The notes beneath the pieces are model-generated. The model ran no database searches. It had not been told where the DNA came from and worked only from the letters and a program-made list of their open reading frames with translations. Of a stretch of 64,000 nucleotides of DNA, positions 1 through 64,000 are shown piece by piece. Within the stretch, counting starts at the first letter, position 1. Each line of letters begins with the position of its first letter. The translations under genes and the position numbers were made by a program. The stretch is from Phenylobacterium sp. GTDB taxonomy: Bacteria > Pseudomonadota > Alphaproteobacteria > Caulobacterales > Caulobacteraceae. The DNA is taken from NCBI GenBank assembly GCA_017991675.1, contig JAGOQB010000001.1, positions 124,001 to 188,000 on the forward strand, read 5' to 3'.

Positions 1-679
1 TGAAGGTCAGCAGAACGCAGAACACGTAGCCGGTGACCGGCCCCTGCCCCGCCCAGAAGTCGCGCAGCAGGCTCGGCGCGTCGTGGAAGTAGAAGATCCA
101 GGCCCCCCCGGTGGCGAAGGCGATGCCCAGCCACGTGGCGTGCTTGCCGATCTTGCGCCAGGCCTTGTCCAGCGACCACGGCGCGGCGTCGAGGCGCATG
201 CGCGCGTTGCGGTCGCCCTCGAACAGACGCTCGACATAGATGAACAGGTCGGTCCAGACCGTCTGCGGACAGGCGTAGCCGCACCAGAGCCGGCCGAACA
301 GCGCCGTCACCAGGAACAGCGCCAGCGCCGACAGCACCAGCAGGCCGGTGATGAAGTGCACTTCCTGCGGCCACAGCTGGATGTCGAAGAAGTAGAATCG
401 CCGGCCGGCGAAATCGACCAGCACCGCCTGGTCGGGCAGCACGCCCGGCCGGTCCCAGCGGATCCAGGGGGTGATGTAGTAGATCGCCAGGGTGACGATC
501 ATCACCGCCCACTTGATTGCGCGCCAGCGGCCGTGGACCAGCTTCGGATAGATCGGGGCGCGCGGCTTGTAGAGACCGCCGCCCGGGTCCGCGCTCTTGC
601 GGGCCCGGGCGGCGGCCGAGACCGGACCCGCTTCGTGCTTGGGGGCGGAAGCTCGGGTCCTGTCTATGACGACGGTCAT
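1..679 (-). CDS. ccoG: Cytochrome c oxidase accessory protein CcoG/FixG (3' end beyond window)
   Basis: Open reading frame without a stop before the left edge, so only the N-terminal ~226 residues are present. CcoG/FixG is a membrane iron-sulfur protein needed for maturation of cbb3 oxidase, proposed to reduce copper for the CuB centre. Visible are a basic cytoplasmic N-terminus, a membrane segment near residue 55 followed by YYITPWIRWDRPG, a second segment near residue 110, and the family signature LWCGYACPQTVWTD. The ferredoxin-type cysteine clusters would lie in the missing part. The ATG at 679 is four bases beyond the ccoP stop, so it is the fifth gene of the ccoNOQPG transcription unit. 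Recognition is firm; the end of the gene is not visible. Confidence 0.93.
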   Translation of the reverse strand, partial: MTVVIDRTRASAPKHEAGPVSAAARARKSADPGGGLYKPRAPIYPKLVHGRWRAIKWAVMIVTLAIYYITPWIRWDRPGVLPDQAVLVDFAGRRFYFFDIQLWPQEVHFITGLLVLSALALFLVTALFGRLWCGYACPQTVWTDLFIYVERLFEGDRNARMRLDAAPWSLDKAWRKIGKHATWLGIAFATGGAWIFYFHDAPSLLRDFWAGQGPVTGYVFCVLLTF

Positions 680-683
680 GGCC

Positions 684-1550
684 CTACTGGCCTCCGGCGT
701 TGGCGTGGATATAGACGGCCAGCGCCTTCAGGGTTTCCGGGTCGAAGCGCGCCTTCCAGCTGGGCATGACGCCGTTGCGCCCGTTCCAGATCTGACCCTG
801 GATGTCGGCCCGCGCCGAGCCGTACAGCCACTCCTGGTCGGTCAGGTTCGGCGCGCCCTGCTTCTGGTCGCCGGTCCCGGTCGGGCCGTGACAGGCGACG
901 CATTGGGTCTGATAGACCGGCGCGGCGCGGCGCACGGCGGCGGCGTTGGCCGGCCGCCCCGAGAGCGCGACGACATACTCGGTCAGGTCCGAAATCTCGG
1001 CTGCGCTCAGCATCTGGTCGCGCCCGAAGGCCGGCATCTGCGAGAAGCGCGTCTGCGGATGGTCGGCGCGGATGCCCACCTCGATGGTGTGGTGGATGTC
1101 TTCCAGCGAACCGCCCCACAGCCACACGTCGTCGCGCAGGTTGGCGTAGCCCTTGGCCCCGACCCCGCCGGTGCCGTGGCAGGTGGCACAGTTGTCGCCG
1201 AACACCGACTGGCCGACCGCCTGGGCGTAGGCCTGCAGTTCCGGATCGCGCTCAATCTCTTCGAGGCTGGCGGTCTTCAGCCTGGCCGCCTGGGCGCCGC
1301 GAAGCGTGTTCAGATCGTTCAGGGCGACGACGACGTCGGCGCGGTCGGACTGGCCGAGCACGCCCTGGGTATAGCTGCGCACGCCGGGCCAGGCCGGCAT
1401 CAGCACCCAGTAGATGGCCGCCACCACGACGCCGGCCCAGAACATGTACAGCCACCAGCGCGGCAGCGGGTTGTCCAGTTCACGGATGCCGTCCCACTCG
1501 TGTCCCGTGGTTTCGACGCCCGTGACCTCGTCGGGTTCACGCTTGGACAT
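684..1550 (-). CDS. ccoP: cbb3-type cytochrome c oxidase subunit III (dihaem CcoP)
   Basis: 288 residues. CcoP is the membrane-anchored dihaem cytochrome c that passes electrons from the bc1 complex/soluble cytochromes to CcoO in the high-affinity oxidase. Sequence shows a cytoplasmic N-terminus, one membrane anchor (residues ~32-52), and two haem c motifs, CATCH at 121-125 and CVACH at 217-221, with methionine ligand candidates QMPAF and GVMPSW. The start MSKREPDE at 1550 is preferred over an in-frame ATG 15 bases upstream; either way the 5' end overlaps the end of ccoQ, which indicates translational coupling. Length is normal for the family. Confidence 0.96.
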   Translation of the reverse strand: MSKREPDEVTGVETTGHEWDGIRELDNPLPRWWLYMFWAGVVVAAIYWVLMPAWPGVRSYTQGVLGQSDRADVVVALNDLNTLRGAQAARLKTASLEEIERDPELQAYAQAVGQSVFGDNCATCHGTGGVGAKGYANLRDDVWLWGGSLEDIHHTIEVGIRADHPQTRFSQMPAFGRDQMLSAAEISDLTEYVVALSGRPANAAAVRRAAPVYQTQCVACHGPTGTGDQKQGAPNLTDQEWLYGSARADIQGQIWNGRNGVMPSWKARFDPETLKALAVYIHANAGGQ

Positions 1551-1716
1551 CGGGGGCCTCATCATCTTGCAGGGGAAGGCTGGCGAGGCGCTTGAACGCC
1601 TCGCGGTTGCGCGGCCAGAGCGCGTAGACGACGCCGCCGGCGAAGATCAGCCCGAAGTAGATCAGGCCGCCTTGCTGGGCGAACCGCGCGACGGTCTCGT
1701 AGGTGAGATCGCTCAT
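1537..1716 (-). CDS. ccoQ: cbb3-type oxidase small subunit CcoQ (FixQ)
   Basis: 59-residue protein starting [17 protein letters not shown]. CcoQ is the small single-span subunit that stabilises the interaction of CcoP with the CcoNO core. There is one membrane segment ([17 protein letters not shown]) followed by the typical basic stretch [14 protein letters not shown]. The ATG overlaps the ccoO stop in an ATGA arrangement (1713-1716), and the 3' end overlaps ccoP by 14 bases, so it sits exactly where CcoQ is expected. Confidence 0.93.
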
Positions 1717-2447
1717 CGACGGTTCTCCGGGGCCTTGGCCTCGTAGGTGCTGAAGTCGACGAGCGTGCCGAGCATCTGCAGGTAGGCGATCAGGGCGTCC
1801 ATTTCCGACAGCTTGTCAGGCTCGCCGTCGAAGTCGCGCTGGATGACCTTGCCGCCATAGCGGGCCTGGAACTTGCTGGCCGCCGCGAACGGATCGGCCT
1901 GGGTTTCCAGGTCGTCCTTGGCGTTGTCGATCATGTCCTGGGTGTAGGGCACGCCGACCTTGGTCATGGCGCGGATCTTGTCCTGGATGTCGCGGTAATC
2001 GAGCGCCTTCTCGGCCAGGAAGGCGTAGGGCGGCATTACCGATTCCGGGACGACCGCGCGCGGGTCGACCAGGTGATCCTTGTGCCAGCCGTCCGAGTAC
2101 TTGCCGCCGACCCGCGCCAGGTCGGGCCCCGTCCGCTTGGAGCCCCACTGGAACGGGTGGTCGTACATGCTCTCGGCCGCCAGGCTGTAGTGGCCGTAGC
2201 GTTCGACCTCGTCGCGCAGCGGACGGACCATCTGCGAGTGACAGGTGTAGCAGCCCTCGCGGATGTAGATGTCGCGTCCAGCCAGTTCGAGCGGGGTGTA
2301 GGGACGCACGCCCTCCACCTCCTCGACCGTGCTTTCGAGCCAGAAGAGCGGCGCGATCTCGACGATCCCGCCGATCGAGACGACGATCAGGATCGCGATG
2401 ACCAGCGGCAGGGAGTTCCGCTCGAGCTTGCCGTGATGTTTCCACAT
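1713..2447 (-). CDS. ccoO: cbb3-type cytochrome c oxidase subunit II (monohaem CcoO)
   Basis: 244 residues. CcoO is the monohaem cytochrome c subunit of the oxidase core. One N-terminal membrane anchor (residues ~13-36) precedes the haem motif CYTCH at 66-70 in the family-typical context [15 protein letters not shown], and VMPPYAFL supplies a plausible axial methionine. It begins 15 bases after the ccoN stop and shares ATGA with ccoQ, consistent with one ccoNOQP transcript. Length matches the family. Confidence 0.97.
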
Positions 2448-2462
2448 GTTGGAGGTCTCGCC

Positions 2463-4121
2463 TTACTGCGCCGCGACGAGCGCGGGGGCGGGACCGCTCA
2501 GGCTCTGGGCGCTGGGCGCAGAGCTGGGCATGCGGATCGTACGCCACAGGTTGTAGGACATGATCACCGCGCCGGCGAGGAACATGGCCCCGCCCAGGGT
2601 GCGGATGACGTTCTCGATGTGCTTGGCGGCGACGGTCTCGACGAAGGAGTTCGCGAGGAAGCCCTGCGGCGTGTACTCGCGCCACATGAGGCCTTCCATG
2701 ATCCCGGAAACCCACATCGCGCAGATGTAGAGAAGGATGCCCAGGGTCGCGATCCAGAAGTGCCATTCGGCCAGCTTCAGGGAATAGAGGCCGTCCTTCT
2801 TCCACAGCCACGGCACCAGGCAGTAGACGGCGCCGAAGGTGATGAAGCCGACCCAGCCGAGCGCGCCGGAGTGCACGTGGCCAATGGTCCAGTCGGTGTA
2901 GTGACTGAGCGCGTTGACCTCGCGGATCGACATCAGCGGGCCCTCGAAGGTGGCCATGCCGTAGAAGGCGATCGCGACGGCCATCATTCGGATGACCGGG
3001 TCGGTGCGCAGCTTGTCCCAGGCCCCCGAGAGGGTCATGAGGCCGTTGATCATCCCGCCCCAGGACGGCATCCACAGCATGATCGAGAAGGTCATGCCCA
3101 GCGTCTGCGCCCACTGCGGCAGCGCGGTGTAGTGCAGGTGGTGCGGGCCGGCCCAGATGTAGATGAAGATCAGCGACCAAAAGTGGACGATGCTGAGCCG
3201 GTACGAATAGACCGGCCGCTCCGCGCGCTTGGGCACGAAGTAGTACATCATCGCCAGGAAGCCGGCGGTCAGGAAGAAGCCGACCGCGTTGTGGCCGTAC
3301 CACCACTGTAGCAGGGCGTCCTGCACCCCGGCGAACAGCGAATAGCTGCGGCTGTTCAGGCCATTGACCGGCACGGCCAGGTTATTGACGATGTGCAGCA
3401 GCGCAATGGTGACGATGAAGGCCAGATAGAACCAGTTGGCCACATAGATATGCGGCTCCTTGCGCTTCCAGAGCGTGCCGAGGAACACCAGCAGGTAGGC
3501 GACCCAGACGATGGTCAGCCACAGGTCCACCAGCCACTCGGGCTCGGCGTACTCCTTGGACTGGGTGATCCCGGCCACGTAGCCGACCGCCGCCAGCACG
3601 ATGAACAGCTGGTAGCCCCAGAACACGAACCACGGCCAGACGCCGCCGGCCAGCCGCGCGCGGCAGGTCCGCTGCACGACGTAGAAGGAGGTGGCGATCA
3701 GGGCGTTGCCGCCGAACGCGAAGATCACGCCGGAGGTGTGCACCGGGCGCAGCCGCCCGAAGTTCAGCCAGCCGTGCTCAGGGAAATACAGCAGGTTCGG
3801 CCACGACAGCTGGGCGGCGATGAACACGCCGGCGCTCATGCCGACGATCGCCCAGAACATGGTGGCGATGACCCCCGCCCTGACCACGCCGTCGGCGTAG
3901 CGGTCCGGCGACGAGCGCAACCGGCCGGAGTTGATGGCGACCGTCATGATCGACAGCGCGAGCAGGAAGGCGCCGAGGAAGATCCAGCCCTGGAGCCGGA
4001 ACAGCGGGTCTTCGGTGAAGGCGGTGGCGAGGAGCGCGCCGATGGCGCAGATCCCCGTGGTGATGAACAGAAGGACCGCGTCGCGCGGCGCCCTGCTCTC
4101 TGGAGCCGGCAAGGTAGTCAT
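2463..4121 (-). CDS. ccoN: cbb3-type cytochrome c oxidase subunit I (CcoN)
   Basis: 552-residue polytopic membrane protein, catalytic subunit of the proton-pumping high-affinity oxidase used at low oxygen. Twelve or so hydrophobic segments carry the ligand histidines: RPVHTSG (low-spin haem b), [11 protein letters not shown] (CuB histidine), [12 protein letters not shown] (CuB pair) and [10 protein letters not shown] (high-spin and low-spin haem ligands). First gene of the ccoNOQPG operon; a FixK/FNR-type box lies 64 bases upstream of the start, in line with oxygen control known for this operon in alphaproteobacteria. Residues and length are complete. Confidence 0.98.
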
Positions 4122-4184
4122 GGTCCCCCAAGCGAGTCATGGTGACAGCACCTGTGGGAATGGCCGCCCCCTGCCCTAGGGGCA

Positions 4185-4198
4185 TTGATTTCGGTCAA
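4185..4198. promoter_or_regulatory. FNR/FixK-type anaerobox TTGAT-TTCG-GTCAA
   Basis: The 14 bases read TTGAT-N4-GTCAA, a nearly perfect dyad matching the CRP/FNR-family site used by FixK/FNR (TTGA-N6-TCAA core). It lies 64 bases upstream of ccoN (minus strand) and 55 bases upstream of the small membrane gene at 4253 (plus strand), so it could activate either or both. Activation of ccoNOQP by FixK/FNR is established in alphaproteobacteria; action on the divergent gene is inference. Confidence 0.8.
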
Positions 4199-4252
4199 GG
4201 CGCCGCCGGGCCGGCTAGTTCCTATGGAAGTACGCCACTCAAGGAGAACGCC

Positions 4253-4498
4253 ATGACGTCGCTGAAGTCGGACCTGATCACCGCCGCCGGCGCGGCCATG
4301 CTCGTTGGAGCGGCGATCAGCGCGGAGCTCGCCTGGCTGGCGGCCCGCGGCGTGGCCGAGCTCGGCGTCATCTGCGGCGCCGCCGGCCAGCCGCACTGCC
4401 CCTGGCTGATCGGCGCGGGCGCCCTGCTCGCCTCCGGAACGGCGACGCTCATTGCGGGCCGCCGCCGCATGAAGCCGGCCCCGGTGTCTTCGACCTGA
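4253..4498 (+). CDS. Small two-span membrane protein of unknown function, divergent from ccoN
   Basis: 81 residues starting MTSLKSDLITAAGAAM, preceded by a good ribosome-binding site (AAGGAG, seven bases before the ATG). Two hydrophobic segments are visible (residues ~8-30 and ~48-68), separated by a loop with cysteines in VICGAAGQPHCPW, and a basic tail GRRRMKP follows. No family recognised. Its only nearby control element is the FNR/FixK box shared with ccoN, so an oxygen-responsive role is possible. GC content and codon use look like the neighbours. Confidence 0.6.
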   Translation: MTSLKSDLITAAGAAMLVGAAISAELAWLAARGVAELGVICGAAGQPHCPWLIGAGALLASGTATLIAGRRRMKPAPVSST

Positions 4499-4706
4499 CG
4501 CGCGGCCCCAGCCCATAACCGAAACTCATGGGTGCGGCGTGATCGCCGAATCCTCCGGGGCGGCATATGCCCCCTGGGGCGGCGACCGATGATCGGCTAT
4601 TCCGCAAACGCGTGTTTTCGACGCCGCCCGGCGCGCACGGCGTTGCGCACCGACAATTCGGTGGCGTTGAGGGGGAATGGCCATGGTCTCAGCTCCAGGT
4701 TCGTCG

Positions 4707-5597
4707 ATGAACCTGCGCCACATCGAAGTCTTCCACGCGGTCTATCAGTCAGGGTCCGTCAGCGCCGCCTCGCGCGCGCTCAACGTCTCCCAGCCGTCGG
4801 TCAGCAAGGTCCTCAAGCACGCTGAGAGCCGGATCGGCTTTCGGCTGTTCCGCCTCGTGAAGGGCCGTCTGGTGCCGACGGACGAGGCTCATGCGCTGTT
4901 CCGGGAAGTCGACGACATCTACGGCCGCATCGAGTCGCTGCGCCAGACCACGCGAAACCTGCGCGCTGGCGGCGACGGACATATCCGGCTGGCGGTGCTG
5001 CCCTCGCTCGGACTGGGCGTCGCCCCGGCCGCCGTGGCCCGATTTCGCCAGCAAAGACCGAACGTTTCGTTCGATATCCACACCCTGCACAACGACGACA
5101 TCCTGAAGGCGCTGTACGAGCGTAACAGCGACCTGGCGGTGGCCTACGACGCCCCCCGCCACCCGCGCCTGGCCGACGTCCGCATCGGCTCGGGCGAACT
5201 GGTCATGCTCTACCGCAAGGACGAGATTCCGGACGCGCCCGAGCGCCTCGGCCTGGACGCGGCCCGCGACCGCGACCTGATCAGCCTGGCCGGCAGCGGT
5301 CCGGTCGGGGCCCTGTTCGCCAGCGAGGTGGTGCAGGACGACCCCGGCCGCAGCGAACGCATCGTCGTCCAGACCTACTATGTGGCGGCCGCCCTGGTCC
5401 GGCACGGCGCAGGCGTGGCCGTGGTCGATGAGTTCACCGCCCGCGCCAGCCTCAGCCCCGAGCTCGACTTCCGGCCGCTGACCCCCAAGGTGACCTTCGG
5501 GGTCCACTGCATCTACCTCGAGGACCGGCCGCCCTCGCGGCCCGCCCGCGACTTTATCGGCGTCCTGCAGCAGACCCTCGCCGAGCGGAACGCATAA
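4707..5597 (+). CDS. LysR-family transcriptional regulator
   Basis: 296 residues from the start MNLRHIEVFHAVYQSGSVSA; an in-frame ATG ten codons upstream gives a less typical N-terminus. Residues 1-60 form the winged helix-turn-helix (AASRALNVSQPSVSKVLKHAE), and residues ~90-290 the periplasmic-binding-protein-like effector domain. LysR proteins usually bind a small inducer and regulate a nearby gene. The next gene downstream, a dicarboxylate/amino-acid symporter in the same direction 107 bases away, is the obvious candidate target, but this is inference. The effector cannot be read from sequence. Confidence 0.92.
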   Translation: MNLRHIEVFHAVYQSGSVSAASRALNVSQPSVSKVLKHAESRIGFRLFRLVKGRLVPTDEAHALFREVDDIYGRIESLRQTTRNLRAGGDGHIRLAVLPSLGLGVAPAAVARFRQQRPNVSFDIHTLHNDDILKALYERNSDLAVAYDAPRHPRLADVRIGSGELVMLYRKDEIPDAPERLGLDAARDRDLISLAGSGPVGALFASEVVQDDPGRSERIVVQTYYVAAALVRHGAGVAVVDEFTARASLSPELDFRPLTPKVTFGVHCIYLEDRPPSRPARDFIGVLQQTLAERNA

Positions 5598-5704
5598 CCG
5601 GCGGCTATATAGGTCCCGCCTTCGCCCATCGCCGGCTAGCCCGCGGCGCCGATGCACGCCTATCCTCGCGCCGGGGCATCTTCCCCGCAGTCCAGGAAGC
5701 TCCC

Positions 5705-7006
5705 ATGGCGACCGACCAAGACGCCGCGCCCGAAGACGGCGCCAGACGCCACGGCCCGTTCCGGCGCTACTGGTTCGACGTGGCGCTGTGGAAGCGCATC
5801 CTCCTGGCCCTGGTCCTGGGCGTCGTGGTCGGCCTGACGCTCGGCGAGACCTCGGTGCAGCTGAAATGGATGGGCGACGTCTTCATCCGCCTGATCCGGA
5901 TGGTGGTCGCGCCGCTCGTGTTCTTCTCGATCGTCTCCGGCATCGCGGCGATGGGCGACCCGCGGCGGCTGGGGTCGATCGGGATCAAGACGCTGGTGAT
6001 CTATCTGAGCCTGACCGTCTTCGCGGTCACCGTCGGCCTGACCATGGGCACGCTCTTTCAGCCCGGCGTCGGCATGGACCTGTCGGGCGCGACGCCGCAG
6101 GCGGTGGCCAAGGCCCCGCCGGGCCTGGGCGAGCACCTGATCAGCATCATTCCAACCAATCCGGTCGCGGCGCTCGCCGAGGGCGACATCCAGTCGGTGA
6201 TCTTCTTCGGGATTCTGGTCGGCCTCGGGATCCTGACCATCGCCCCGCGGGGCGAACCGGTGGCCCGCATCTTCCAGATCGGCGCCGACATCATGCTGCA
6301 GATCGTGCGGTTCATCATGGAGGTCGCCCCGTTCGGGGTCTTCGCGCTGGTCGCCTGGGTCATGGGAACGTCCGGCCCTGGGGCCTTTCTACACGTGCTC
6401 AAGCTGGCCGCCGCACTGGTGTGCGGCTGCGCGGTGCAGACCCTGATCGTCCACGGCGGCCTGATCCGGCTGATCGCCCGGCTGCCGGTGCTGCCCTTCT
6501 TCCGGGACATCACCGATGCGGTGACCATCGCCTTCTCGACGTCGTCGAGCGCCGCGACCCTGCCGGTCGCCATGCGCGTGGCCGAGAAGAACCTCGGCGT
6601 CAGCCATGCGGTCACCTCGACCGCCCTGCCCCTGGGGGTGACCCTCAGCATGGACGGGACGGCGCTCTATGTCGCCCTGCTGGCCGTGCTCTCGGCCCAG
6701 GCCTTCGGGGTCGAGCTGCAGTTCTCCCAGTACGTGATGCTGGCCCTGGCGACGAGCGTTGTCGCCCTGGGCACGGCCCCGGTGCCGTCGGCCTCGCTGT
6801 TCATGCTGGCCGCGGTGCTGCAGGTGATCGGGCTGGGGGCCGAGCAGACCGCCCTCGTCGTCGGCTTCATCCTGCCCTTCGACCGACTGCTGGACATGAC
6901 CCGCACCATCACCAACGCCACCAGCGACCTTTCGACCGCCGTCACCGTCGCGCGCTGGGAAGGCGAACTGGACGAGCAGGTCTATCTGAGGAAGCCCACG
7001 GAGTAG
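5705..7006 (+). CDS. Dicarboxylate/amino acid:cation symporter (DAACS, GltP/DctA type)
   Basis: 433-residue inner-membrane transporter importing acidic amino acids or C4-dicarboxylates with H+ or Na+. Hallmarks of the family are the serine-rich hairpin FSTSSSAATLP (from about residue 276), the cation-site motif SMDGTALY (about 315), and PFDRLLDMTRTITNATSD near the C-terminus, which carries the substrate-binding Asp and Arg-Thr. About eight hydrophobic helices precede and surround the hairpins. A ribosome-binding site AGGAAG lies just before ATG 5705. Substrate (glutamate versus succinate) cannot be decided; the LysR gene upstream is a likely regulator. Confidence 0.93.
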   Translation: MATDQDAAPEDGARRHGPFRRYWFDVALWKRILLALVLGVVVGLTLGETSVQLKWMGDVFIRLIRMVVAPLVFFSIVSGIAAMGDPRRLGSIGIKTLVIYLSLTVFAVTVGLTMGTLFQPGVGMDLSGATPQAVAKAPPGLGEHLISIIPTNPVAALAEGDIQSVIFFGILVGLGILTIAPRGEPVARIFQIGADIMLQIVRFIMEVAPFGVFALVAWVMGTSGPGAFLHVLKLAAALVCGCAVQTLIVHGGLIRLIARLPVLPFFRDITDAVTIAFSTSSSAATLPVAMRVAEKNLGVSHAVTSTALPLGVTLSMDGTALYVALLAVLSAQAFGVELQFSQYVMLALATSVVALGTAPVPSASLFMLAAVLQVIGLGAEQTALVVGFILPFDRLLDMTRTITNATSDLSTAVTVARWEGELDEQVYLRKPTE

Positions 7007-7097
7007 GTCGATCAGGCGCGCGCCCTAGGGTGTCGCCCGGACAGCAATCGCCACCGTAACCGTCCAAGCTCCAGCGGGCTTGAGCGGGAGATGCGAT

Positions 7098-7865
7098 ATG
7101 CGCGGTATCGGGATGTTCGCGGCGGTGCTGACGACGGCGGCCGTGCCGCTCGCGGCGCAGGCGCAAGACGACTGGCGGGTCGCCGTCACCCCCTACGTCT
7201 GGGTGGCCTTCCCGCAGGGCGACGTGACCGCCATCGCCCACAGGGGCGGCGGCGGCGGGGGCGGCGGATCGGACGACGACGTCAGGGCCAACTTCGACGA
7301 CGTCGGCCTCTCGGGCGCCTTCACCGGTTCGGTGGACGTCGGCTATGGCCGCTTCGGAGTGCTGGCCGATCTCACCTATTACGAGATCACCGCCGACAAG
7401 GACATCGCGCTCGGCCCGCTGCCCGACGTCGACGGCGAGGTCAAAATCGCCGGCACCAAGGGCCTGATCGTCGGCTACTGGCGCGCCTACGAAACCGAGA
7501 GCTCGCAGGTCGACCTGCTCGGCGGCGCCCACTATCTCGGCATCGACACCGACGTTTCGGCCCGCACGCTGACGCGCTCGGTGTCCTACAGCGCCGAAGA
7601 GGACCTCTGGGACCCGGTGATCGGGGTGCGCGGCAAGACCCGCCTGAGCGAGCACTTCGGCCTCACGGGCCTGGCGACCTACGGCGGTTTCGGGGTCTCC
7701 TCCGACCACCTTTACGAGCTGCAGGGCTACGTCACCTACCGCTTCAGCGACCTGCTCACCGCCGAGGCCGGATACCGCTACTACTCGACCGAGTGGGAGG
7801 GCGACCGGCTGATCTACGACGCCTCGTTCAGCGGCCCGCTCGTCGGCCTGACCTTCAACTTCTGA
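7098..7865 (+). CDS. Outer-membrane beta-barrel-like exported protein
   Basis: 255 residues from ATG 7098, preceded by GGGAG; an in-frame TTG at 7080 is not needed. A Sec signal peptide is clear (MRGIGMFAAVLTTAAVPLAAQAQ, cut after AQA). The mature part alternates polar and aromatic residues typical of amphipathic beta strands (VDVGYGRFGVLADLTYYEI, TAEAGYRYYSTEW) and ends GLTFNF with a terminal aromatic, the usual outer-membrane insertion signal. A run of eight glycines followed by SDDD (residues ~52-63) looks like an extracellular loop. Probably an eight-stranded porin-like or OmpW-like barrel; function unknown. Confidence 0.75.
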   Translation: MRGIGMFAAVLTTAAVPLAAQAQDDWRVAVTPYVWVAFPQGDVTAIAHRGGGGGGGGSDDDVRANFDDVGLSGAFTGSVDVGYGRFGVLADLTYYEITADKDIALGPLPDVDGEVKIAGTKGLIVGYWRAYETESSQVDLLGGAHYLGIDTDVSARTLTRSVSYSAEEDLWDPVIGVRGKTRLSEHFGLTGLATYGGFGVSSDHLYELQGYVTYRFSDLLTAEAGYRYYSTEWEGDRLIYDASFSGPLVGLTFNF

Positions 7866-7877
7866 GCCGCGCCGCGA

Positions 7878-8945
7878 TCACCAGAAGCGGCGCGGCGTCG
7901 AGGACTGGCCGGCGTCCTGGGCGGGCGCCTGTTCGGCCGCGGGCGCCTGGGCCGGCGCCGCCTGGCCGTTCAGCGAGTTCATGCCGGTGGCGACGACCGA
8001 CACCCGCAGCCGGCCTTCCAGCGACGGATCGAAGGCCGCGCCGAAGATGATGTTGCCGTCCGGATCGACCTGGTCGGAGATGACGTTCGCCGCCTCGTCG
8101 ACCTCCAGCAGGGTCATGTCGGTGCCGCCGGTGACGTTGATCAGCACCGCCTTGGCGCCGGCCAGCGAGGTCTCGTCAAGCAGCGGGTTCTGGATGGCGT
8201 TCTGAGCGGCCACCGCCGCGCGGTCCGCGCCCGTCGCCTCGCCCGTCCCCATCATGGCGTTGCCCATGCCGCCCATGACGCTCAGTACGTCGGCGAAATC
8301 GAGGTTGATCAGGCCCGGCAGCACCATCAGGTCGGTGATCGAGCGCACGCCCGAATGCAGCACCTGGTCGGCCATCCCGAACGCATCGGCGAAGGTCGTC
8401 TGTTCGGTGGCGACGCGGAACAGGTTCTGGTTGGGGACGATGATCGAGGTGTCGACGTACTGCTGCAGTTCCTGCAGGCCGGCCTCGGCCAGGCGCATGC
8501 GGTGGCGGCCCTCGAACCGGAACGGCTTGGAGACGACGCCCACAGTCAGGATGCCGCGCTCGCGGGCGCAGCGCGCCACGAACGGCGCCGCGCCGGTGCC
8601 GGTGCCGCCGCCCATGCCGGCGGTGATGAACACCATGTCCGCGCCGTCCAGATAGCGGATGATGTCCTCGGCCGACTCCTCGGCGGCGCTGAGGCCCGCG
8701 TTAGGATTGGCCCCCGCCCCGAGCCCTTGCGTGACCCGCACGCCGAGCTGGATGCGCTGGCTGGCCAGGGACAACGACAGCTGCTGGGCGTCGGTGTTGG
8801 CGACGACGAAGTCGACGCCCTCCAGCCCCTGCTCGATCATGTTGTTGACCGCGTTCACGCCGGCGCCGCCGACTCCGAACACGACGATCCGGGGCTTCAA
8901 TTGGGCGGCCGCCGGGCGCGTTCCGTTCGGGGCTGACACTGACAT
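7878..8945 (-). CDS. FtsZ-like tubulin GTPase, short form without canonical C-terminal peptide
   Basis: 355 residues from MSVSAPNG. The tubulin GTPase core is intact: [12 protein letters not shown], the GTP-binding [21 protein letters not shown], and the T7 loop NLDFADV with the catalytic acidic residues, so polymerisation and GTP hydrolysis are expected. After the core only a ~40-residue Ala/Pro/Gln-rich tail follows, ending STPRRFW; the long linker and the conserved C-terminal peptide (DIPAFLRRQ-like) of the division FtsZ are absent. The gene is not in a dcw cluster: neighbours are an outer-membrane protein and an LpxA-like gene. It is probably a second FtsZ (FtsZ2/FtsZ-like) rather than the essential division copy. 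Confidence 0.88.
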
Positions 8946-9111
8946 GCTCGCAAAACTCCTCGTACGTCCCTGCCGTGACCGCCGGCGATTCCACAACCAA
9001 GGCGGACCATTTCCACAGGAATGTGGTGCAATCCGGACTCACCCCCGGGGCACGGGCCAACGAATTGGCCCATCGCGGCCCAAACAGCAAGCGTGGGCGT
9101 AGCGCGGCGCT

Positions 9112-9906
9112 TTAAGCCGCAGCCGGAAGGTTTCGCCGCGGCGTGGCGATCACCCCGCGGGTGCTGGAGCGCATGAACGCCACCAGCCTGCGGACGCGCT
9201 CGTCGTCGGCGCCGGCCTCCGCCGCCGCCAGGCGTTCGGACAGCGCGCCGTCGCCATGGAAGATCGCCCGGAAAGCTCGCTTCAACACCGCAGCTTCGCC
9301 CGTCCCGATCCCCGCGCGCCGCAGCCCCACGGCGTTGAGCGACACCAGCCGCGCGCGGTCGCCCTGGACCAGGCAGTACGGGGCCACGTCCTGGGTGACG
9401 ATCGCCCCGCCGGCGACGAAGGCCAGCTCGCCGATCCGCACGTGCTGGTGGACCGCGCAGAGGCCGCTGAGCTGGGCGCGGTCGCCGATTTCGACGTGAC
9501 CGCCCAGGGTCGCCCCGTTGGCCATCACCACCTCGTCGCCGATCACGCAGTCATGGGCGACATGCGCGGTCGCCATGAAGAGGCCGCCGCCGCCGATGCG
9601 GGTGGTCGCCTCGCCGCCGGCGTGGACCGTCACGAACTCGCGGAACACGTTGCCCGCGCCGATCCGAAGACGGCCGACGTCGCCGGCCCGGCCGGTGATC
9701 TGCGGACTGGCCCCGATCGAACACGAGGCCAGGAACCGATTGTCGCCGCCGATCTCGGTTTCGCCGTCGAGCACCGCATGGGGCCCGACGACATTGCCCG
9801 GTCCCAGCCGCACGCCCGGCCCGATCACCGCATAGGGGCCGATCTCGCAACTGGGGTCGATCTGCGCGCCGGGCGCGACAACGGCTGTCGGATGGATGCT
9901 CGCCAT
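9112..9906 (-). CDS. LpxA-like UDP-N-acetylglucosamine acyltransferase
   Basis: 264 residues from MASIHPTAVVAPGAQI. The N-terminal two thirds is a left-handed beta helix made of hexapeptide repeats (PTAVVA, CEIGPY, GVRLGP and so on), and the catalytic-type histidine sits in TAHVAHDCVIGDEVV. The C-terminal part is helical, as in LpxA. LpxA transfers a 3-hydroxyacyl chain from ACP to UDP-GlcNAc, the first step of lipid A synthesis. No lpxD, fabZ or lpxB lies nearby, so this may be a second copy working on the same or another nucleotide sugar. The start at 9906 is chosen because it matches the usual LpxA N-terminus. Confidence 0.87.
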   Translation of the reverse strand: MASIHPTAVVAPGAQIDPSCEIGPYAVIGPGVRLGPGNVVGPHAVLDGETEIGGDNRFLASCSIGASPQITGRAGDVGRLRIGAGNVFREFVTVHAGGEATTRIGGGGLFMATAHVAHDCVIGDEVVMANGATLGGHVEIGDRAQLSGLCAVHQHVRIGELAFVAGGAIVTQDVAPYCLVQGDRARLVSLNAVGLRRAGIGTGEAAVLKRAFRAIFHGDGALSERLAAAEAGADDERVRRLVAFMRSSTRGVIATPRRNLPAAA

Positions 9907-10014
9907 GCGAAGACACCTGGACCCGCCGCTGGTCGCCGCCAACTCAACTTCGGTGTCCGATTGCGACGGGCTACAGATGCCGCAACAGATTCTCCGCCGT
10001 CCTGGACCTCCGCC

Positions 10015-10917
10015 TTGCCTTCAGCCGTCTACGGAAACCCGCCGCCCGACGTCATCGAGACGCCCAAGGAGGCCGTGCAGCTGTCGCCGCTGATCCCCGG
10101 CTCGGCCGACATCGCCAAGCTGGCCGACGCCAGCCAGGACGAGATCGCCTTGCTGGTCCCCGGCGGCGCCATCGAGGCCCGCTATCTGCTGGCCCAGGCG
10201 CTGCGGGTTCTGCGCCCTGGCGGGGCGCTGACCGCCGCCGCGCCGAAGGATCGCGGCGGCCTGCGCCTCAAGAAGACCCTGACCGGCCTCGGCTGCGAGG
10301 TCATGGAGTCCTCCCGCCGCCATCACCGGATCTGCGAGGTTGAACGGCCAGCCGGATCGCTGGCCCTCGCCGCCGCCCTGGAAGACGGCGCGCCCCGTAT
10401 CCTGCCGAGCGGGCTCTGGTCGCAGCCAGGCGTGTTCAGCTGGGATCGGCTGGACCCGGGCAGCGAGCTTCTCCTCGCCCACCTTCCCGCGCTCAGCGGG
10501 ACCGGGGCGGACTTCGGCTGCGGCGTCGGCTGGCTGTCGCGCGCGGCGCTCACCTCGCCCGCCGTCACCGCCCTGACCCTGATCGACCTCGACCGCCGCG
10601 CCGTCGAATGCGCCGAGCACAATGTCGTCGACCCACGCGCCCAGTTTGTCTGGGCCGACGTCCGGACCGCCGCGACGGGCCTTTCCAACCTCGACTTCGT
10701 GGTCATGAACCCGCCGTTCCACGACGGCGGCCAGGAAGATCGGCGGCTGGGCCAGGCCTTCATCCGCGCCGCCGCCGACGCCCTGCGGACCGGCGGGCGG
10801 CTCTGGCTGACCGCCAACCGTCACCTGCCCTACGAAGCGGTGCTGGCCGAAGCGTTCAAGGCGGTGACGCCGGTCGCCGACGGCGGCGGCTACAAGATCT
10901 ACGAGGCCCGCAAATGA
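10015..10917 (+). CDS. RsmC-like 16S rRNA (guanine-N2) methyltransferase
   Basis: About 300 residues if translation starts at TTG 10015 (MPSAVYGNPPP); the open frame runs much further upstream across the antisense lpxA gene, so that extension is not real. The C-terminal half is a class I SAM-dependent methyltransferase: GTGADFGCGVGWLSR (SAM loop), LIDLDRRAVECA, and the catalytic NPPFHDG, the variant typical of RsmC/RlmG enzymes that methylate guanine N2 in rRNA. The N-terminal half is the degenerate duplicate expected in that family. The stop overlaps the start of the pseudouridine synthase gene in ATGA. Confidence 0.85.
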   Translation: MPSAVYGNPPPDVIETPKEAVQLSPLIPGSADIAKLADASQDEIALLVPGGAIEARYLLAQALRVLRPGGALTAAAPKDRGGLRLKKTLTGLGCEVMESSRRHHRICEVERPAGSLALAAALEDGAPRILPSGLWSQPGVFSWDRLDPGSELLLAHLPALSGTGADFGCGVGWLSRAALTSPAVTALTLIDLDRRAVECAEHNVVDPRAQFVWADVRTAATGLSNLDFVVMNPPFHDGGQEDRRLGQAFIRAAADALRTGGRLWLTANRHLPYEAVLAEAFKAVTPVADGGGYKIYEARK

Positions 10918-11651
10918 GCAAGACGCCGACCATGCGGCTCGACCGGCTGCTGTCCAACCTCGGCTACGGCAGCCGCAAGGAAATGCACGGCCTGGTCGCC
11001 GCCGGCCAGGTGGTGTTGGACGGCGCGGCCCTGACCGACGCCGGCGCGCGGATCGCCATCGGCGCCGACCTGCCCGAGCGCATGCGGATCATGGGCAAAC
11101 CCGTCGATCCCCCGCCGCCGCTGGTGGTGATGATGCACAAGCCGCTGGGCGTGGTCTGCTCGCACAAGGAGTACGGCGACCGGGTCTATGACCTGCTGCC
11201 GCCGCGCTGGCGAGTGCGCGATCCGGCGCTGTCGACTGTGGGCCGGCTGGACAAGGAAACCTCCGGCCTGCTGCTGATCACCGACAATGGCGACTTCCTG
11301 CATCGGGTGATCTCGCCGCGCCGCCACGTACAGAAAAGCTATGTCGCCGATCTCGACCGCCCGCTGGAAGGCCACGAGGGCGAGATCTTCGCCGCCGGGA
11401 CGCTGATGCTCGAGGGCGAGGAAAAGCCGCTGCTGCCGGCCGTGCTGGAACCGCTGGGCGAACGCCGGGCGCGGCTGCTCATCGAGGAAGGCCGCTATCA
11501 CCAGGTCCGCCGGATGTTCGCCGCCGTCGGCAATCACGTAACGGCGCTGCACCGCGACCGCATCGGCGGCCTCGTCCTGCCAGGCGACCTGGCGGCGGGC
11601 GAGTATCGGGTGCTTCCGGCCGCCGTCGCCGAGACGGTGTTCGCCGGCTGA
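10914..11651 (+). CDS. RsuA-type 16S rRNA pseudouridine synthase
   Basis: 245 residues. The N-terminal S4 RNA-binding domain (MRLDRLLSNLGYGSRKEMHG) is followed by the pseudouridine synthase domain with the catalytic Asp in TVGRLDKETSGLLLIT and the closing motif EEGRYHQVRRMFAAVGN, which are typical of the RsuA/RluB/E/F branch. It converts uridine to pseudouridine in ribosomal RNA; RsuA acts on U516 of 16S rRNA, but the exact target cannot be fixed from sequence. It overlaps the preceding methyltransferase gene by four bases (ATGA), so two rRNA-modifying enzymes are co-translated. Confidence 0.9.
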   Translation: MSKTPTMRLDRLLSNLGYGSRKEMHGLVAAGQVVLDGAALTDAGARIAIGADLPERMRIMGKPVDPPPPLVVMMHKPLGVVCSHKEYGDRVYDLLPPRWRVRDPALSTVGRLDKETSGLLLITDNGDFLHRVISPRRHVQKSYVADLDRPLEGHEGEIFAAGTLMLEGEEKPLLPAVLEPLGERRARLLIEEGRYHQVRRMFAAVGNHVTALHRDRIGGLVLPGDLAAGEYRVLPAAVAETVFAG

Positions 11652-11675
11652 CCATAGCCTGAGGGGAGACAGCCG

Positions 11676-13094
11676 ATGGCCACCGCCGACGACGCGTTCG
11701 AACAACTGATGCGATTGGCCGGTCGGAACCGGCCCGACTTCGTCCGCATCGACGACGAACCGCCCGCCATGGCGACCCGCTTCCAGGCCGAGGCCGGCGC
11801 CGCCGCCGCGCTGGCCGCGGTCGGAACCCTCGCGGCCGACCTCTGGACCCTGCGGACCGGCCAGACCCAGCAGGTGAGCGTCTCGCCGCGCGAGGCCGGG
11901 GCGGCGCTGGTCAGCTTCGCCCTGCAGATCTTCGAAGACCCTGAGCGCGCGCCGCCGCAAAGGCCGGAAGACGCCGGCGGCGGCGGACGCGGCACCCCGG
12001 CCATGGGGTTCTTCCCGACCAAGGATGGGCGCCACGTCTTCTTGCATCCGAGCTTTCCCGACAGCGCCGCCAAGCTGCACCGGCTGATGGGCTCGCCGGC
12101 CGACACCGCCGCGGTGGCCGCCGAGGCGCTGAAATGGACCGCCCTGGACTTGGAGAACGCCATCGCCGACGCCGGCGTCTGCGGGGCCATGGTCCGCACC
12201 GCGCAGGAATGGGACGCTTCCGAACAGGGCCGCATCCTCGCGGCCCGGCCGACCGTGGAGATCATCAAGATCGCCGACGGCCCGCCCATGGCCCTGCCCG
12301 ACCACGGCGAGGCCCCGCTCGCCGGCGTTCGCGTCCTGGACCTGACCCGGGTGCTGGCCGGGCCCACCTGCGGCAAGACCCTGGCCCAGCACGGGGCGGA
12401 CGTCCTCTATGTCGCCTCGCCGAACCTGCCGGCCACCGAGTTCTTCATCAGCGACGTCGGGCACGGCAAGCTCTCGGCTTGGCTCGATCTGAAGGACCCC
12501 GGCCAGTTGGCGCGGCTGAAGGCGCTGATCGCGCAGGCGGACGTCTTCAGCCAGGGCTACCGCGGCGGAGCCCTGGAGCGGCTGGGCCTTGGCCCGCTCG
12601 ACCTCGCCAAGCTGCGCCCCGGGATCGTCTACACCTCGATCAACGCCTATGGGCATGAAGGCCCCTGGGCGAACAGGCCCGGTTGGGAGCAGCTCGCCCA
12701 GACCGTGACCGGCATGGCCGACCTTCATGGCGGCGCCGCCGGCCCGAAGCTGCAGCCGGGCGCCGTCGCCGACTACACCACAGGCTTCCTGGCCGCCTTC
12801 GGCACGCTGGTCGCCCTGGAGCGCCGCGCCCGCTACGGCGGCAGCTATCTGGTGCGCGTGTCGCTGGTCCAGACCGCGACCTGGCTGCGCGGCCTGGGCC
12901 TCAAGCCGGCCGACGACCTCGCCAAGGTGCAGCCCGCCGCCCCGGCCGAGCTCGACGGCTGGCGCATCACCTCGCCGTCGGGCTTCGGCCCCGTGCGTCA
13001 CCTGCGTCCGCCGGTGCAAATGTCGGTGACGCCGGCCCGCTGGGCCCGCCCGACGACGCCGCTCGGCGCGGCGCCGGCCGAGTGGCCCGTCTAG
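11676..13094 (+). CDS. CaiB/BaiF family class III CoA-transferase with permuted-looking domains
   Basis: 472 residues. Class III CoA-transferases move CoA between carboxylic acids through an aspartyl-CoA anhydride. From about residue 210 the N-terminal core typical of the family appears (LAGVRVLDLTRVLAGPTCG, LAQHGADVLYV, SINAYGHEGPW), followed by VADYTTGFLAAFGTLVALERR, which holds the expected catalytic Asp. Residues 1-205 contain material normally found near the end of family members (TPAMGFFPTKDGRHVFLH), giving a circularly permuted or duplicated appearance. The acyl substrate is unknown. A hairpin follows the stop. A ribosome-binding site GAGGGGAG precedes ATG 11676. Confidence 0.82.
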   Translation: MATADDAFEQLMRLAGRNRPDFVRIDDEPPAMATRFQAEAGAAAALAAVGTLAADLWTLRTGQTQQVSVSPREAGAALVSFALQIFEDPERAPPQRPEDAGGGGRGTPAMGFFPTKDGRHVFLHPSFPDSAAKLHRLMGSPADTAAVAAEALKWTALDLENAIADAGVCGAMVRTAQEWDASEQGRILAARPTVEIIKIADGPPMALPDHGEAPLAGVRVLDLTRVLAGPTCGKTLAQHGADVLYVASPNLPATEFFISDVGHGKLSAWLDLKDPGQLARLKALIAQADVFSQGYRGGALERLGLGPLDLAKLRPGIVYTSINAYGHEGPWANRPGWEQLAQTVTGMADLHGGAAGPKLQPGAVADYTTGFLAAFGTLVALERRARYGGSYLVRVSLVQTATWLRGLGLKPADDLAKVQPAAPAELDGWRITSPSGFGPVRHLRPPVQMSVTPARWARPTTPLGAAPAEWPV

Positions 13095-13105
13095 AACCTG
13101 TCTCA

Positions 13106-13126
13106 GTTGGCTTGAAGCAAGCCAAC
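13106..13126. terminator. Hairpin between two convergent genes
   Basis: GTTGGCTTG-AAG-CAAGCCAAC, a perfect 9-bp stem with a 3-base loop, lies in the 40-base gap between the CoA-transferase (plus) and the MFS transporter (minus). It lacks a T-run, but its position between convergent stops fits a bidirectional terminator. Confidence 0.6.
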
Positions 13127-13134
13127 CGAGTCCT

Positions 13135-14568
13135 CTAGGGGACGTCGTCGATCACCGACAGCGGCGGGGCGATCTCCTCCAGCGGCTTGCGCTCGGCGGC
13201 CACGCCCAGGAACAGCTCGACGACCGCCGCGCTCAGCATCAGCACGCCGCCCAGCAGGTAGCCCCAGAAGATCTGGCTGCGCTCGCCGCTGTCGATCAGA
13301 GCGCCGAACAGGGCCGGCCCGCCGACCCCGCCCAGCAGCGTCCCGAAGGCGTAGAACAGCGAGATGGTCACCGCCCGCGTCTCCAGGGGAAAGCTCTCCC
13401 CGACGGTCAGATAGGCCGCGCTCGCCCCCGCCGAAGCGAAGAAGAAGATCACCGTCCAGGCCGCCGTCTGCGTCGTGGCGGTCAGCAGGCCGGCCGAGAA
13501 CATCCAGCCCGTGGCGCACAGCAGCGCCCCGGCCAGTCCGTAGGTCAGCGCGATCATCGGCTTGCGCCCGACGCTGTCGAAGAAGTGCCCGAGCAGCAGC
13601 GGCCCCAGGAAGTTCCCCGCCGCGAAGGGCAGGATGAACCAGCCGATCGAAGCGGCCGGGACCTCGTAGAACTTGGTCAGGATCAGGGCGTAGGTGAAGA
13701 AGATCGCATTGTAGCAGAAGGCCTGGGTCGCCATCAGCACCAGGCCCAGCACCGTGCGCTTGGGGTGGCGGACGATCAGCGAGCGGGCGATGTCGAACCA
13801 CGAGGTCCGCATCGGCCGCAGGCGCAGGGTCGGCAGGTCGCTCGTCGGGCCAAGCGGCCGGCCGGTGTCGCGCTCGACCCGCGCCTCGATGGCCTCGACG
13901 ACGGCCAGCGCCTCCTCGGGATGTCCGTGGGTCATCAGCCAGCGCGGGCTTTCGGGAATGTAGCGGCGGACCCAGATGACGATCAACGCCAGCAGCCCGC
14001 CGATGATGAAGGCCAGCCGCCAGCCCCAGTCCTGGTCGACCAGGTTCGGGTCCAGCACGATCAGCGAGCCCATCGCGCCCAGCGCCGCGCCGAGCCAGAA
14101 ACTGCCGTTGATCGCCAGGTCGGTGTAGCCGCGGCGGCGGGCCGGAATCAGCTCCTGGATCGCCGAGTTCACCGCCCCGTACTCGCCGCCGATCCCCGCT
14201 CCGGTCAGGAACCGGAACAGCATGAACGACCAGAAGTCCCAGGCGAATCCGGTGGCGATCGTCGCCACCAGGTAGACTGCGACCGTAATCGTGAACAGCC
14301 GCCGACGTCCGAAGGTGTCGGTCAATCGCCCGAACACCAAAGCGCCCAGCACCGCGCCCAGGATGTAGGCGCTGCCCGACAGTCCGATCTGGGTGGTGGT
14401 GAGGCCAAGCCCCTGGGAGATCGCCGGCGACAGCGACCCGACCAGGGTCACCTCCAGTCCGTCCAGTATCCAGGTGATCCCCAGGGCCGCCACCACCAAC
14501 CAGTGGAAGCGGCTCCAGGGCAGTCGATCGAGCCTCGCAGGCACGTTCGTCGTGAAGCTGTCAGTCAT
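13135..14568 (-). CDS. MFS transporter, sugar/organic-acid porter type
   Basis: 477 residues with about twelve membrane spans in two halves. Family motifs are visible: GRLTDTFGRRRLF between helices 2 and 3, GAGIGGEYGAVNSAIQELIP in helix 4/5, RYIPESPRWL in the central loop (the PESPRWL signature of the sugar porter and related families), and a second-half copy FDSVGRKPM. D in ILDGLEVT of helix 1 fits the AAHS/SP-like members. Substrate unknown; aromatic acids, sugars and dicarboxylates are all possible. Start MTDSFTTN is the only sensible one. Confidence 0.88.
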   Translation of the reverse strand: MTDSFTTNVPARLDRLPWSRFHWLVVAALGITWILDGLEVTLVGSLSPAISQGLGLTTTQIGLSGSAYILGAVLGALVFGRLTDTFGRRRLFTITVAVYLVATIATGFAWDFWSFMLFRFLTGAGIGGEYGAVNSAIQELIPARRRGYTDLAINGSFWLGAALGAMGSLIVLDPNLVDQDWGWRLAFIIGGLLALIVIWVRRYIPESPRWLMTHGHPEEALAVVEAIEARVERDTGRPLGPTSDLPTLRLRPMRTSWFDIARSLIVRHPKRTVLGLVLMATQAFCYNAIFFTYALILTKFYEVPAASIGWFILPFAAGNFLGPLLLGHFFDSVGRKPMIALTYGLAGALLCATGWMFSAGLLTATTQTAAWTVIFFFASAGASAAYLTVGESFPLETRAVTISLFYAFGTLLGGVGGPALFGALIDSGERSQIFWGYLLGGVLMLSAAVVELFLGVAAERKPLEEIAPPLSVIDDVP

Positions 14569-14656
14569 ACGCCCCTCCCCCGTCTTTCGCGTAAGTGAGC
14601 GACAACGCGACGGCGCCGCTTGGGTTCACGCCCTTCTGGCTGTATGGCCGCACAAG

Positions 14657-14896
14657 ATGTTTACCGACGAAATCACCGTGGACGCCCGCGGCCACCGCTG
14701 CCCGGTCCCGACCCTGCGCCTGCGCCGCGCGCTGGAAGACGCCGGGTCAGGGGTGAAGGTGCGGTTGTTGGCCGACGATCCGCTCGCCCGCATCGACGTG
14801 CCGCACTTCGCCAGCGGCGCCGGTTTCGTCGTCGTCGAGACCAGCGAGCGCGACGGCGTGCTCAGCTTTCTGGTCGCCCGGCCAGATCCGGCCTAA
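14657..14896 (+). CDS. tusA: TusA-family sulfurtransferase
   Basis: 79 residues, starting MFTDEITVDARGHRCPVP. The family signature is the CPxP motif (RCPVPTLRLRRAL) with the sulfur-carrying cysteine at about residue 15, in a small two-layer alpha/beta fold ending with a beta strand. TusA-family proteins relay persulfide sulfur from cysteine desulfurase to tRNA thiolation and cofactor synthesis. Monocistronic; its stop overlaps the stop of yihY on the other strand. A longer in-frame ORF upstream runs through the MFS promoter and lacks family similarity. Confidence 0.88.
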   Translation: MFTDEITVDARGHRCPVPTLRLRRALEDAGSGVKVRLLADDPLARIDVPHFASGAGFVVVETSERDGVLSFLVARPDPA

Positions 14897-15807
14897 GCCC
14901 CGTCCGGCAGCAGACGCCGCTCGCGTTCGCGCAGCACGTTCTCGATCTCGGTGGCGAAGGCCCCGCCGAAGAACACCGCGTTCACGCTCCACGACAGCCA
15001 GATCAGGAAGACCACGACCGCGGCGACCGAGCCGTAGGTCGCCCCCAGGTGCGCCACCTGCTCGACATAGAAGGCGCTCGCCCAGGACACCAGCAGGCAG
15101 AGGATCGCCGCCGAAACCCCGCCGAGGATCGACGGCAGCCAGGCCACCGGCCGGCTGGACATCGCAAACCGGTAGATCAGCGTCATCGCGAAGGTCAGGC
15201 CGAAGCTCGCCCAGGTCCACTCGCTGTAGAGCCACGAGACGCCCGCCAGCGGTTTGACCCCGAACGCAGCGGCGACGAACCGGAAGTAGAAGAAGATGAC
15301 CGAGAAGAAGGCCAGCATTGCGAAGGCGGCGATCAGCACGGCCAGGGCCAGCAGGTTGAACTGCAGGAAGCTGCGCGGCGCCGCCTCGTCGTGGATGAAC
15401 GACAGCCCGGCCAGCAGCGCCTTGAACCCACGGTGCGCGGCGTAGCCGCCGACCACCAGCGCCACCCCGCTCTGCGCCGACACCGAATGGAACGGCGTCT
15501 GCGCCAGCCGCTCCAGCTCGGCCTGGAAGATCGCCTGCGCCCCCGACGGCATCAGCCGGGCCAGGGCCTCGGCCTGGTGCGCCACCTCGTTGGGATCGGC
15601 CAGCAGGCTGTAGAGGCCGATGCCGATCGCCAGCGCCGGAAACACCGCCAGCATGATGAAGAACGACACCCCGCCCGTGTAGAGCATGACGTCCCGCCCC
15701 CAGAGCCGGCGCAGGGCGCGACCCGAAATCAGGACCGCCAAGCGCAGCCAATGGGAGGGATCCCAGTCCAACTCCCGCACACGCTGGATTCGTTGCCTAA
15801 GCGACAT
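14893..15807 (-). CDS. YihY/BrkB family inner-membrane protein
   Basis: 304 residues from MSLRQRIQRVRELDW; 12 upstream residues in frame are less typical. Six membrane segments can be counted. The family pattern is recognisable in LYTGGVSFFIMLAVFPALAIGIGLYSLL near the N-terminus, KALLAGLSFIHDE in the middle and VFLIWLSWSVNAVFFGGAFATEIE near the end, the last being the hallmark of YihY (formerly mis-annotated ribonuclease BN). Proposed to be transporters or virulence-related membrane proteins; biochemical role unsettled. Confidence 0.85.
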   Translation of the reverse strand: MSLRQRIQRVRELDWDPSHWLRLAVLISGRALRRLWGRDVMLYTGGVSFFIMLAVFPALAIGIGLYSLLADPNEVAHQAEALARLMPSGAQAIFQAELERLAQTPFHSVSAQSGVALVVGGYAAHRGFKALLAGLSFIHDEAAPRSFLQFNLLALAVLIAAFAMLAFFSVIFFYFRFVAAAFGVKPLAGVSWLYSEWTWASFGLTFAMTLIYRFAMSSRPVAWLPSILGGVSAAILCLLVSWASAFYVEQVAHLGATYGSVAAVVVFLIWLSWSVNAVFFGGAFATEIENVLRERERRLLPDGA

Positions 15808-16040
15808 GGCGCGGAAGGTGCTGAAGCTCGCCTGCCGGCGCAAGCGATGATCTTGCCGTGGCGAACGGCGCGCCGGCCCTTGCTGGGGGACCGACGCGCC
15901 GCCGATGGGCGTGTCATGCCATCGGGCCGGCCGCCGTATCGAGGGACGGGAGTGACGACGACCGACCGTGCTCCAGCATCGGCCCCGGCCGCTGAACCCC
16001 GGCTGAACGCGGTTCGTAGAACCCGTTCAGCTCCTGCGCG

Positions 16041-16071
16041 TTCGTCACCCAACCTTCACAGAACCGTCAAA
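16041..16071 (+). promoter_or_regulatory. Pho box: three direct repeats at 11-bp spacing upstream of pstS
   Basis: TTCGTCA, ACCTTCA and ACCGTCA begin at 16041, 16052 and 16063, exactly 11 bases apart, the periodicity of PhoB binding repeats (CTGTCAT-like units). The last repeat ends 45 bases before the pstS ATG. The rest of the 307-base gap from 15808 to 16114 between yihY and pstS shows no gene; it should hold both promoters. Confidence 0.65.
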
Positions 16072-16114
16072 CAAGAATGTTAGCGCCTCTGCCGTACCCG
16101 AGCGGAGCCAGATC

Positions 16115-17194
16115 ATGAAGACTTTCGCCTATCTCGCCGTCGCCGCCGTCGCGCTCAGCGCCTGCGGTCAGCAAGCCCCCAAGGGCGGAGCCGAAAAGGC
16201 CGCGGGACCCAGCGCCAGCGGCCGCGGTCAAGTGTGGGCCGCCGGCTCCTCGACCGTCTTCCCGTTCGCGACCCGGGTCGCCGAAAACGTCGCCAAGACC
16301 ACGGGCGGCCGCGCGGCCAAGGTGGAAAGCCTCGGCACCGGCGGCGGCTTCAAGCTGTTCTGCAGCGGCACGGGCGCGGGCTTCCCCGACATCGCCAACG
16401 CCTCGCGAGCGATCAAGAAGTCGGAATTCGACCAGTGCGTCGCCAACGGCGTCACCGACATCGTCGAGATCAAGATCGGCTATGACGGCATCGTGATCGC
16501 CAACGCCAAGAGCGGCCCGACCTACGACTTCAAGATCGACCAGGTCTATCGCGGCCTCGCCGCCGAACTGCCGCAGGGCGCCGGCTTCGCCAAGAACGCC
16601 GCCAAGTCCTGGAAGGACGTCGATGCGGGCCTCCCGGCCCAGGCGATCCTGGTCTACGGCCCGCCGCCGACCTCCGGCACCCGCGACGCCTTCGTCGAGC
16701 TCGGCCTGGAAAAGGGCGCCCGCAAGCTCCCGGCGCTGGAAGCCCTGCGCGAGAAGGACGAAGACGCCTTCAAGGCCAAGGCCCACACCATCCGCTCCGA
16801 CGGCGCCTGGGTCGACGCCGGCGAAAACGACAACGCCATCGTCCAGACCCTGACCAAGACCCCGAACGCCATCGGCGTGTTCGGCTACTCGTTCCTCGAG
16901 AACAACATGGACACCGTGAAGGCCGCCACCGTCGACGGCGTCGCCCCGACCTTCGAGACCATCTCGAACGGGAGCTATCCGGTGTCGCGCTCGCTCTACA
17001 TCTACGTGAAGAAGGCCAATGTCGGCGTCATCCCGGGCCTGCGCGAGTACGTCAACGCCTTCGTCTCGGACGCGGCGACCGGCAAGGGCGGCTACCTGCA
17101 GCAGCGCGGCCTGATCCCGCTGGCGGCCGAAGAGCACGCCGCCCAGAAGGCCTCGGCGACCGAGCTGAAGACCATCAGCGCGCCCGAGAAGTAA
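16115..17194 (+). CDS. pstS: Phosphate-binding lipoprotein of ABC transporter (PstS-like)
   Basis: 359 residues. Lipoprotein signal peptide MKTFAYLAVAAVALSACGQQ (lipobox LSAC). The mature protein is a periplasmic phosphate-binding fold: VWAAGSSTVFPFATRVAEN, GTGGGFKLFCSGTGAGFPDIANASRAI, PPPTSGTRDAFVELG and VFGYSFLENN correspond to the phosphate-contacting segments of PstS. It supplies phosphate to the PstCAB permease, which is not in this window. A Pho box upstream implies PhoB control. Downstream are two repeat hairpins and a strong terminator, so it is probably transcribed alone. Confidence 0.9.
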   Translation: MKTFAYLAVAAVALSACGQQAPKGGAEKAAGPSASGRGQVWAAGSSTVFPFATRVAENVAKTTGGRAAKVESLGTGGGFKLFCSGTGAGFPDIANASRAIKKSEFDQCVANGVTDIVEIKIGYDGIVIANAKSGPTYDFKIDQVYRGLAAELPQGAGFAKNAAKSWKDVDAGLPAQAILVYGPPPTSGTRDAFVELGLEKGARKLPALEALREKDEDAFKAKAHTIRSDGAWVDAGENDNAIVQTLTKTPNAIGVFGYSFLENNMDTVKAATVDGVAPTFETISNGSYPVSRSLYIYVKKANVGVIPGLREYVNAFVSDAATGKGGYLQQRGLIPLAAEEHAAQKASATELKTISAPEK

Positions 17195-17207
17195 GGTCCG
17201 CGCTCAA

Positions 17208-17254
17208 GAGCATTTTCCGCCGAAGCGGCTGCCGGTTCGGCGAAGAAAATGCTC
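17208..17254. repeat. REP-like intergenic palindrome 1
   Basis: Arms GAGCATTTTC-CGCCGAA and TTCGGCG-AAGAAAATGCTC flank a GC-rich centre. I recall very similar short palindromes (arms GAGCATTTTC and GAAAATGCTC) scattered between genes in many alphaproteobacterial genomes. It lies just after the pstS stop and may stabilise the mRNA 3' end. Confidence 0.7.
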
Positions 17255-17270
17255 TAAATTCAAAGAGTCT

Positions 17271-17308
17271 TGAGCAATTCCCGATCCAATCAGATCGGAA
17301 ATTGCTCA
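17271..17308. repeat. REP-like intergenic palindrome 2
   Basis: TGAGCAATTCCCGATC and GATCGGAAATTGCTCA form near-perfect arms around CAATCA. It is the second palindrome in tandem after pstS, of the same general repeat class (GAGCAATT...AATTGCTC) but a different sequence. It has no T-run. Confidence 0.68.
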
Positions 17309-17320
17309 CGGCGACGAACC

Positions 17321-17351
17321 GGCCCCGAAGCGCGAGCTTCGGGGCCTTTTT
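17321..17351 (+). terminator. Rho-independent terminator of pstS
   Basis: GGCCCCGAAGC-GCGA-GCTTCGGGGCC, an 11-bp perfect stem with a 4-base loop followed by TTTTT on the plus strand. A textbook intrinsic terminator, 127 bases after the pstS stop and just before the convergent CoA-transferase stop. Confidence 0.92.
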
Positions 17352-17365
17352 GTTATCCGGTCAAG

Positions 17366-18499
17366 TTATCCGGCGAGCGCGCCGGCCGCCTTCAGCTCGT
17401 CGATGGCGGCGGCCGAGAAGCCCCAGTCGCCCAGCGCCTCGCGGTCGTGCGCGCCGATGGCCGGCGGCGGGCCCTGGATCTCGCCCGGGGTGGCCGAGAA
17501 GCGCGGCGCCGGCGCCGGCTGCACGACCCCGCCCAGTTCCACGAAGGTCTGCCGCGCGACGTTGTGCGGATGCTTGGGCGCGGCGTCCAGATCCAGCACC
17601 GGGGCGAAGCAGACGTCGGTGGCGTCCATGATCTCGCACCACTCGGCCTGGGTCTTCTGGGCGATCACGTGGCCCAGCTTGTCGCGCAGGTCGTTCCAGC
17701 TCCCACGGTCCATCTGGGCGGCGAAGGCCGGATCGTTGATCCCGGTCTTCTCCAGCAGCAGGGCGTAGAACTGCGGCTCGATCGAGCCGATCGAGATCCA
17801 CTTGCCGTCGGCGCATTGATAGGTGTCGTAGAAGTGCGCGCCGCCGTCGAGCAGGTTGGCCCGGCGCTCCTCCTTCCACATCCCGCTGGCCTTGAAGCCG
17901 TAGAACATGGCCATCAGCGAGGCCGCGCCGTCGCTCATCGCGCAATCGATCACCTGCCCCTGGCCGGTCTGGCGGGCGTTCAGCACCCCGGCCAGCAGCC
18001 CGAAGGCGAGGTAGAGCGCCCCGCCCCCGAAATCGCCGACCAGGTTCAGCGGCGGGATCGGCTTGTCGTTCGTGCCGATCGCGTGCAGCGCCCCGGTGAT
18101 GGCGATGTAGTTCATGTCGTGGCCCGCCGCGTTGGCGTAGGGCCCGAACTGCCCCCAGCCGGTCATCCGGCCATAGACCAGCTTCGGATTGCGTTTCAGC
18201 GCGATGTCAGGGCCCAGGCCCAGGCGCTCCATGACGCCTGGCCGAAAACCCTCGAACACCGCATCAGCGCTCTCCATCAGCTTCAGGCAGGTCTCGATCG
18301 CCGCCGGGTTCTTCAGGTCGAGCCCGATCGAGCGCCGGCCGCGGCTGGTGATGTCGGCCGGCGAGGCCCGTCCCTGCCCTTTGCGGTCGATCCGCACGAC
18401 GTCGGCGCCCAGATCGGACAGCAGCATGCCGCAGAACGGACCGGGGCCGATTCCGGCGAACTCGACGACCTTCAGCCCTGAAAGCGGTCCCTTACCCAT
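17366..18499 (-). CDS. Alpha-methylacyl-CoA racemase / CaiB-BaiF family
   Basis: 377 residues. Alpha-methylacyl-CoA racemases invert the configuration of 2-methyl-branched acyl-CoAs before beta-oxidation. Recognisable are the N-terminal [33 protein letters not shown], the proton-shuttling His in [13 protein letters not shown] and Asp in [15 protein letters not shown], matching the catalytic His/Asp pair of the mycobacterial racemase, and the C-terminal [27 protein letters not shown]. The gene is followed (minus strand upstream) by an SDR gene 78 bases away, and both may form a small lipid-degradation unit. Confidence 0.9.
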
Positions 18500-18577
18500 G
18501 CGACATCTCCCTGTTTCCTTGCCCCGAAGCTAGCGGCCCAGAACCTAGGGGCCATGACGCGCCGTCAGCCAACGGCT

Positions 18578-19354
18578 TCAGCCGCCGCCCGGCAGCGACT
18601 GGCCGTCGTCGATGGTGATCACCGTCCCGGTGATGGCCCGCGCGGATGGACCGCTCAGCATCAGCAGCGAGGCGTCGAGATCCTGCGCGTCCATCAGCCG
18701 CCGGCGCGGGAAGCCCTTCATCTGCTTCTGTCCGCCCTCGGTCTTGAACCAGTCGGAATTGATGTCGGTCTCGATGTAGCCGGGGCAGATGGCGTTGACC
18801 GCGATCCCCTTGCGCGCCCACTCACGAGCCAGGCCGCGGGTCAGCATCGCGACCGACGCCTTCGAGGCGCAGTACGCCGAAAGCCCGGGCAGCACGGTGT
18901 GCGAGGCGATCGAGGCGATGTTGACGATGCGCGCGTCGCCCCGTTCGGCCACGCCGGAGGCGATCATCCGCTTGGCGGCCTGCTGGGCGGCGAAGAACAC
19001 CCCGCGGACATTGACGTCGAAGGTGCGATCCCAGTCCTCGATGGAGAGATCCAGCGCCAGGCCCTCGCCGCCGACCCCGGCGTTGTTGACCAGGATCGAG
19101 ATCGGGCCCAGCGCCGCCTCGACCTCGTCGAAGGCCGGACCGATGGCGGCGGCGTCGGCGACGTCCAGCTTCAGCGCCATTGCCTGGCCGCCCGCCCCGG
19201 CGATGGCCCCGGCGTGGTTTTCCACCAGGTCCAGGCGGCGCGCGGTCAGCGCCACCGACGCGCCGGCCTTCGCCAGCACCTGCGCGAAGTGCGCGCCCAG
19301 CCCGCCCGACGCACCGGTGATCACCGCCACCTGGCCCTTCAGGGTCTGCTCCAT
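18578..19354 (-). CDS. Short-chain dehydrogenase/reductase
   Basis: 258 residues from MEQTLKGQVAVITG; 25 in-frame upstream residues do not belong to the fold. Classical SDR: cofactor motif TGASGGLGAHFA, NNAGVGG, catalytic Ser in NIASIASHT and Tyr-Lys in YCASKAS. The arginine-containing first beta-alpha unit (TARRLDLVEN) favours NADP(H). Substrate unknown; fatty-acyl or steroid-type alcohols are plausible given the adjoining acyl-CoA racemase, as inference only. C-terminus ends DDGQSLPGGG. Confidence 0.88.
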   Translation of the reverse strand: MEQTLKGQVAVITGASGGLGAHFAQVLAKAGASVALTARRLDLVENHAGAIAGAGGQAMALKLDVADAAAIGPAFDEVEAALGPISILVNNAGVGGEGLALDLSIEDWDRTFDVNVRGVFFAAQQAAKRMIASGVAERGDARIVNIASIASHTVLPGLSAYCASKASVAMLTRGLAREWARKGIAVNAICPGYIETDINSDWFKTEGGQKQMKGFPRRRLMDAQDLDASLLMLSGPSARAITGTVITIDDGQSLPGGG

Positions 19355-19485
19355 CCCGTCTCTCCTCCACAGACTTGCGACTCGGCGTCGCTGTGTCATT
19401 CGCCTTGCGGCTGTATAATCGTTGAGCACGTCGATTCCCGCCCAGCCTGGGCGGGCGCGCGACCGAGTGGCCAGGGTTTAAGCGA

Positions 19486-20814
19486 ATGACGGCGGGCGTC
19501 CAGGCGCGAGTCTTGATCGTTGCAAAGGACGATGCGGTTGCTGGCCCCCTGGCCGAGGGCCTCGACCGCCTCGGCTGGCGCACAGTGACGGCCCGCGGCC
19601 CCTACGCCGCCACGGCTACGCTGGTCGATCTCAATGTCGAGGCGGCGATCGTCGACCTCGCCAGCGGCGGGCACGAGGCGCTGACCATGGCGCGACGCCT
19701 GAAATCGGCCTGCGCGCCGCGCCGGATCCCGGTCATCGCCATCGGCGATCCCGGCCCGGAACTTGAGACCTACGACTTCGACCTCACCCTCGCCGCCCCG
19801 GTCCACCCGGCCCAGATGGTGATGCGGCTGGAGACGCTGGTCCGCACCGCCGTGGCCGAGGAAGAATTCGAGCTGCGGCTGGAGACCTTCGCCGAACGCG
19901 GCCGGCGCCTGGACATGCCCGAGCCCGAGTCCACGCCCTATCAGGTTCTGGCGATCGGCGAGCCGGCCCCGCAGTTTCTGGCCCTCGCCAACGCCCTGAC
20001 CCGCTCAGGCGCCGAGGTCGTGGGCGCGTTCACCGCCTATACCGCCTTCGACTACCTGCATGAGCGTCCGTTCGACGCCGTCGTCCTGTGGGCGGGCGAC
20101 ACCAGCCAGGAGGCGCTGTCCATCGCCGCCGGCATGCGGCGCAACACCCGACTCTATCACACGCCCGCCCTGCTCTACATGCGCCAGGAGAGCTACGTGA
20201 CGATGTCGGAGGCCTACCATCGCGGCGTCTCCGACGTGGCTTCGCCCGAGACGCCGGAAACCGAGACCGCCCGCCGCGTGCTGGAACTGGCGCGCAGCTA
20301 TCGCCGCCAGGTGTCGATCCGCCGGGCGCTGGAAATGGCGCGCACGTCCGGCCTCATGGACGCGGCCACCGGCCTCTTCACCCGCGACCTGTTCGCCCGC
20401 CACGCGGGGCGCCTGGCCCAGGCCTCGCGCGCGCGCGGCCGTCCGCTGTCGGTCTGCGTGCTCAAGGTGGCCGAGCGGACCGACGTCTCCGCCGCGCGCG
20501 CCGGCGGCTGGCTCGACCGGGCGATCCCGCAGATCGGCTCGATGGTCGGCCGGCTGGTGCGCGTCGAGGACACCGCCGCGCGCCTCGGCCAGGAGGTCTT
20601 CGCCCTGGCCCTGCCCGCCACCGGCAAGGCCGCCGCCCGCGCCGCCGGCGAACGCATCGCTGCGGTCATCGGCTGCACCGCATTCGAGGCCGGCGACGGC
20701 CAACCGCCGTTCGTGGTCGATTTCGACATCGGCGTCGCCGAAGTCACCTCGCCCGAGAGCGTCGGCAAGGCGCTCGAAGAGGCCGCCGCCCGGGCGCACC
20801 AGAAGGCCAGCTAG
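19486..20814 (+). CDS. popA: PopA-like receiver-receiver-GGDEF protein with degenerate catalytic site
   Basis: 442 residues. Layout is receiver domain 1 (residues ~8-130, phospho-acceptor candidate Asp57 in AIVDLAS), receiver-like domain 2 (~155-285, without a clear acceptor) and a GGDEF domain (~305-440). The GGDEF position reads GQEVF (about 368-372) instead of GG(D/E)EF, so cyclase activity is not expected, while the inhibitory c-di-GMP site RVED (359-362) is intact at the correct five-residue distance. This is the signature of Caulobacter PopA, the PleD paralogue that binds c-di-GMP and helps deliver CtrA to ClpXP. Start MTAGVQARVLIV. Confidence 0.83.
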   Translation: MTAGVQARVLIVAKDDAVAGPLAEGLDRLGWRTVTARGPYAATATLVDLNVEAAIVDLASGGHEALTMARRLKSACAPRRIPVIAIGDPGPELETYDFDLTLAAPVHPAQMVMRLETLVRTAVAEEEFELRLETFAERGRRLDMPEPESTPYQVLAIGEPAPQFLALANALTRSGAEVVGAFTAYTAFDYLHERPFDAVVLWAGDTSQEALSIAAGMRRNTRLYHTPALLYMRQESYVTMSEAYHRGVSDVASPETPETETARRVLELARSYRRQVSIRRALEMARTSGLMDAATGLFTRDLFARHAGRLAQASRARGRPLSVCVLKVAERTDVSAARAGGWLDRAIPQIGSMVGRLVRVEDTAARLGQEVFALALPATGKAAARAAGERIAAVIGCTAFEAGDGQPPFVVDFDIGVAEVTSPESVGKALEEAAARAHQKAS

Positions 20815-23800
20815 CCGGTCGCCCTCGCCACGGACAGGAACGAACCGCGAAGCCGCACGATCAGTGTTTGGCCCTTGTTCCAAGCCACCCAGCTCACGAT
20901 CCCGCCGACCAGCGCGCAGGCCACCTGCAGCAGCGGCCAGTCCGGCGCGCCCACCGCCGTGAGCGCGACCCGGAAGTAGTAGTGGGTCAGGTAGATGAAC
21001 AGCGAACCGCCCGACAGCAGGAAGATCACCCGCCCGAACGGCTTCAGAATCGGCAACCGCCGAACGAACAGCAACGCGAAGGCGGAGGTCAGGATGAAGA
21101 ACCAACTCATCACCTCGAGGGTGAAATAGGTCGCCGCAGCGTAGGCCAAGGCCGCCGCCATCGTCGTCAGCCGCTGACGAGGCGTCTGCGCGCACGCCGC
21201 CATCGCCCCCAGGATCAAGGTCGGATAGTGGGTGGTCGGCAGCACATTCACGACCAGAAGCGGATCGGATGTCGCCTCGGGATAGTCGGGGAATATCAGG
21301 AACGGCATCGCGAACCGGAAGACGCACCCTAAAGCAAAGGAGGTCACCAGGAACGACCACTTTCGCTCCGGCTCCAGCCGTCGCCTCCCGCTGAGCAGGA
21401 TCGACAGATACAGGATGGCGAGCATCTGCATCATGCAGTGGATGTACCAGAGGAAGAACTGCTTCTCGCTCGGGGTGTAGGCCAGGAAGTTCTTGTAGAA
21501 GAACACCAGCGACCACGAGGCCTCCTGCCCGGCCAGCACCTTGGCGAAGAACAGTGCGTAGGAGAACAGCGCCACGGGAATCGTAACGCTGAGCAGGACC
21601 TTGAGAATGGGTTTGGCGCTCTTCTTCTCGAACACCTCCCATAGCTGGTGCCCGCCGATCATGAACCCGGACACCAGGAACAGGGCGCTCGTCGCCCCGC
21701 CCCCGTATTCGAACAAGTCGAAGTGGCCGGCGACGACCAGCACGATCGACGCGGCGCGGATGATCATCGACGTATCGACGTCGCTGAAGAAGCGCTTGGC
21801 CGGCGTGGCGGTCGCCGCGATGTCTTGCAAGGACATCAGATGCCATCCGTCGGGCACAGCGCCCAGCACCTCCTCGGTCGCCAGGTAGAGCTGCACGTAG
21901 GACAGGCTGTCCCCGCCGATGCTCACGAACGACGACCCGGGGGCGACGTCCCGCCGCCCCAGAACCGAATTCCACTTTTCGACCAGCGCGCGTTCCTTGG
22001 CGCTGCCGCCTTGACGGCGCGCCGCCTCGGGCCCGGCATCGGCGGGGCCCGCCATCCTGTCGCGCAGCGCCATACGATCGATTTTGCCGTTGGGCAGCAG
22101 CGGCATCGCCTCCAGACGTACGAGGCTGCTCGGCGACATGTAGCTGGGCAGCCGATCGCCGAGGAACTTCTGGATGTCCTGCTGCAGGTTCGCGTCAGAT
22201 CGGTCGGAGGTCACGAACGCGGCGATCCTCGGCGCGTCGGCCCCGCCCTCAGCGAGGGCGATGGCTGACCCGACGTCGGGATGCGCCAGCAGGGCCGCCG
22301 TGATCTCGGAGAGATCGACCCGATAGCCCCGAATCTTGATCTGGTCGTCCTGGCGGCCAAGCACCACGACGTCCCCGCTCGGCAGATAGAAGCCGCGGTC
22401 GCCGGTATAGTAGGCCTCGCCGCTCGTGCTGGCCTGGATTTCGCCGCCGACCACATAGCCCAGGCTGAGCAGGTTCGAGCGGACGGCGATCTCGCCGACC
22501 TCGCCGATCCCCTTCATTCGCCGCTCACGGTCGACGATCAGGAGCTGGAAGCCGCCCGAGCCGCGTCCCACGGGGACCGTCTTCCAATCGAAGTCGCCGT
22601 CAAAGACAAAATAGCCGGCGGCCTGCGGGGTCTCGGTCGACCCGTAGAAGTTGACGTTGACCGCCTTGGGCGCGACGCGGGCGATCTCGGTCAGCAGCGC
22701 CGGGCGAAGCAGGTCCCCGCCCCAGAAGACATGGCGAAGCCCCGGAAACGCCCCGGCCTTCGCCCCGGCGCAAAGCAGTTGTCCCATGGCCGGCGTCATG
22801 TGCGCGGTGGTCGGACGAACCTCCTCGAACCAACGCCGCAGCCCCCCCGGTTCGAAGATCGCCCGCTGTTCAGGGATCATCAGGCAGGCGCCGAGCGAAA
22901 GCGGCGTGAAGATGTCGCGCAGCAACGGATCGTGCGACAGCCCCGACAGCATCGTGAATCGGTCGCTCGCGCCGAGCTCGAACCTCGCCGCCTGCCAGGT
23001 CACGAAGTTCACCAGCGGTCTGTGGCCGACGGCCACGCACTTCGGAACCCCGGTGCTGCCCGAGGTGAACAGCAGATAGGCCGGATCGGCCGGGTCGGCG
23101 GCGTCGAGCCCCGCCTCCTCCCCCTTCGTCAGTATCTCTCGGCCGGGATGGACGATGGGCGCGCCCCGGCTGGCTGCGATCCGCGCCGCAAGGGCCTTCA
23201 CATCCTCGCCGTCAGCGGCGCAGACGACGGCGCCGACCGCTGCGATCTCCGCCAGGTCGACAAGGCGCTGTTCGGGGTAGGCGCTGTCGAGGACCACAAA
23301 CACCCCGCCCAGCCGTAGAACGCCAAGGATCGCCCAGATCAATGCCGGGCCGCGTTCGGCGATAATCGCCACGCGGTCGCCGCTCCTGACGCCCGACGCC
23401 TGCAGCCGCGCCGCCACGTCTCTCGAACGCGCCTCGACCTGGGCGTAGCTGTAGGCCAGCCGGCCATGACGCAGGGCGATCGCCTGGGGCGTTCCGCGCG
23501 CAGTTCGCAAAAACGCGGTGTGAACGAGCTCTTGGCCGCCTGCCGTCAGGGCCGCGGCCGGATCCGGAAGTACGCCCGGCGCCGCCAGCGCGCTGGATCG
23601 GATCTTGGCCGTCGGCGTCGACGGCGCGGCGCAAAGGCGTGTCGTGAGAGCGAGAAGCAGATCGCCGATCGCCGCCGCCCGCGACGGCGACACGCCCGCG
23701 GCATGAAAGACCGACACCGTGCCCGGCGAGGCGGCGAGATCAAACTCCAGACCCAGATCGAACGCGCCCTTGGGGTGGGTCAGCGCCGAGCCGCCAGTCC

Positions 23801-24236
23801 TGACGTCCAGGGCCAATCGCGGCGCCGCCTCGTCGCCGGCCGGCGTGCGGCTCGCGAACGCAACCGCCTGAGCGTGCTCGCCCAGCGAGCGCGCCTCATC
23901 GACACCGATGCTGAGCGATATCCGGCCGCGTTCATCGCCGCCCAACGCCACGTACTGCCGATCGACGTCGGTCAGCCGGGCCAAGACAATCAAACCGATC
24001 GCCCGGGCCACGTCACCGGCGCTCACGCCGGCGCTGCGCGCACTCGCCTCCAAGTCCGCGCGAACCCCTGCTGGCAGGTCGACTACGACCCGACCGCCTT
24101 CGCTTGGATCGGCGGCGAGCCGATCCATCGGGATTGTCGGCATTTCCTCCGACGTGCCGGCTTGCGCCGGTCGAGCCTCTAAGTTCAACGACGCGTGCAT
24201 ACGCGACCGTCCATCCCACAGGACGATCTTCCCCAT
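20811..24236 (-). CDS. Adenylation-carrier-membrane acyltransferase fusion (NRPS-like)
   Basis: 1141 residues. (1) ~45-230: partial condensation-like region lacking an HHxxxDG motif. (2) ~255-730: adenylation domain with A3 LLFTSGSTGVPK, A4 LSHDPLLRDIFTPL, A5 NFYGSTETP, A7/A8 YYTGDRG and DQIKIRGYRVDLSEI, and A10 LPNGKIDR; the Asp in the A4 region suggests an amino-acid substrate, and this segment resembles alpha-aminoadipate reductase (Lys2) domains. (3) ~750-820: carrier protein with phosphopantetheine serine in IGGDSLS (about 775). (4) ~830-1130: OafA-type acyltransferase 3 with about ten membrane spans, including VVAGHFDLF...LFLVSGFMIGG and SLFIYLTHYYF. Probably activates an amino acid and transfers it to a cell-surface acceptor. 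The stop overlaps the popA stop. Substrate and acceptor are unknown. Confidence 0.88.
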   Translation of the reverse strand: MGKIVLWDGRSRMHASLNLEARPAQAGTSEEMPTIPMDRLAADPSEGGRVVVDLPAGVRADLEASARSAGVSAGDVARAIGLIVLARLTDVDRQYVALGGDERGRISLSIGVDEARSLGEHAQAVAFASRTPAGDEAAPRLALDVRTGGSALTHPKGAFDLGLEFDLAASPGTVSVFHAAGVSPSRAAAIGDLLLALTTRLCAAPSTPTAKIRSSALAAPGVLPDPAAALTAGGQELVHTAFLRTARGTPQAIALRHGRLAYSYAQVEARSRDVAARLQASGVRSGDRVAIIAERGPALIWAILGVLRLGGVFVVLDSAYPEQRLVDLAEIAAVGAVVCAADGEDVKALAARIAASRGAPIVHPGREILTKGEEAGLDAADPADPAYLLFTSGSTGVPKCVAVGHRPLVNFVTWQAARFELGASDRFTMLSGLSHDPLLRDIFTPLSLGACLMIPEQRAIFEPGGLRRWFEEVRPTTAHMTPAMGQLLCAGAKAGAFPGLRHVFWGGDLLRPALLTEIARVAPKAVNVNFYGSTETPQAAGYFVFDGDFDWKTVPVGRGSGGFQLLIVDRERRMKGIGEVGEIAVRSNLLSLGYVVGGEIQASTSGEAYYTGDRGFYLPSGDVVVLGRQDDQIKIRGYRVDLSEITAALLAHPDVGSAIALAEGGADAPRIAAFVTSDRSDANLQQDIQKFLGDRLPSYMSPSSLVRLEAMPLLPNGKIDRMALRDRMAGPADAGPEAARRQGGSAKERALVEKWNSVLGRRDVAPGSSFVSIGGDSLSYVQLYLATEEVLGAVPDGWHLMSLQDIAATATPAKRFFSDVDTSMIIRAASIVLVVAGHFDLFEYGGGATSALFLVSGFMIGGHQLWEVFEKKSAKPILKVLLSVTIPVALFSYALFFAKVLAGQEASWSLVFFYKNFLAYTPSEKQFFLWYIHCMMQMLAILYLSILLSGRRRLEPERKWSFLVTSFALGCVFRFAMPFLIFPDYPEATSDPLLVVNVLPTTHYPTLILGAMAACAQTPRQRLTTMAAALAYAAATYFTLEVMSWFFILTSAFALLFVRRLPILKPFGRVIFLLSGGSLFIYLTHYYFRVALTAVGAPDWPLLQVACALVGGIVSWVAWNKGQTLIVRLRGSFLSVARATG

Positions 24237-24288
24237 CTCACCCCCTCGACGTCGGCAGGCGCGAACCCGCCGACGCAGCTTTACCCGA

Positions 24289-24314
24289 CTGCGATCACCG
24301 TTCAGTGATCGCAG
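24289..24314. promoter_or_regulatory. Perfect inverted repeat upstream of the adenylation-acyltransferase gene
   Basis: CTGCGATCAC-N6-GTGATCGCAG, 10-bp perfect arms with a 6-base centre, located 53 bases upstream of the start of the 1141-residue fusion gene. Size and position suit a repressor/activator operator or a leader hairpin. No regulator of it is identifiable in the window. Confidence 0.5.
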
Positions 24315-24385
24315 CTACGGTGCGCGGTTCTATACGCTTAAGCTGTAGAGGCAATCGCAATCCACTATTGCGAGAGCGAGCCTCC

Positions 24386-24410
24386 GATCGAGGCCGTTGA
24401 CGCCTCGATC
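24386..24410 (-). terminator. Hairpin at the end of mfd
   Basis: GATCGAGGC-N7-GCCTCGATC, a perfect 9-bp stem that overlaps the mfd stop codon. No T-run, so a weak intrinsic or Rho-assisted terminator is the most that can be said. Confidence 0.45.
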
Positions 24411-27400
24411 AGGCCGCGAGCTTCGCCAGTTCGCTGAGGATGCCCTCGGCCGCCGCCAGGCGCTGCTCGGGCGTCTCCCATTCCCCCTTCACCACGACCT
24501 TGTGGTCGGGGCGGATCTTCCAGGCGACCTGGTTCTTCTGCACGAAGCCGACCAGACCCATGGGGTTCTTGAACTCGTCCCCACGGAAGGTGACGACCGC
24601 GCCCTTCGGCCCGACGTCGATCTTGGCGACGTTCGCCTCGCGGCACATGCCCTTGATGGCGACGACCTTCAGCAGCTGGCCGGCCTCCGGCGGCAGCGGG
24701 CCGAAGCGGTCGATCATCTCGGCGGCCAGCGCTTCGCGGTCGCCCGCCTTCTCGGCGTCCGACAGGCGGCGGTAGAGCGACAGGCGCACGTTCAGGTCGG
24801 GCACGTACTCGTCCGGGATCAGCACGGCCGCGCCGGTGTTGATCTGCGGCGACCATCCGCGGTCGGCGGCCTCGCCCTTGCCGGCCAGTTCCTTCAGCTC
24901 GTTGACCGCGTCTTCCAGCATCTGCTGGTACAGCTCGACCCCGATCTCGCGGATGTGGCCCGACTGCTCGTCGCCCAGCAGGTTGCCGCCGCCGCGTTGA
25001 TCCAGGTCGTGGCTGGCCAGCTGGAAGCCGGCGCCCAGACTGTCGAGCGATTGCAGCACCTTCAAGCGGCGCTCGGCCGACAGCGTGATCTGCTTCTCGG
25101 CCGGGGTGGTCAGATAGGCGTAGGCCCGCGCCTTGGCCCGGCCGACCCGGCCGCGCAGCTGGTACATCTGGGCCAGGCCGAACATGTCGGCGCGGTGCAG
25201 GACCATGGTGTTGGCGGTCGGGATGTCGAGGCCGCTCTCGACGATGGTCGTCGACAGCAGCACGTCGTACTGGCCCTCGTAGAAGGCGCTCATCACCTCC
25301 TCGAGCTGGGTCGGGGCCATCTGGCCGTGGCCGACCACGAACTTCACCTCGGGAACCTGCTCGCGCAGGAACTTCTGCAGGTCCGGCAGGTCGCTGATCC
25401 GTGGAGCCACGTAATAGGCCTGGCCGCCGCGATACTTCTCGCGCAGCAGCGCCTCGCGGATGACCACGGGATCGAACGGCGTGATGTAGGTGCGGACCGC
25501 CAGGCGATCGACCGGCGGCGTGGCGATGATCGACATCTCGCGGATGCCCGACAGCGACATCTGCAGCGTCCGCGGGATCGGCGTCGCCGTCAGGGTCAGC
25601 ATGTGCACGTCGGCGCGAAGCTCCTTGAGCTTCTCCTTGTGCTTGACCCCGAAGTGCTGCTCCTCGTCGACGATCACCAGGCCCAGGTCCTTGAAGCCGA
25701 CCTGCTTCGAAAGCACCGCATGGGTGCCGACGATGATCTCGACCTCGCCGTTGGCCAGCGCCGTGCGGGTCTCGCTGGCCTCCTTGGCCGGCACCAGCCG
25801 CGACAGGCGGCGGACCTTGACCGGCCAGCCCTGGAACCGTTCGGAGAAGGTCTTGTAGTGCTGGCGGGCCAGTAGCGTTGTCGGCGCGACCACGGCGACC
25901 TGCTGGCCGCTCATGGCGACCACGAAGGCCGCGCGCAGCGCCACCTCGGTCTTGCCGAAGCCGACGTCGCCGCAGATCAGGCGGTCCATCGGCTTGCCGG
26001 CGCCCAGGTCCTCCAGCACGTCGCCGATGGCGTTGAGCTGGTCCTCGGTCTCCTCGTAGGGGAAGCGGGCGCAGAACTCGTCGAACACGCCGTGCGGCGG
26101 GATGATCGCGTCGGTGTCCTTCGTCGCCCGTTCAGCCGCGATGCGGATGAGGCCGATGGCCATTTCCCGCAGGCGTTCCTTGGCCTTGGCCTTGCGCGCC
26201 TGCCAGGCAGCACCGCCCAGGCGGTCGAGCTGAACCCCTTCGCCGTCGCTGCCATAGCGGGTCAGCAGGTCGATATTCTCGACCGGAAGGTAGAGCTTGG
26301 CCTCGCCGCCGTATTGCAGCTCCAGGCAGTCGTGCGGCGCGCCCGCGACGTCGAGGGTCTTGAGCCCCTCGTAGCGCCCAATGCCGTGATCGATGTGGAC
26401 GACCAGGTCGCCCGGCGTCAGCGACGAGGCCTCGGCCAGGAAGTTCGACGCGCGGCGACGGCGGCGCGGCCGCGCCAGGCGGTCGCCGAGGATGTCGGTC
26501 TCGGAAATGACCGCCAGCTTCTCGGTCTCGAAGCCCGACTCCAGCGGCAGCACCACGCGCTGGAAGATCTTCGGATCGGCCGAGCGCGCCGCGTCCCAGT
26601 AGGGCGCCAGCGAGATGTTCTTCAGGCCGTGATCGGCGAGCATGGCGCCCAGGCGGTCGGACGAGCCGTCCGACCACGAGGCGAACAGCACCCGCTTGCC
26701 CTCGCCCACCAGCCGCTTGGCATGGTCTGCGGTCGCCTCGAACAGGTTGACCGAGTCCTGCTGACGCTCGGCTGTGAAGGCGCGGCCCTGGCGCGCGCCC
26801 ATGTCGATGACGCTCTCGCCCTCGACCTCCTGGAAGGCCGAGAACCGCCGGGTCGCACGAACCGCGAGCCGCTCGCGGTACTCGTCGGCGTCCATGTAGA
26901 GCCGGGTCGGCTCCAGCGGGCGATAGTGCACCTTGCGGTCAGCCTGGGCGCGGGCGTCGTAGGCGTCCTCGATCATCGAGAGCCGCTCGTCGCGGGCGCC
27001 GTCGGCCAGGTGGTCCAGGGCGATCAGGGCGTCTGTCGGCAGATAGTCGAGCAGCGTCGCCATCTCCGGGTAGAACAGCGGCAGCCAGTGCTCCATGCCC
27101 GCCCGGCGGCCGCCCTCGCTGACCGTGTCGTAGAGCGGATCACCCCCCGGGGCGCCGAAGGCCTCGACATAGCCGCGGCGGAAGCGCGAGACGCTGTCCT
27201 TGTCCAGCAGGGCCTCGCTGACCGGCAGCAGGGAAATGTCCTTGAGCTGGCGAGTCGAGCGCTGGGTTTCGGGGTCGAAGGCGCGGATCGATTCCAGGGT
27301 GTCCCCGAACAGGTCCAGACGGACCGGCTCGTCGGCGCTCGGCGGGAACACGTCGATCACCCCGCCGCGGATCGCGAACTCGCCGCGTTCCGACACCGTC

Positions 27401-27927
27401 GAGGCGCGTTGATAGCCGTTGATCGCGAAGTATCGCTCCAGATCGGCGATCTCGACGACGTTGCCGACCGTCGCCGAATAGGCGCCTCCCTCGACGGCCG
27501 ACCTCGGCGGAACACGCTGAATCAGCGCCGGCACGGTCGTGACCAGCAATGCCGGCTTCTTGGCGTCGAAGCCCTTGGCCAGCCGGGCCAAGGCCGTCAT
27601 GCGTTCGGCAGCGGCTCCCGCCGACGGGCCGATCCGGTCGTACGGCAGACAATCCCACGACGGGAAGCGGACGATTTCGACGTTCGAGGCGAAGAACGAG
27701 AACGCCTCGACGAAGGCCGACAGCCGCGAGGCGTCGCGGGCCACGAACACCGAAAGCCCGCCGCGGGCCTTGACGATATCGGCCATGACCAGCGCGTCGA
27801 AACCCTCGGGCGCGCCAACCAGGTCGAGCCGTCCCGGGTCTTGGGCGATGCGCCGGGTCTCCGCCGCCGTCGGCGCCCGGAAACCGTCAGCCGCCACGAG
27901 GACCGCCTCTCGCCTCATAAGCTTCAA
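24409..27927 (-). CDS. mfd: Transcription-repair coupling factor Mfd
   Basis: 1172 residues, the usual Mfd length. Mfd pushes stalled RNA polymerase off DNA lesions and recruits UvrA. Domains in order: UvrB-like N-terminus (~20-350), RNA polymerase interaction (CarD-like) domain (SLTPGDLVVHIDHGIGRYEG, ~490-570), SF2 translocase with Walker A GDVGFGKTE, DEEQHFGV, TATPIPRTL, and motif VI QLRGRVGRAKARAYAY, then a C-terminal TRCF domain (~1000-1130). The start at MKLMRREAV overlaps the end of sdhE by 41 bases; a start at the second ATG (27918) would still overlap. No anomalies. Confidence 0.97.
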   Translation of the reverse strand: MKLMRREAVLVAADGFRAPTAAETRRIAQDPGRLDLVGAPEGFDALVMADIVKARGGLSVFVARDASRLSAFVEAFSFFASNVEIVRFPSWDCLPYDRIGPSAGAAAERMTALARLAKGFDAKKPALLVTTVPALIQRVPPRSAVEGGAYSATVGNVVEIADLERYFAINGYQRASTVSERGEFAIRGGVIDVFPPSADEPVRLDLFGDTLESIRAFDPETQRSTRQLKDISLLPVSEALLDKDSVSRFRRGYVEAFGAPGGDPLYDTVSEGGRRAGMEHWLPLFYPEMATLLDYLPTDALIALDHLADGARDERLSMIEDAYDARAQADRKVHYRPLEPTRLYMDADEYRERLAVRATRRFSAFQEVEGESVIDMGARQGRAFTAERQQDSVNLFEATADHAKRLVGEGKRVLFASWSDGSSDRLGAMLADHGLKNISLAPYWDAARSADPKIFQRVVLPLESGFETEKLAVISETDILGDRLARPRRRRRASNFLAEASSLTPGDLVVHIDHGIGRYEGLKTLDVAGAPHDCLELQYGGEAKLYLPVENIDLLTRYGSDGEGVQLDRLGGAAWQARKAKAKERLREMAIGLIRIAAERATKDTDAIIPPHGVFDEFCARFPYEETEDQLNAIGDVLEDLGAGKPMDRLICGDVGFGKTEVALRAAFVVAMSGQQVAVVAPTTLLARQHYKTFSERFQGWPVKVRRLSRLVPAKEASETRTALANGEVEIIVGTHAVLSKQVGFKDLGLVIVDEEQHFGVKHKEKLKELRADVHMLTLTATPIPRTLQMSLSGIREMSIIATPPVDRLAVRTYITPFDPVVIREALLREKYRGGQAYYVAPRISDLPDLQKFLREQVPEVKFVVGHGQMAPTQLEEVMSAFYEGQYDVLLSTTIVESGLDIPTANTMVLHRADMFGLAQMYQLRGRVGRAKARAYAYLTTPAEKQITLSAERRLKVLQSLDSLGAGFQLASHDLDQRGGGNLLGDEQSGHIREIGVELYQQMLEDAVNELKELAGKGEAADRGWSPQINTGAAVLIPDEYVPDLNVRLSLYRRLSDAEKAGDREALAAEMIDRFGPLPPEAGQLLKVVAIKGMCREANVAKIDVGPKGAVVTFRGDEFKNPMGLVGFVQKNQVAWKIRPDHKVVVKGEWETPEQRLAAAEGILSELAKLAA

Positions 27928-28177
27928 AGCGGAAGGTCTTGATCATGCGCATGATTTCGCCATCGAACTCGGGCGGCGTCGGGGTGCGCTCGACGATCCA
28001 CTCATAGAGGTCCTGGTCGGCCTCCTCCATCAGCGCCTCGAAGGCGTCGAGCTGCTCAGGGCTCAGCGTGTGGGCGTAGGTGTCCGCGAACGGCCCCAGG
28101 ATGAGGTCCGCTTCCCGGAAGCCCCGGTGCCAGGCCCGGAACTTCAAACGCTTCAGTCGTGTGTCGTCGGTGCTCAT
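27887..28177 (-). CDS. sdhE: Succinate dehydrogenase flavin assembly factor SdhE
   Basis: 96 residues from MSTDDTRLKRLKFRAWHRG. SdhE (DUF339, YgfY/SDHAF2) promotes covalent attachment of FAD to the succinate dehydrogenase flavoprotein. The defining motif RGxxE is present as HRGFREADLILGPF, followed by the small helical-bundle pattern LEALMEEADQDLYEWI. Adjacent to mfd, with a 41-base overlap, an arrangement I recall from other alphaproteobacteria. An in-frame ATG further upstream (28210) is possible but not conserved-looking. Confidence 0.92.
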   Translation of the reverse strand: MSTDDTRLKRLKFRAWHRGFREADLILGPFADTYAHTLSPEQLDAFEALMEEADQDLYEWIVERTPTPPEFDGEIMRMIKTFRFEAYEARGGPRGG

Positions 28178-28239
28178 GGGAGAGCGGCCGATATAGGCCG
28201 CTACGCCCACGCGCGCCAGAGCGCGTTCGCCGAAAAGGC

Positions 28240-28833
28240 TCAGCCCCAGTCGCCGCCGCGCCAGGTGAAGGCCACCTCCTTGAACGGCGTGTCGCCGACC
28301 TGCAGCGCCCCGGTCGCGACGGTCAGGCCGTCCTTGCCCTTCGTGCCCTTGGTCTTCTTCAGCGCCGCGGGGTCGAGCTTGGCGTCCAGGCGCACCTCGC
28401 CCAGCTTCGGATGGCTGCCGACCAGGCGGATGCGATCGTCGGTGACGGCGTAGGCGGCCGGCAGCACCTTCAGCTTCACCGAATAGACGACATTGCCGAG
28501 CGCGTTCTTGCGGGCCGGGCTGGTGATGTCGACGAACTCCAGCATCACCGGGGCGTAGGTCTTGGTCCGCTCGCCCTTCTCCCAGTCGTTGAACCCCATC
28601 TGGCCGGCGATGTGCAGGTTGTCGAGCCGGTAGTCGCCGACCTTCACCTCGTTGACGGGCAGGTAGTAGCCGAACTGGGCGTCGCCCTTCGGACGGGTCA
28701 GACCGGTGAACGTCGGATCGACCGGCACGGCGGGCTCGGCCACCGGGGCCTTGGCCTGTTCGACCTGCTCGGCCGCAGGGCTGCAGGCCGCGAGCATGGC
28801 GACGCCGACGGCCGCCAGAAGCGCTTTACGCAT
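28240..28833 (-). CDS. Predicted lipoprotein of unknown function
   Basis: 197 residues from MRKALLAAVGVAMLAACSPA, with a clear lipobox LAAC, so exported and lipid-anchored. Mature sequence is Ala/Glu/Pro-rich at first, then predicted mostly beta (YGYYLPVNEVKVGDYRLDNLHI-like strands, KLGEVRLDAKLDPAALKK). I recognise no catalytic motif or family. Sits between sdhE (62 bases downstream on the same strand) and the divergent recG. In-frame upstream residues (to 28869) would extend into the recG promoter region. Confidence 0.7.
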   Translation of the reverse strand: MRKALLAAVGVAMLAACSPAAEQVEQAKAPVAEPAVPVDPTFTGLTRPKGDAQFGYYLPVNEVKVGDYRLDNLHIAGQMGFNDWEKGERTKTYAPVMLEFVDITSPARKNALGNVVYSVKLKVLPAAYAVTDDRIRLVGSHPKLGEVRLDAKLDPAALKKTKGTKGKDGLTVATGALQVGDTPFKEVAFTWRGGDWG

Positions 28834-28909
28834 ACGATTTCCCCCCTGGGTTTTGCCGAACTTCATCATGGGCGCCGCAGGCTGTCCATGGTCGCGCTAT
28901 GTTCCGCCC

Positions 28910-30985
28910 ATGCGGCCCGAGATTCTCTTTCCGCTCTACGCGCCTATCACGACCATCAAGGGCGTCGGCGCGCGCGTTGCGCCCCTGCTGGAGAAGCTGG
29001 CGGGGCCGATCGTGCGCGACGTCGCCTTCCTGCGCCCGCACTCGGTGATCCGCCGCGAGCCCGCCACCGTCGCCAGCGCGGTCGAGGGCGCGGTGCAGAT
29101 CTTCGAAGTCCAGATCGACGCCTACAAGCGCCCGCGCAGCCCTCAGCAGCCCTGGCGCGTGGAGACCTATGACGGCACCGGCGTGCTCAGCCTGGTGTTC
29201 TTCGGCAGCTTCGGCGGCCAGCTGGAGGCCAAGCACCCGCTCGGCGCCAAGCGCCTGGTCAGCGGCAAGGTCGAGCGCTTCGGCGCGGGCCTGCAGATCG
29301 CCCATCCCGACTACATCGTCGCCCCCGACCGCGCCGCCGACATCCCGGCCTTCGAGGCGGTCTATCCGGCCACCGCCGGCCTGCCGGCCCGCACCGTCCG
29401 CAAGTTCGCGCTCGAGGCGCTCGGCCGCGCGCCCGAGCTGCCGGAGTGGCAAGACCCCGCCTGGCTGGCCCGCGAGCGGTTCCCGAGCTGGCGCGAGGCG
29501 CTGGCGCTGCTGCACACGCCGCAGTCGGAGGCCGACCTCGCGCCCCAGACCCCCCACATCCAGCGCCTGGCCTATGACGAGCTGCTGGCCCACCAGCTGG
29601 CCATGGCCCAGCGCAAGACCGAGCGCCGCGCCGAACCCGCCGCCCGCATCGCCGCCTCCGCGTTGGCGCAAGCTGTGCGCGAGGCCCTGCCCTACCGCCT
29701 GACCGGGGCGCAGGAGCGCGCCCTGGCCGACATCCGCCGCGACTTCGCGGCCGGCGAGCGCATGAGCCGCCTGGTCCAGGGCGACGTCGGCTCGGGCAAG
29801 ACCGTCGTCGCCATGCTCGCCATGGCCGACGTCGCCGCCGGCGGCGGCCAGAGCGCGCTGATGGCCCCGACCGAGATCCTCGCCCGCCAGCATTTCGAGA
29901 CCATCTCCGGCCCGCTGGCGCAGCAGGGGGTCAGCGCGATCCTGCTGACCGGCCGCGACAAGGGCGCGGCCCGGGCCGAGAAGCTGCGCGCCCTGGCCTC
30001 GGGCGCCGCCCAGGTCGCGGTCGGCACCCACGCCCTCTTCCAGGACGACGTCGGCTTCCAGAACCTGCAGTTGGCGGTCATCGACGAACAGCACCGGTTC
30101 GGCGTCGCCGAGCGACAGCGGCTGCAGGCCAAGGGGCAGGCCGTCCACCTGATCGCCATGTCGGCGACCCCGATCCCGCGCACCCTGGAGCTCACCGTCT
30201 ACGGCGACCTCGACGTCTCGCGCATCGACGAGAAGCCGCCCGGCCGCACCCCGGTCGCCACCCGCGCCGTGCCGACCAGCCGCCTGGACGAGATCGAGGC
30301 CCGCCTGCGCGACGCCATCGCCCACGGCGCCCAGGCGTTCTGGATCTGCCCGCTGGTCTCCGAATCCGAACTGATCGACCTCAAGGCCGCCGAGCAGCGC
30401 GCCGCCGAGCTGCGCGCCAAGATCGGCCCCGGCGTCGGCCTGGTGCACGGCAAGATGACCGGCCCGGAGAAGGACGCGGTCATGGCCGACTTCGCCGACG
30501 GCAGGATCAGCCTGCTGGTCGCCACGACCGTCGTCGAGGTCGGGGTCAACGTCCCCAACGCCACCATCATGGTCATCGAGCAGGCCGAACGCTTCGGCCT
30601 GGCCCAGCTGCACCAACTGCGCGGGCGAGTCGGCCGCGGCTCGCGGGAGAGCGCCTGCGTCCTGCTCTACGATCCGCCGCTGTCGGAGACCGCCCAGAAG
30701 CGGCTCGACATCCTGCGCCGCACCGACGACGGCTTCCTGATCGCCGAGCGCGACCTGGAGCTGCGCGGCGGCGGCGACGCGCTGGGCCTGCGCCAGTCGG
30801 GCTTCCCGGCCTACGTCTTCGCCGACCCGATCGCCCATCGCGACCTGATCGCCGCGGCCGGCGACGACGCGCGCCTGATCATGGAGCGCGATCCCGCCCT
30901 CACCTCGCCGCGCGGCCAGGCCCTGCGGGTGCTGCAGGAGCTGTTCGACTGGCGGCCGAGCTCGCCGCTTAAGGACGCCGGCTAG
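28910..30985 (+). CDS. recG: ATP-dependent DNA helicase RecG
   Basis: 691 residues from MRPEILFPLYAPITTIKGVG; the open frame continues upstream but over the divergent lipoprotein gene. RecG reverses stalled forks and processes D-loops/R-loops. Wedge OB domain (~55-150), then SF2 helicase with Walker A VQGDVGSGKTV, DEQHRFGV, SATPIPRTLE, and motif QLRGRVGRGSRESACVLLYD. Ends SSPLKDAG, with its stop sharing CTAG with the oxidoreductase gene on the other strand. Complete and typical. Confidence 0.97.
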   Translation: MRPEILFPLYAPITTIKGVGARVAPLLEKLAGPIVRDVAFLRPHSVIRREPATVASAVEGAVQIFEVQIDAYKRPRSPQQPWRVETYDGTGVLSLVFFGSFGGQLEAKHPLGAKRLVSGKVERFGAGLQIAHPDYIVAPDRAADIPAFEAVYPATAGLPARTVRKFALEALGRAPELPEWQDPAWLARERFPSWREALALLHTPQSEADLAPQTPHIQRLAYDELLAHQLAMAQRKTERRAEPAARIAASALAQAVREALPYRLTGAQERALADIRRDFAAGERMSRLVQGDVGSGKTVVAMLAMADVAAGGGQSALMAPTEILARQHFETISGPLAQQGVSAILLTGRDKGAARAEKLRALASGAAQVAVGTHALFQDDVGFQNLQLAVIDEQHRFGVAERQRLQAKGQAVHLIAMSATPIPRTLELTVYGDLDVSRIDEKPPGRTPVATRAVPTSRLDEIEARLRDAIAHGAQAFWICPLVSESELIDLKAAEQRAAELRAKIGPGVGLVHGKMTGPEKDAVMADFADGRISLLVATTVVEVGVNVPNATIMVIEQAERFGLAQLHQLRGRVGRGSRESACVLLYDPPLSETAQKRLDILRRTDDGFLIAERDLELRGGGDALGLRQSGFPAYVFADPIAHRDLIAAAGDDARLIMERDPALTSPRGQALRVLQELFDWRPSSPLKDAG

Positions 30986-31977
30986 CTGACCTTGACCATC
31001 CGCTTGCCGCGGTTCTCCCCGGCCAGCAGGCCGACCAGCGCCGCAGGGGTGTTCTCCAGGCCCTCGATCACGTCCTCCTGGACCTTCAGCGCGCCGCTGG
31101 CCACCCAGGCCTGCAATTCGGCCAGCGCGATGTCGCGGCGGTCGTAGAAGTCCGAGACGATGAAGCCGCGCACGTTCAGCCGCTTGGTGACGATCAGCCC
31201 CGGCACTCCGCGCGGCCCGTGCGCGGGCGCTGCGCCGTCATACTGCGAGACCGCCCCGCAACAGGCGATGCGGCCGAAATTGTTCATGTTGAACAGCGCC
31301 GCCTCGAAGACCTCGCCGCCGACATTGTCGAAATAGACGTCGATCCCGTCCGGACAGGCCGTCCGCAGCGCGCGCCGCACGTCGCCGGCCTTGTAGTCGA
31401 CCGCCGCGTCGAACCCGAGTTCGTCCGTCAGCCAGGTGCACTTCTCGGCCCCGCCGGCGATCCCCACGACCCGACAGCCCTTGATCTTGGCCAGCTGCCC
31501 GACGATCGACCCGACCGATCCGGCCGCAGCCGACACCACGACCGTTTCGCCCGCCTGCGGCCGCCCGCACTCCATCAGCCCGAAATAGGCCGTCAGCCCC
31601 GCCACGCCATAGACGCTGATCAGGTGGGTCAGCGGCTTCAGGTCCGGCAGCGCCGCCAGCCCCTTGGCCGGAACCGCCGCATAGTCCTGCCAGCCGGTGT
31701 CGGCGAACACCAGGTCGCCGGCCTTCAGCCCCGCCGCCTTGCTCTCGACCACCTCGGCGACCGCGCCGCCGGCCATGACGTCGCCGGACTGCAGCGCCGA
31801 GCGATAGGTCGCGCCCTGCATCCAGGCGCGGTTCGCCGCGTCGAGCGAGATGTACCGCGTCCGCACCAGCACCTCGCCGTCGGCGGGTGCGGGGGCCGGC
31901 GCCGTCTGCATCCGGAAGTGTTCCGGCGTCAGCTTGCCCTGCGGAATCTGCTCAAGAACGATCTGGCGGTTGTCCAT
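30982..31977 (-). CDS. Zinc-independent NADP-dependent oxidoreductase (prostaglandin reductase/CurA type)
   Basis: 331 residues from MDNRQIVLEQIPQGKLTP. Medium-chain reductase family without zinc ligands: GroES-like N-terminal domain (EVLVRTRYISLDAANRAWM), then a Rossmann NADPH site VVSAAAGSVGSIVGQLAKIKG, and DVYFDNVGGEVFEAAL. Members reduce the C=C bond of alpha,beta-unsaturated ketones and aldehydes. Substrate unknown. Stop overlaps the recG stop. The ORF has 10 extra in-frame N-terminal residues that look unrelated. Confidence 0.9.
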   Translation of the reverse strand: MDNRQIVLEQIPQGKLTPEHFRMQTAPAPAPADGEVLVRTRYISLDAANRAWMQGATYRSALQSGDVMAGGAVAEVVESKAAGLKAGDLVFADTGWQDYAAVPAKGLAALPDLKPLTHLISVYGVAGLTAYFGLMECGRPQAGETVVVSAAAGSVGSIVGQLAKIKGCRVVGIAGGAEKCTWLTDELGFDAAVDYKAGDVRRALRTACPDGIDVYFDNVGGEVFEAALFNMNNFGRIACCGAVSQYDGAAPAHGPRGVPGLIVTKRLNVRGFIVSDFYDRRDIALAELQAWVASGALKVQEDVIEGLENTPAALVGLLAGENRGKRMVKVS

Positions 31978-32031
31978 CCGGCGTCTCCTGCCCTGCGGTG
32001 ACGCCACGATGGTCCCCGAACCCTCGCAGGG

Positions 32032-33156
32032 TCAATCGGCAGGCGTCGTTCCGGGCTCGGCCAAGGCCGCCACCCGGGCCCCGGCGTCGGCCTCCAGGTC
32101 GGCGAAGAACACGTTGTAGCCCGGCGCCCGGCGCCGATCGGTCCAGGACCCCGAGGGCTTGAGCGACGGCGACTTCGGCCGCGTCACCCGCAGGATGCCC
32201 TTGTCGCACTTGGCCCCGACCTGGCGGGTCAGAAACGCCGGCCGCGCGCCCCACTCCAGGCCCGTCGCGTTGGTCGCCCCCAGGTTCAGGCGCGCCGGCG
32301 CCTCGGCGTCGACGACCGCGCCGAACAACGGATTGAAGCAGATCGGGGTGCGGCCGCCGAGATTGACCAGTTGGCCCGCGTCATTCCAGACCAGCGAGCG
32401 GTCAAGCAGCGCCTGGGCGCGCTCGGGCTCGCCGTCATAGACCGAAGCCCAGGCCGCCACGCAGCCGGTCTGCTTGGGCGCCAGGCACGGCGGCAACGGC
32501 GGGTTGTCGGAGGGGACGACCGTCTGCACCAGATAGGCCGCCGCGAGCCGCGCGCGCAGCGCCGGATCGGCCGCGACCTCCTCGGCGATCAGCCGGCTCG
32601 CCAGGGTGCCGCCCTGCTCCACCCCGACGATCACGAACGGGCGGCCCTGATTGTAGTGGGCGACGTAGTAGCGGAACGCCTGGGCGACGTCGCCATAGGC
32701 GAAACGGCGCGCCTCCCGGGCGTCGTCGCGCAGGGTCATCAGCGTATAGAGGCTGGCCTGGCGGTAGCGCGGCGCGAAGATCCGCCCGACCCGGACGAAC
32801 GGGCCGGCATAGTTCGGCGCCATCACCTGTCGGAACAGCCGGTCGGCCTTGGGGTCGTCGATCGGCGCGTTCCAATGGCGGCCGCCGTCGAAGGTCGTCG
32901 GCCCGACGAAGAACACGTCGGCCGGCGGCTCGCCCGCCGTCGGCGCCTCGGGCGCGTTCGGCATGAGGGCCCAGGCCGACCGCTGCGCATAATCGGGGGC
33001 CGGCGGCGGATCATAGGTCTGGAACGGCTCCTTCGGATCGAGCCGCGTGCGCAGGATGTCGTCGCGCCAGACATAGACGGCGGCCGCCAGCACCAGCGCG
33101 ACCAGCACGATCGCGGCGGCCATCAGACGCCGAAAACCCTTCGGACGATCGGCCAT
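32032..33156 (-). CDS. DUF3089-type alpha/beta-hydrolase-like membrane-anchored protein, nucleophile replaced
   Basis: 374 residues with one N-terminal membrane anchor (AAAIVLVALVLAAAVYVW, residues ~13-30), the rest periplasmic. Resembles the DUF3089 hydrolase-fold family: FFVGPTTF near the start of the domain, FAPRYRQASLYTL, and FRYYVAHYNQGRPFVIVGVEQGGTLASRLI. At the nucleophile elbow, where family members carry G-H-S-Q-G, this protein has G-V-E-Q-G (Glu about 180). It may be catalytically dead or use another residue. Lies directly after hldD (12-base gap) on the same strand, so it is likely co-transcribed with LPS-core genes. Confidence 0.7.
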   Translation of the reverse strand: MADRPKGFRRLMAAAIVLVALVLAAAVYVWRDDILRTRLDPKEPFQTYDPPPAPDYAQRSAWALMPNAPEAPTAGEPPADVFFVGPTTFDGGRHWNAPIDDPKADRLFRQVMAPNYAGPFVRVGRIFAPRYRQASLYTLMTLRDDAREARRFAYGDVAQAFRYYVAHYNQGRPFVIVGVEQGGTLASRLIAEEVAADPALRARLAAAYLVQTVVPSDNPPLPPCLAPKQTGCVAAWASVYDGEPERAQALLDRSLVWNDAGQLVNLGGRTPICFNPLFGAVVDAEAPARLNLGATNATGLEWGARPAFLTRQVGAKCDKGILRVTRPKSPSLKPSGSWTDRRRAPGYNVFFADLEADAGARVAALAEPGTTPAD

Positions 33157-33168
33157 GCGCCCCTTCGC

Positions 33169-34167
33169 CTAGCGGTAGGGGTCAGGCTGGGAGAGATAGC
33201 GCTTCACGTAATCGCTCACGCCGTCCTCCAGGGTCGTCATCGGCTGGTTGTAACCGGCCGCCTGCAGCCGCTCCATCTTGGCCTGGGTGAAGTACTGGTA
33301 CTTGTCCCGGATCGCCGGCGGCATCGGCGTGTACTCGATTTCCGGCGCGCGGCCGGCGGCGGCGAACACCGCGCGCGCCAGGTCCTCGAACGTCCGGGCG
33401 GTCCCGGAGCCCAGGTTGTAGATGCCGTTGACCTGCTCGTTCTTGGCCAGCCAGCCGATCACGTCGGCGACGTCGCGGACATAGACGAAGTCGCGGGTCT
33501 GGCCGCCGTCCGGCACGCCCTCGCGGTACGACTTGAACAGTTGCACCGAATGGCCGTCGCGCACCTTCGGCCAGATCTGCGAGGCGACCGACTTCATCGA
33601 GTGCTTATGTTCTTCGTTCGGCCCGTAGACGTTGAAGAACTTCAAGCCCACCCATTGCGGCGGGGCATAGTCGCGCGCGGCCTGGCGCGCGGCGAACAGG
33701 TCGAACAGCGCCTTGGACCAGCCATAGGTGTTCAGCGGCCGCAGGCCCGTCAGCCACTCCAGGTCGTCGCGATCCTGGAAGTCGACGGAATCCCCATAGG
33801 TCGCGGCCGACGAGGCGTAGACGAAGCGGCGCTGGTGATCGGCGCACCAGCGGAACAGGTCGCGCGACAGGGTGAAGTTCGAATGGATGATCTTGTCGGC
33901 GTCCGGTTCGGTCGTCGAGGACACCGCGCCCATGTGGACGACCAGTTCGACGTCGCGCCAGCGCTTCTCCAGCCACTCGAACATCGCCTCGGGCGCCACG
34001 AAGTCGCCGATCGGGTGCTTGGCGATATTGCGCCACTTGCCGAGCTCGGCCTCGCGCAGGCGGTCGCAGACCACCACGTCCAGCGACGGGTCCTCGGCCA
34101 GTTTGGCGACGATGTTCGACCCGATGAAGCCGGCGCCGCCAGTGACGAAGATGATACGACGGGTCAT
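33169..34167 (-). CDS. hldD: ADP-L-glycero-D-manno-heptose 6-epimerase
   Basis: 332 residues from MTRRIIFVTGGAGFIGSNIV. Extended SDR that epimerises ADP-D-glycero- to ADP-L-glycero-manno-heptose for the LPS inner core. Rossmann motif TGGAGFIGS, catalytic YGWSKALFD (Tyr-x3-Lys), and heptose epimerase motifs ASSAATYGD and KFFNVYGPNEEHK. ATGA overlap with hldE (34164-34167) shows translational coupling. A much longer open frame extends upstream in this frame but runs through hldE antiparallel reading space and is not coding. Confidence 0.95.
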   Translation of the reverse strand: MTRRIIFVTGGAGFIGSNIVAKLAEDPSLDVVVCDRLREAELGKWRNIAKHPIGDFVAPEAMFEWLEKRWRDVELVVHMGAVSSTTEPDADKIIHSNFTLSRDLFRWCADHQRRFVYASSAATYGDSVDFQDRDDLEWLTGLRPLNTYGWSKALFDLFAARQAARDYAPPQWVGLKFFNVYGPNEEHKHSMKSVASQIWPKVRDGHSVQLFKSYREGVPDGGQTRDFVYVRDVADVIGWLAKNEQVNGIYNLGSGTARTFEDLARAVFAAAGRAPEIEYTPMPPAIRDKYQYFTQAKMERLQAAGYNQPMTTLEDGVSDYVKRYLSQPDPYR

Positions 34168-35618
34168 GCCTTCTCCTGCATCCGGGCGATAGCCGCGGTC
34201 GTGGAATAGCCGTCCACGATCTGGGCCAGCCTGACCTCGCCCCCATAAGACTTCACAAAATCGCCGCCGACCACCTCGCTCTCGGCGTAGTCGGCGCCTT
34301 TGATCAGCACGTCGGGGCGGGCGGTCTCGATCAAGGCGATCGGGGTGTCCTCGTCGAACGGAGCCACCAGGTCGACCGACCCCAATCCGGCCAGCACCAT
34401 GGCGCGGCTCTCCAGGTCGTTGACCGGCCGCCCCTCGCCCTTCAGTTCGCGCACCGAGCGGTCGGAATTCACCCCGACGATCAGCCGGTCGCACCAGGCC
34501 CGCGCCTGGGCCAGATAGGCCACGTGGCCGCGGTGCAGGATGTCGAAGCAACCGTTGGTGAAGCCGACCTTCAGGCCCTTGGCCCGCCAGCGGGCGATTT
34601 CGTCGGCCATCCTTTGCGGGGTGGCGATCTTGGCCTCGGCCGGGGCCATGTGCGCGGTGATCGAGGCCTCGATCATCTCCTCGGGGGTGACGACCGCCGT
34701 CCCGGCCTTGCCGACCGCGACCCCGGACGCCAGCATCGCGAACTCGATGGCGTCGGCCACATCGACCTTGGCCGCCAGCGCGACGCCGAGCGCAGCCAGG
34801 GTGGTGTCGCCGGCGCCGGAGGCGTCGAACACTTCGCGCGGCACGCCGGGGAAATGGCGCACGCTCTCGCCGCGCACGGCCAGCGATATGCCCTTGGCGG
34901 CCCGCGTCACCAGGATCGCCTTGGCCTCGCAGAGCGTCAGAGCGTGGGCTAGCGCCGCCTCGACCTCGACGTCGGTCTGGGTCGGCATGTCGGTGGCGTG
35001 CGCCAGTTCGGCGGCGTTGGGCTTGACGATGTCGACGGCGCCGTAGCGCGCGAAGGAGCGGGCCTTGGAGTCGACGATCATCAGCGCGCCGGACGCTCGG
35101 CAAGCCTCAATGACCGCCGCAGTCACCACGCCCTTGCCGTAGTCCGACAGCAGGATGACCCCGGCGTCCTTGGCCACGTCGCGGACCGTGCGGACCAGCC
35201 GTTGCTCGACCTCGCCGGTGGCCGGGCCGCTGGTCTCCATGTCGACCCGCAGCAGTTGCTGGCCGCCGGACACGAAGCGGGTCTTCAGGGTGGTCGGACG
35301 CGCCGCGTCGGTGACGACGAAGCCCTCGACGCCCTCCTCGGCCTTGATCAGGCGCAGGGCCTCGACGCCCTCCGGATCGCCGCCGATCATCCCGACCAGG
35401 CAGACCTCGCCGCCCAGCGCCGCAGCGTTGCGCGCGACGTTCCCCGCCGCGCCCAGCATCACCAGCTCACGCTTGCGGGCCAGCACCGGGATCGGCGCCT
35501 CGGGCGAGACGCGGGTCACGTCGCCATAGACGAACCGGTCCACCATCAGGTCGCCGACGCAGGCGATGCGGGCGCCCGACAGGGCCGAAAGGATCTTCTG
35601 AAGGGCCGCGAGGTCCAT
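34164..35618 (-). CDS. hldE: Bifunctional heptose-7-phosphate kinase / heptose-1-phosphate adenylyltransferase
   Basis: 484 residues. N-terminal PfkB-type kinase domain (residues 1-~330) with GDLMVDRFVYG and the anion-hole/catalytic DASGAGDTTLAALG; C-terminal nucleotidyltransferase domain (~345-484) with NGCFDILHRGHVAYL (the HxGH motif) and GVNSDRSVRELKGEGRP. It makes ADP-D-glycero-beta-D-manno-heptose for the LPS core. Second gene of kdsA-hldE-hldD (17 bases after kdsA stop). Full length for the fused form, as in enteric bacteria. Confidence 0.95.
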   Translation of the reverse strand: MDLAALQKILSALSGARIACVGDLMVDRFVYGDVTRVSPEAPIPVLARKRELVMLGAAGNVARNAAALGGEVCLVGMIGGDPEGVEALRLIKAEEGVEGFVVTDAARPTTLKTRFVSGGQQLLRVDMETSGPATGEVEQRLVRTVRDVAKDAGVILLSDYGKGVVTAAVIEACRASGALMIVDSKARSFARYGAVDIVKPNAAELAHATDMPTQTDVEVEAALAHALTLCEAKAILVTRAAKGISLAVRGESVRHFPGVPREVFDASGAGDTTLAALGVALAAKVDVADAIEFAMLASGVAVGKAGTAVVTPEEMIEASITAHMAPAEAKIATPQRMADEIARWRAKGLKVGFTNGCFDILHRGHVAYLAQARAWCDRLIVGVNSDRSVRELKGEGRPVNDLESRAMVLAGLGSVDLVAPFDEDTPIALIETARPDVLIKGADYAESEVVGGDFVKSYGGEVRLAQIVDGYSTTAAIARMQEKA

Positions 35619-35634
35619 GGATCAGAGCCTAAAC

Positions 35635-36486
35635 CTATTGGCGCACGGCCGCATGGACCGCTTTCAGCGTCGTGAGCAACCCCTTGGCGTCGGTCAGCGG
35701 CAAGCAGCTCGGCCCGTCGCACAAGGCCCTCTCGGGGTCGTGGTGGAACTCCAGGAACACGCCGTCGGCGCCGGCCGCTACGGCCGACTTCGCCAGGATG
35801 GAAACCCCCGGCCGCCGCCCGCCCGTGGAGGCGCCGTTCGACTTCGGATTGGCGCCCGGAAGCTGCACCGCATGGGTCGCATCGATCGTCACCGGCGCGC
35901 CCAGGTCTTTCATTTCCTGGATGCCGAGCATGTCGACGATCAGGTTGTTATAGCCGAACGAAACGCCGCGCTCGCACAGGATGGTCATGTCCTGCTCGAC
36001 CGCTTCCTTGATCTTGTCGAGGATGTTGCGGCAGTCCCAGGGGGCCAGGAACTGGCCCTTCTTGACGTGCAGCAGGCCGCCGGCCTTCAGCGTCGCGCGC
36101 GCCGTCGCCACCACCAGGTCGGTCTGGCGGCACAGAAACGCCGGAATCTGGACGAGGTCGGCCACCTCGGCGACAGGCTCGGCTTGGTCGACTTCGTGCA
36201 GGTCGGTGCAGATCGGAACGTCGAACTCGGCCTTGATGGCCTTGAGGATCTCCAGCCCCTGCTCCAGGCCCGGGCCGCGATAGCTGCGGATCGACGAGCG
36301 GTTGGCCTTGTCGAAGCTCGCCTTGAAGACATAGGGCAGCCCAAGCTCCCCGCAGACCGCCTTCAGATGCCGCGCCGCGTCGCGGGCCAGCTCCAGGTCC
36401 TCCAGGACGTTGAGCCCGGCGATCACGACCAGCGGCTGGCCGTCGCCAATCGAGAGATTCCAGCGATTAAGCGTCAGAGCAGTCAT
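35635..36486 (-). CDS. kdsA: 3-deoxy-8-phosphooctulonate (KDO-8-P) synthase
   Basis: 283 residues. KdsA condenses phosphoenolpyruvate with arabinose-5-phosphate to KDO-8-P, precursor of the inner-core sugar. Family motifs present: FKASFDKANRSSIRSYRGPG, TDLHEVDQAEPVAEVADLVQIPAFLCRQTDL, LCERGVSFGYNNLIVDM, and VTIDATHAVQLPG. ERGVSFGYNN without a Cys-Gly metal motif near the start suggests the metal-independent type, as inference. First gene of the LPS unit on the minus strand. Confidence 0.96.
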   Translation of the reverse strand: MTALTLNRWNLSIGDGQPLVVIAGLNVLEDLELARDAARHLKAVCGELGLPYVFKASFDKANRSSIRSYRGPGLEQGLEILKAIKAEFDVPICTDLHEVDQAEPVAEVADLVQIPAFLCRQTDLVVATARATLKAGGLLHVKKGQFLAPWDCRNILDKIKEAVEQDMTILCERGVSFGYNNLIVDMLGIQEMKDLGAPVTIDATHAVQLPGANPKSNGASTGGRRPGVSILAKSAVAAGADGVFLEFHHDPERALCDGPSCLPLTDAKGLLTTLKAVHAAVRQ

Positions 36487-36614
36487 GACATTCTCGAAAT
36501 TGGGATGATCTTCGGCGCGCTTGCGCTGGGGCCTAAGTGGCGCGCGTGCGCCCGGTTCACAAGCGCGAAAACGTGAACCTTGGCAACCAGCTCCACCGCT
36601 CCCGCGTAGTGGTG

Positions 36615-36628
36615 TTGATTAAATTCAA
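36615..36628. promoter_or_regulatory. Candidate FNR/FixK-type box (TTGA-N6-TCAA) upstream of cfa
   Basis: TTGAT-TAAA-TTCAA matches the TTGA-N6-TCAA core used by CRP/FNR-type regulators, 44 bases upstream of the cyclopropane synthase start, in an AT-rich patch of an otherwise GC-rich gap. A weaker match than the ccoN box in the second half-site. Confidence 0.45.
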
Positions 36629-36672
36629 TCCCAAATGCAGTGTTGCAGGTGTGAAAATCGAGGGTTGCGACC

Positions 36673-37929
36673 ATGACCTTGGCGCATGAACCATCGCTGG
36701 CGGCCTTGGCCGCCTCACCACGGGCCTTCGGCAAGCTGCCGGCATTGGTCGGCGCGCCTGCCGCATTCCGCTTTGCGGCCCGGTTGCTGGCGCTGAACTG
36801 GAGAGCCGGTTCACTCACCTTCATCACGCCGTCAGGGCGCGAGCTGCGGATCAAGGGCCCGGAACCCGGCGTCGACGGACGCATCGTGGTCCACGACTTC
36901 GGCTTCATGCGCCGCGTCCTGGCGGCCGGCGACATTGGCTTCGCCGAGGGCTACATGGCCGGCGAATGGGACACCCCGGACCTCTCGGCGGTGCTTACCG
37001 CAGTCAGCATGAACTTCGACCGCTTGGCCCGGTTTTTTATCGGGAACCCGGTCGTGCGGGCCGTCAACTTCATCGGCCACAGCCTGCACGCCAACACCCG
37101 CAAGGGTTCGCGCAAGAACATCCACGCCCACTACGACCTGGGCAACGCCTTCTATGGACGGTGGCTCGACCCGACGATGACCTATTCCTCGGCCCGCTAT
37201 TCGCGTGACGGCGAGCCGCTGGAGCTGGCCCAGGCCAACAAGTACCGCTCGCTCGCCCAGGGCATGGGCCTCGAACGCGACCAGAGCGTCCTCGAGATCG
37301 GCTGCGGCTGGGGCGGCTTCGCCGAGTACGCGGCCAAGGAGGTCGGGGCCAAGGTGACCGGCATCACCATCTCGCAGGAACAGTTCGACTTCGCTCGCAA
37401 GCGCATCTTCGAGCAGGGCCTGGCCGAACGGGCCGAGATCCGGATGGTCGACTACCGCGACGTGCAGGGCCAGTTCGACCGCGTCGCCTCGATCGAGATG
37501 TTCGAGGCGGTCGGCGAGCGCTACTGGCCGACCTACTTCGGCAAGATCCGCGAGATCCTGCGACCGGGCGGGCGCGCCGGCCTTCAGATCATCACCATCC
37601 GCGACGAGATTTTCGAGTCCTACCGTCGGCGGGCGGACTTCATCCAGAAGTACATCTTCCCGGGCGGGATGCTGCCGTCGGAAGCTCGGCTGAAGGACGT
37701 CACCGGCGAGGCGGGTCTGGCCTGGACCGGGCTCACCCGCTTCGGTCAGGACTACGCCGACACCCTCGCCGAATGGGGCCGTCGCTTCGAGAGCGCCTGG
37801 GACGGCATCGCCGCGCTCGGCTTCGATGAGCGGTTCCGCAAGCTCTGGCGCTTCTATCTCAGCTACTGCGAGGCGGGCTTCCGCACCGAGCGGACCAATG
37901 TCGTGCAGCTCAGTCTTTCGCGCGCCTAG
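36673..37929 (+). CDS. Cyclopropane-fatty-acyl-phospholipid synthase family methyltransferase
   Basis: 418 residues. SAM-dependent enzyme that adds a methylene across double bonds of membrane phospholipid acyl chains. N-terminal lipid-binding region (~40-140) contains FGEGYM-like GFAEGYMAGEWDTPDL; the catalytic domain holds IHAHYDLGNAFYGRWLDPTMTYS-type sequence, SAM motif LEIGCGWGGFAEYAA, ITISQEQFDFARKRI, SIEMFEAVGERYWPTYF and IFPGGMLPS. All are characteristic of Cfa. May be under low-oxygen or stationary-phase control given the upstream box. Other substrates (mycolic-acid-like modification) cannot be excluded. Confidence 0.92.
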   Translation: MTLAHEPSLAALAASPRAFGKLPALVGAPAAFRFAARLLALNWRAGSLTFITPSGRELRIKGPEPGVDGRIVVHDFGFMRRVLAAGDIGFAEGYMAGEWDTPDLSAVLTAVSMNFDRLARFFIGNPVVRAVNFIGHSLHANTRKGSRKNIHAHYDLGNAFYGRWLDPTMTYSSARYSRDGEPLELAQANKYRSLAQGMGLERDQSVLEIGCGWGGFAEYAAKEVGAKVTGITISQEQFDFARKRIFEQGLAERAEIRMVDYRDVQGQFDRVASIEMFEAVGERYWPTYFGKIREILRPGGRAGLQIITIRDEIFESYRRRADFIQKYIFPGGMLPSEARLKDVTGEAGLAWTGLTRFGQDYADTLAEWGRRFESAWDGIAALGFDERFRKLWRFYLSYCEAGFRTERTNVVQLSLSRA

Positions 37930-38014
37930 GCCTCAGAACAGCTTAGGCCGGTTCGACGAAAGCTGGGGCTTTGCCCCCTGTTCTGCGCCTGCGGCCCGGC
38001 TTAAGTAGTCGGCT

Positions 38015-39013
38015 ATGACCGTCGCCAGCAGCGTCCTCGACGCCATCGGAAACACGCCCCTGATCCGTCTTCGCCGCGCGAGCGAGGCGACGGGATGCGA
38101 AATTCTCGGCAAGGCCGAGTTCATGAACCCGGGAGCGTCGGTCAAGGACCGTGCCGCGCTCTACATCGTGCGGGACGCCGAACGGCGCGGCCTGCTGCGG
38201 CCCGGCGGCCGCATCGTCGAGGGCACGGCCGGCAACACCGGCATCGGCCTGGCGATGGTCGGGGCGGCCAGCGGCTACAAGACCACTATCGTCATCCCGC
38301 GGACCCAGAGCCAGGAAAAGAAGGACGCCATCCGCCTGCTCGGCGCCGAGCTGGTCGAGGTCGACGCCGTCCCCTACTCCAATCCCGACAACTATGTCCG
38401 CTACTCCGGCCGCCTGGCCGAGGAGCTGAACGCCAAGGAACCGGCCGGCGCGATCTGGGCCAACCAGTTCGACAACGTCGCCAACCGCCAGGCGCACGTC
38501 GAGACGACGGCCCCGGAGATCTGGGAACAGACCGGCGGCAAGGTCGACGCCTTCATCTGCGCCGTCGGCTCGGGCGGCACGCTCGCCGGCGTCGCCGAGG
38601 GCCTGCGCGCCCGCAACCCCGCCATCAAGATCGGCCTGGCCGACCCGCACGGCGCGGCGCTCTATTCCTGGTACGCCGATGGCGAGCTGAAGTCGGATGG
38701 AACCTCGATCAGCGAAGGCATCGGCCAGGGCCGGATCACCGCCAATCTCGAGGGCCTCAACGTCGACCACCCCTACCGCATCGACGACGTCGAGATGCTG
38801 GATGTGATCTTCGACATGGTCGAGCATGAGGGCCTGGTGATGGGCGGCTCGACCGGCATCAATGTCGCCGGCGCCATCCGCATGGCCAAGGACCTCGGCC
38901 CCGGGCACACCATCGTCACCATCCTCTGCGACCAGGGCGCCCGCTACCAGAGCAAGATCTTCAACCCCGCCTTCCTCAAGGAGCGCGGCTTCCCGATCCC
39001 GCGCTGGCTCTAG
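38015..39013 (+). CDS. cysK: Cysteine synthase A (O-acetylserine sulfhydrylase)
   Basis: 332 residues. PLP enzyme of fold type II making cysteine from O-acetylserine and sulfide. The PLP lysine is Lys44 in NPGASVKDRAA, the phosphate-binding loop is GSGGTLAG, and substrate loop EGTAGNTGIGLA (usually TSGNTG) is present. Length and start MTVASSVLDAIGNTPLIRL are typical. Two bases separate it from the sulfurtransferase gene, so cysteine formation and mercaptopyruvate sulfur transfer are probably co-expressed. Cystathionine beta-synthase is the main alternative; the short C-terminus argues for CysK. Confidence 0.88.
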   Translation: MTVASSVLDAIGNTPLIRLRRASEATGCEILGKAEFMNPGASVKDRAALYIVRDAERRGLLRPGGRIVEGTAGNTGIGLAMVGAASGYKTTIVIPRTQSQEKKDAIRLLGAELVEVDAVPYSNPDNYVRYSGRLAEELNAKEPAGAIWANQFDNVANRQAHVETTAPEIWEQTGGKVDAFICAVGSGGTLAGVAEGLRARNPAIKIGLADPHGAALYSWYADGELKSDGTSISEGIGQGRITANLEGLNVDHPYRIDDVEMLDVIFDMVEHEGLVMGGSTGINVAGAIRMAKDLGPGHTIVTILCDQGARYQSKIFNPAFLKERGFPIPRWL

Positions 39014-39015
39014 CC

Positions 39016-39849
39016 ATGGATCCCGTCGTCTCCACCGCCTGGCTGGCCGACCGCCTGGGTTCGGTCCGCGTCGTCGACGGCAGCTGGCACATGCCCGCCG
39101 AAGCCCGCGACGGCCGCGCCGAATATCTCCAGCGGCATGTTCCTGGAGCCGTGTTTTTCGACATTGATCATGTCGCCGACCACGACACCGACCTGCCGCA
39201 CATGCTCCCGACTCCCGAAGCCTTCGCCCAGGCCGCCGGCGCGCTCGGCCTGTCCCGCGACACCGACATCGTCGTCTACGACGTCCACGGCATCCGCTCG
39301 GCCGCCCGCGTCTGGTGGACCCTGCGGGCCATGGGCTACAACAAGGTCCGCGTGCTCGACGGCGGCCTGCGCAAATGGCTCGCCGAAGGCCGCCCGCTTG
39401 AGGCCGGCGACGTGGTTCCTTCGCCCGCCGTCGTCGCCCCGCGCTTCGCCCCCGACCTCGTGAGAAGCGCCGCGGAGGTCAAAGCCATCCTGCAATCCGG
39501 CTCAGCCCAGATGCTCGACGCCCGCTCGACCGCCCGCTTTCGCGGCGAAGCGCCCGAGCCGCGCGCCGGCCTACGGTCCGGCCACATGCCGGGGGCGGCC
39601 AACCTGCCCTGGGAGCAGGTCGTCGCCGATGATGGAACCCTGCGCCCCGCCGCCGAACTCAAGGCCGTCTTCGAACAGGCTGGCGTTGATCTCACCAGGC
39701 CGATCGTCACGACCTGCGGGTCGGGAGTCACCGCCTCGGTGCTTGCCCTGGCCCTCGCGCGGCTCGGACGGGATCGCACGGCGGTCTATGACGGCTCCTG
39801 GAGCGAGTGGGGCGCCCTGCCCGACGCCCCCGTCGTCACCGGCGCCTAG
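39016..39849 (+). CDS. sseA: 3-mercaptopyruvate sulfurtransferase
   Basis: 277 residues with two rhodanese domains. The active-site loop TTCGSGVTASV (catalytic Cys234) is of the CGSGVT type that favours mercaptopyruvate over thiosulfate. Arginines typical for substrate carboxylate binding (LDARSTARFRGEAPEPR, SGHMPGAANLPW) are present. Transfers sulfur to thiols/cyanide and links cysteine catabolism to sulfur relay. Second gene of the cysK-sseA unit; stop overlaps the opposite gene's stop in CTAG. Confidence 0.92.
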   Translation: MDPVVSTAWLADRLGSVRVVDGSWHMPAEARDGRAEYLQRHVPGAVFFDIDHVADHDTDLPHMLPTPEAFAQAAGALGLSRDTDIVVYDVHGIRSAARVWWTLRAMGYNKVRVLDGGLRKWLAEGRPLEAGDVVPSPAVVAPRFAPDLVRSAAEVKAILQSGSAQMLDARSTARFRGEAPEPRAGLRSGHMPGAANLPWEQVVADDGTLRPAAELKAVFEQAGVDLTRPIVTTCGSGVTASVLALALARLGRDRTAVYDGSWSEWGALPDAPVVTGA

Positions 39850-40958
39850 CGCGCCGGCGGCGCATAGAGCAGGCCAGGCTTCGGGGCGCTCCAAAGCGCA
39901 TTGTGGCCGCGCTCCAGCTTCAAGGCTGACTGCGCGCCCAGATTACGGGCGAAGACCTCGTCATAGGCGCCGACCTGCATGATCGCTTGCAGGGCGAAAT
40001 CCCGAGGCAGCCCCATCAGCGGCCCGAAATCGTCCTCCACCCCGAGCAAGCGGCGGACCCGCGGGTCGACCGAACTCTTGGCCAGTTCCTCGGCCGTCTT
40101 GGACGTGACCCCGAATTCCTCGGCGAGGATCAGCGAATAGACCGTCCAACGGACGATGTCGGTCCATACCGGATCGTCCTGGCGGACCACGGGCGCCAGC
40201 GGCTCCTTCGAGATCACGGTCGGCAGGATCACATGGGCGTTGGGGCTGTTCATCACCGAGCGCGCCGAGGCCAGGGCCGAGACGTCGGCCGTGAAGGCGT
40301 CGCAGCCTTCGCTCTGGTAGAGAGCGCGGGCTTCGGCCTCGGACTTCGTCACCACGGGGGTGTACTTGAGTCCCCGCGCCTTGAAGTAGTCCTCGACATT
40401 GGTCTCACTCGCCGTGCCGCGCTGCACGCAGATCCGCGCGCCATTCAGTTCGTCGGCGCTGGTCAGGTTCAGAGACTTGGGCGCCAGGAACCCTTGCCCG
40501 TCGAAATAGGTGACCGCCGCAAAATCGACCCCCTCGCCGGCGTCCCTCGCCAGCGTCCAGGACGTATTGCGGGCCAGAATGTCGATCTTGCCGCCGCGCA
40601 AGGCGGCGAAGCGCTCGGCCGCGTCCACGGGCGTAAAACGCACCGCATTGGCGTCGCCCAGCACGGCGGCCGCGACGGCGCGGCAGATGTCGACGTCGAA
40701 ACCGCGCCAGGCGCCGCGATCATCGGCGTAGGCGAACCCCGGCAGACCTGGATTGACCCCGCAGGACACCCACCCCCGAGCCTTCACGGCGGCCAGGGTG
40801 GGACTAGGTTTAGGCTTGTATTCTCCCGTCGGCGCCGGCGGCTCCGCCTTCGGCGTAGGGGGCGGCGGCGGCGCGGCTTGTTCCTTCCCGCAGGCGGCCA
40901 GCAACAGCATCGCGGCGATGCAACTGGGGATCTTGGTAGAAATACTGAGCCGGGAGAT
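39846..40958 (-). CDS. Amino-acid ABC transporter solute-binding lipoprotein, apparent ATC start
   Basis: Periplasmic binding protein of the general L-amino-acid (AapJ/BztA-like) type: GWVSCGVNPGLPGFAYADDRGAWRGFDVDICRAVAAAVLG, ILARNTSWTLARDAGEGVDFA, and RGTASETNVEDYFKARG are recognisable. The first conventional ATG (40910) leaves only six residues before the lipobox cysteine. An in-frame ATC at 40958, seven bases after a perfect AAGGAGG, adds 16 codons and yields a full lipoprotein signal peptide ending MLLLAAC (Cys23). No ATG, GTG or TTG lies between. No permease genes nearby. Family assignment is firm; the start is inference. Confidence 0.82.
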   Translation of the reverse strand: MSRLSISTKIPSCIAAMLLLAACGKEQAAPPPPPTPKAEPPAPTGEYKPKPSPTLAAVKARGWVSCGVNPGLPGFAYADDRGAWRGFDVDICRAVAAAVLGDANAVRFTPVDAAERFAALRGGKIDILARNTSWTLARDAGEGVDFAAVTYFDGQGFLAPKSLNLTSADELNGARICVQRGTASETNVEDYFKARGLKYTPVVTKSEAEARALYQSEGCDAFTADVSALASARSVMNSPNAHVILPTVISKEPLAPVVRQDDPVWTDIVRWTVYSLILAEEFGVTSKTAEELAKSSVDPRVRRLLGVEDDFGPLMGLPRDFALQAIMQVGAYDEVFARNLGAQSALKLERGHNALWSAPKPGLLYAPPAR

Positions 40959-41010
40959 TGGCCGCCCTCCTTGATTGCATAGCTATGGAGGCTCTAAGTG
41001 CCATGCGATC

Positions 41011-42204
41011 ATGGCTCAAGTTCGCTCCACCCCGTCAACCCGCGTCACCCAAGAAACCCGCCTCATTCGCGCCGGGGCGCGCGACGGCGAGCTTGTGAAG
41101 ACCGTCGGCCCGCCGATCCAGAAGGGCTCGACCGTGCTGCTGCCCAACGCAGCGGCCCTATACGACGATGATTCGTTCCTCACCTACGGCCGAGCAGGCC
41201 TCGCCGCCCACGACGCTCTGAGGCAAGCCCTGTCCGAGATGGAGGGCGCTGAAGGCGTCTGCCTTTACCCTTCCGGCCTGGCCGCGGTGACCGGCGCGGC
41301 TCTCGCCGTGCTGCAGGCGGGCGACGAAGTGCTGGCGGCCGACAACATCTACAAGCCCAGCCGGCGGTTCTGTGACAACGTCCTGAAGCGCTACGGGATC
41401 GGGGTTCGCTACTTCGACCCGCGGCTCTCGCCGCAAGCCTTGCTCGACCTGGCGAGCGAGCGAACCCGGCTGATCATGATGGAATCGCCTGGATCGCTGA
41501 CCTTCGAGATGATGGACCTGGCCGCCGTCGCCGAACTGGCGAGGGCCAAGGGCGTCTTGACCCTGACCGACAACACATGGGGCGCCGGCTACCTGTTCAA
41601 GCCGCTGGAACACGGCGTCGACATAAGCGTCCAGGCGCTGACCAAGTATGTCGGCGGGCACTCCGACGTGTTCATGGGATCAGCCGCGGCCCGCGACCCG
41701 GCGCTGGTGCGCCAGCTGGAGGACGGGGTCCACAATCTCGGCTGGTCGGTCTCGGCGGACGACGCCTACCAGATGCTGCGCGGCCTGCGCACGCTGCCGG
41801 CCCGGCTCAAGGCCCAGGGCGAGGCCGCCCTGCGCATAGCGGCCTGGCTGGCGGCCCAGCCGGAAGTCGCCGAGGTCATCCACCCGGCGTTGCCGGGCGC
41901 GGCGGACCACGCCCTCTGGACCCGCGACTACAGCGGCGCCTGCGGCCTGTTCGGCTTCGTGCTGAAGGGCGGCTCGCCGCAGGCCGCGGACGCGTTTCTG
42001 GACGCCCTGCAACTGTTCGGCCTGGGCTTCTCCTGGGGAGGCTTCGAGAGCCTGGCCATCGTCAGCGATCCGCAGCTCGGCAAGCGCAAGTTCGCGCCGA
42101 CCTACGACGGCCCGCTGATGCGGTTGCACATCGGCCTCGAGGCCGAGCAGGACCTCGTGGCCGACCTTCGCCGCGGCCTCGACGCGTTCTCGGCCGTCCG
42201 CTAG
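41011..42204 (+). CDS. metC: Cystathionine beta-lyase (Cys/Met metabolism PLP enzyme)
   Basis: 397 residues from MAQVRSTPSTRVTQETRLI; an in-frame ATG 36 bases upstream is less likely. Fold-type I PLP enzyme: the PLP lysine is Lys212 in SVQALTKYVGGHSD, with LYPSGLAAVTGA, FDPRL, MMESPGSLTFEM and TLTDNTWGAGYLFKPL. The GFSWGGFESLA segment near the C-terminus is typical of MetC. Cleaves cystathionine to homocysteine in methionine synthesis. Located close to other sulfur-metabolism genes (cysK, sseA), suggesting a functional cluster. Confidence 0.9.
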   Translation: MAQVRSTPSTRVTQETRLIRAGARDGELVKTVGPPIQKGSTVLLPNAAALYDDDSFLTYGRAGLAAHDALRQALSEMEGAEGVCLYPSGLAAVTGAALAVLQAGDEVLAADNIYKPSRRFCDNVLKRYGIGVRYFDPRLSPQALLDLASERTRLIMMESPGSLTFEMMDLAAVAELARAKGVLTLTDNTWGAGYLFKPLEHGVDISVQALTKYVGGHSDVFMGSAAARDPALVRQLEDGVHNLGWSVSADDAYQMLRGLRTLPARLKAQGEAALRIAAWLAAQPEVAEVIHPALPGAADHALWTRDYSGACGLFGFVLKGGSPQAADAFLDALQLFGLGFSWGGFESLAIVSDPQLGKRKFAPTYDGPLMRLHIGLEAEQDLVADLRRGLDAFSAVR

Positions 42205-42266
42205 AGACGCGCCGCTCGTTTCTGGGCGCCAAGCCGGGGCAGCGCGCCGGTTCGCCTCGTTGATCC

Positions 42267-42343
42267 TGGCGCGCCCAGCAGGACTCGAACCTGCAACCGT
42301 CCGCTTAGAAGGCGGATGCTCTATCCGGTTGAGCTATGGGCGC
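42267..42343 (-). tRNA. tRNA-Arg (TCT anticodon)
   Basis: 77 bases including encoded CCA. Acceptor stem GCGCCCA/TGGGCGC with G discriminator, D arm TAGCTC-AACCGGAT-AGAGCA, anticodon loop CTTCTAA (TCT, reading AGA/AGG) on stem TCCGC/GCGGA, T arm GCAGG-TTCGAGT-CCTGC. Complete cloverleaf. Confidence 0.96.
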
Positions 42344-42354
42344 CTGGCAGGCGG

Positions 42355-42660
42355 CTAGTGCGTCCAGGACTGCTTGCGATTGTAGGCGAAGTTGTCGGCG
42401 TAGGCCTTGAGGATGCGCTTGGGCGCCTTCGGCTCGGTGATCCGGAACGGAATGCCATGCGCCTGGGCGTAGGCCACCGCGTCGTCGCTGGTCTCGAAGG
42501 ACAACCGGATCTGGCCATTCATGTCGCTGGTCAACGTCCAGCCCATCAGCGGGTCCGACCGGCGGGCCGAGGCCGGCTCGAACTCCAGCACCCAGTCCTT
42601 GGTCTTGGCCTTGCCGGACTGCATGGCGTTCTTGGCCGGACGATAGATGCGCGCAAGCAT
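42355..42660 (-). CDS. NDUFS4-like accessory subunit of respiratory complex I (ETC complex I subunit region)
   Basis: 101 residues from MLARIYRPAKNAMQSGKAK; an ATG four codons upstream is also in frame. Matches the alphaproteobacterial homologue of mitochondrial NDUFS4 (18 kDa): pattern RIYRPAKNAMQSGKAKTKDW, MGWTLTSDMNGQIRLSF, and FETSDDAVAYAQAHGIPFRI. The mitochondrial protein is an assembly/stability subunit of NADH:ubiquinone oxidoreductase. Lies between two tRNA genes, which is why the phage junction is directly next to it. Confidence 0.85.
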   Translation of the reverse strand: MLARIYRPAKNAMQSGKAKTKDWVLEFEPASARRSDPLMGWTLTSDMNGQIRLSFETSDDAVAYAQAHGIPFRITEPKAPKRILKAYADNFAYNRKQSWTH

Positions 42661-42688
42661 GCGAACCCTCATAGAAATCTGACCGGCG

Positions 42689-42735
42689 TGGTCGGGGCGG
42701 CAGGATTCGAACCTGCGACCCTCTGCTCCCAAAGC
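42689..42735 (-). other. attachment-site remnant: 3' part of tRNA-Pro (TGG)
   Basis: On the minus strand this reads from the anticodon loop TTTGGGA (42727-42733) through variable region, T arm (GCAGG-TTCGAAT-CCTGC), acceptor 3' strand CGCCCCG, discriminator A and CCA. The 5' half is missing: sequence beyond 42735 does not pair as an anticodon 5' stem, D arm or acceptor. This is the usual outcome of tyrosine-integrase insertion into a tRNA gene, with the crossover at the anticodon loop. The intact tRNA should be at the other prophage end, beyond the window. Confidence 0.85.
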
Positions 42736-42913
42736 TGCATATCCCTAAGGATATTCAACGACTTGGGCGCAAAACACCGTCGATGAGCCCTTAGACGATT
42801 CAATGGGTTATCGCCAAAGAGCAAAACGAGAAGTGCCCATAGCGCGCTTCTCCGCCCCCGTCGAGGAGCAGCCGAAATGAGCAAGTCTCTAGTGACTAGC
42901 CCGGGAGAACGCC

Positions 42914-43225
42914 GTGCAGTGCCCTGAGTGCCGCCGCACGTTCACCGCCCGCCGAAGCGACCAGGCCTACTGCTCGGCCAGTTGCAACAAGGCGGCGGCC
43001 TCGCGCGAGCTCGCGCGGGCCCGCCGGGTCTATCGGGCGCTCTACCACTGGCGGCTAAAGCGGAAGGGTCCTGCGATCGCCGCCAATCTCCGCTTCATCT
43101 GCAACGAGATCGCCTCCTGGATCCGCGAGGATCGAGAGATGCAGCGCAAGCCGCCGCCGCCGCATGACCACCAGGCGGACCGCGGCCATCAACGCCAACC
43201 TCAGTTCCCCGGGGGGATGCGATGA
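42914..43225 (+). CDS. Small zinc-ribbon-like phage protein
   Basis: 103 residues, GTG start at 42914 with GGGAG before it. N-terminal cysteine cluster MQCPECRRTF...YCSASC resembles a treble-clef/zinc-ribbon; the remainder is helical and basic (RARRVYRALYHWRLKRKG) and ends in a Pro/His-rich tail. Function unknown; probably DNA- or RNA-binding. Stop overlaps the next start (ATGA at 43222). First phage gene inside the junction. Confidence 0.55.
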   Translation: MQCPECRRTFTARRSDQAYCSASCNKAAASRELARARRVYRALYHWRLKRKGPAIAANLRFICNEIASWIREDREMQRKPPPPHDHQADRGHQRQPQFPGGMR

Positions 43226-43488
43226 CCGACGACCGAGAAGCGGCACGCGGGAGACCGATGCTTGAAGGCGAGGTCTGGTACGACCTGACCGCGATCACGC
43301 GGATGTCCATTTCGGACCAGGCCGGGGTTTGGAAGTTTCGCTGTGTGTGCGGCAACGAACATGTCGCCCGCGCAAAGGACGTCCGCTCCGGTAACACCAA
43401 GTCGTGCGGTCATCGCCGGTCCTGGCGCGAGGCCGCTCAAAAGGGCGCTCGCATGTCACGGGCGGACCAGTTGCTTAGGCGCTTCTGA
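43222..43488 (+). CDS. Small phage protein with CxC-G ... SCGH motif
   Basis: 88 residues. FRCVCGNEHVARAKDVRSGNTKSCGHR is the short cysteine motif seen beside HNH/AP2 domains in phage proteins (CxCG..., then L/VxSGxTKSCG), but no nuclease core (HNH) follows. Probably a metal-binding nucleic-acid-binding fragment. Coupled to the preceding gene. The 216 bases after it, up to the next gene, show only GC-rich sequence without a convincing gene. Confidence 0.55.
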   Translation: MTDDREAARGRPMLEGEVWYDLTAITRMSISDQAGVWKFRCVCGNEHVARAKDVRSGNTKSCGHRRSWREAAQKGARMSRADQLLRRF

Positions 43489-43704
43489 CGTATGGGAAGC
43501 CCGCAACAAATCGCAACGCCGGTGCCTACCCTGGAACCCCCGCCGCCGCCTGCCCCAGCCCCCCCTGGCGGCCGACGCAGCATTGCAACATTTTCCACGC
43601 ATAAAGCCCGCAGGCGAGGCGGGGGGCCGACAGCGCGCCGTGGGGTCGGAGGGGGCGGCGTTCTCGTTCTGTTCCATTCCGTGAGGACGTGGTAGGCGTC
43701 GCGC

Positions 43705-44274
43705 ATGACTGCGGCGCGCGACTTCATGATCCCCCTATGGTCCGAAGACCTCGGCCATATGCTCGAGGCGCGCGTGGCGGTGGAGGAGATCTGCAGTCGA
43801 TGCCAGCGGAAGCGGTTTCTCGACTTGGCCGCGATGGCCGCCAAGCTGGGCCCGCGCTACTCTCTATGGAACCGGCGACCGCCCTGCCCGACGCCCGGCT
43901 GCGGCGATCGGCTGTGGTTCCGCGCCCAGCCCCCGAACGCGTGGCACAAGATCATGTGCGACGTCCCGCCGGCGATGGTCGAGGGTCTGCACGCCCGGTG
44001 GCGCGCGACGCTGCCCAAGGCGCAGCGCGACAGCCTGCCGCTATCGCCCATGCTCGAGGCGACCGACAGCCTGGTGGAGGTGGGATGCGAACTGTGCGGC
44101 CATCGGTTCTATCTGAACCGCATGATGGTCGACGCCTGGGGCCCGGGGCTATCGACCGACGACCTGGCCGCCCGCTTCAGGCTGCAGTGCGGCCGCACGC
44201 CCTGCGTCCTCGAGCTCGAAATGACGCCCAGATGCGACGTGCCCTACGACGAGCGCCCCGAGCACCTGGTGTAA
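43705..44274 (+). CDS. Hypothetical phage protein with two cysteine clusters
   Basis: 189 residues. Contains three CxxC-type pairs: CSRCQRKRF, PCPTPGCGDRLWF and VGCELCGHRFYL, so one or two zinc-binding sites are likely. An alternative start is MIPLWSEDLG (43726). Its stop is three bases from the end of the leftward Q gene, convergent. No family recognised; with the two genes upstream it forms a small rightward trio of Cys-rich proteins at the prophage end. Confidence 0.55.
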   Translation: MTAARDFMIPLWSEDLGHMLEARVAVEEICSRCQRKRFLDLAAMAAKLGPRYSLWNRRPPCPTPGCGDRLWFRAQPPNAWHKIMCDVPPAMVEGLHARWRATLPKAQRDSLPLSPMLEATDSLVEVGCELCGHRFYLNRMMVDAWGPGLSTDDLAARFRLQCGRTPCVLELEMTPRCDVPYDERPEHLV

Positions 44275-44277
44275 GCG

Positions 44278-45321
44278 TCAGGCCGCCGCCGGCCCGCTCA
44301 GCGCGCTCAGGTCATAGGGCCCGAACTTCACGGCCTCGTAACCCAGCCACTCGTTGATCTCGAGGAACACCGACTGCAGGGGCTGGATCTCGTTGATGTA
44401 GAAGACGCCGGCGGCGCGGCCGACGTCGCCAAAGCCCCCGGTGTTCGACGGCACCACGCCCAGCAGCTGGGGAGGCGTGCGGTGCGCGGCCAGGATGTCG
44501 TCGCGCGAGATGTTCTTGATCCCCAGGAACTCGTCCTTCGCCGCGATCTCGCTGACCGGGATCAGCTGCAGCCCGTCCTTCTTGCCGCCCGGCGCGTACA
44601 TGAACAGGTTCCGGAAGTTGCCCGGCCCCTTGCTCTCCTTCAGCGCGGTGCGCAGCGCCTCGACGTCCTTTTCCTGGCTGGCCGCGTCGGTCATGTAGAG
44701 GATGAACCCGGCATGGCTGCCGTTGAGGTAGTAGCGCCGGCGGAAGATCGTCGCCGCCTCGTTCAGGAAGATCGACTGCAGCGCGCCCAGGTACTCGGGC
44801 ACGCCGTAGATCTCCTGGCTCAGGTCCGGGACCTTCAGGTGGCAGACGTCGCCCTTGCGGAAGGCGTGCTCGCCGTGGAGCCCGCCCAGGCCGCCCTGGG
44901 TCAGGAAGAAGAACTCCTCCGGATCGAGGCCGCGGCGGGTGTACCTGGCCGGCGATCGCACCAGCGCCAGCGTCCCGCCGGCGAGGTTGCGCTTGCGCTC
45001 GAGGTAGCCGTTCGCCGTGGTGCAGTAGTCCAGCGCCAGCGCCTTGAACTCCTTGCGGCTCAGGTATCGCGACGGCACGAAGGTCGAGGCGAGCAGGTTC
45101 ACCTTCACCCAGATCGCGCTGGAATGGTGCGGCGAGGCGCGGAACGTCTTGGCCAGGCCGTCCATCGACACCGGCGGCTCGTACCACTTGCCGTTCCGCC
45201 AGCACTCGATGTGATCCATCACCTCGCGCCGATCGAGCACCGGCTCCGGATCCCCGAACGAGAACACCATAGGCTCGGCGCTGGTCTTGGCCGCCACCTT
45301 GGCGGGCGCTCGCTTGGTCAT
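44278..45321 (-). CDS. P2 gpQ-like portal protein
   Basis: 347 residues (P2 gpQ is 344). The portal is the dodecameric ring through which DNA enters the capsid and to which the tail attaches. Family features are MVFSFGDPEPVLDRREVMDH, the N-terminal WYEPPVSMDGLAK, LVRSPARYTRRG, YGVPEYLGALQSIFLNEAATIFRRRYYLNG and NISRDDILAAHRTPPQLLGVVPSNTGGFGD, all typical of the P2 family portal. Start MTKRAPAK overlaps the terminase stop by four bases (ATGA). 28 in-frame residues upstream are not included. Confidence 0.93.
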   Translation of the reverse strand: MTKRAPAKVAAKTSAEPMVFSFGDPEPVLDRREVMDHIECWRNGKWYEPPVSMDGLAKTFRASPHHSSAIWVKVNLLASTFVPSRYLSRKEFKALALDYCTTANGYLERKRNLAGGTLALVRSPARYTRRGLDPEEFFFLTQGGLGGLHGEHAFRKGDVCHLKVPDLSQEIYGVPEYLGALQSIFLNEAATIFRRRYYLNGSHAGFILYMTDAASQEKDVEALRTALKESKGPGNFRNLFMYAPGGKKDGLQLIPVSEIAAKDEFLGIKNISRDDILAAHRTPPQLLGVVPSNTGGFGDVGRAAGVFYINEIQPLQSVFLEINEWLGYEAVKFGPYDLSALSGPAAA

Positions 45322-47105
45322 TCGTAGATCTCCAGGAAACTGCGCGGCGCGATCCCGGCGCCGGCCTCGAGCGGTTCGTTGATGAGGGCGTGCATCGTGG
45401 CCCACGCCAGGTCGGCGTGGCCGGTCAGTTCGTTCCGGCCGGCGTCGTAGGTCACAGCCCGGCCCGATCCGGTCAGGGTCTTGCGGATGGCCATGAAGCT
45501 CTGGGTCACGTCGGACCAGCCGGCGTCGTACTGCAGGCGGCCACGGCGGATGGTGTCGGTGGCCTTCAGCACCAGGCCGACCTTGACCTCGGCCGAGTAG
45601 CTGATCGCCCGCGCGGTCGGGAAGAAGGTGCGCACCAGCTGATAGACGCCCTGCCCCATGCCGGTCGCATCGATGCCGATATAGGTGACGTTGTACCGCT
45701 TCGTGATCCGCTCGATCGCCGCGGCCTGGGCGGCGAAGTCCATGCCCCGGAACTGATGCTTCTCCAGGATCCGGAACTTGCCGCCCGGCGTCGCCGGCGG
45801 GGCCATCACCACCAGGGCGGCGCTGTCGCCGGTCAGCGAGGGGTCATAGCCGATCCACACCGGCATGTTGCCGAACGGCCGGACGGCCAGCGGCTTGTAG
45901 TCCTCCCACTCGACCCAGGCGTCCACGAAGCACGACTGCATCATCGCCATCGGGAACACCGACAGGGTGTCGTCGATGAACTCGCACATGAGCAGGTTGG
46001 CGAACTGGTCGGGCGAGTACTCGAACCGCAGCTCGTCGATGTCGAAGAGGTCGCAGCCGCCCCGTTCGGCGTCCTCGATCGTGACGATCTGCCGCCAGAT
46101 CCTGTCCGCGCCGACCTGGCCGGCGGCCAGCGCCTTCCAGGTCAGGTCGAACTCGGCCCGCTCATCCTTGGGCCGCCGGCGGTTGAACAGATCACCCGTC
46201 CAGAACGGATGGGCCTCGTGGTTTACGCTGGACGGCGTCGAGAAGTAGGTCTTGCGCCACTTCTTGTGCAGCGCCATCCCCGACGCGACCTTGTTCAGCT
46301 CCTGAAAGCCGTAGGTCCAGAAGAACTCGTCGAAGTAGAAATTGCCGTGATAGCCCTGCGCGGTCCTGGCGTTGGTCCCCAGGAAGTACAGCGTCGCGCC
46401 GTTGGGCAGCACGATCGGGTCGCCGGTCAGCTCGACGTCCGCCTCCTTGGCGAAGGCGACGATGTACTGGCGGAAGACGTGTGCCTGGCTCTTGGACGCC
46501 GACAGGAAGATCTGGTTGCGGCCGGTCTTCAGCGCGTCAACAAACGCCTCGCGGGCGAAGTACCAGGTCGCGCCGATCTGCCGGCTCTTGAGGATGACCC
46601 GGGTGCGTTCGTCGCCGGCGGCGGCCCAGACGCGCTGATAGTCGAACAGGCTCTCTTCGAAGATCGCGATCAGCTTCGCGGCCTGCTCATCGCTGATCGC
46701 GTTGCGCTTGGGCTTGTGCCGCGGCGCGGCGTTTCGGTTGGCGATGCTGGGGTTGAGGTCGCCCTCGTGTCCGCCGGGCGCCTCGTAGCGGCGCACCCGA
46801 GCCAGGCGCTCGACCTGGCGGCCCAGGAGGTCGATCTCCTTGAAGTCGCCGCCCGTCTTCACCGGCTTGGCGATCAGCTGGACCAGGCGCGCCTCGAGCG
46901 AGGCCTCGACCCGCTCGATCGCCGGGGCCTCGTCCCACTTGTCGCGCGACTTCCAGCTGGCCACGGTCCCGCGCGGGATCGCCAGGAAGGCGGCGATGTC
47001 CACCACCTGCCAGCCCATGAAATAGAGCTCGCGCGCCCGCCGGCTCGGGTCCGGCGCGGGCGGCGTTAGGGGATCGACAGCAGGTTTCGCCTCGGCCTCG
47101 GCCAT
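45318..47105 (-). CDS. P2 gpP-like terminase large (ATPase) subunit
   Basis: 595 residues (P2 gpP is 590). Packages DNA into the prohead. N-terminal helix-turn-helix like RELYFMGWQVVDIAAFLAIPRGTVASWKSRDKW, ATPase region with VILKSRQIGATWYFAREAF (Walker A-like) and NFYFDEFFWTYGF (Walker B DE), then nuclease-type region with WIGYDPSLTGDSAALVV and IGIDATGMGQGVYQLVR. Leftward unit with portal; the late activator dyad is 47 bases upstream of its start. Confidence 0.94.
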   Translation of the reverse strand: MAEAEAKPAVDPLTPPAPDPSRRARELYFMGWQVVDIAAFLAIPRGTVASWKSRDKWDEAPAIERVEASLEARLVQLIAKPVKTGGDFKEIDLLGRQVERLARVRRYEAPGGHEGDLNPSIANRNAAPRHKPKRNAISDEQAAKLIAIFEESLFDYQRVWAAAGDERTRVILKSRQIGATWYFAREAFVDALKTGRNQIFLSASKSQAHVFRQYIVAFAKEADVELTGDPIVLPNGATLYFLGTNARTAQGYHGNFYFDEFFWTYGFQELNKVASGMALHKKWRKTYFSTPSSVNHEAHPFWTGDLFNRRRPKDERAEFDLTWKALAAGQVGADRIWRQIVTIEDAERGGCDLFDIDELRFEYSPDQFANLLMCEFIDDTLSVFPMAMMQSCFVDAWVEWEDYKPLAVRPFGNMPVWIGYDPSLTGDSAALVVMAPPATPGGKFRILEKHQFRGMDFAAQAAAIERITKRYNVTYIGIDATGMGQGVYQLVRTFFPTARAISYSAEVKVGLVLKATDTIRRGRLQYDAGWSDVTQSFMAIRKTLTGSGRAVTYDAGRNELTGHADLAWATMHALINEPLEAGAGIAPRSFLEIYE

Positions 47106-47151
47106 GGCGGCGCAGCCTAGTCGCGGGCCCGCCGCGGCCAGTCCCGGCCCT

Positions 47152-47174
47152 GTTGTTTCATTGCCTTAAACAAC
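47152..47174. promoter_or_regulatory. Phage late dyad copy 1 (P/O divergent promoter)
   Basis: GTTGTTT-CATTGCCTT-AAACAAC, 7-bp perfect arms around 9 bases, between the leftward P gene and the rightward O gene. In P2 this interval carries the divergent P and O late promoters activated by Ogr. One of four copies in the prophage with the same spacing. Confidence 0.72.
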
Positions 47175-47268
47175 CCGCCCGCCTTGAGCAGAACGCGCCA
47201 GCGCCCCCGACATAGCGCCGATCAATTCGGCCGCCTGGCCGCCCCTGCTAGCCCTGCTCCGAGGCGTC

Positions 47269-48156
47269 ATGTCCAAGTCCAAATTCTTCCGCGTCGCCGT
47301 CGAAGGCGCCACGACCGACGGCCGCGTGATCGAGCGCGTTTGGATCGACGAGATGGCTGCGACCTACAACCCGCAGACCTTCGGCGCGCGGATCAACATG
47401 GAGCACATCCACGGCTACTCCGATCAGCCGCCGTTCTGCGCCTACGGCGACATCCTGGCGCTGAAGGCCGAAGATTTCGACCTCGAGGTCGGCGGAAAGA
47501 CCGAGAAGCGGCGTGCGCTGTACGCCCAGATCGCGCCGAACGAACTGCTGCTGAAGGCCAATCGCGCCGGGCAGAAGGTGTTCACCTCGGTCGAGGTGAA
47601 TCCGAACTTCGCCGGCACCGGCAAGGCCTACCTCACCGGCATGGCCATCACCGACAACCCGGCCAGTCTCGGCGTCGAGATGCTGGAGTTCGCGGCCAAG
47701 ACGCCCGCTGTGAAGGCGCTGTTCGACAGCCGCAAGCAGCACAAGGACAACCTCTTCACCGCCGCGCTCGAGACCATGTTCGAGCTCGAGGCCGAAGGTG
47801 GCGCCGAACCGCCGTCCGAAGGCGGCTTCATGGCCGCGTTCACCGCCTTCCTCAATCAGCTCCGCGCGACTCCGGCCGCGCCGGCGGGCGAGGCCTCCCC
47901 CCCGGCCGCCCCGGCCGCTGCCCCGGGCGCCGCGCCCGCCGGCGGCGGTGACAACTTCAACCAGGCGGCCTTCCTCGGCCTGGCCCAGACCCTCGAAGCG
48001 TCGCTGAAGGCGCAGGGCGAGGCGTTCAAGGCCGAGCTGCAGGTCCTGCGCCAGGACATGTCCGGCCTGACCGCCAAGCTATCGAGCACGCCGGACAACA
48101 GCGCCGCGCGCCCGGAAAGCATCGGCGGCGCCGGCCAGATCCTGGCCGACTGCTGA
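47269..48156 (+). CDS. P2 gpO-like capsid scaffolding protein/protease
   Basis: 295 residues (P2 gpO 284). Serves as internal scaffold and matures the capsid proteins. The serine protease triad of gpO is conserved: Asp17 in TTDGRV, His46 in NMEHIHGY, Ser105 in TSVEVNPNF. A long Pro/Ala-rich linker (~197-225) leads to the helical scaffold domain (~230-280) ending AGQILADC. First gene of the rightward head/lysis operon. Confidence 0.95.
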   Translation: MSKSKFFRVAVEGATTDGRVIERVWIDEMAATYNPQTFGARINMEHIHGYSDQPPFCAYGDILALKAEDFDLEVGGKTEKRRALYAQIAPNELLLKANRAGQKVFTSVEVNPNFAGTGKAYLTGMAITDNPASLGVEMLEFAAKTPAVKALFDSRKQHKDNLFTAALETMFELEAEGGAEPPSEGGFMAAFTAFLNQLRATPAAPAGEASPPAAPAAAPGAAPAGGGDNFNQAAFLGLAQTLEASLKAQGEAFKAELQVLRQDMSGLTAKLSSTPDNSAARPESIGGAGQILADC

Positions 48157-48202
48157 TCAGCCTCGCCGCCCGCCCCCTTCCACCGCCCCCGGACCCCGAT
48201 TC

Positions 48203-49234
48203 ATGCGCAACGAGACCCGTCTAGTCTTCAACCATTACCTGGACCGCCAGGCCCAGCTGAACCAGGCCCCCGCGGCCGTGGTTCGCGGCGAGAAGGCCTT
48301 CAGCATCGAGCCGTCGATCCAGCAGAAGCTGAACGAAAAGCAGCAGGAGGACTCGGCCTTCCTGAAGGCGATCAACCTGATCACCGTCGATGAAATGAAG
48401 GGCGAAAAGCTCGGCATGGGCATCGGCGGCCCGCTGGCCAGCCGCACCAACACCGACGCTGCGGATCGCGCGACCCGCGACCCGACCACCCTGGACCAAC
48501 AGGGCTACGAGGTCGTCCAGACCAACAGCGACACCCACGTCAGCTACGCCAAGCTGGACCAGTGGGCGAAGTTCCCCGACTTCCAGAACCGCATGCGTTC
48601 CGTGATCACCAAGCGCCAGGCGCTGGACCGGATCATGATCGGCTGGAACGGGACCTCGGCGGCCGCCACGACCAACATCGTCGCCAACCCGCTGCTGCAG
48701 GACGTCAACAAGGGCTGGCTGGCCCACGCCCGCGCCTACGACGGCGGCTCGCACGTCTTCGCCGACGGTCCCGTTGGCGTCGGTAAGATCATCGTCAAGG
48801 CGTCCGGCGGCGGCGACTATCGTAACCTGGACGCCCTGGTGGTCGACCTGGTCCATAACTTGCTGCCGTCCTGGGCCCGCGAGGACCCGAACCTGGTGGC
48901 GATCATCGGCGCCGGCCTGCTGCACGACAAGTACTACCCGCTGGTCAACGCCAACCTCGCCCCGACCGAGACCCTGGCGGCCGACCTGGTGATTTCCCAG
49001 AAGCGCATCGGCAACAAGAAGGCGGTCACCGTCCCGTACTTCCCCGCCGACGCGATCGCCATCACCCGGCTCGACAACCTGTCGATCTACGAGCAGGCCG
49101 GAAAGCGCCGCCGCACGATCGTCGACAACGCCAAGCGTAACCGCATCGAGACCTACGAGTCGTCCAACGACGGCTACGTGATCGAGGACTTCGACTTCTT
49201 CTGCGCCGCCGAGAAGGTCGAGATCCAGGAATAA
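48203..49234 (+). CDS. P2 gpN-like major capsid protein
   Basis: 343 residues (P2 gpN 357). N-terminal processing region MRNETRLVFNHYLDRQAQLN, then the HK97-like fold with FSIEPSIQQKLNEKQQEDSAFLKAIN, INLITVDEMKGEKLGMGIGGPLASR, WAKFPDFQNRMRSVITKRQALDRIMIGWNGTSAA and KKAVTVPYFPADAIAITRLDNLSIYEQ. The gpO protease is expected to trim it. A strong hairpin starts 35 bases after the stop. Confidence 0.96.
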   Translation: MRNETRLVFNHYLDRQAQLNQAPAAVVRGEKAFSIEPSIQQKLNEKQQEDSAFLKAINLITVDEMKGEKLGMGIGGPLASRTNTDAADRATRDPTTLDQQGYEVVQTNSDTHVSYAKLDQWAKFPDFQNRMRSVITKRQALDRIMIGWNGTSAAATTNIVANPLLQDVNKGWLAHARAYDGGSHVFADGPVGVGKIIVKASGGGDYRNLDALVVDLVHNLLPSWAREDPNLVAIIGAGLLHDKYYPLVNANLAPTETLAADLVISQKRIGNKKAVTVPYFPADAIAITRLDNLSIYEQAGKRRRTIVDNAKRNRIETYESSNDGYVIEDFDFFCAAEKVEIQE

Positions 49235-49269
49235 CCCGCGCCAGCCGCGCCCCCGCCCCTTCATGGGGT

Positions 49270-49318
49270 GGGGGCCTCAGCAAGCGCCTGGCCCGCCCAG
49301 GCGCTTCCTCAGGCCCCC
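49270..49318 (+). terminator. Long hairpin after the major capsid gene
   Basis: 22-base arms (GGGGGCCTCAGCAAGCGCCT... and the near-complement, two mismatches) around CCCGC, 36 bases after the capsid stop. No T-run follows. Most likely a transcription attenuator or mRNA stabiliser that raises capsid yield relative to the downstream genes, as inference. Confidence 0.55.
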
Positions 49319-49332
49319 AAGGAGAGAACCAA

Positions 49333-49581
49333 ATGGCCCCCACGACTCGATCCAAGGCATCGAAGCTGCGCGCGCTGCTGCTCGACTTCGCCTGCGTTTT
49401 GATGTTCTGCGCCGCAGTGGTCGCGACGATCCAATCGCGCATCGCGGGCGATATCCATGCTGCGCATTGGTCCGAAATCGCTGCGCTCTTGGCGCTGATG
49501 CTTCTGCTCGCCCTGCTGCAGCGCTCGCCGGCTCACGACACCCGCACGCGCAATGACGCGGCGGCCGGGGACGACCAGTGA
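49333..49581 (+). CDS. Small membrane protein inserted between N and M (moron-like)
   Basis: 82 residues with two hydrophobic segments (LLLDFACVLMFCAAVVATI and IAALLALMLLLALL), basic N-terminus and acidic tail, AGGAGAG ribosome-binding site. P2 has no gene between N and M. Position after a capsid-gene hairpin and membrane topology fit a moron such as a superinfection-exclusion protein, but this is inference. Stop shares ATGA with M. Confidence 0.55.
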   Translation: MAPTTRSKASKLRALLLDFACVLMFCAAVVATIQSRIAGDIHAAHWSEIAALLALMLLLALLQRSPAHDTRTRNDAAAGDDQ

Positions 49582-50495
49582 CCAGCCCCGCCCAACGCCA
49601 CCGCGAACGCCTCGCGGCCGAGCGCGAAGGCCGCGCCTATGATCCTCCGGCGTTCGAACCACAGGCGGCGACGTTGATCTTCGACGACCCGCTTGCCGCC
49701 GACCTCCGTTCTCCGGCCTCGGACACGTTCGCCAGCCCCGCCCTGCGCCACCGCATCAAGGTCGGCGCGGCCGCGGCCGCCGCGATCGCCGCCGCCGGCG
49801 GCCTCGATGTCGCCAACGACGACGGCGGCCTCAACCCGAACGCCACGCCGTACGAGCTGCAGCTGCTGCAGCTGACCGACCACAAGCGCCAGCTGAAGGA
49901 CATCAAGTCCGTCGAGCGCAAGATCGAGGTCAAGCGCCTGATCGTGCCGCAGTACGCGGCCTGGTGCGACGCCGTGGTCGAGGCCTGCGCCGCCGCCAAC
50001 GCCGCCTCTCCCGACGACGTCGTCGGCACCATGCTGGTCTGGCGCATCGACATCGGCGACTACCCGGGCGCCCTGCGCCTGGCCGAGCACATGCTGCGCT
50101 TCAACCTGCCGCTGCCGGGCCGCTACGACCGCGACGTCGCCACCCTGCTGGTCGACGAGTTCGCCGACGCCGCCCTGACCGCCCTGCGCGCCGCCGCGCC
50201 CTTCCCGGCCGAGGTCCTCGACGACATCGAGATCCTGACCGGCGAGGCCGACATCCACGACCAGGCGCGCGCGAAACTGTTCAAGGCTCGGGGCCTCTTC
50301 GCCCTGCAGCTGGCAGACAACCCGCCCGAGGGTCACGCCGTCGCCGGCGGCCGCCTGGCCGCCCTGACCGAGGCCCAGGCCCGCCTGAGCCGCGCGCTGG
50401 AGCTGAACCCCCAGATCGGCGTGGTGAAGGACCTCGAGCGCGTCGCCCGCGAACTGAAGAAGGAATCGGCCACGCCGCCCGACGGCCAGGCCTAA
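49578..50495 (+). CDS. P2 gpM-like terminase small subunit
   Basis: 305 residues (P2 gpM 247), starting MTSPAQRHRERLAAEREG, the hallmark N-terminus of the family. Binds the cos site and recruits the large subunit. Central LQLLQLTDHKRQLKDIKSVERKIEVKRLIVPQYAAW and MLVWRIDIGDYPGALRLAEHML are conserved. C-terminal part holds AQARLSRALELNPQIGVVKDLERVARELKK. Coupled to the preceding small gene by ATGA overlap. Confidence 0.92.
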   Translation: MTSPAQRHRERLAAEREGRAYDPPAFEPQAATLIFDDPLAADLRSPASDTFASPALRHRIKVGAAAAAAIAAAGGLDVANDDGGLNPNATPYELQLLQLTDHKRQLKDIKSVERKIEVKRLIVPQYAAWCDAVVEACAAANAASPDDVVGTMLVWRIDIGDYPGALRLAEHMLRFNLPLPGRYDRDVATLLVDEFADAALTALRAAAPFPAEVLDDIEILTGEADIHDQARAKLFKARGLFALQLADNPPEGHAVAGGRLAALTEAQARLSRALELNPQIGVVKDLERVARELKKESATPPDGQA

Positions 50496-50513
50496 AGATC
50501 GCCCCCCGGCGCT

Positions 50514-50582
50514 CGGCGGCGGGACCGGCCAGGATCCGAGGATCTCTCCCCTCAAAGTCTTAAAGCCGGTCCCCCACCGCCG
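50514..50582 (+). terminator. Hairpin between M and L
   Basis: CGGCGG-x-GGGACCGGC and GCCGGTCCC-xxx-CCGCCG form a 15-bp stem with one asymmetric bulge around a 35-base loop, 18 bases after the M stop. It may tune transcription or stabilise mRNA inside the late operon; no T-run. Confidence 0.4.
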
Positions 50583-50631
50583 TATGCCGGGCGCGGGGGG
50601 AGACGAGCCGCTGCAAACCTAGAGCATCGCA

Positions 50632-51120
50632 ATGAGTGGATTCGTCTCCCGACCCCCGTCTGCCGACACCCTGCCGCCGCCGACGGTCCCGCCCGAGGTC
50701 ATCACCAGCGACGGCTGGTGGCCGGACATCGACATGGCCAAGCTGCGCCAGGTCGCCAAGCTCGACACGAACATCACCCCGGAACGGCTGCGCGACGCGG
50801 CGATCGCCGCCATGATCGAGCTCAACGGCGAGCTCGAGGCCTGGCGCGCGCCGCATGACGCCGCCGGCGCGGCCAACCTGCATGCGGTCGAGGCGCCGCA
50901 GATCGACGGCGAGAGCCGCTATGTCCACCTCTACACCCGGGCGCTCTACTCGGCCGTGGCCGCCGACCTGTCCGAGCGCCTGGCCGACGTCATGGCCACG
51001 ACGGCGGGCCTCGATCGCGCGGCCGAGCTCGGCGTGACGGTCGACCAGCACCGCCGCGCCCAGCGCTGGGCGATCCGCACCTTCCTGGGCCTGCCGCACA
51101 ACACGGTCGAGCTGATCTGA
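50632..51120 (+). CDS. P2 gpL-like head completion protein
   Basis: 162 residues (P2 gpL 169). Completes the DNA-filled head before tail joining. Family features include ITSDGWWPDIDMAKLRQVAKLDTNITPERLRDA and YTRALYSAVAADLSERL, with AIRTFLGLPHNTVELI at the end. Its stop overlaps the next start in TGATG. Confidence 0.92.
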   Translation: MSGFVSRPPSADTLPPPTVPPEVITSDGWWPDIDMAKLRQVAKLDTNITPERLRDAAIAAMIELNGELEAWRAPHDAAGAANLHAVEAPQIDGESRYVHLYTRALYSAVAADLSERLADVMATTAGLDRAAELGVTVDQHRRAQRWAIRTFLGLPHNTVELI

Positions 51121-51332
51121 TGGCCGTGCGTAACCTCACCGCCCACCAGGATGAGCCGCTCGACGCCCTGCTGTGGCGCGAGCTCGGCCGATCCGACGGC
51201 CTCGAGGCCGTCCTCAACGCCAACCCGGGCGTGGCCCAACTGTCGACCGCCTTGCCCGAGGGCCACCAGGTGCTCGCGCCCGACGCGGCCCAGGCCGTTC
51301 GCACCCAAACCCTTATCCAACTCTGGGACTGA
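51120..51332 (+). CDS. P2 gpX-like tail protein
   Basis: 70 residues (P2 gpX 67). Small LysM-like tail protein, pattern LTAHQDEPLDALLWRELGRSDGLEAVLNANPGVAQLSTALPEGHQVLAPD. Directly follows L, as in P2, with a one-base stop/start overlap. Confidence 0.9.
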   Translation: MAVRNLTAHQDEPLDALLWRELGRSDGLEAVLNANPGVAQLSTALPEGHQVLAPDAAQAVRTQTLIQLWD

Positions 51333-51334
51333 TC

Positions 51335-51577
51335 ATGACCGCCGCCCACCTCACCCAGGCGCGATCGCAGCCTGCCGCCCCCCAGCCCAACTGGACCGCA
51401 ATCGGCGTTCTGATCGCCGTGCTCGTTCATGCCGCCGCCCTGGGCGCCTTCGGCGCGGCGCTGGACCGTCGCGTCGCCGCTATCGAGGCGCAGATCCCGC
51501 CTGGATCGATTCAGGTCCTGCAGGAGCGGACGCTGCAGATCCAGAAATCGGTGGGCAAGCTGGAGGCGCGCGGATGA
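51335..51577 (+). CDS. Small phage membrane protein in lysis region
   Basis: 80 residues, two bases after gpX. One membrane span (WTAIGVLIAVLVHAAALGAFGAAL) followed by a short helix RRVAAIEAQI and SIQVLQERTLQIQKSVGKLEARG. In P2 the holin gene follows X; this single-span protein may be an antiholin or part of the holin system. ATGA overlap with the next gene. Confidence 0.6.
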   Translation: MTAAHLTQARSQPAAPQPNWTAIGVLIAVLVHAAALGAFGAALDRRVAAIEAQIPPGSIQVLQERTLQIQKSVGKLEARG

Positions 51578-51924
51578 TCGATCCGGACAACCCCCTGCCC
51601 GAGGCCAGCTTCCTCTGGCGCCGCTGGCTGACCTTCGCCGCCAGCCTGGCGCTCTGGGGCTTGCTGTTCCTCGCCCTGCCCCGCATTCCCGGGGCGCACC
51701 TGCTCGCCTTCGCCCAATCGATCATGATCGTGCTGGTCGTGCTGTGGGTGCTCTACTTCAGCGGCGCGTCGGCCGACGACATCGGCCGCCTGATCGCCCG
51801 CGCCAGGCCTGCGGCCCGAGAACTGCCGCCAGTGGATCCGCCGCCGGCGGCGTCGCCCCTTGCCCGGTCGATCGCCGGCAAGCCCAACCCGCCCCTGCCC
51901 GATTGGTTGAGCCCCGATGCTTGA
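51574..51924 (+). CDS. Putative holin (two-span membrane protein)
   Basis: 116 residues with two membrane segments (LTFAASLALWGLLFLALPRI and FAQSIMIVLVVLWVLYF) and a cytoplasmic Pro/Arg-rich tail. Position between gpX and the muralytic enzyme is that of the P2 holin Y, but sequence similarity is not evident. Overlaps the following endolysin by 8 bases. Confidence 0.6.
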   Translation: MIDPDNPLPEASFLWRRWLTFAASLALWGLLFLALPRIPGAHLLAFAQSIMIVLVVLWVLYFSGASADDIGRLIARARPAARELPPVDPPPAASPLARSIAGKPNPPLPDWLSPDA

Positions 51925-52552
51925 GGCCCTGCAGAACATCCGCGCCGCCCAGGCGGCCGCCCTCGCCCTGGTCGATCAGCAGATCCTGGACCTGACCCCG
52001 CCGCCGGCGGCCGCGCCGGCCGGCGTAGCCTGGGGCGCTAAAGTCTCGCCGCTGTTCCTCGAGCGCGTGCAATGGGTCGTGGAGGACCTCGACATCGGGC
52101 CTGCGCCCGGCCAGCCCGAGCCCGACTGGCTCATGGCCTGGATCGCCTGGGAATCGGACCGCACCTTCCGGGCCGACATCAAGAACATGGCGGGGTCCGG
52201 CGCGGTCGGGCTCATCCAGTTCATGCCGAAGACGGCCGCCGGCCTGGGCACGACGACGGCTGCGCTCGCCGCCATGGAGCCCGAACGCCAGCTGAACTTC
52301 GTGTGGAAGTACTTCGCGCCGTTCAAGGGCCGTATCCGCTCCCTGGCCGACGGCTACATGGCGATCCTCTGGCCGCCGGCGGTCGGCAAGCCGCTCGAGC
52401 ACCCGCTCTGGGACAGGGAAACCCGGCCCACGACCTACCGCCAGAACGCCGGCCTCGACGCCGACAAGGACGGGACGATCACCAAGGCCGAGGCCGCGGC
52501 CAAGGTCTATGCGACCCTGGCCGAGGGGCAGCGCCGGGAGAACCGCCGATGA
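51917..52552 (+). CDS. Phage endolysin: SLT-type transglycosylase with EF-hand
   Basis: 211 residues. Lytic transglycosylase fold: catalytic Glu79 in WIAWESDRTF, with SGAVGLIQFMPKTA (the Gly-Leu-x-Gln motif of SLT enzymes) and ADGYMAIL. At ~180-192 there is a calcium-binding EF-hand (DADKDGTITKAE). It cleaves cell-wall glycan for host lysis. No signal peptide, so holin-dependent. Coupled by overlap to the holin and by ATGA to Rz. Confidence 0.85.
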   Translation: MLEALQNIRAAQAAALALVDQQILDLTPPPAAAPAGVAWGAKVSPLFLERVQWVVEDLDIGPAPGQPEPDWLMAWIAWESDRTFRADIKNMAGSGAVGLIQFMPKTAAGLGTTTAALAAMEPERQLNFVWKYFAPFKGRIRSLADGYMAILWPPAVGKPLEHPLWDRETRPTTYRQNAGLDADKDGTITKAEAAAKVYATLAEGQRRENRR

Positions 52553-52923
52553 ACCCCTTCCGGGCGTTCGGCATCGCCGGCCAGCTGGCCCTGGTCGCCC
52601 TCCTGGTGATCGCGGCCGCGCTGCTGGTCCGCTGCGCCGGCGCGCCCGATCGCGCCCGGGCCCGCGCCGCCGGCGACGACGCCGCGCTCGCCCGCGCCCA
52701 CGCAAGGTCCGCCACCGACGCCGCCGGCGCGATCGCCGCCCGGGCCGGGCGCGACGCCGCCACCGACACACTCACCCGGGAGAACGCCGATGCGATCCGT
52801 TCCGCGCCTGGCGCCGGCCAGGTCCTCGATCCGCACCTCAATCGCGCTGGCCTCGATGCTCTCTGCCTGCGCGACGCCTATCGCGCCGCCCCCGCCTGCC
52901 TGCGGAGCCCTGATCGGCCCTGA
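52549..52923 (+). CDS. Rz-like inner-membrane spanin
   Basis: 124 residues: a single N-terminal signal anchor (AGQLALVALLVIAAALLVRCA) and a charged, Ala-rich helical periplasmic domain (RARAAGDDAALARAHARSATDAAGAIAARAGRDAA), as in phage lambda Rz and P2 LysB. Spans the periplasm and fuses inner and outer membrane at lysis. The o-spanin gene begins within it in another frame. Confidence 0.78.
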   Translation: MNPFRAFGIAGQLALVALLVIAAALLVRCAGAPDRARARAAGDDAALARAHARSATDAAGAIAARAGRDAATDTLTRENADAIRSAPGAGQVLDPHLNRAGLDALCLRDAYRAAPACLRSPDRP

Positions 52924-53143
52924 GCTGCGGGCGCACGTGCCTGGCGCCGAACTTCCGCCGGCGGACGCCACCGCCGGCCGTCTCTGGCGGCTGGCCGACG
53001 AGCAGACCGCCCAGCTGGACAAGGCCAATGGCCGCGGCGACACGATCCTGGAAGTCATCGACCGCTGCGAGGCGCGCGACCTGCGCACCCGCGAGATCCA
53101 GGCCGCGCCCGGCTGGAAGCGGCCGTTCATGAAGGCGCCCTGA
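52790..53143 (+). CDS. Rz1-like outer-membrane spanin lipoprotein, overlapping Rz
   Basis: 117 residues in the +1 frame relative to Rz, starting inside it. Lipoprotein signal with lipobox LSAC (SIALASMLSACATPIAPPPPA) and a Pro-rich start of the mature part, as in Rz1/P2 LysC. The remainder is a short helical domain. The out-of-frame nested layout with Rz is the classic spanin architecture. Stop overlaps gpR start. Confidence 0.75.
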   Translation: MRSVPRLAPARSSIRTSIALASMLSACATPIAPPPPACGALIGPELRAHVPGAELPPADATAGRLWRLADEQTAQLDKANGRGDTILEVIDRCEARDLRTREIQAAPGWKRPFMKAP

Positions 53144-53643
53144 TGCAAAAGCCCGACGACCTCCGCGCCTGGCTGACCAACGCCGTGCCCGTCCTGAAGC
53201 GCGAGCCTGAACGCCTGCAGGTCTTCATCGACAAGGGCGCGATCGTCGCGACCGGGGCCCGCGGCCTAGCCTACGAGTACCGCTACACCCTGACCCTGCA
53301 GCTGCTGGACTATGCCGGCGATCCGGACGGCGTCATGGCGCCCATCCTGGTCTGGGTGGCCATCAACCAGCCCGAGCTGCTCGGCAACCCCGAGCGCCAG
53401 GCCAACGGGATCCAGTTCGAGGCCGACATCCTGGACGGCGACAAGGTCGACCTTCAGGTGCAGATCGCGCTGACCGAGCGGGTGAAGATCTCGCCGCAAG
53501 GCGCGGGCCGCTTCCACACTGAGCACCTGGCCGAGCCCCCGTTCCCCGACGGCGAGCATCCCCTACCCGCCGCCCCGGGCCCGGACGGCTTCAACAGGCT
53601 GTACAAGGACGACGAGCTCATCGCCGAATGGCCATCGCCGTGA
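53143..53643 (+). CDS. P2 gpR-like tail completion protein
   Basis: 166 residues (P2 gpR 155). Pattern MQKPDDLRAWLTNAVPVLKREPERLQVFIDKG, YRYTLTLQLLDYAGDPD, LVWVAINQPELL and LDGDKVDLQVQIALTERV. Required for joining the tail to the head. Follows the lysis genes, as in P2. Overlaps gpS by 16 bases. Confidence 0.92.
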   Translation: MQKPDDLRAWLTNAVPVLKREPERLQVFIDKGAIVATGARGLAYEYRYTLTLQLLDYAGDPDGVMAPILVWVAINQPELLGNPERQANGIQFEADILDGDKVDLQVQIALTERVKISPQGAGRFHTEHLAEPPFPDGEHPLPAAPGPDGFNRLYKDDELIAEWPSP

Positions 53644-54125
53644 GCCAGGACCTGGTCGCGCTCGAGACTTGGGCCGGCGCGCTGCTGACGGACCTCTCGC
53701 CGGCCGGCCGCCGCGCGCTGCTGCGCTCGGTCGCCGTGGATCTTCGCCGCGCGAACTACGGCCGGATCGTCGACCAGCGGAACCCGGACGGCACGGCCTA
53801 TGAACCCCGCAAGCGCCGCGATCCGCCGCTCAGGGCGAAGGCCGGCCGCATCAAACGCCGCAACGAGGCGCGCAAGGACCCTATGTTCCGCAAGCTGCGC
53901 CTGGCCCGCCACATGACGGCGGACTGGAGCGAGAATGCCGCCTCGGTCGGGTTCAACGGCCCCGCCGCCCGCATCGCCCGCGTCCACCAGCTGGGGCTGC
54001 TCGATCGGGTTGAGCGCCGGCAGGATGCGCCGATCGTCCGCTATCCGCAGCGCGTGCTGTTAGGATTCACCGACGACGATCGCCAGCGGCTGCTGGACCT
54101 GGTGATGGGGCGCCTGCAGGCCTAG
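53628..54125 (+). CDS. P2 gpS-like tail completion protein
   Basis: 165 residues (P2 gpS 150). DLRRANYGRIVDQRNPDGTAYEPRK and ARIARVHQLGLLDRVERRQDAPIVRYPQRVLLGFTDDD are diagnostic. Assembles the tail terminus. Last gene of the rightward head/lysis unit; the leftward modification cassette follows 17 bases later. Confidence 0.92.
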   Translation: MAIAVSQDLVALETWAGALLTDLSPAGRRALLRSVAVDLRRANYGRIVDQRNPDGTAYEPRKRRDPPLRAKAGRIKRRNEARKDPMFRKLRLARHMTADWSENAASVGFNGPAARIARVHQLGLLDRVERRQDAPIVRYPQRVLLGFTDDDRQRLLDLVMGRLQA

Positions 54126-54142
54126 ACCTGCAGGCTCCGCCG

Positions 54143-54943
54143 TCAGTTCCGAATGATGACCTCCTTGGCCGCGGTCGCGCCCTTGCCTGACACGCCATAG
54201 GAGACGTTGACCGACTGGATGTTGGCCCAGGCGAACAGCTCGCGGATCTGCGGCACGTCATTGAGGCTTAGGATGAACCGCCCCTGCAGGCCGCGCAGGG
54301 CTTCGGCCAGGCGCTCGAAGTCGGCCCGGGCGAACAGCTCCTTGCCGTAGTAGTCCTCGGTCCCCCAATAGGGCGGGTCGCAATAGAATAGCGTGTCCAC
54401 GCGGTCGTAGCGGCGGATGAAGGCGGCGAAGTCCAGGTTCTCGATCGTGACGGCGGACAGCCGCTCATGGACGTCCGCCAGCATGGGCGCCAAGCGCGTC
54501 AGGTCGAACGGCGCTGGGCGGGCAACCCGAACACCAAAATTACGACCGACGACCTTCCCACCAAAGGCGGCCGTCTGCAGGTAGAGGAACCTTGCGGCGC
54601 GCTCGAGGTCCGTAAGCGTCGAAGGATCGACCTTAACCAGCCTCTCAAAGTCCCGCCGACTGGTGACCTGAAAGCGGAGAACCTCCATCAGCTGGGGATA
54701 GTGGCGCTGCAGGATCCGGAAGAAGGTGGCGATGTCGCCGGACGCGTCGTTAATCACCTCGCACTTCGGCCGCCGATCCCGGCGAAGGAAGATGCCGCCT
54801 TGGCCGACGAACGGCTCGCAATAGGTGGTGTGGGGCGTGGCGTTGATCAGGCCGATGATGGTCTTGGCCAGGTTGCGTTTGCCGCCGACATACGGCGCAA
54901 CAGGACGCACCGGCACAACCGGCGCTAGCAGACTCGACTCCAT
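54143..54943 (-). CDS. D12-class DNA adenine N6-methyltransferase
   Basis: 266 residues. SAM site YVGGKRNLAKTI (motif I), EPFVGQGGIF, and catalytic DPPYWGTEDYYG (motif IV). Dam/D12 family typically methylates GATC; the target here is unknown. The gene is leftward, downstream of dcm, and 178 bases from a copy of the phage late dyad, suggesting late expression. Has slightly AT-richer stretches around 54530-54660 than the head genes, possibly acquired. Confidence 0.92.
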   Translation of the reverse strand: MESSLLAPVVPVRPVAPYVGGKRNLAKTIIGLINATPHTTYCEPFVGQGGIFLRRDRRPKCEVINDASGDIATFFRILQRHYPQLMEVLRFQVTSRRDFERLVKVDPSTLTDLERAARFLYLQTAAFGGKVVGRNFGVRVARPAPFDLTRLAPMLADVHERLSAVTIENLDFAAFIRRYDRVDTLFYCDPPYWGTEDYYGKELFARADFERLAEALRGLQGRFILSLNDVPQIRELFAWANIQSVNVSYGVSGKGATAAKEVIIRN

Positions 54944-55121
54944 ACGTGATTCTCGTTGAGAAGCGCCCCGCCGGATCCGGCAGGGGGAACTGAGAGCGGT
55001 CCGGGCCGCTCGATGTGCGGGCTAGTGCCCCGCGGCTTGGAGCGTTGGCGCGCTCCAGGCCCCCTCTTCAGGCGGCCGTTAACCACGAAGGCCGGCGGCC
55101 TGAGAACTCGTAGCCCGGGCC

Positions 55122-55144
55122 GTTGTCAGTTGCGCTTAGACAAC
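55122..55144. promoter_or_regulatory. Phage late dyad copy 4, between dcm and dam
   Basis: GTTGTCA-GTTGCGCTT-AGACAAC, same 7-9-7 spacing as the late promoter copies. It lies in the 214-base gap between dcm and dam (which otherwise shows no gene), 178 bases upstream of dam on the minus strand. The left arm deviates at two positions. Confidence 0.6.
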
Positions 55145-55157
55145 GGGCTCGCGGGGA

Positions 55158-56078
55158 TCACCCTCGTCGATCCGCGTCAGCACTGAGAGTGCGGTACGCG
55201 AGCGCTGCAGCCAGGCTGACCACCCCGTTACCCGTTCCCCTGGATCGGTCCAGCCGATCGGCCAGCCCATGAGCATCTCTCGGAACCGCGGGTTGCACGT
55301 CAGGGCGGATGCGAAGGAGCCGCTCCCATGCTGGAAAGTCAGACGGACGGGGGGCGAAGAGGCGTCCGGCCGCGCCGTCGGCCTCAGCCCCATCGCCCGG
55401 GCCGCCGCATAGAATGTCCACCAGTTGACTGCCGTCGCCTCGATCGAAATCTGGCTCCCCTCGTGGTTCGTGATGTCGAACCGCCGCCTCGGTGTCATGG
55501 CCCCCTGCGATATGATCAGGTCCGGCGGATTGCGAGCCTCCGCGCACGTCGGCGTTGGCCAAAATGAACAGCCGCTTCCGTATGTGAGGCGCGCCCACTT
55601 CAGCCGCTGAGAACAGGCCAGCCGTAACGCCGTAGCCCAGCGTGCGTAGGTCTCCGGCGACTTCGGGAAAGCCCAGGGTGAGATGCCCGGCGACGTTCTC
55701 GGCGAAAACAGCTGCCGGGCGGACCTCGTCGATGATCCGTCGCACCTCTGGCCAGAGGTGTCGTGGATCATCAACGCCCCGGCGCTTTCCGGCGACCGAG
55801 AACGGCTGGCAGGGATAGCCGGCAAGGAGGAGATGAACGCGGCCACGCCACGGTCGGCCGTCGAAGGATCTAAGGTCGTCCCAGATAGGCGCCGGCGATA
55901 GAGCGCCGTCTTCCATGCGCGCGGCGATGGTCGCGGCGGCGTGCAGGTCGCGCTCGACGTAGCAGACGGTTCGATAGCCGGGCTCGGCGATATGGACGCC
56001 GAGGTCGAGGCCGCCGTAACCGGCGCAGAGGGACAGCCCGCGGATCTCGGGATGAAGGTCGTCGGAATGTGAAGCCAC
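55158..56078 (-). CDS. DNA (cytosine-5) methyltransferase
   Basis: 306 residues. Motif I LSLCAGYGGLDLGVHIAEPG, motif IV GYPCQPFSVAGKRRG with catalytic Cys, motif VI AENVAGHLTLGF, motif VIII/IX region APHIRKRLFILA. Complete but the target-recognition part is compact. Probably protects phage DNA from host restriction. Middle gene of the leftward com-dcm-dam cassette. A longer antiparallel-frame ORF over this stretch is a shadow. Confidence 0.92.
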   Translation of the reverse strand: MASHSDDLHPEIRGLSLCAGYGGLDLGVHIAEPGYRTVCYVERDLHAAATIAARMEDGALSPAPIWDDLRSFDGRPWRGRVHLLLAGYPCQPFSVAGKRRGVDDPRHLWPEVRRIIDEVRPAAVFAENVAGHLTLGFPEVAGDLRTLGYGVTAGLFSAAEVGAPHIRKRLFILANADVRGGSQSAGPDHIAGGHDTEAAVRHHEPRGEPDFDRGDGSQLVDILCGGPGDGAEADGAAGRLFAPRPSDFPAWERLLRIRPDVQPAVPRDAHGLADRLDRSRGTGNGVVSLAAALAYRTLSADADRRG

Positions 56079-56124
56079 ACGGGCACACCTAGGTCGGCCG
56101 CTCGAAGGCGGTCGCGGGAGGGCT

Positions 56125-56304
56125 CTAGGGCCTCAAGGCGATGGCGTTGAACGCGCCGCATCGCCGGCACTTGATCTCGATCTCGCTGCCGGGCCGGGCC
56201 CGCAGCAGCAACGCACGGCAGCTGCCGCACCGGACGTCCGCCTTACCGGACCGTTCCACGGCGATGCAGGACAGCCCCTGCCCCACCCCAACTCTGATCG
56301 TCAT
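56125..56304 (-). CDS. Com-like zinc-finger regulator
   Basis: 59 residues, start MTIRVGVGQG at 56304. Two cysteine pairs in VRCGSCRALLL and IKCRRCGAFNAI, the Com pattern known from phage Mu, where Com enables translation of the Mom DNA-modification gene. First gene of the leftward cassette, 46 bases before dcm. A 470-base open frame continues upstream but its N-terminal part overlaps the J promoter and looks like shadow. Confidence 0.72.
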   Translation of the reverse strand: MTIRVGVGQGLSCIAVERSGKADVRCGSCRALLLRARPGSEIEIKCRRCGAFNAIALRP

Positions 56305-56449
56305 GTCGTCTGCACTTGCGCAGGTGGGGGTCAAAGCCCCTCGTCGCGGTCTGTAACCGCTCGTGCGGCCCAGTGCGCCGCGGCTGACGGTCTTGGCGGA
56401 CCGGCGCGCGCCTCCAAGCATGCCGCCGCCGCGGCGAAACGGCGGGCCT

Positions 56450-56472
56450 GTTGTTTTCGCCGAATAGACAAC
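56450..56472. promoter_or_regulatory. Phage late dyad copy 2, before J
   Basis: GTTGTTT-TCGCCGAAT-AGACAAC, same 7-9-7 layout, 36 bases before the J start. Followed by GCCCCCGCCT, nearly as after copies 1 and 3. Corresponds to the P2 V-operon late promoter position. Confidence 0.72.
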
Positions 56473-56508
56473 GCCCCCGCCTCGCAGGCCCGCGCCGGCG
56501 GCGGCGAC

Positions 56509-57408
56509 ATGCCGGCGATGCCCGCCCCCTCGCCGCTGTCCCTGCCGGTCGACCTGTCGCGCCTGCCGCAAATGCAGCTGGTGGAGGTCAACCATGGCCT
56601 CGAGCGCGACAAGACGATCGCCGGCGTCAAAGCACGGATGAAAGCCTGGGGCTTCGACTTCGACGTCGGCCGCCTGGCCAGCGATCCCGCCGTCGCCCTG
56701 ATCGAGGAGGTCGCCTACCGCCGCGCCCTCGGCCTGCAGACGATCAACGACGCGGGCAAGCAGCTCACCCTAGTTCACTCCTATGGGCCGTATCTCGACC
56801 ACATCGCCGCCACCTACTACGCCGACGTCCAGGCCGCCCGCCTTGAGGGCGAGACCGACGACCGCTTCCTGCGCCGCCTGCTGCTCGCCGCCCATGCCCG
56901 CTCGGTCGGATCGCTCGAGGGCTACGAGTACTGGGCGCTCACCCTGGCGCCTGCTCTGGCCGACGCCCGGGCCCTGAACCATTCCAGCGGCCTGGTCGCC
57001 CGGGGCGACATCGCCCTCGTCGTTGCGGCCGCGCCCGGCGCCGTGGACGAAGCCGACCAGGTCGAGGCGGTGCGCGTCGGCCTGTCCGCCCGCGGCCGCC
57101 ACCATGCGACCGACGTCCTGACCGTGCGCGCGGCAGTCCGCCGCCCCTATAGCGTCTCGGCCACCCTTCTCGGCCGCCCTGGCCCCGACCCGGCCCCGGT
57201 CATCGCCGAGGCCCAGGCGCGGCTGCAGGCCTTCGCCGCCGATCGCCGCCGCGTCGGCCGCCCGATCACCAACTCCGGCCTGCACGCCGCCCTGACCGTC
57301 GCCGGCGTCGAAGGCGTGCGCCTGGCGGCCGACATGGACATCGACCCCGGGCCCGACGGCATCTGCGAGCTCGAGGCGTTCGGCCTCTTCTGGGACGTCA
57401 TGCCATGA
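56509..57408 (+). CDS. P2 gpJ-like baseplate assembly protein
   Basis: 299 residues (P2 gpJ 302). VDLSRLPQMQLVEVNHGLERDK at the N-terminus, EEVAYRRALGLQTINDAGKQLTLVHSYGPYLDHIAATYY and RRPITNSGLHAAL near the end are typical. Baseplate wedge component. Start could also be the ATG three codons downstream. Stop overlaps the I start in ATGA. First visible baseplate gene; V and W do not precede it. Confidence 0.92.
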   Translation: MPAMPAPSPLSLPVDLSRLPQMQLVEVNHGLERDKTIAGVKARMKAWGFDFDVGRLASDPAVALIEEVAYRRALGLQTINDAGKQLTLVHSYGPYLDHIAATYYADVQAARLEGETDDRFLRRLLLAAHARSVGSLEGYEYWALTLAPALADARALNHSSGLVARGDIALVVAAAPGAVDEADQVEAVRVGLSARGRHHATDVLTVRAAVRRPYSVSATLLGRPGPDPAPVIAEAQARLQAFAADRRRVGRPITNSGLHAALTVAGVEGVRLAADMDIDPGPDGICELEAFGLFWDVMP

Positions 57409-58586
57409 GCGTGGCCGCGTCCCTGCTCCCGCCGACGGCTGAGCCGTTTCTGCAGGCGCTCTCCGAGGGCCTGGCGCCGGCGGCCGACCTGCCCGTCCAT
57501 CTGCTCGGCGCCCTGTGGGATCCCGACAACGCGCCCGAACCGGCCCTCGCGCCGCTGGCCCAGGCCATGGGCGTGACCCTGTGGCGGGAGACCTGGCCCG
57601 TCGCCAAGAAGCGGCACGTCATCAAGGAGACGATCGCCCTGATGCGCCGGCGCGGGACGCTGGAGGCCTTCGACCGCTTCCTGAAGCTGGTCGACGTCGA
57701 TCTCGTCGCCGCCCATGCCCCGCCCCAGCGTTTGGTTCCGCGTGGCAACAAGCCTGCAGACGAACGCCGGCGCTGGGCCCGCCAGTTCCCCGAGATTCGG
57801 GTTCGGACTGTGGCCGAGCGGCATCGCCTGCCCGCCGCCTTTGTCGCCGGCCGCAGCGTACCGGGCCGCGCCCCGCGCGCCTCCATCGCACATCTGTATG
57901 CCGGCCTGCGGGCCGAGCTCATCATCGACGGCCAAACGACCCCGGCGTCCGCCGAGGCCCTTCCGGACGGTTCGTTCCGCCTGAAACTGCAGGCGCAGGG
58001 CGATCCGATGCGGATCGGCCGCGCCCCAGGACGCGCGGCGTCCAGCCGGCGTCCGGCCGATCGCGTGTACGCCTTCCGCGCCGGCGGCGGTTCGCCGGTC
58101 CTCGCGCCGGCCCAGACGGCCGCCGCCTACCAGCCCGACCACGACGTCCTGCCGGGTCATTCACGCACGGCCCTGGTGGTCGGCCGCGCCCTGGGACGAC
58201 GCGTTCCCACCTCGAAGCCGATCGCCAGCGTGGTGGCCTCGGTTCGCGTCCTCGAACCTGCATGGGCCGCACGCTCGACCGTCAGGCCCTATGGCGGCTG
58301 GTTCGCCGGCCGCGGCCGGCTTGGCCAGGATCGCTTCACCCTGCGGCTCGACGTCGATGTGTCGCGCGTCGTCCGCGGCCGCCGCCCGTTCCCCTTGAGT
58401 CCGTCCGGCGCGCTGCGTCCCACGGACCACACCCGCATCGAGGACACCCTCGCCGCCGCCCGGGCCGCCAAGCTCGGACGCGACCAGGTCCTGGTCCGCA
58501 CCAACCTCTATCACCCCATTGGCCCGGGCGACTTCGTCCCCCTCGACGGCAGCATGCTGCCGGGCCAGATCGTCCGGAGCCTTTGA
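57405..58586 (+). CDS. P2 gpI-like tail protein with long extension
   Basis: 393 residues (P2 gpI is 176). Residues 1-~155 are gpI-like: LLPPTAEPFLQALSEGLAP, LLGALWDPDNAPEPALAPLAQAMGVTLWRETWP, RHVIKETIALMRRRGTLEAF. The following ~240 residues are beta-rich and Arg/Pro-rich with no recognised fold, perhaps a receptor- or fibre-attachment domain. One-base TGATG overlap with the following fibre-like gene. Confidence 0.88.
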   Translation: MSVAASLLPPTAEPFLQALSEGLAPAADLPVHLLGALWDPDNAPEPALAPLAQAMGVTLWRETWPVAKKRHVIKETIALMRRRGTLEAFDRFLKLVDVDLVAAHAPPQRLVPRGNKPADERRRWARQFPEIRVRTVAERHRLPAAFVAGRSVPGRAPRASIAHLYAGLRAELIIDGQTTPASAEALPDGSFRLKLQAQGDPMRIGRAPGRAASSRRPADRVYAFRAGGGSPVLAPAQTAAAYQPDHDVLPGHSRTALVVGRALGRRVPTSKPIASVVASVRVLEPAWAARSTVRPYGGWFAGRGRLGQDRFTLRLDVDVSRVVRGRRPFPLSPSGALRPTDHTRIEDTLAAARAAKLGRDQVLVRTNLYHPIGPGDFVPLDGSMLPGQIVRSL

Positions 58587-60877
58587 TGGTCGAGAAAATC
58601 GTCAACTACCGTCAGCGCCAGGTCATCGCCCCCGACGACCTCAACAACTCTCAGCTGTTCGCCCGTGCATCGATCGACCACGTGGTCGGCGATGCGCTCG
58701 AGGCCGGCCGCCGCTTCACCGGCTTCCAAGTCACCGCCGGATCGGCCCTGCAGGTCGTGGTGGGCGATGGCCGCCTCTATTTCGACGGCGCGGTCTATCC
58801 GCGCAGCGAGCCCGACGGCGTCACGGTCGATCTGAACGGCAAGCGTCCGGAGCTGCAGAAACGCATCGTCGCGATCGTCGTCTGGCCGGACGTCAAGGAT
58901 GAGAAGAAGCAATACCGCGACTTCGAGGTCGATGCGGAGAGCATGAAGTTCGTTGGCGAAGAGGTCGCGCTCGAGACCTGGCGCTACGCCCGGATCGAAG
59001 CGATCGCCGGCGCCCAGGCGGTCTCGCCCCAGAACCCCCCGATCGCCGACAGCGCGGTTGCGGTGGCTTTCGTGCTCATGGGCCCGGCCGGGATCGAGAG
59101 CATCCTCCGCAACGAGGAGATGGTGCTCCCTAATCTGTCGCGGGTGGCCGACCGGGTGGCCGATCTGGACGCCTTCGCGGACGAAACCGGCCCGCAGGTG
59201 AAGACCCTGAAGACCGACCTCTCGCGCCTGTCGGCCGACCTGGCGCAAAGCGGCGACGGCGAGCTGCTGCTGCAGATGGCCGGCGACGTCGCGATGCTGC
59301 GCGAGCGCGCGGACCTTCCGGACACCTACACTGACTATCGGGCCCTGCCGTTCCAGGACGCCAGCAAGAGCAAACTCGCAGCGCCCGGCTACGCGGCGCG
59401 GATCGTGGAGGGCCTGCGCTTCCCCTTCGTCGCCCAAGCCTCGAACCCGTTGGCGCTGTTCAACCCGAACCAGCCCGACGCCAAGCTGTCCACCGGCGGT
59501 CTGCTGCTGCCCGCCTACCGCAAGCTCGAGCGCCGCATCACCAAGGGCCACAACGGCGACATCTCCCTGGCCGAGTACTCGGTCCAGGAGAACCGCACCC
59601 TCACCAAGCTGAGCATGAGCCGCTCGCGGACCCGGTTCGCCCAGGACTTCGAAGTCGTGGTCGGCTCGGCCTATTGGAACGCCGGCACCTATGCCGACCG
59701 CCTCAACACTGGCGTCCGCAACGTTTTCCAGAAGGACGGCGAGAACTTCCAAGTCTACGAGACCGGCCGCGTCGACCAGGACGGCCACCGCATCGTCCGG
59801 CTGGCCAAGTTCTGGACCGATGAAGTCGCCGCGCCCTACTGGTCTCGCCTGACGTCAGAGCACAACCTGCTCGGCTACGCCCACAACGAGACCTTCCTGA
59901 ACGGCCAGGATCGCTGGGTCGTCGCCCTCGGGCCGCACATTACCGCCAAGCCCGCAAACGGAACCATTACGGTGGGCGCCTGCCGCACCTATCGCGGCGA
60001 GCCGGACTACGACCAGGTCCTCGCGATGACCACGGTCAACGCGGCCGACGTCAAGCTGGTCAACGCCGAGGGCGACTTCCCCGAGATCCCGATCGAGCCC
60101 ATTTTCCTCAAGGGCGGCGAGTCCTACACCTATTTCGTCGTCACCCAGCACCCGTTCCGCATGGGGGTGACCGACGCCCAGACGGCCGCGCTGCAGGGGA
60201 CGACGGGGACCTACTTCTACGGCATGAACGGGGGCGTCTGGCACCCCAGCCCCGACGTCCATCTGATCTGGCGCGACTACTCGGCAGTGTTCCCCAAGGC
60301 CCGCGTCGACATCGACCTCACGCCCCTGCAACTGCCCGGCGGGATCCAGGGCATCGACCTTCTCACCGACGCCGTGCGGCCGGGCTCGACCGACGTGGTC
60401 TATTCGGTCCAGGTCGACGGGACCTGGCGGCCGATTGATCAGTATTCGCCCGAGGCCCTGGCGAACCTGCCGCCCATGCTGCCGCTCCGGGTCACCTTCG
60501 TGGGCACGCCCGACATCATGCCGGGCATCCGTCTCGACGGATCGGTCGCGACCGTCTCGCGCCTGGCGACTGCAGCCAAGCACGTCGCCGTTCAGAAGAA
60601 CGTCGGGGCCAGCAACAAGATCACGGTCACAGCCCGGATGCGCGGCTTCGACCCGGCGCACCACTCGATCACGTTCAAGATCGACCGCGGCCCCGGCGTC
60701 ATCGAGCTCGCCGACCTGGTCAACACCAAGACCCTATCCGACGGCATGGTCGAGAAGGTGGCCGTGTTCAACCTGGCCGCCCCGGCCACCGCCTACGAGT
60801 CCTCGATCGAGATGACCACGAACGCGCCGACCCGCCCGTTCGTCGTCGCCCACGCGATCGAAGTCGCCCAGCCGTAA
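58586..60877 (+). CDS. Large phage tail fibre/baseplate-associated protein (unfamiliar)
   Basis: 763 residues from MVEKIVNYRQRQVIAPDDLN, in the tail-fibre H position of P2. N-terminal part starts like phage proteins that attach to the baseplate (QVIAPDDLNNSQLFARASIDHVV). A coiled-coil-like stretch (RVADRVADLDAF...KTLKTDLSRLSADLA, ~185-220) is followed by a long beta-rich region. No P2 gpH or gpG similarity and no chaperone gene after it. Presumed tail fibre. An open frame extends upstream into I but only in another reading. Confidence 0.7.
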   Translation: MVEKIVNYRQRQVIAPDDLNNSQLFARASIDHVVGDALEAGRRFTGFQVTAGSALQVVVGDGRLYFDGAVYPRSEPDGVTVDLNGKRPELQKRIVAIVVWPDVKDEKKQYRDFEVDAESMKFVGEEVALETWRYARIEAIAGAQAVSPQNPPIADSAVAVAFVLMGPAGIESILRNEEMVLPNLSRVADRVADLDAFADETGPQVKTLKTDLSRLSADLAQSGDGELLLQMAGDVAMLRERADLPDTYTDYRALPFQDASKSKLAAPGYAARIVEGLRFPFVAQASNPLALFNPNQPDAKLSTGGLLLPAYRKLERRITKGHNGDISLAEYSVQENRTLTKLSMSRSRTRFAQDFEVVVGSAYWNAGTYADRLNTGVRNVFQKDGENFQVYETGRVDQDGHRIVRLAKFWTDEVAAPYWSRLTSEHNLLGYAHNETFLNGQDRWVVALGPHITAKPANGTITVGACRTYRGEPDYDQVLAMTTVNAADVKLVNAEGDFPEIPIEPIFLKGGESYTYFVVTQHPFRMGVTDAQTAALQGTTGTYFYGMNGGVWHPSPDVHLIWRDYSAVFPKARVDIDLTPLQLPGGIQGIDLLTDAVRPGSTDVVYSVQVDGTWRPIDQYSPEALANLPPMLPLRVTFVGTPDIMPGIRLDGSVATVSRLATAAKHVAVQKNVGASNKITVTARMRGFDPAHHSITFKIDRGPGVIELADLVNTKTLSDGMVEKVAVFNLAAPATAYESSIEMTTNAPTRPFVVAHAIEVAQP

Positions 60878-60887
60878 GGAGGCCAGC

Positions 60888-61082
60888 ATGGCGCCCCGCA
60901 AGTCCCCGACCCCGACCGCCCGCAGGCCCTATGAGGCCGGGCGGTTCTATGCCGTCGACCTCGCCCGCGTCGTCGACTGGAAGGGCTCGCCGCTCATTCC
61001 GGGCCACGACCTCCAGGTCCGTGGCGCGATCCTGAACCAGATCGACGATCAGGACGCGATCACCCATGCCCGACCGCTCTAA
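60888..61082 (+). CDS. Small hypothetical phage protein
   Basis: 64 residues, AAGGAGG ribosome-binding site 5 bases before ATG. Basic N-terminus, then YEAGRFYAVDLARVVDWKGSPLIPGHDLQVRGAIL. No family recognised. Overlaps the following gene by 17 bases. Confidence 0.6.
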   Translation: MAPRKSPTPTARRPYEAGRFYAVDLARVVDWKGSPLIPGHDLQVRGAILNQIDDQDAITHARPL

Positions 61083-61824
61083 GGACTACGCCTGGGGGCA
61101 GCAGGAGCCGTTCACCACCCAGGCCCTCGACAAGCGCTTCCTCGACATCAACGCCCGGGTCCTGCTGGTCGAGATCGCGCGCCTCACCGAGAACGAGGCC
61201 TTCGCCGTCGTGCAGGACCGCGTGCTGTCGCGCGCCGAGGCGGTGATCGCCGCCCTGCGGGCGCGCCTGCTCGAGGTGACCCAGCTGGACTGGCTGACCG
61301 CCACATCGAGCACGCCCGTTCTCCTCGAGGAGACGGCCGAGGTCGCGATCGAGATCCCACTCGATCAGCGCGACCTGTTCGCGCCCGGCCCGTTCGCGGT
61401 GCTGACCCGTATCGGATCGCCGGCGGACTACGCGGTCGTCCGCACGCTCGGGTTCGACCGGACGTCCGGCCAATGGGACGTGAAGATCGAGGCGTTCACC
61501 GGATCGCCCGGCCCGCATTCCGACTGGCTCATCACGGCGATCGCCGGCTCGGCCCTGGCGCAATACTCCCTGCTCGCCGACGGCCGCGCCTATCGCGACC
61601 AGGCGCAGCAGGCCCGCGACGTGGTGGAGCCGCTGGCCGGTCAGGTCGACGCCGACGCCCAGGCCGTCGAGACCGCACGCCAGCAGGTCGACGCCAACGC
61701 CGCCTCGGTCGCCGATGCCCTCGAGCAGATCGAGGGGTTCGCCCAGGCCATCGACCCGGTCGCCATCAACCGCCGCATCAACGCCGCGCGGTCGTTCGCG
61801 ATCGCCGCGTCCGTCATCCTCTAG
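61066..61824 (+). CDS. Hypothetical phage tail protein with helical C-terminus
   Basis: 252 residues. Strongly helical, with heptad-like repeats at the C-terminus (DADAQAVETARQQVDANAASVADALEQIEGFAQ). Central region beta-rich. Probably a fibre-associated or baseplate protein by context; no family recognised. Confidence 0.6.
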   Translation: MPDRSKDYAWGQQEPFTTQALDKRFLDINARVLLVEIARLTENEAFAVVQDRVLSRAEAVIAALRARLLEVTQLDWLTATSSTPVLLEETAEVAIEIPLDQRDLFAPGPFAVLTRIGSPADYAVVRTLGFDRTSGQWDVKIEAFTGSPGPHSDWLITAIAGSALAQYSLLADGRAYRDQAQQARDVVEPLAGQVDADAQAVETARQQVDANAASVADALEQIEGFAQAIDPVAINRRINAARSFAIAASVIL

Positions 61825-61833
61825 GAGACATCC

Positions 61834-62277
61834 ATGGCCGTCCTCGACACCCCCGCCCCGAACGCCTACGGCCTCGAGACCAACTCGATGGTCACGCTGC
61901 AGAAGCCGCGCGCCAAGACCACGCCGCTGCTGGGTCCGGCCAACACCAGCCTCTCGGCGCCGACCAACGTGACCGAGATCTATCAGGCCGGCCCCAAGGG
62001 CGGGCGCGTCCACCTGATCGAGGCGGTCGGCACCGCGGCGCAGGCGGCCACTCAGATCCAGCTGTTCCGCTCGGCCGGCGACGGCGTCGCCAAGCGGTTC
62101 CTTCGTGCCAAGGCGTTTCCGGCGTTCGCGATCAACAACACCGGCGATGCCCTACCGAACGAGCTGCCCTTCACCGACCTGAAGTCGATCACCCTCGAGC
62201 CGAACGAGAAGCTCTGGGCGGGCTCGCCGGTCGCCGTCACCGGCATCAACGTCAACGTCGAGGGCGCGGACTACTGA
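61834..62277 (+). CDS. Hypothetical phage structural protein
   Basis: 147 residues, beta-rich (VHLIEAVGTAAQAATQIQLFRSAGDG, ITLEPNEKLWAGSPVAVTGINVNVEG), no signal peptide or membrane span. Stop overlaps the next start (TGATG). Function unknown; context is the tail-tip region. Confidence 0.6.
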   Translation: MAVLDTPAPNAYGLETNSMVTLQKPRAKTTPLLGPANTSLSAPTNVTEIYQAGPKGGRVHLIEAVGTAAQAATQIQLFRSAGDGVAKRFLRAKAFPAFAINNTGDALPNELPFTDLKSITLEPNEKLWAGSPVAVTGINVNVEGADY

Positions 62278-62978
62278 TGCGCCCCATGATCGGGCTCCTG
62301 GGCCAGCAGCTGGCCCCGCCGCTGGCGCCCCCGCCGAGCCTGGTGGCGCTGCCGTTCGGCCGCCCAGCCGCCCGCAAGGGCCTCAACCTGACCCGGACCG
62401 GCGGCCTCCTCAACGTCAGCAGCGAATCCCCGACGATCAGCACCCCGTGGTTCGACGTCCAGGCGAACAACCCTAAGCGCGACAATGCGTTCATGACGTC
62501 CTGGACGCAGCTGACCGGCCCCCCCGGCTCCGTTTTCACCGACGGGCCGATGCGCGCCCGGCTGCAGCACGGCTTCAGCTCCCGCAACAGCTATCCGATC
62601 AGCTGGCGCTGCGACGTGCTCGACAGGTACGGCCGCCGCGACGCCCTGCAGGTAGACTTCACCCTGTCCTACACGGAGCCGGCCCTGCCACCGCTGTGGG
62701 GCTACGGCACGCCAGTCGAGATGCAGATGGCCGCTGTTGATCCCGGCACGCGCCAGGTGACCGTCCACTTCGGGGTCGTCATGACCAGCGGGGTCGCGCC
62801 CTTCGAATACGACTGGGGCGGCGGCGACAACCGCTACAGCGCGTCCAACAGCGCCACCCTCGACCTGCCGCTCGGCGCAACCTCGGGATACAATTGGAAC
62901 CCGGGTTGCACCGTCAGGGACGCCGCCGGCCAGAGCACCGTGATCGGAACAGGCGGGTTCTTCATCTACCTGATGTGA
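62277..62978 (+). CDS. Hypothetical phage protein, beta-rich
   Basis: 233 residues from MRPMIGLLGQQLAPP. Low-complexity Pro/Ala N-terminus, then Ser/Thr-rich and aromatic beta strands (SGYNWNPGCTVRDAAGQ), PKD-like appearance (VDPGTRQVTVHFGVV, PFEYDWGGGDNRYS). Ends TGGFFIYLM. Possibly an adhesin-like tail-tip domain. Confidence 0.6.
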   Translation: MRPMIGLLGQQLAPPLAPPPSLVALPFGRPAARKGLNLTRTGGLLNVSSESPTISTPWFDVQANNPKRDNAFMTSWTQLTGPPGSVFTDGPMRARLQHGFSSRNSYPISWRCDVLDRYGRRDALQVDFTLSYTEPALPPLWGYGTPVEMQMAAVDPGTRQVTVHFGVVMTSGVAPFEYDWGGGDNRYSASNSATLDLPLGATSGYNWNPGCTVRDAAGQSTVIGTGGFFIYLM

Positions 62979-62988
62979 CCTGGGCGGC

Positions 62989-63011
62989 GTTGTTTCCTCG
63001 GCATAGACAAC
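62989..63011. promoter_or_regulatory. Phage late dyad copy 3, before the gene at 63078
   Basis: GTTGTTT-CCTCGGCAT-AGACAAC, 7-9-7 layout, followed by GCCCCCAGCT, 66 bases before ATG 63078. Marks a fourth late transcription unit start, as P2 has for the F genes. Confidence 0.72.
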
Positions 63012-63077
63012 GCCCCCAGCTTAGGCGCCATCAGCCTTCGGCCTTTTCTGCCCCGGTTGCAGCAAAGGGAATTTCCG

Positions 63078-63845
63078 ATGGCGAGCGTCCTGGTCGAGTA
63101 TGTCCTCCTGGATCGCGCCGGAGAGCGTGATCGAAACCCGACCATCCTCCGCGCACCCGTCGGCCACCCCGAATCCCTTCCGGAGATCCTCGACGAGCCG
63201 GTCTTCACCGCCGGCGCGCCCCATTGGGGTAAGGAGCAAGGGGTCATCACCCCCACCGGCTTCGCCCGGGTGACCGTCCTGACCGGCGCCGTGAACTGCG
63301 CCTGGGGCGGCCTGAGCCCCGACCTCGCCAAGTGCGTGCAGTTCGTCGCTGGCGACCCGCCCGCGCTCCTCGAGCTCAAAGCCCTCGACCGGATCGTCTT
63401 CGTCCAGACCACGACCGGCCGCGCCGCCGGCGGAGCCCGCGCCGACCTGCAGCAGCTGGGCAACGACGCGCTCTCGAACATCGCCGCCGCGTTCGCCGGG
63501 CCGTCCGGGATCCTCGTCAGGCCGGCGACCTCCGCGCCGGCCACCACGCCGCCGGTCTCGGGCGTGTTCGCCGCCGACAGCCGAAGCCTCGCCTTCGCCG
63601 CCGATCCCGGCCGCCCGATCAATGTGCGCCTCAGCTCGGCCGCCCCCTGGACCGCCACCATCCGCCTGCTCCGCAAGCTCCCCGGCGAGGATGAGTTTCG
63701 ACCCGTCACCATGATGGGCGCGGCCTGGGCGACCTTCACAGCCCCCCTCAACGAGCCCGTCTGGGAGGAAAGCGAGGCCGGCGCCCTGTTCGTCCTCGAC
63801 TGCGACCACGTCGCCGGCGCCATCGACTACCGGATCAGCCAATGA
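63078..63845 (+). CDS. Hypothetical phage tail protein
   Basis: 255 residues from MASVLVEYVLLDRAGERDRNP (an upstream ATG is in frame but lacks a ribosome-binding site). Beta-rich; LECT-like fold cannot be judged. First gene after late dyad copy 3. Stop overlaps next start in ATGA. Function unknown. Confidence 0.6.
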   Translation: MASVLVEYVLLDRAGERDRNPTILRAPVGHPESLPEILDEPVFTAGAPHWGKEQGVITPTGFARVTVLTGAVNCAWGGLSPDLAKCVQFVAGDPPALLELKALDRIVFVQTTTGRAAGGARADLQQLGNDALSNIAAAFAGPSGILVRPATSAPATTPPVSGVFAADSRSLAFAADPGRPINVRLSSAAPWTATIRLLRKLPGEDEFRPVTMMGAAWATFTAPLNEPVWEESEAGALFVLDCDHVAGAIDYRISQ

Positions 63846-64000
63846 GCATCGACTTCATCGCGCGCGCGATCGCCCAGAAGGCGCTCACGGAGGCCGGCGG
63901 CCCGGGCGCTAGCGCCTATCAGGTGGCCGTCGCCAACGGCTTCGTCGGAACCGAGGCGGACTGGCTGGCCTCGCTGAAGGGCGAGGATGGAGACAGCACG
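63842..64000 (+). CDS. Phage tail fibre-like protein, 5' part only
   Basis: First 53 residues visible, MSIDFIARAIAQKALTEAGG..., no stop before the edge. AYQVAVANGFVGTEADWLASLKGEDG matches the linker repeatedly seen in tail fibre and collagen-like phage proteins, so this is probably a fibre subunit. ATGA-coupled to the preceding gene. Confidence 0.65.
   Translation, partial: MSIDFIARAIAQKALTEAGGPGASAYQVAVANGFVGTEADWLASLKGEDGDST

What the first reader, a model, noticed from the sequence alone, without database searches (positions are those of the whole stretch)
20811..24236. Adenylation domain, carrier protein and OafA-type membrane acyltransferase in one polypeptide
Seen: A3-A10 adenylation motifs with a Lys2-like A4 region (SHDPLLRDIFTPL), a phosphopantetheine serine (GGDSLS), then about ten membrane spans with acyltransferase 3 hallmarks (VVAGHFDLF, LFLVSGFMI, FIYLTHYYF). 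The partial condensation-like N-terminus lacks HHxxxDG, and the usual release domain (reductase or thioesterase) is missing. Known: DltA, DltC and DltB together activate D-Ala, carry it and pass it across the membrane; acyltransferase 3 proteins acylate surface sugars. Inference: a single-gene system that aminoacylates a surface glycan or lipid.
Basis: partly seen in the sequence, partly recalled or inferred. Interest (0 to 1): 0.78.

Follow-up and report, generated by a model that had tools for sequence, protein, structure and literature searches.

The report
Self-loading membrane acyltransferase in one protein
One bacterial gene, probably from a Phenylobacterium, encodes an amino-acid-type activating domain, a carrier domain and a membrane acyltransferase domain in a single protein, which is predicted to charge itself with a small acid and likely passes that acid across the membrane onto a surface molecule, a job for which known systems use several separate proteins.

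The parts
20811..24236 (-). whole CDS, 1141 aa (C remnant - A - T - AT3)
   Evidence: listed as P0001
23598..24155 (-). residues 28-213: second lobe of a condensation domain, no HHxxxDG; the fastest-diverging part
22053..23519 (-). residues 240-728: adenylation domain, core motifs intact
22917..22931 (-). residues 436-440 (D-P-L-L-R), start of the substrate code DPRHFGFQAK
   Evidence: same ten-letter code in 105 of 120 listed homologues; mapping of the ten positions recalled
21837..22004 (-). residues 745-800: carrier (thiolation) domain
21906..21908 (-). Ser777, predicted phosphopantetheine site
   Evidence: Ser in 120 of 120
20835..21773 (-). residues 822-1134: acyltransferase-3 domain, about ten membrane helices
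21756..21758 (-). Arg827, first residue of the AT3 R-X10-H motif
   Evidence: 120 of 120; 60 of 60
21723..21725 (-). His838, last residue of the AT3 R-X10-H motif
   Evidence: 120 of 120; 60 of 60
21576..21602 (-). residues 879-887 in helix 3, where AT3 proteins without a carrier have RXXR; here K-V-L-L-S-V-T-I-P
24289..24314 (.). 10-bp perfect inverted repeat, 6-bp spacer, between mfd and the CDS; possible operator or hairpin
   Evidence: its 9-bp core with a 4-8 base spacer occurs nowhere else in the assembly

Best explanation
The gene encodes one protein with an adenylation domain, a carrier domain and an acyltransferase-3 membrane domain, and it is predicted to activate a carboxylic acid (likely an amino acid), load it on its own carrier arm and likely feed it into its membrane domain for transfer to an acceptor on the far side of the membrane. 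Shown by sequence and predicted structure: domain order, intact A motifs, carrier Ser, R-X10-H, AT3/TmAT fold, absence of the condensation active site, absence of RXXR at its usual place, near-fixed carrier-to-membrane linker. Inferred: that the phosphopantetheine arm takes the place of acyl-CoA in the AT3 pore; that the acid is an amino acid read by a Lys2-like pocket; that the acceptor is a polysaccharide (or its lipid-linked unit) or a lipid. It would thus work like DltA-DltC-DltB in one chain, with AT3 in place of MBOAT. Relatives that keep a condensation domain would pass on an acylated or dipeptidyl group instead.
Confidence: 0.5

Rival explanations
1. Small-molecule synthetase: the AT3 domain is an unusual release domain that joins the carrier-bound acid to a small acceptor, giving a secreted metabolite such as a metal chelator rather than a surface modification.
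For: Full-length relatives carry condensation domains with HHxxxD[GA] (56 of 60). The same A code occurs in NRPS proteins without AT3. Actinobacterial sister-clade genes have iron-box-like sites in 36 of 56 upstream regions against 12 of 712 control genes of the same loci, and a solute-binding gene of an ABC transporter is found in 37 of their loci. Some AT3 proteins act on antibiotics (PMC9558356, passages).
Against: Most well-characterised AT3 systems act on extracytoplasmic sugars (PMC9558356, passages). The iron-linked clade has a different code. The window gene has no such site (10 of 19, background), and no transporter or tailoring gene next to it.
Confidence: 0.3
2. The membrane part is only an anchor or is inactive as a transferase: the A-T half loads an acid for some other enzyme, as the membrane segments of poly-lysine synthetase separate its catalytic domains (recalled).
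For: RXXR, reported essential in characterised AT3 proteins (PMC9833829, PMC7448272, passages), is missing here at its usual place.
Against: R-X10-H kept in 120 of 120 and in 60 of 60; AT3 better conserved than A in four of five comparisons inside the window clade; fold match over most of the domain.
Confidence: 0.13
3. A decaying copy of a C-A-T-AT3 gene that lost half its condensation domain and no longer works.
For: N-terminal remnant without active site, diverging fastest; three other fusions in the genome could cover its role.
Against: Five listed proteins from elsewhere share the same shortened form and make one clade with it (support 1.0) at 56-87% identity, with the catalytic residues kept.
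Confidence: 0.05

Closest known systems
Dlt system (DltA, DltC, DltB, DltD)
   Same: adenylation enzyme loads an amino acid on a carrier, and a multi-span membrane protein takes it on to an envelope polymer (PMC3783018, passages)
   Different: separate proteins; DltB is MBOAT, not AT3; the DltA model scores 171 bits here against a cut-off of 559.85
AlmEFG (Vibrio lipid A glycylation)
   Same: adenylation, carrier and acyltransferase functions put an amino acid on an envelope lipid (PMC3783018, passages)
   Different: separate proteins; AlmG is an LPLAT-type acyltransferase (same passages)
Acyltransferase-3 proteins (OafA, OafB, OatA; Pfam PF01757, TmAT superfamily with HGSNAT, GWT1)
   Same: R-X10-H in the first helix, about ten-helix fold, Pfam match above cut-off
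   Different: those are thought to use acyl-CoA and carry RXXR; the fusions named in the passages that I saw are with SGNH, racemase or NRF domains (PMC9558356, PMC9833829, PMC12423673), not with A-T
Poly-epsilon-lysine synthetase (Pls)
   Same: A and T domains followed by a membrane part in one chain (recalled); its A domain is a distant hit (7wew, 125 bits)
   Different: its C-terminal part is made of tandem soluble condensation-like domains between membrane helices (recalled), not AT3
Lys2 alpha-aminoadipate reductase
   Same: SHDP-type A4 stretch; best NCBIfam hit; 7 of 10 code positions equal the Lys2 code as I recall it
   Different: Lys2 ends in a reductase (recalled); 330 bits here against a cut-off of 1030

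Membership tests
Acyltransferase-3 (PF01757) / TmAT fold | Pfam match above curated cut-off | tested here: met
   35.4 bits, cut-off 31
Acyltransferase-3 (PF01757) / TmAT fold | R-X10-H in helix 1 (called absolutely conserved in PMC9833829) | tested here: met
   R827/H838; 120 of 120 listed homologues
Acyltransferase-3 (PF01757) / TmAT fold | ten-helix TmAT fold | tested here: met
CoA-using AT3 subgroup (OafB type) | RXXR in helix 3 (highly conserved; an Arg contacts the CoA 3'-phosphate) | tested here: not met
   K-V-L-L in the window; 1 of 120 at canonical spacing, 22 of 120 at any spacing in the stretch. I file it in the AT3 fold family, not in this subgroup
CoA-using AT3 subgroup (OafB type) | acyl-CoA as donor | not testable with these tools
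   needs biochemistry
NRPS module | adenylation core motifs and catalytic Lys | tested here: met
NRPS module | carrier Ser | tested here: met
   GGDS777L, 120 of 120; Pfam PP-binding just below its cut-off
NRPS module | active condensation domain | tested here: not met
   HHxxxDG lobe absent
NRPS module | thioesterase or reductase release domain | tested here: not met
   no Pfam match up to E 0.1
Dlt system | DltA equivalog score | tested here: not met
   TIGR01734 171 bits, cut-off 559.85
Dlt system | MBOAT-type DltB | tested here: not met
   the membrane part matches PF01757 only
Lys2 | TIGR03443 equivalog score | tested here: not met
   330 bits, cut-off 1030.1
AlmEFG | LPLAT-type acyltransferase | tested here: not met
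   no such Pfam match; PF01757 instead
Poly-epsilon-lysine synthetase | three condensation-like domains between membrane helices | tested here: inconclusive
   no such Pfam domain after the carrier, but the Pls membrane part was not compared directly

The most novel reading that the evidence does not exclude
A widespread family of transmembrane acyltransferases has given up acyl-CoA: each enzyme carries its own fused activating and carrier domains, threads the charged phosphopantetheine arm instead of CoA into the membrane pore, and so decorates extracytoplasmic polymers with amino acids or other acids, a complete Dlt-like pathway in one polypeptide. A sister branch does the same with another acid under iron control in Actinobacteria.
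Probability: 0.42. Interest if true: 0.83.

Novelty: new variant of a known kind. Interest (0 to 1): 0.68.

Why it matters
AT3 proteins decorate bacterial surfaces in many ways (phage receptors, lysozyme resistance, symbiosis), and acyl-CoA is thought to be their donor. A branch that carries its own activating and carrier domains and lacks the CoA-linked motif would widen what can be attached from acetyl-like groups to any acid an A domain can select. It would also make the question 'how does the donor enter the AT3 pore' testable: the donor arm is covalently tethered, its attachment Ser is known, and it can be trapped. It further ties an uncharacterised gene family to exosortase-V polysaccharide loci in Caulobacterales and to iron-box-like sites in Actinobacteria.

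Tried and rejected
Tried without result: PDB sequence search with the membrane part (no match up to E 10); the first genome-contig scan with the single protein (no relative); the recalled Lys2 code string in papers (no occurrence in the papers listed) and A-code terms in one A-domain review (none); XrtV together with exosortase in papers (none); the Pfam accession pair PF01757 + PF00501 in papers (none). PMC11064477 was looked at in passages: its AtsA is a stand-alone AT3. PMC11298585 (passages) had nothing on Lys2.

Considered and rejected: (1) chance ORF or fusion artefact: the same order in the listed homologues. (2) Standard NRPS with a missed release domain: no such domain, AT3 fold instead. 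(3) Iron control of the window gene: best match to the actinobacterial iron-box consensus is 10 of 19, background; Fur-type boxes were not tested. (4) A fixed XrtV link for the family: false; 21 of the 30 XrtV places examined show no fusion in the about 1.5 kb held on each side, and the other 25 of 55 places were not examined.

Weak points. The 120 listed homologues include the window's own protein (P0001) and its C7 paralogue (P0009); the search scored 7994 candidates and listed 120 of 296. The RXXR control was parsed by pattern: of 30 loci 19 gave an AT3 ORF without a carrier (18 distinct, since L165 and L176 gave the same ORF; two, L167 and L185, are long ORFs of over 600 aa), 9 gave none, one picked a wrong ORF (L187) and one was itself a fusion and lacked the motif (L189). 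The 66 distant loci were picked by pattern and not checked one by one. Of the 9 XrtV places with a match, seven match only the first about 440-460 residues of the C7 A-T-AT3 gene and one the C domain of the other, because the DNA held ends there; the AT3 half is confirmed for four of the nine by longer DNA. Several of the 80 loci are cut by contig ends. The iron-box figure (36 of 58 against 12 of 745) mixed in two non-actinobacterial loci; one search gives 36 of 56 against 12 of 712. The ten code positions, the Lys2 code and the 19-base iron-box consensus are recalled. Gene calls in loci rest on a G+C-by-codon-position script. Names such as 'dTDP-rhamnose genes' rest on Pfam classes and my eye.

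Search for prior art: the paper search aimed at this architecture; 56, 57 and 92 at side questions. Searches listed 15 of 492, 15 of 26 and 10 of 571 papers. The AT3 papers were read as found passages only. So this is no proof of absence.

Full report
WHAT IS THERE. The ORF at 20811-24236 on the minus strand is intact, 1141 aa. It starts 172 bases downstream of the end of mfd on the same strand and overlaps by 4 bases the end of a convergent GGDEF gene, so it looks like a single-gene unit. Its order is: a short low-confidence tail; residues 28-213, the second lobe of a condensation domain; an adenylation domain (240-728); a carrier domain (745-800, Ser777); and a membrane domain (822-1134). 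AlphaFold2 on a 79-row alignment gives mean pLDDT 88.6.

IT IS A FAMILY. Of 296 homologues the best 120 were listed and analysed, the protein itself (P0001) and its paralogue on contig C7 (P0009) among them. Three versions exist: full C-A-T-AT3 (60), the shortened C of the window (6, the window's included), and A-T-AT3 with no C (51), plus 3 partial. Of the 60 full ones 56 show HHxxxD[GA]. The six shortened ones form one clade with support 1.0 next to C-bearing proteins, which fits loss of half the C domain in an ancestor, though the next two nodes are weak (0.50 and 0.44). No other clear copy of the shortened form appeared among the 101 genus genomes (fragments left open). Carrier Ser, R827 and H838 are kept in 120 of 120, and the ten-residue code reads DPRHFGFQAK in 105 of 120. 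The distance from carrier Ser to AT3 Arg is 50 residues in 83 of 120 and 49-54 in all.

CONSERVATION IS UNEVEN. Inside the shortened clade AT3 is more alike than the A domain in four of five comparisons (P0004: T 93%, AT3 85%, A 62%, C remnant 34%); in P0002 A is above AT3 (93% against 86%). Against four C-bearing relatives AT3 is less alike than A (36-47% against 55-59%). So either the T-AT3 unit came under strong constraint in this clade, or it was exchanged by recombination.

THE DONOR. AT3 proteins carry RXXR at the cytoplasmic end of helix 3; [quoted passage not shown] I tested this: R..R followed within 1-3 residues by a proline is in 18 of 18 distinct AT3 ORFs without a carrier that I could parse from this genome and eleven relatives (30 loci examined), in 1 of 120 family members and in 0 of 66 distant loci. 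Against: 22 of 120 have an RXXR at other spacing in that stretch, and 28 of 66 distant ones have R-X3-R. Since a carrier-bound phosphopantetheine arm resembles the arm of CoA but has no 3'-phosphate, I read this as donor exchange. That is inference.

THE SUBSTRATE. The A domain keeps the Asp that reads an alpha-amino group (position recalled) and resembles Lys2 in A4 and in 7 of 10 code positions (Lys2 code recalled). The same DPRHFGFQAK code occurs in NRPS proteins without AT3, for example P0121 and P0128. An amino acid or aminodicarboxylic acid is likely, the exact one unknown.

WHERE RELATIVES SIT. This genome has three more fusions: a C-A-T-AT3 and an A-T-AT3 flanking an exosortase-V (XrtV) accessory gene, followed by a STAND-type ATPase gene, nucleotide-sugar genes that look like dTDP-rhamnose genes, and a Wzy_C gene (L009, L010), and one on contig C20. 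In relatives the XrtV accessory family (48 of 149 genomes, 55 places) was examined at 30 places: 9 have a gene matching a fusion beside it, this genome's own included. L049, L134, L197 and L199 show sugar transferase, GtrA, glycosyltransferase, nucleotide-sugar or DUF3485 genes around it. The window gene and many relatives do not lie in such clusters; L051 and L052 lie among trehalose-type and glucose-6-phosphate genes.

A SISTER CLADE. The second gene of the pair, the C20 gene and 55 fusions loci (nearly all Actinobacteria) have another code: C/SYSATAM[A/P]RK in 54 of 58, close variants in the other 4, with the same catalytic residues. In Actinobacteria the gene is often near an ABC transporter (solute-binding gene in 37 loci, within 2.5 kb in 30). 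Iron-box-like sites (at least 14 of 19 matches to a recalled consensus) lie upstream of 36 of 56 of these genes against 12 of 712 control genes of the same loci; in 22 divergent intergenic regions the best site beats all 50 shuffles in 20. This speaks for a metal-related role in that branch and keeps the small-molecule rival alive for the whole family.

VERDICT. The mechanism 'self-loading AT3, Dlt-like in one chain' is the best-supported reading (0.5). The surface acceptor is plausible but unproven, and a secreted small molecule is the main rival (0.3). The architecture did not appear in the listings of seven searches aimed at it, and the AT3 passages that I saw name other fusions. I call it a new variant of a known kind.

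Noticed in passing
L067-L128, upstream of A-T-AT3 genes: Actinobacterial A-T-AT3 genes have iron-box-like palindromes upstream (36 of 56, against 12 of 712 control genes) and often stand near a solute-binding protein and permease gene; possible unrecognised iron-starvation system.
   Followed up: partly
L009:10459-17789 (own genome, contig C7): Tandem C-A-T-AT3 and A-T-AT3 genes flank an XrtV sorting accessory gene and precede a STAND-type ATPase gene and nucleotide-sugar genes; a similar pair is in L049.
   Followed up: partly
24289-24314: 10-bp perfect inverted repeat with 6-bp spacer between mfd and the fusion gene; its 9-bp core occurs at this one place in the assembly.
   Followed up: partly
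P0001-P0006: Mosaic conservation: in four of five comparisons T and AT3 are far more alike than A and the C remnant, perhaps domain exchange.
   Followed up: partly
L051 and L052 (same place as L198): C-A-T-AT3 gene between a glucose-6-phosphate dehydrogenase gene and a GH15/trehalase-like gene, near a trehalose-phosphatase gene, in two genomes (Pfam run for L052 only).
   Followed up: no
L057:4169-11257: 2363-residue open frame ending in T-AT3, with a long unexamined N-terminal part.
   Followed up: no
G000:C17:60468-60755: Only one ACPS-family phosphopantetheinyl transferase match in this 70.7% complete assembly; three of six relatives tested have two.
   Followed up: partly
42000-64000: Run of genes whose first residues look like those of a P2-type prophage (judged by eye, no search run).
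   Followed up: no
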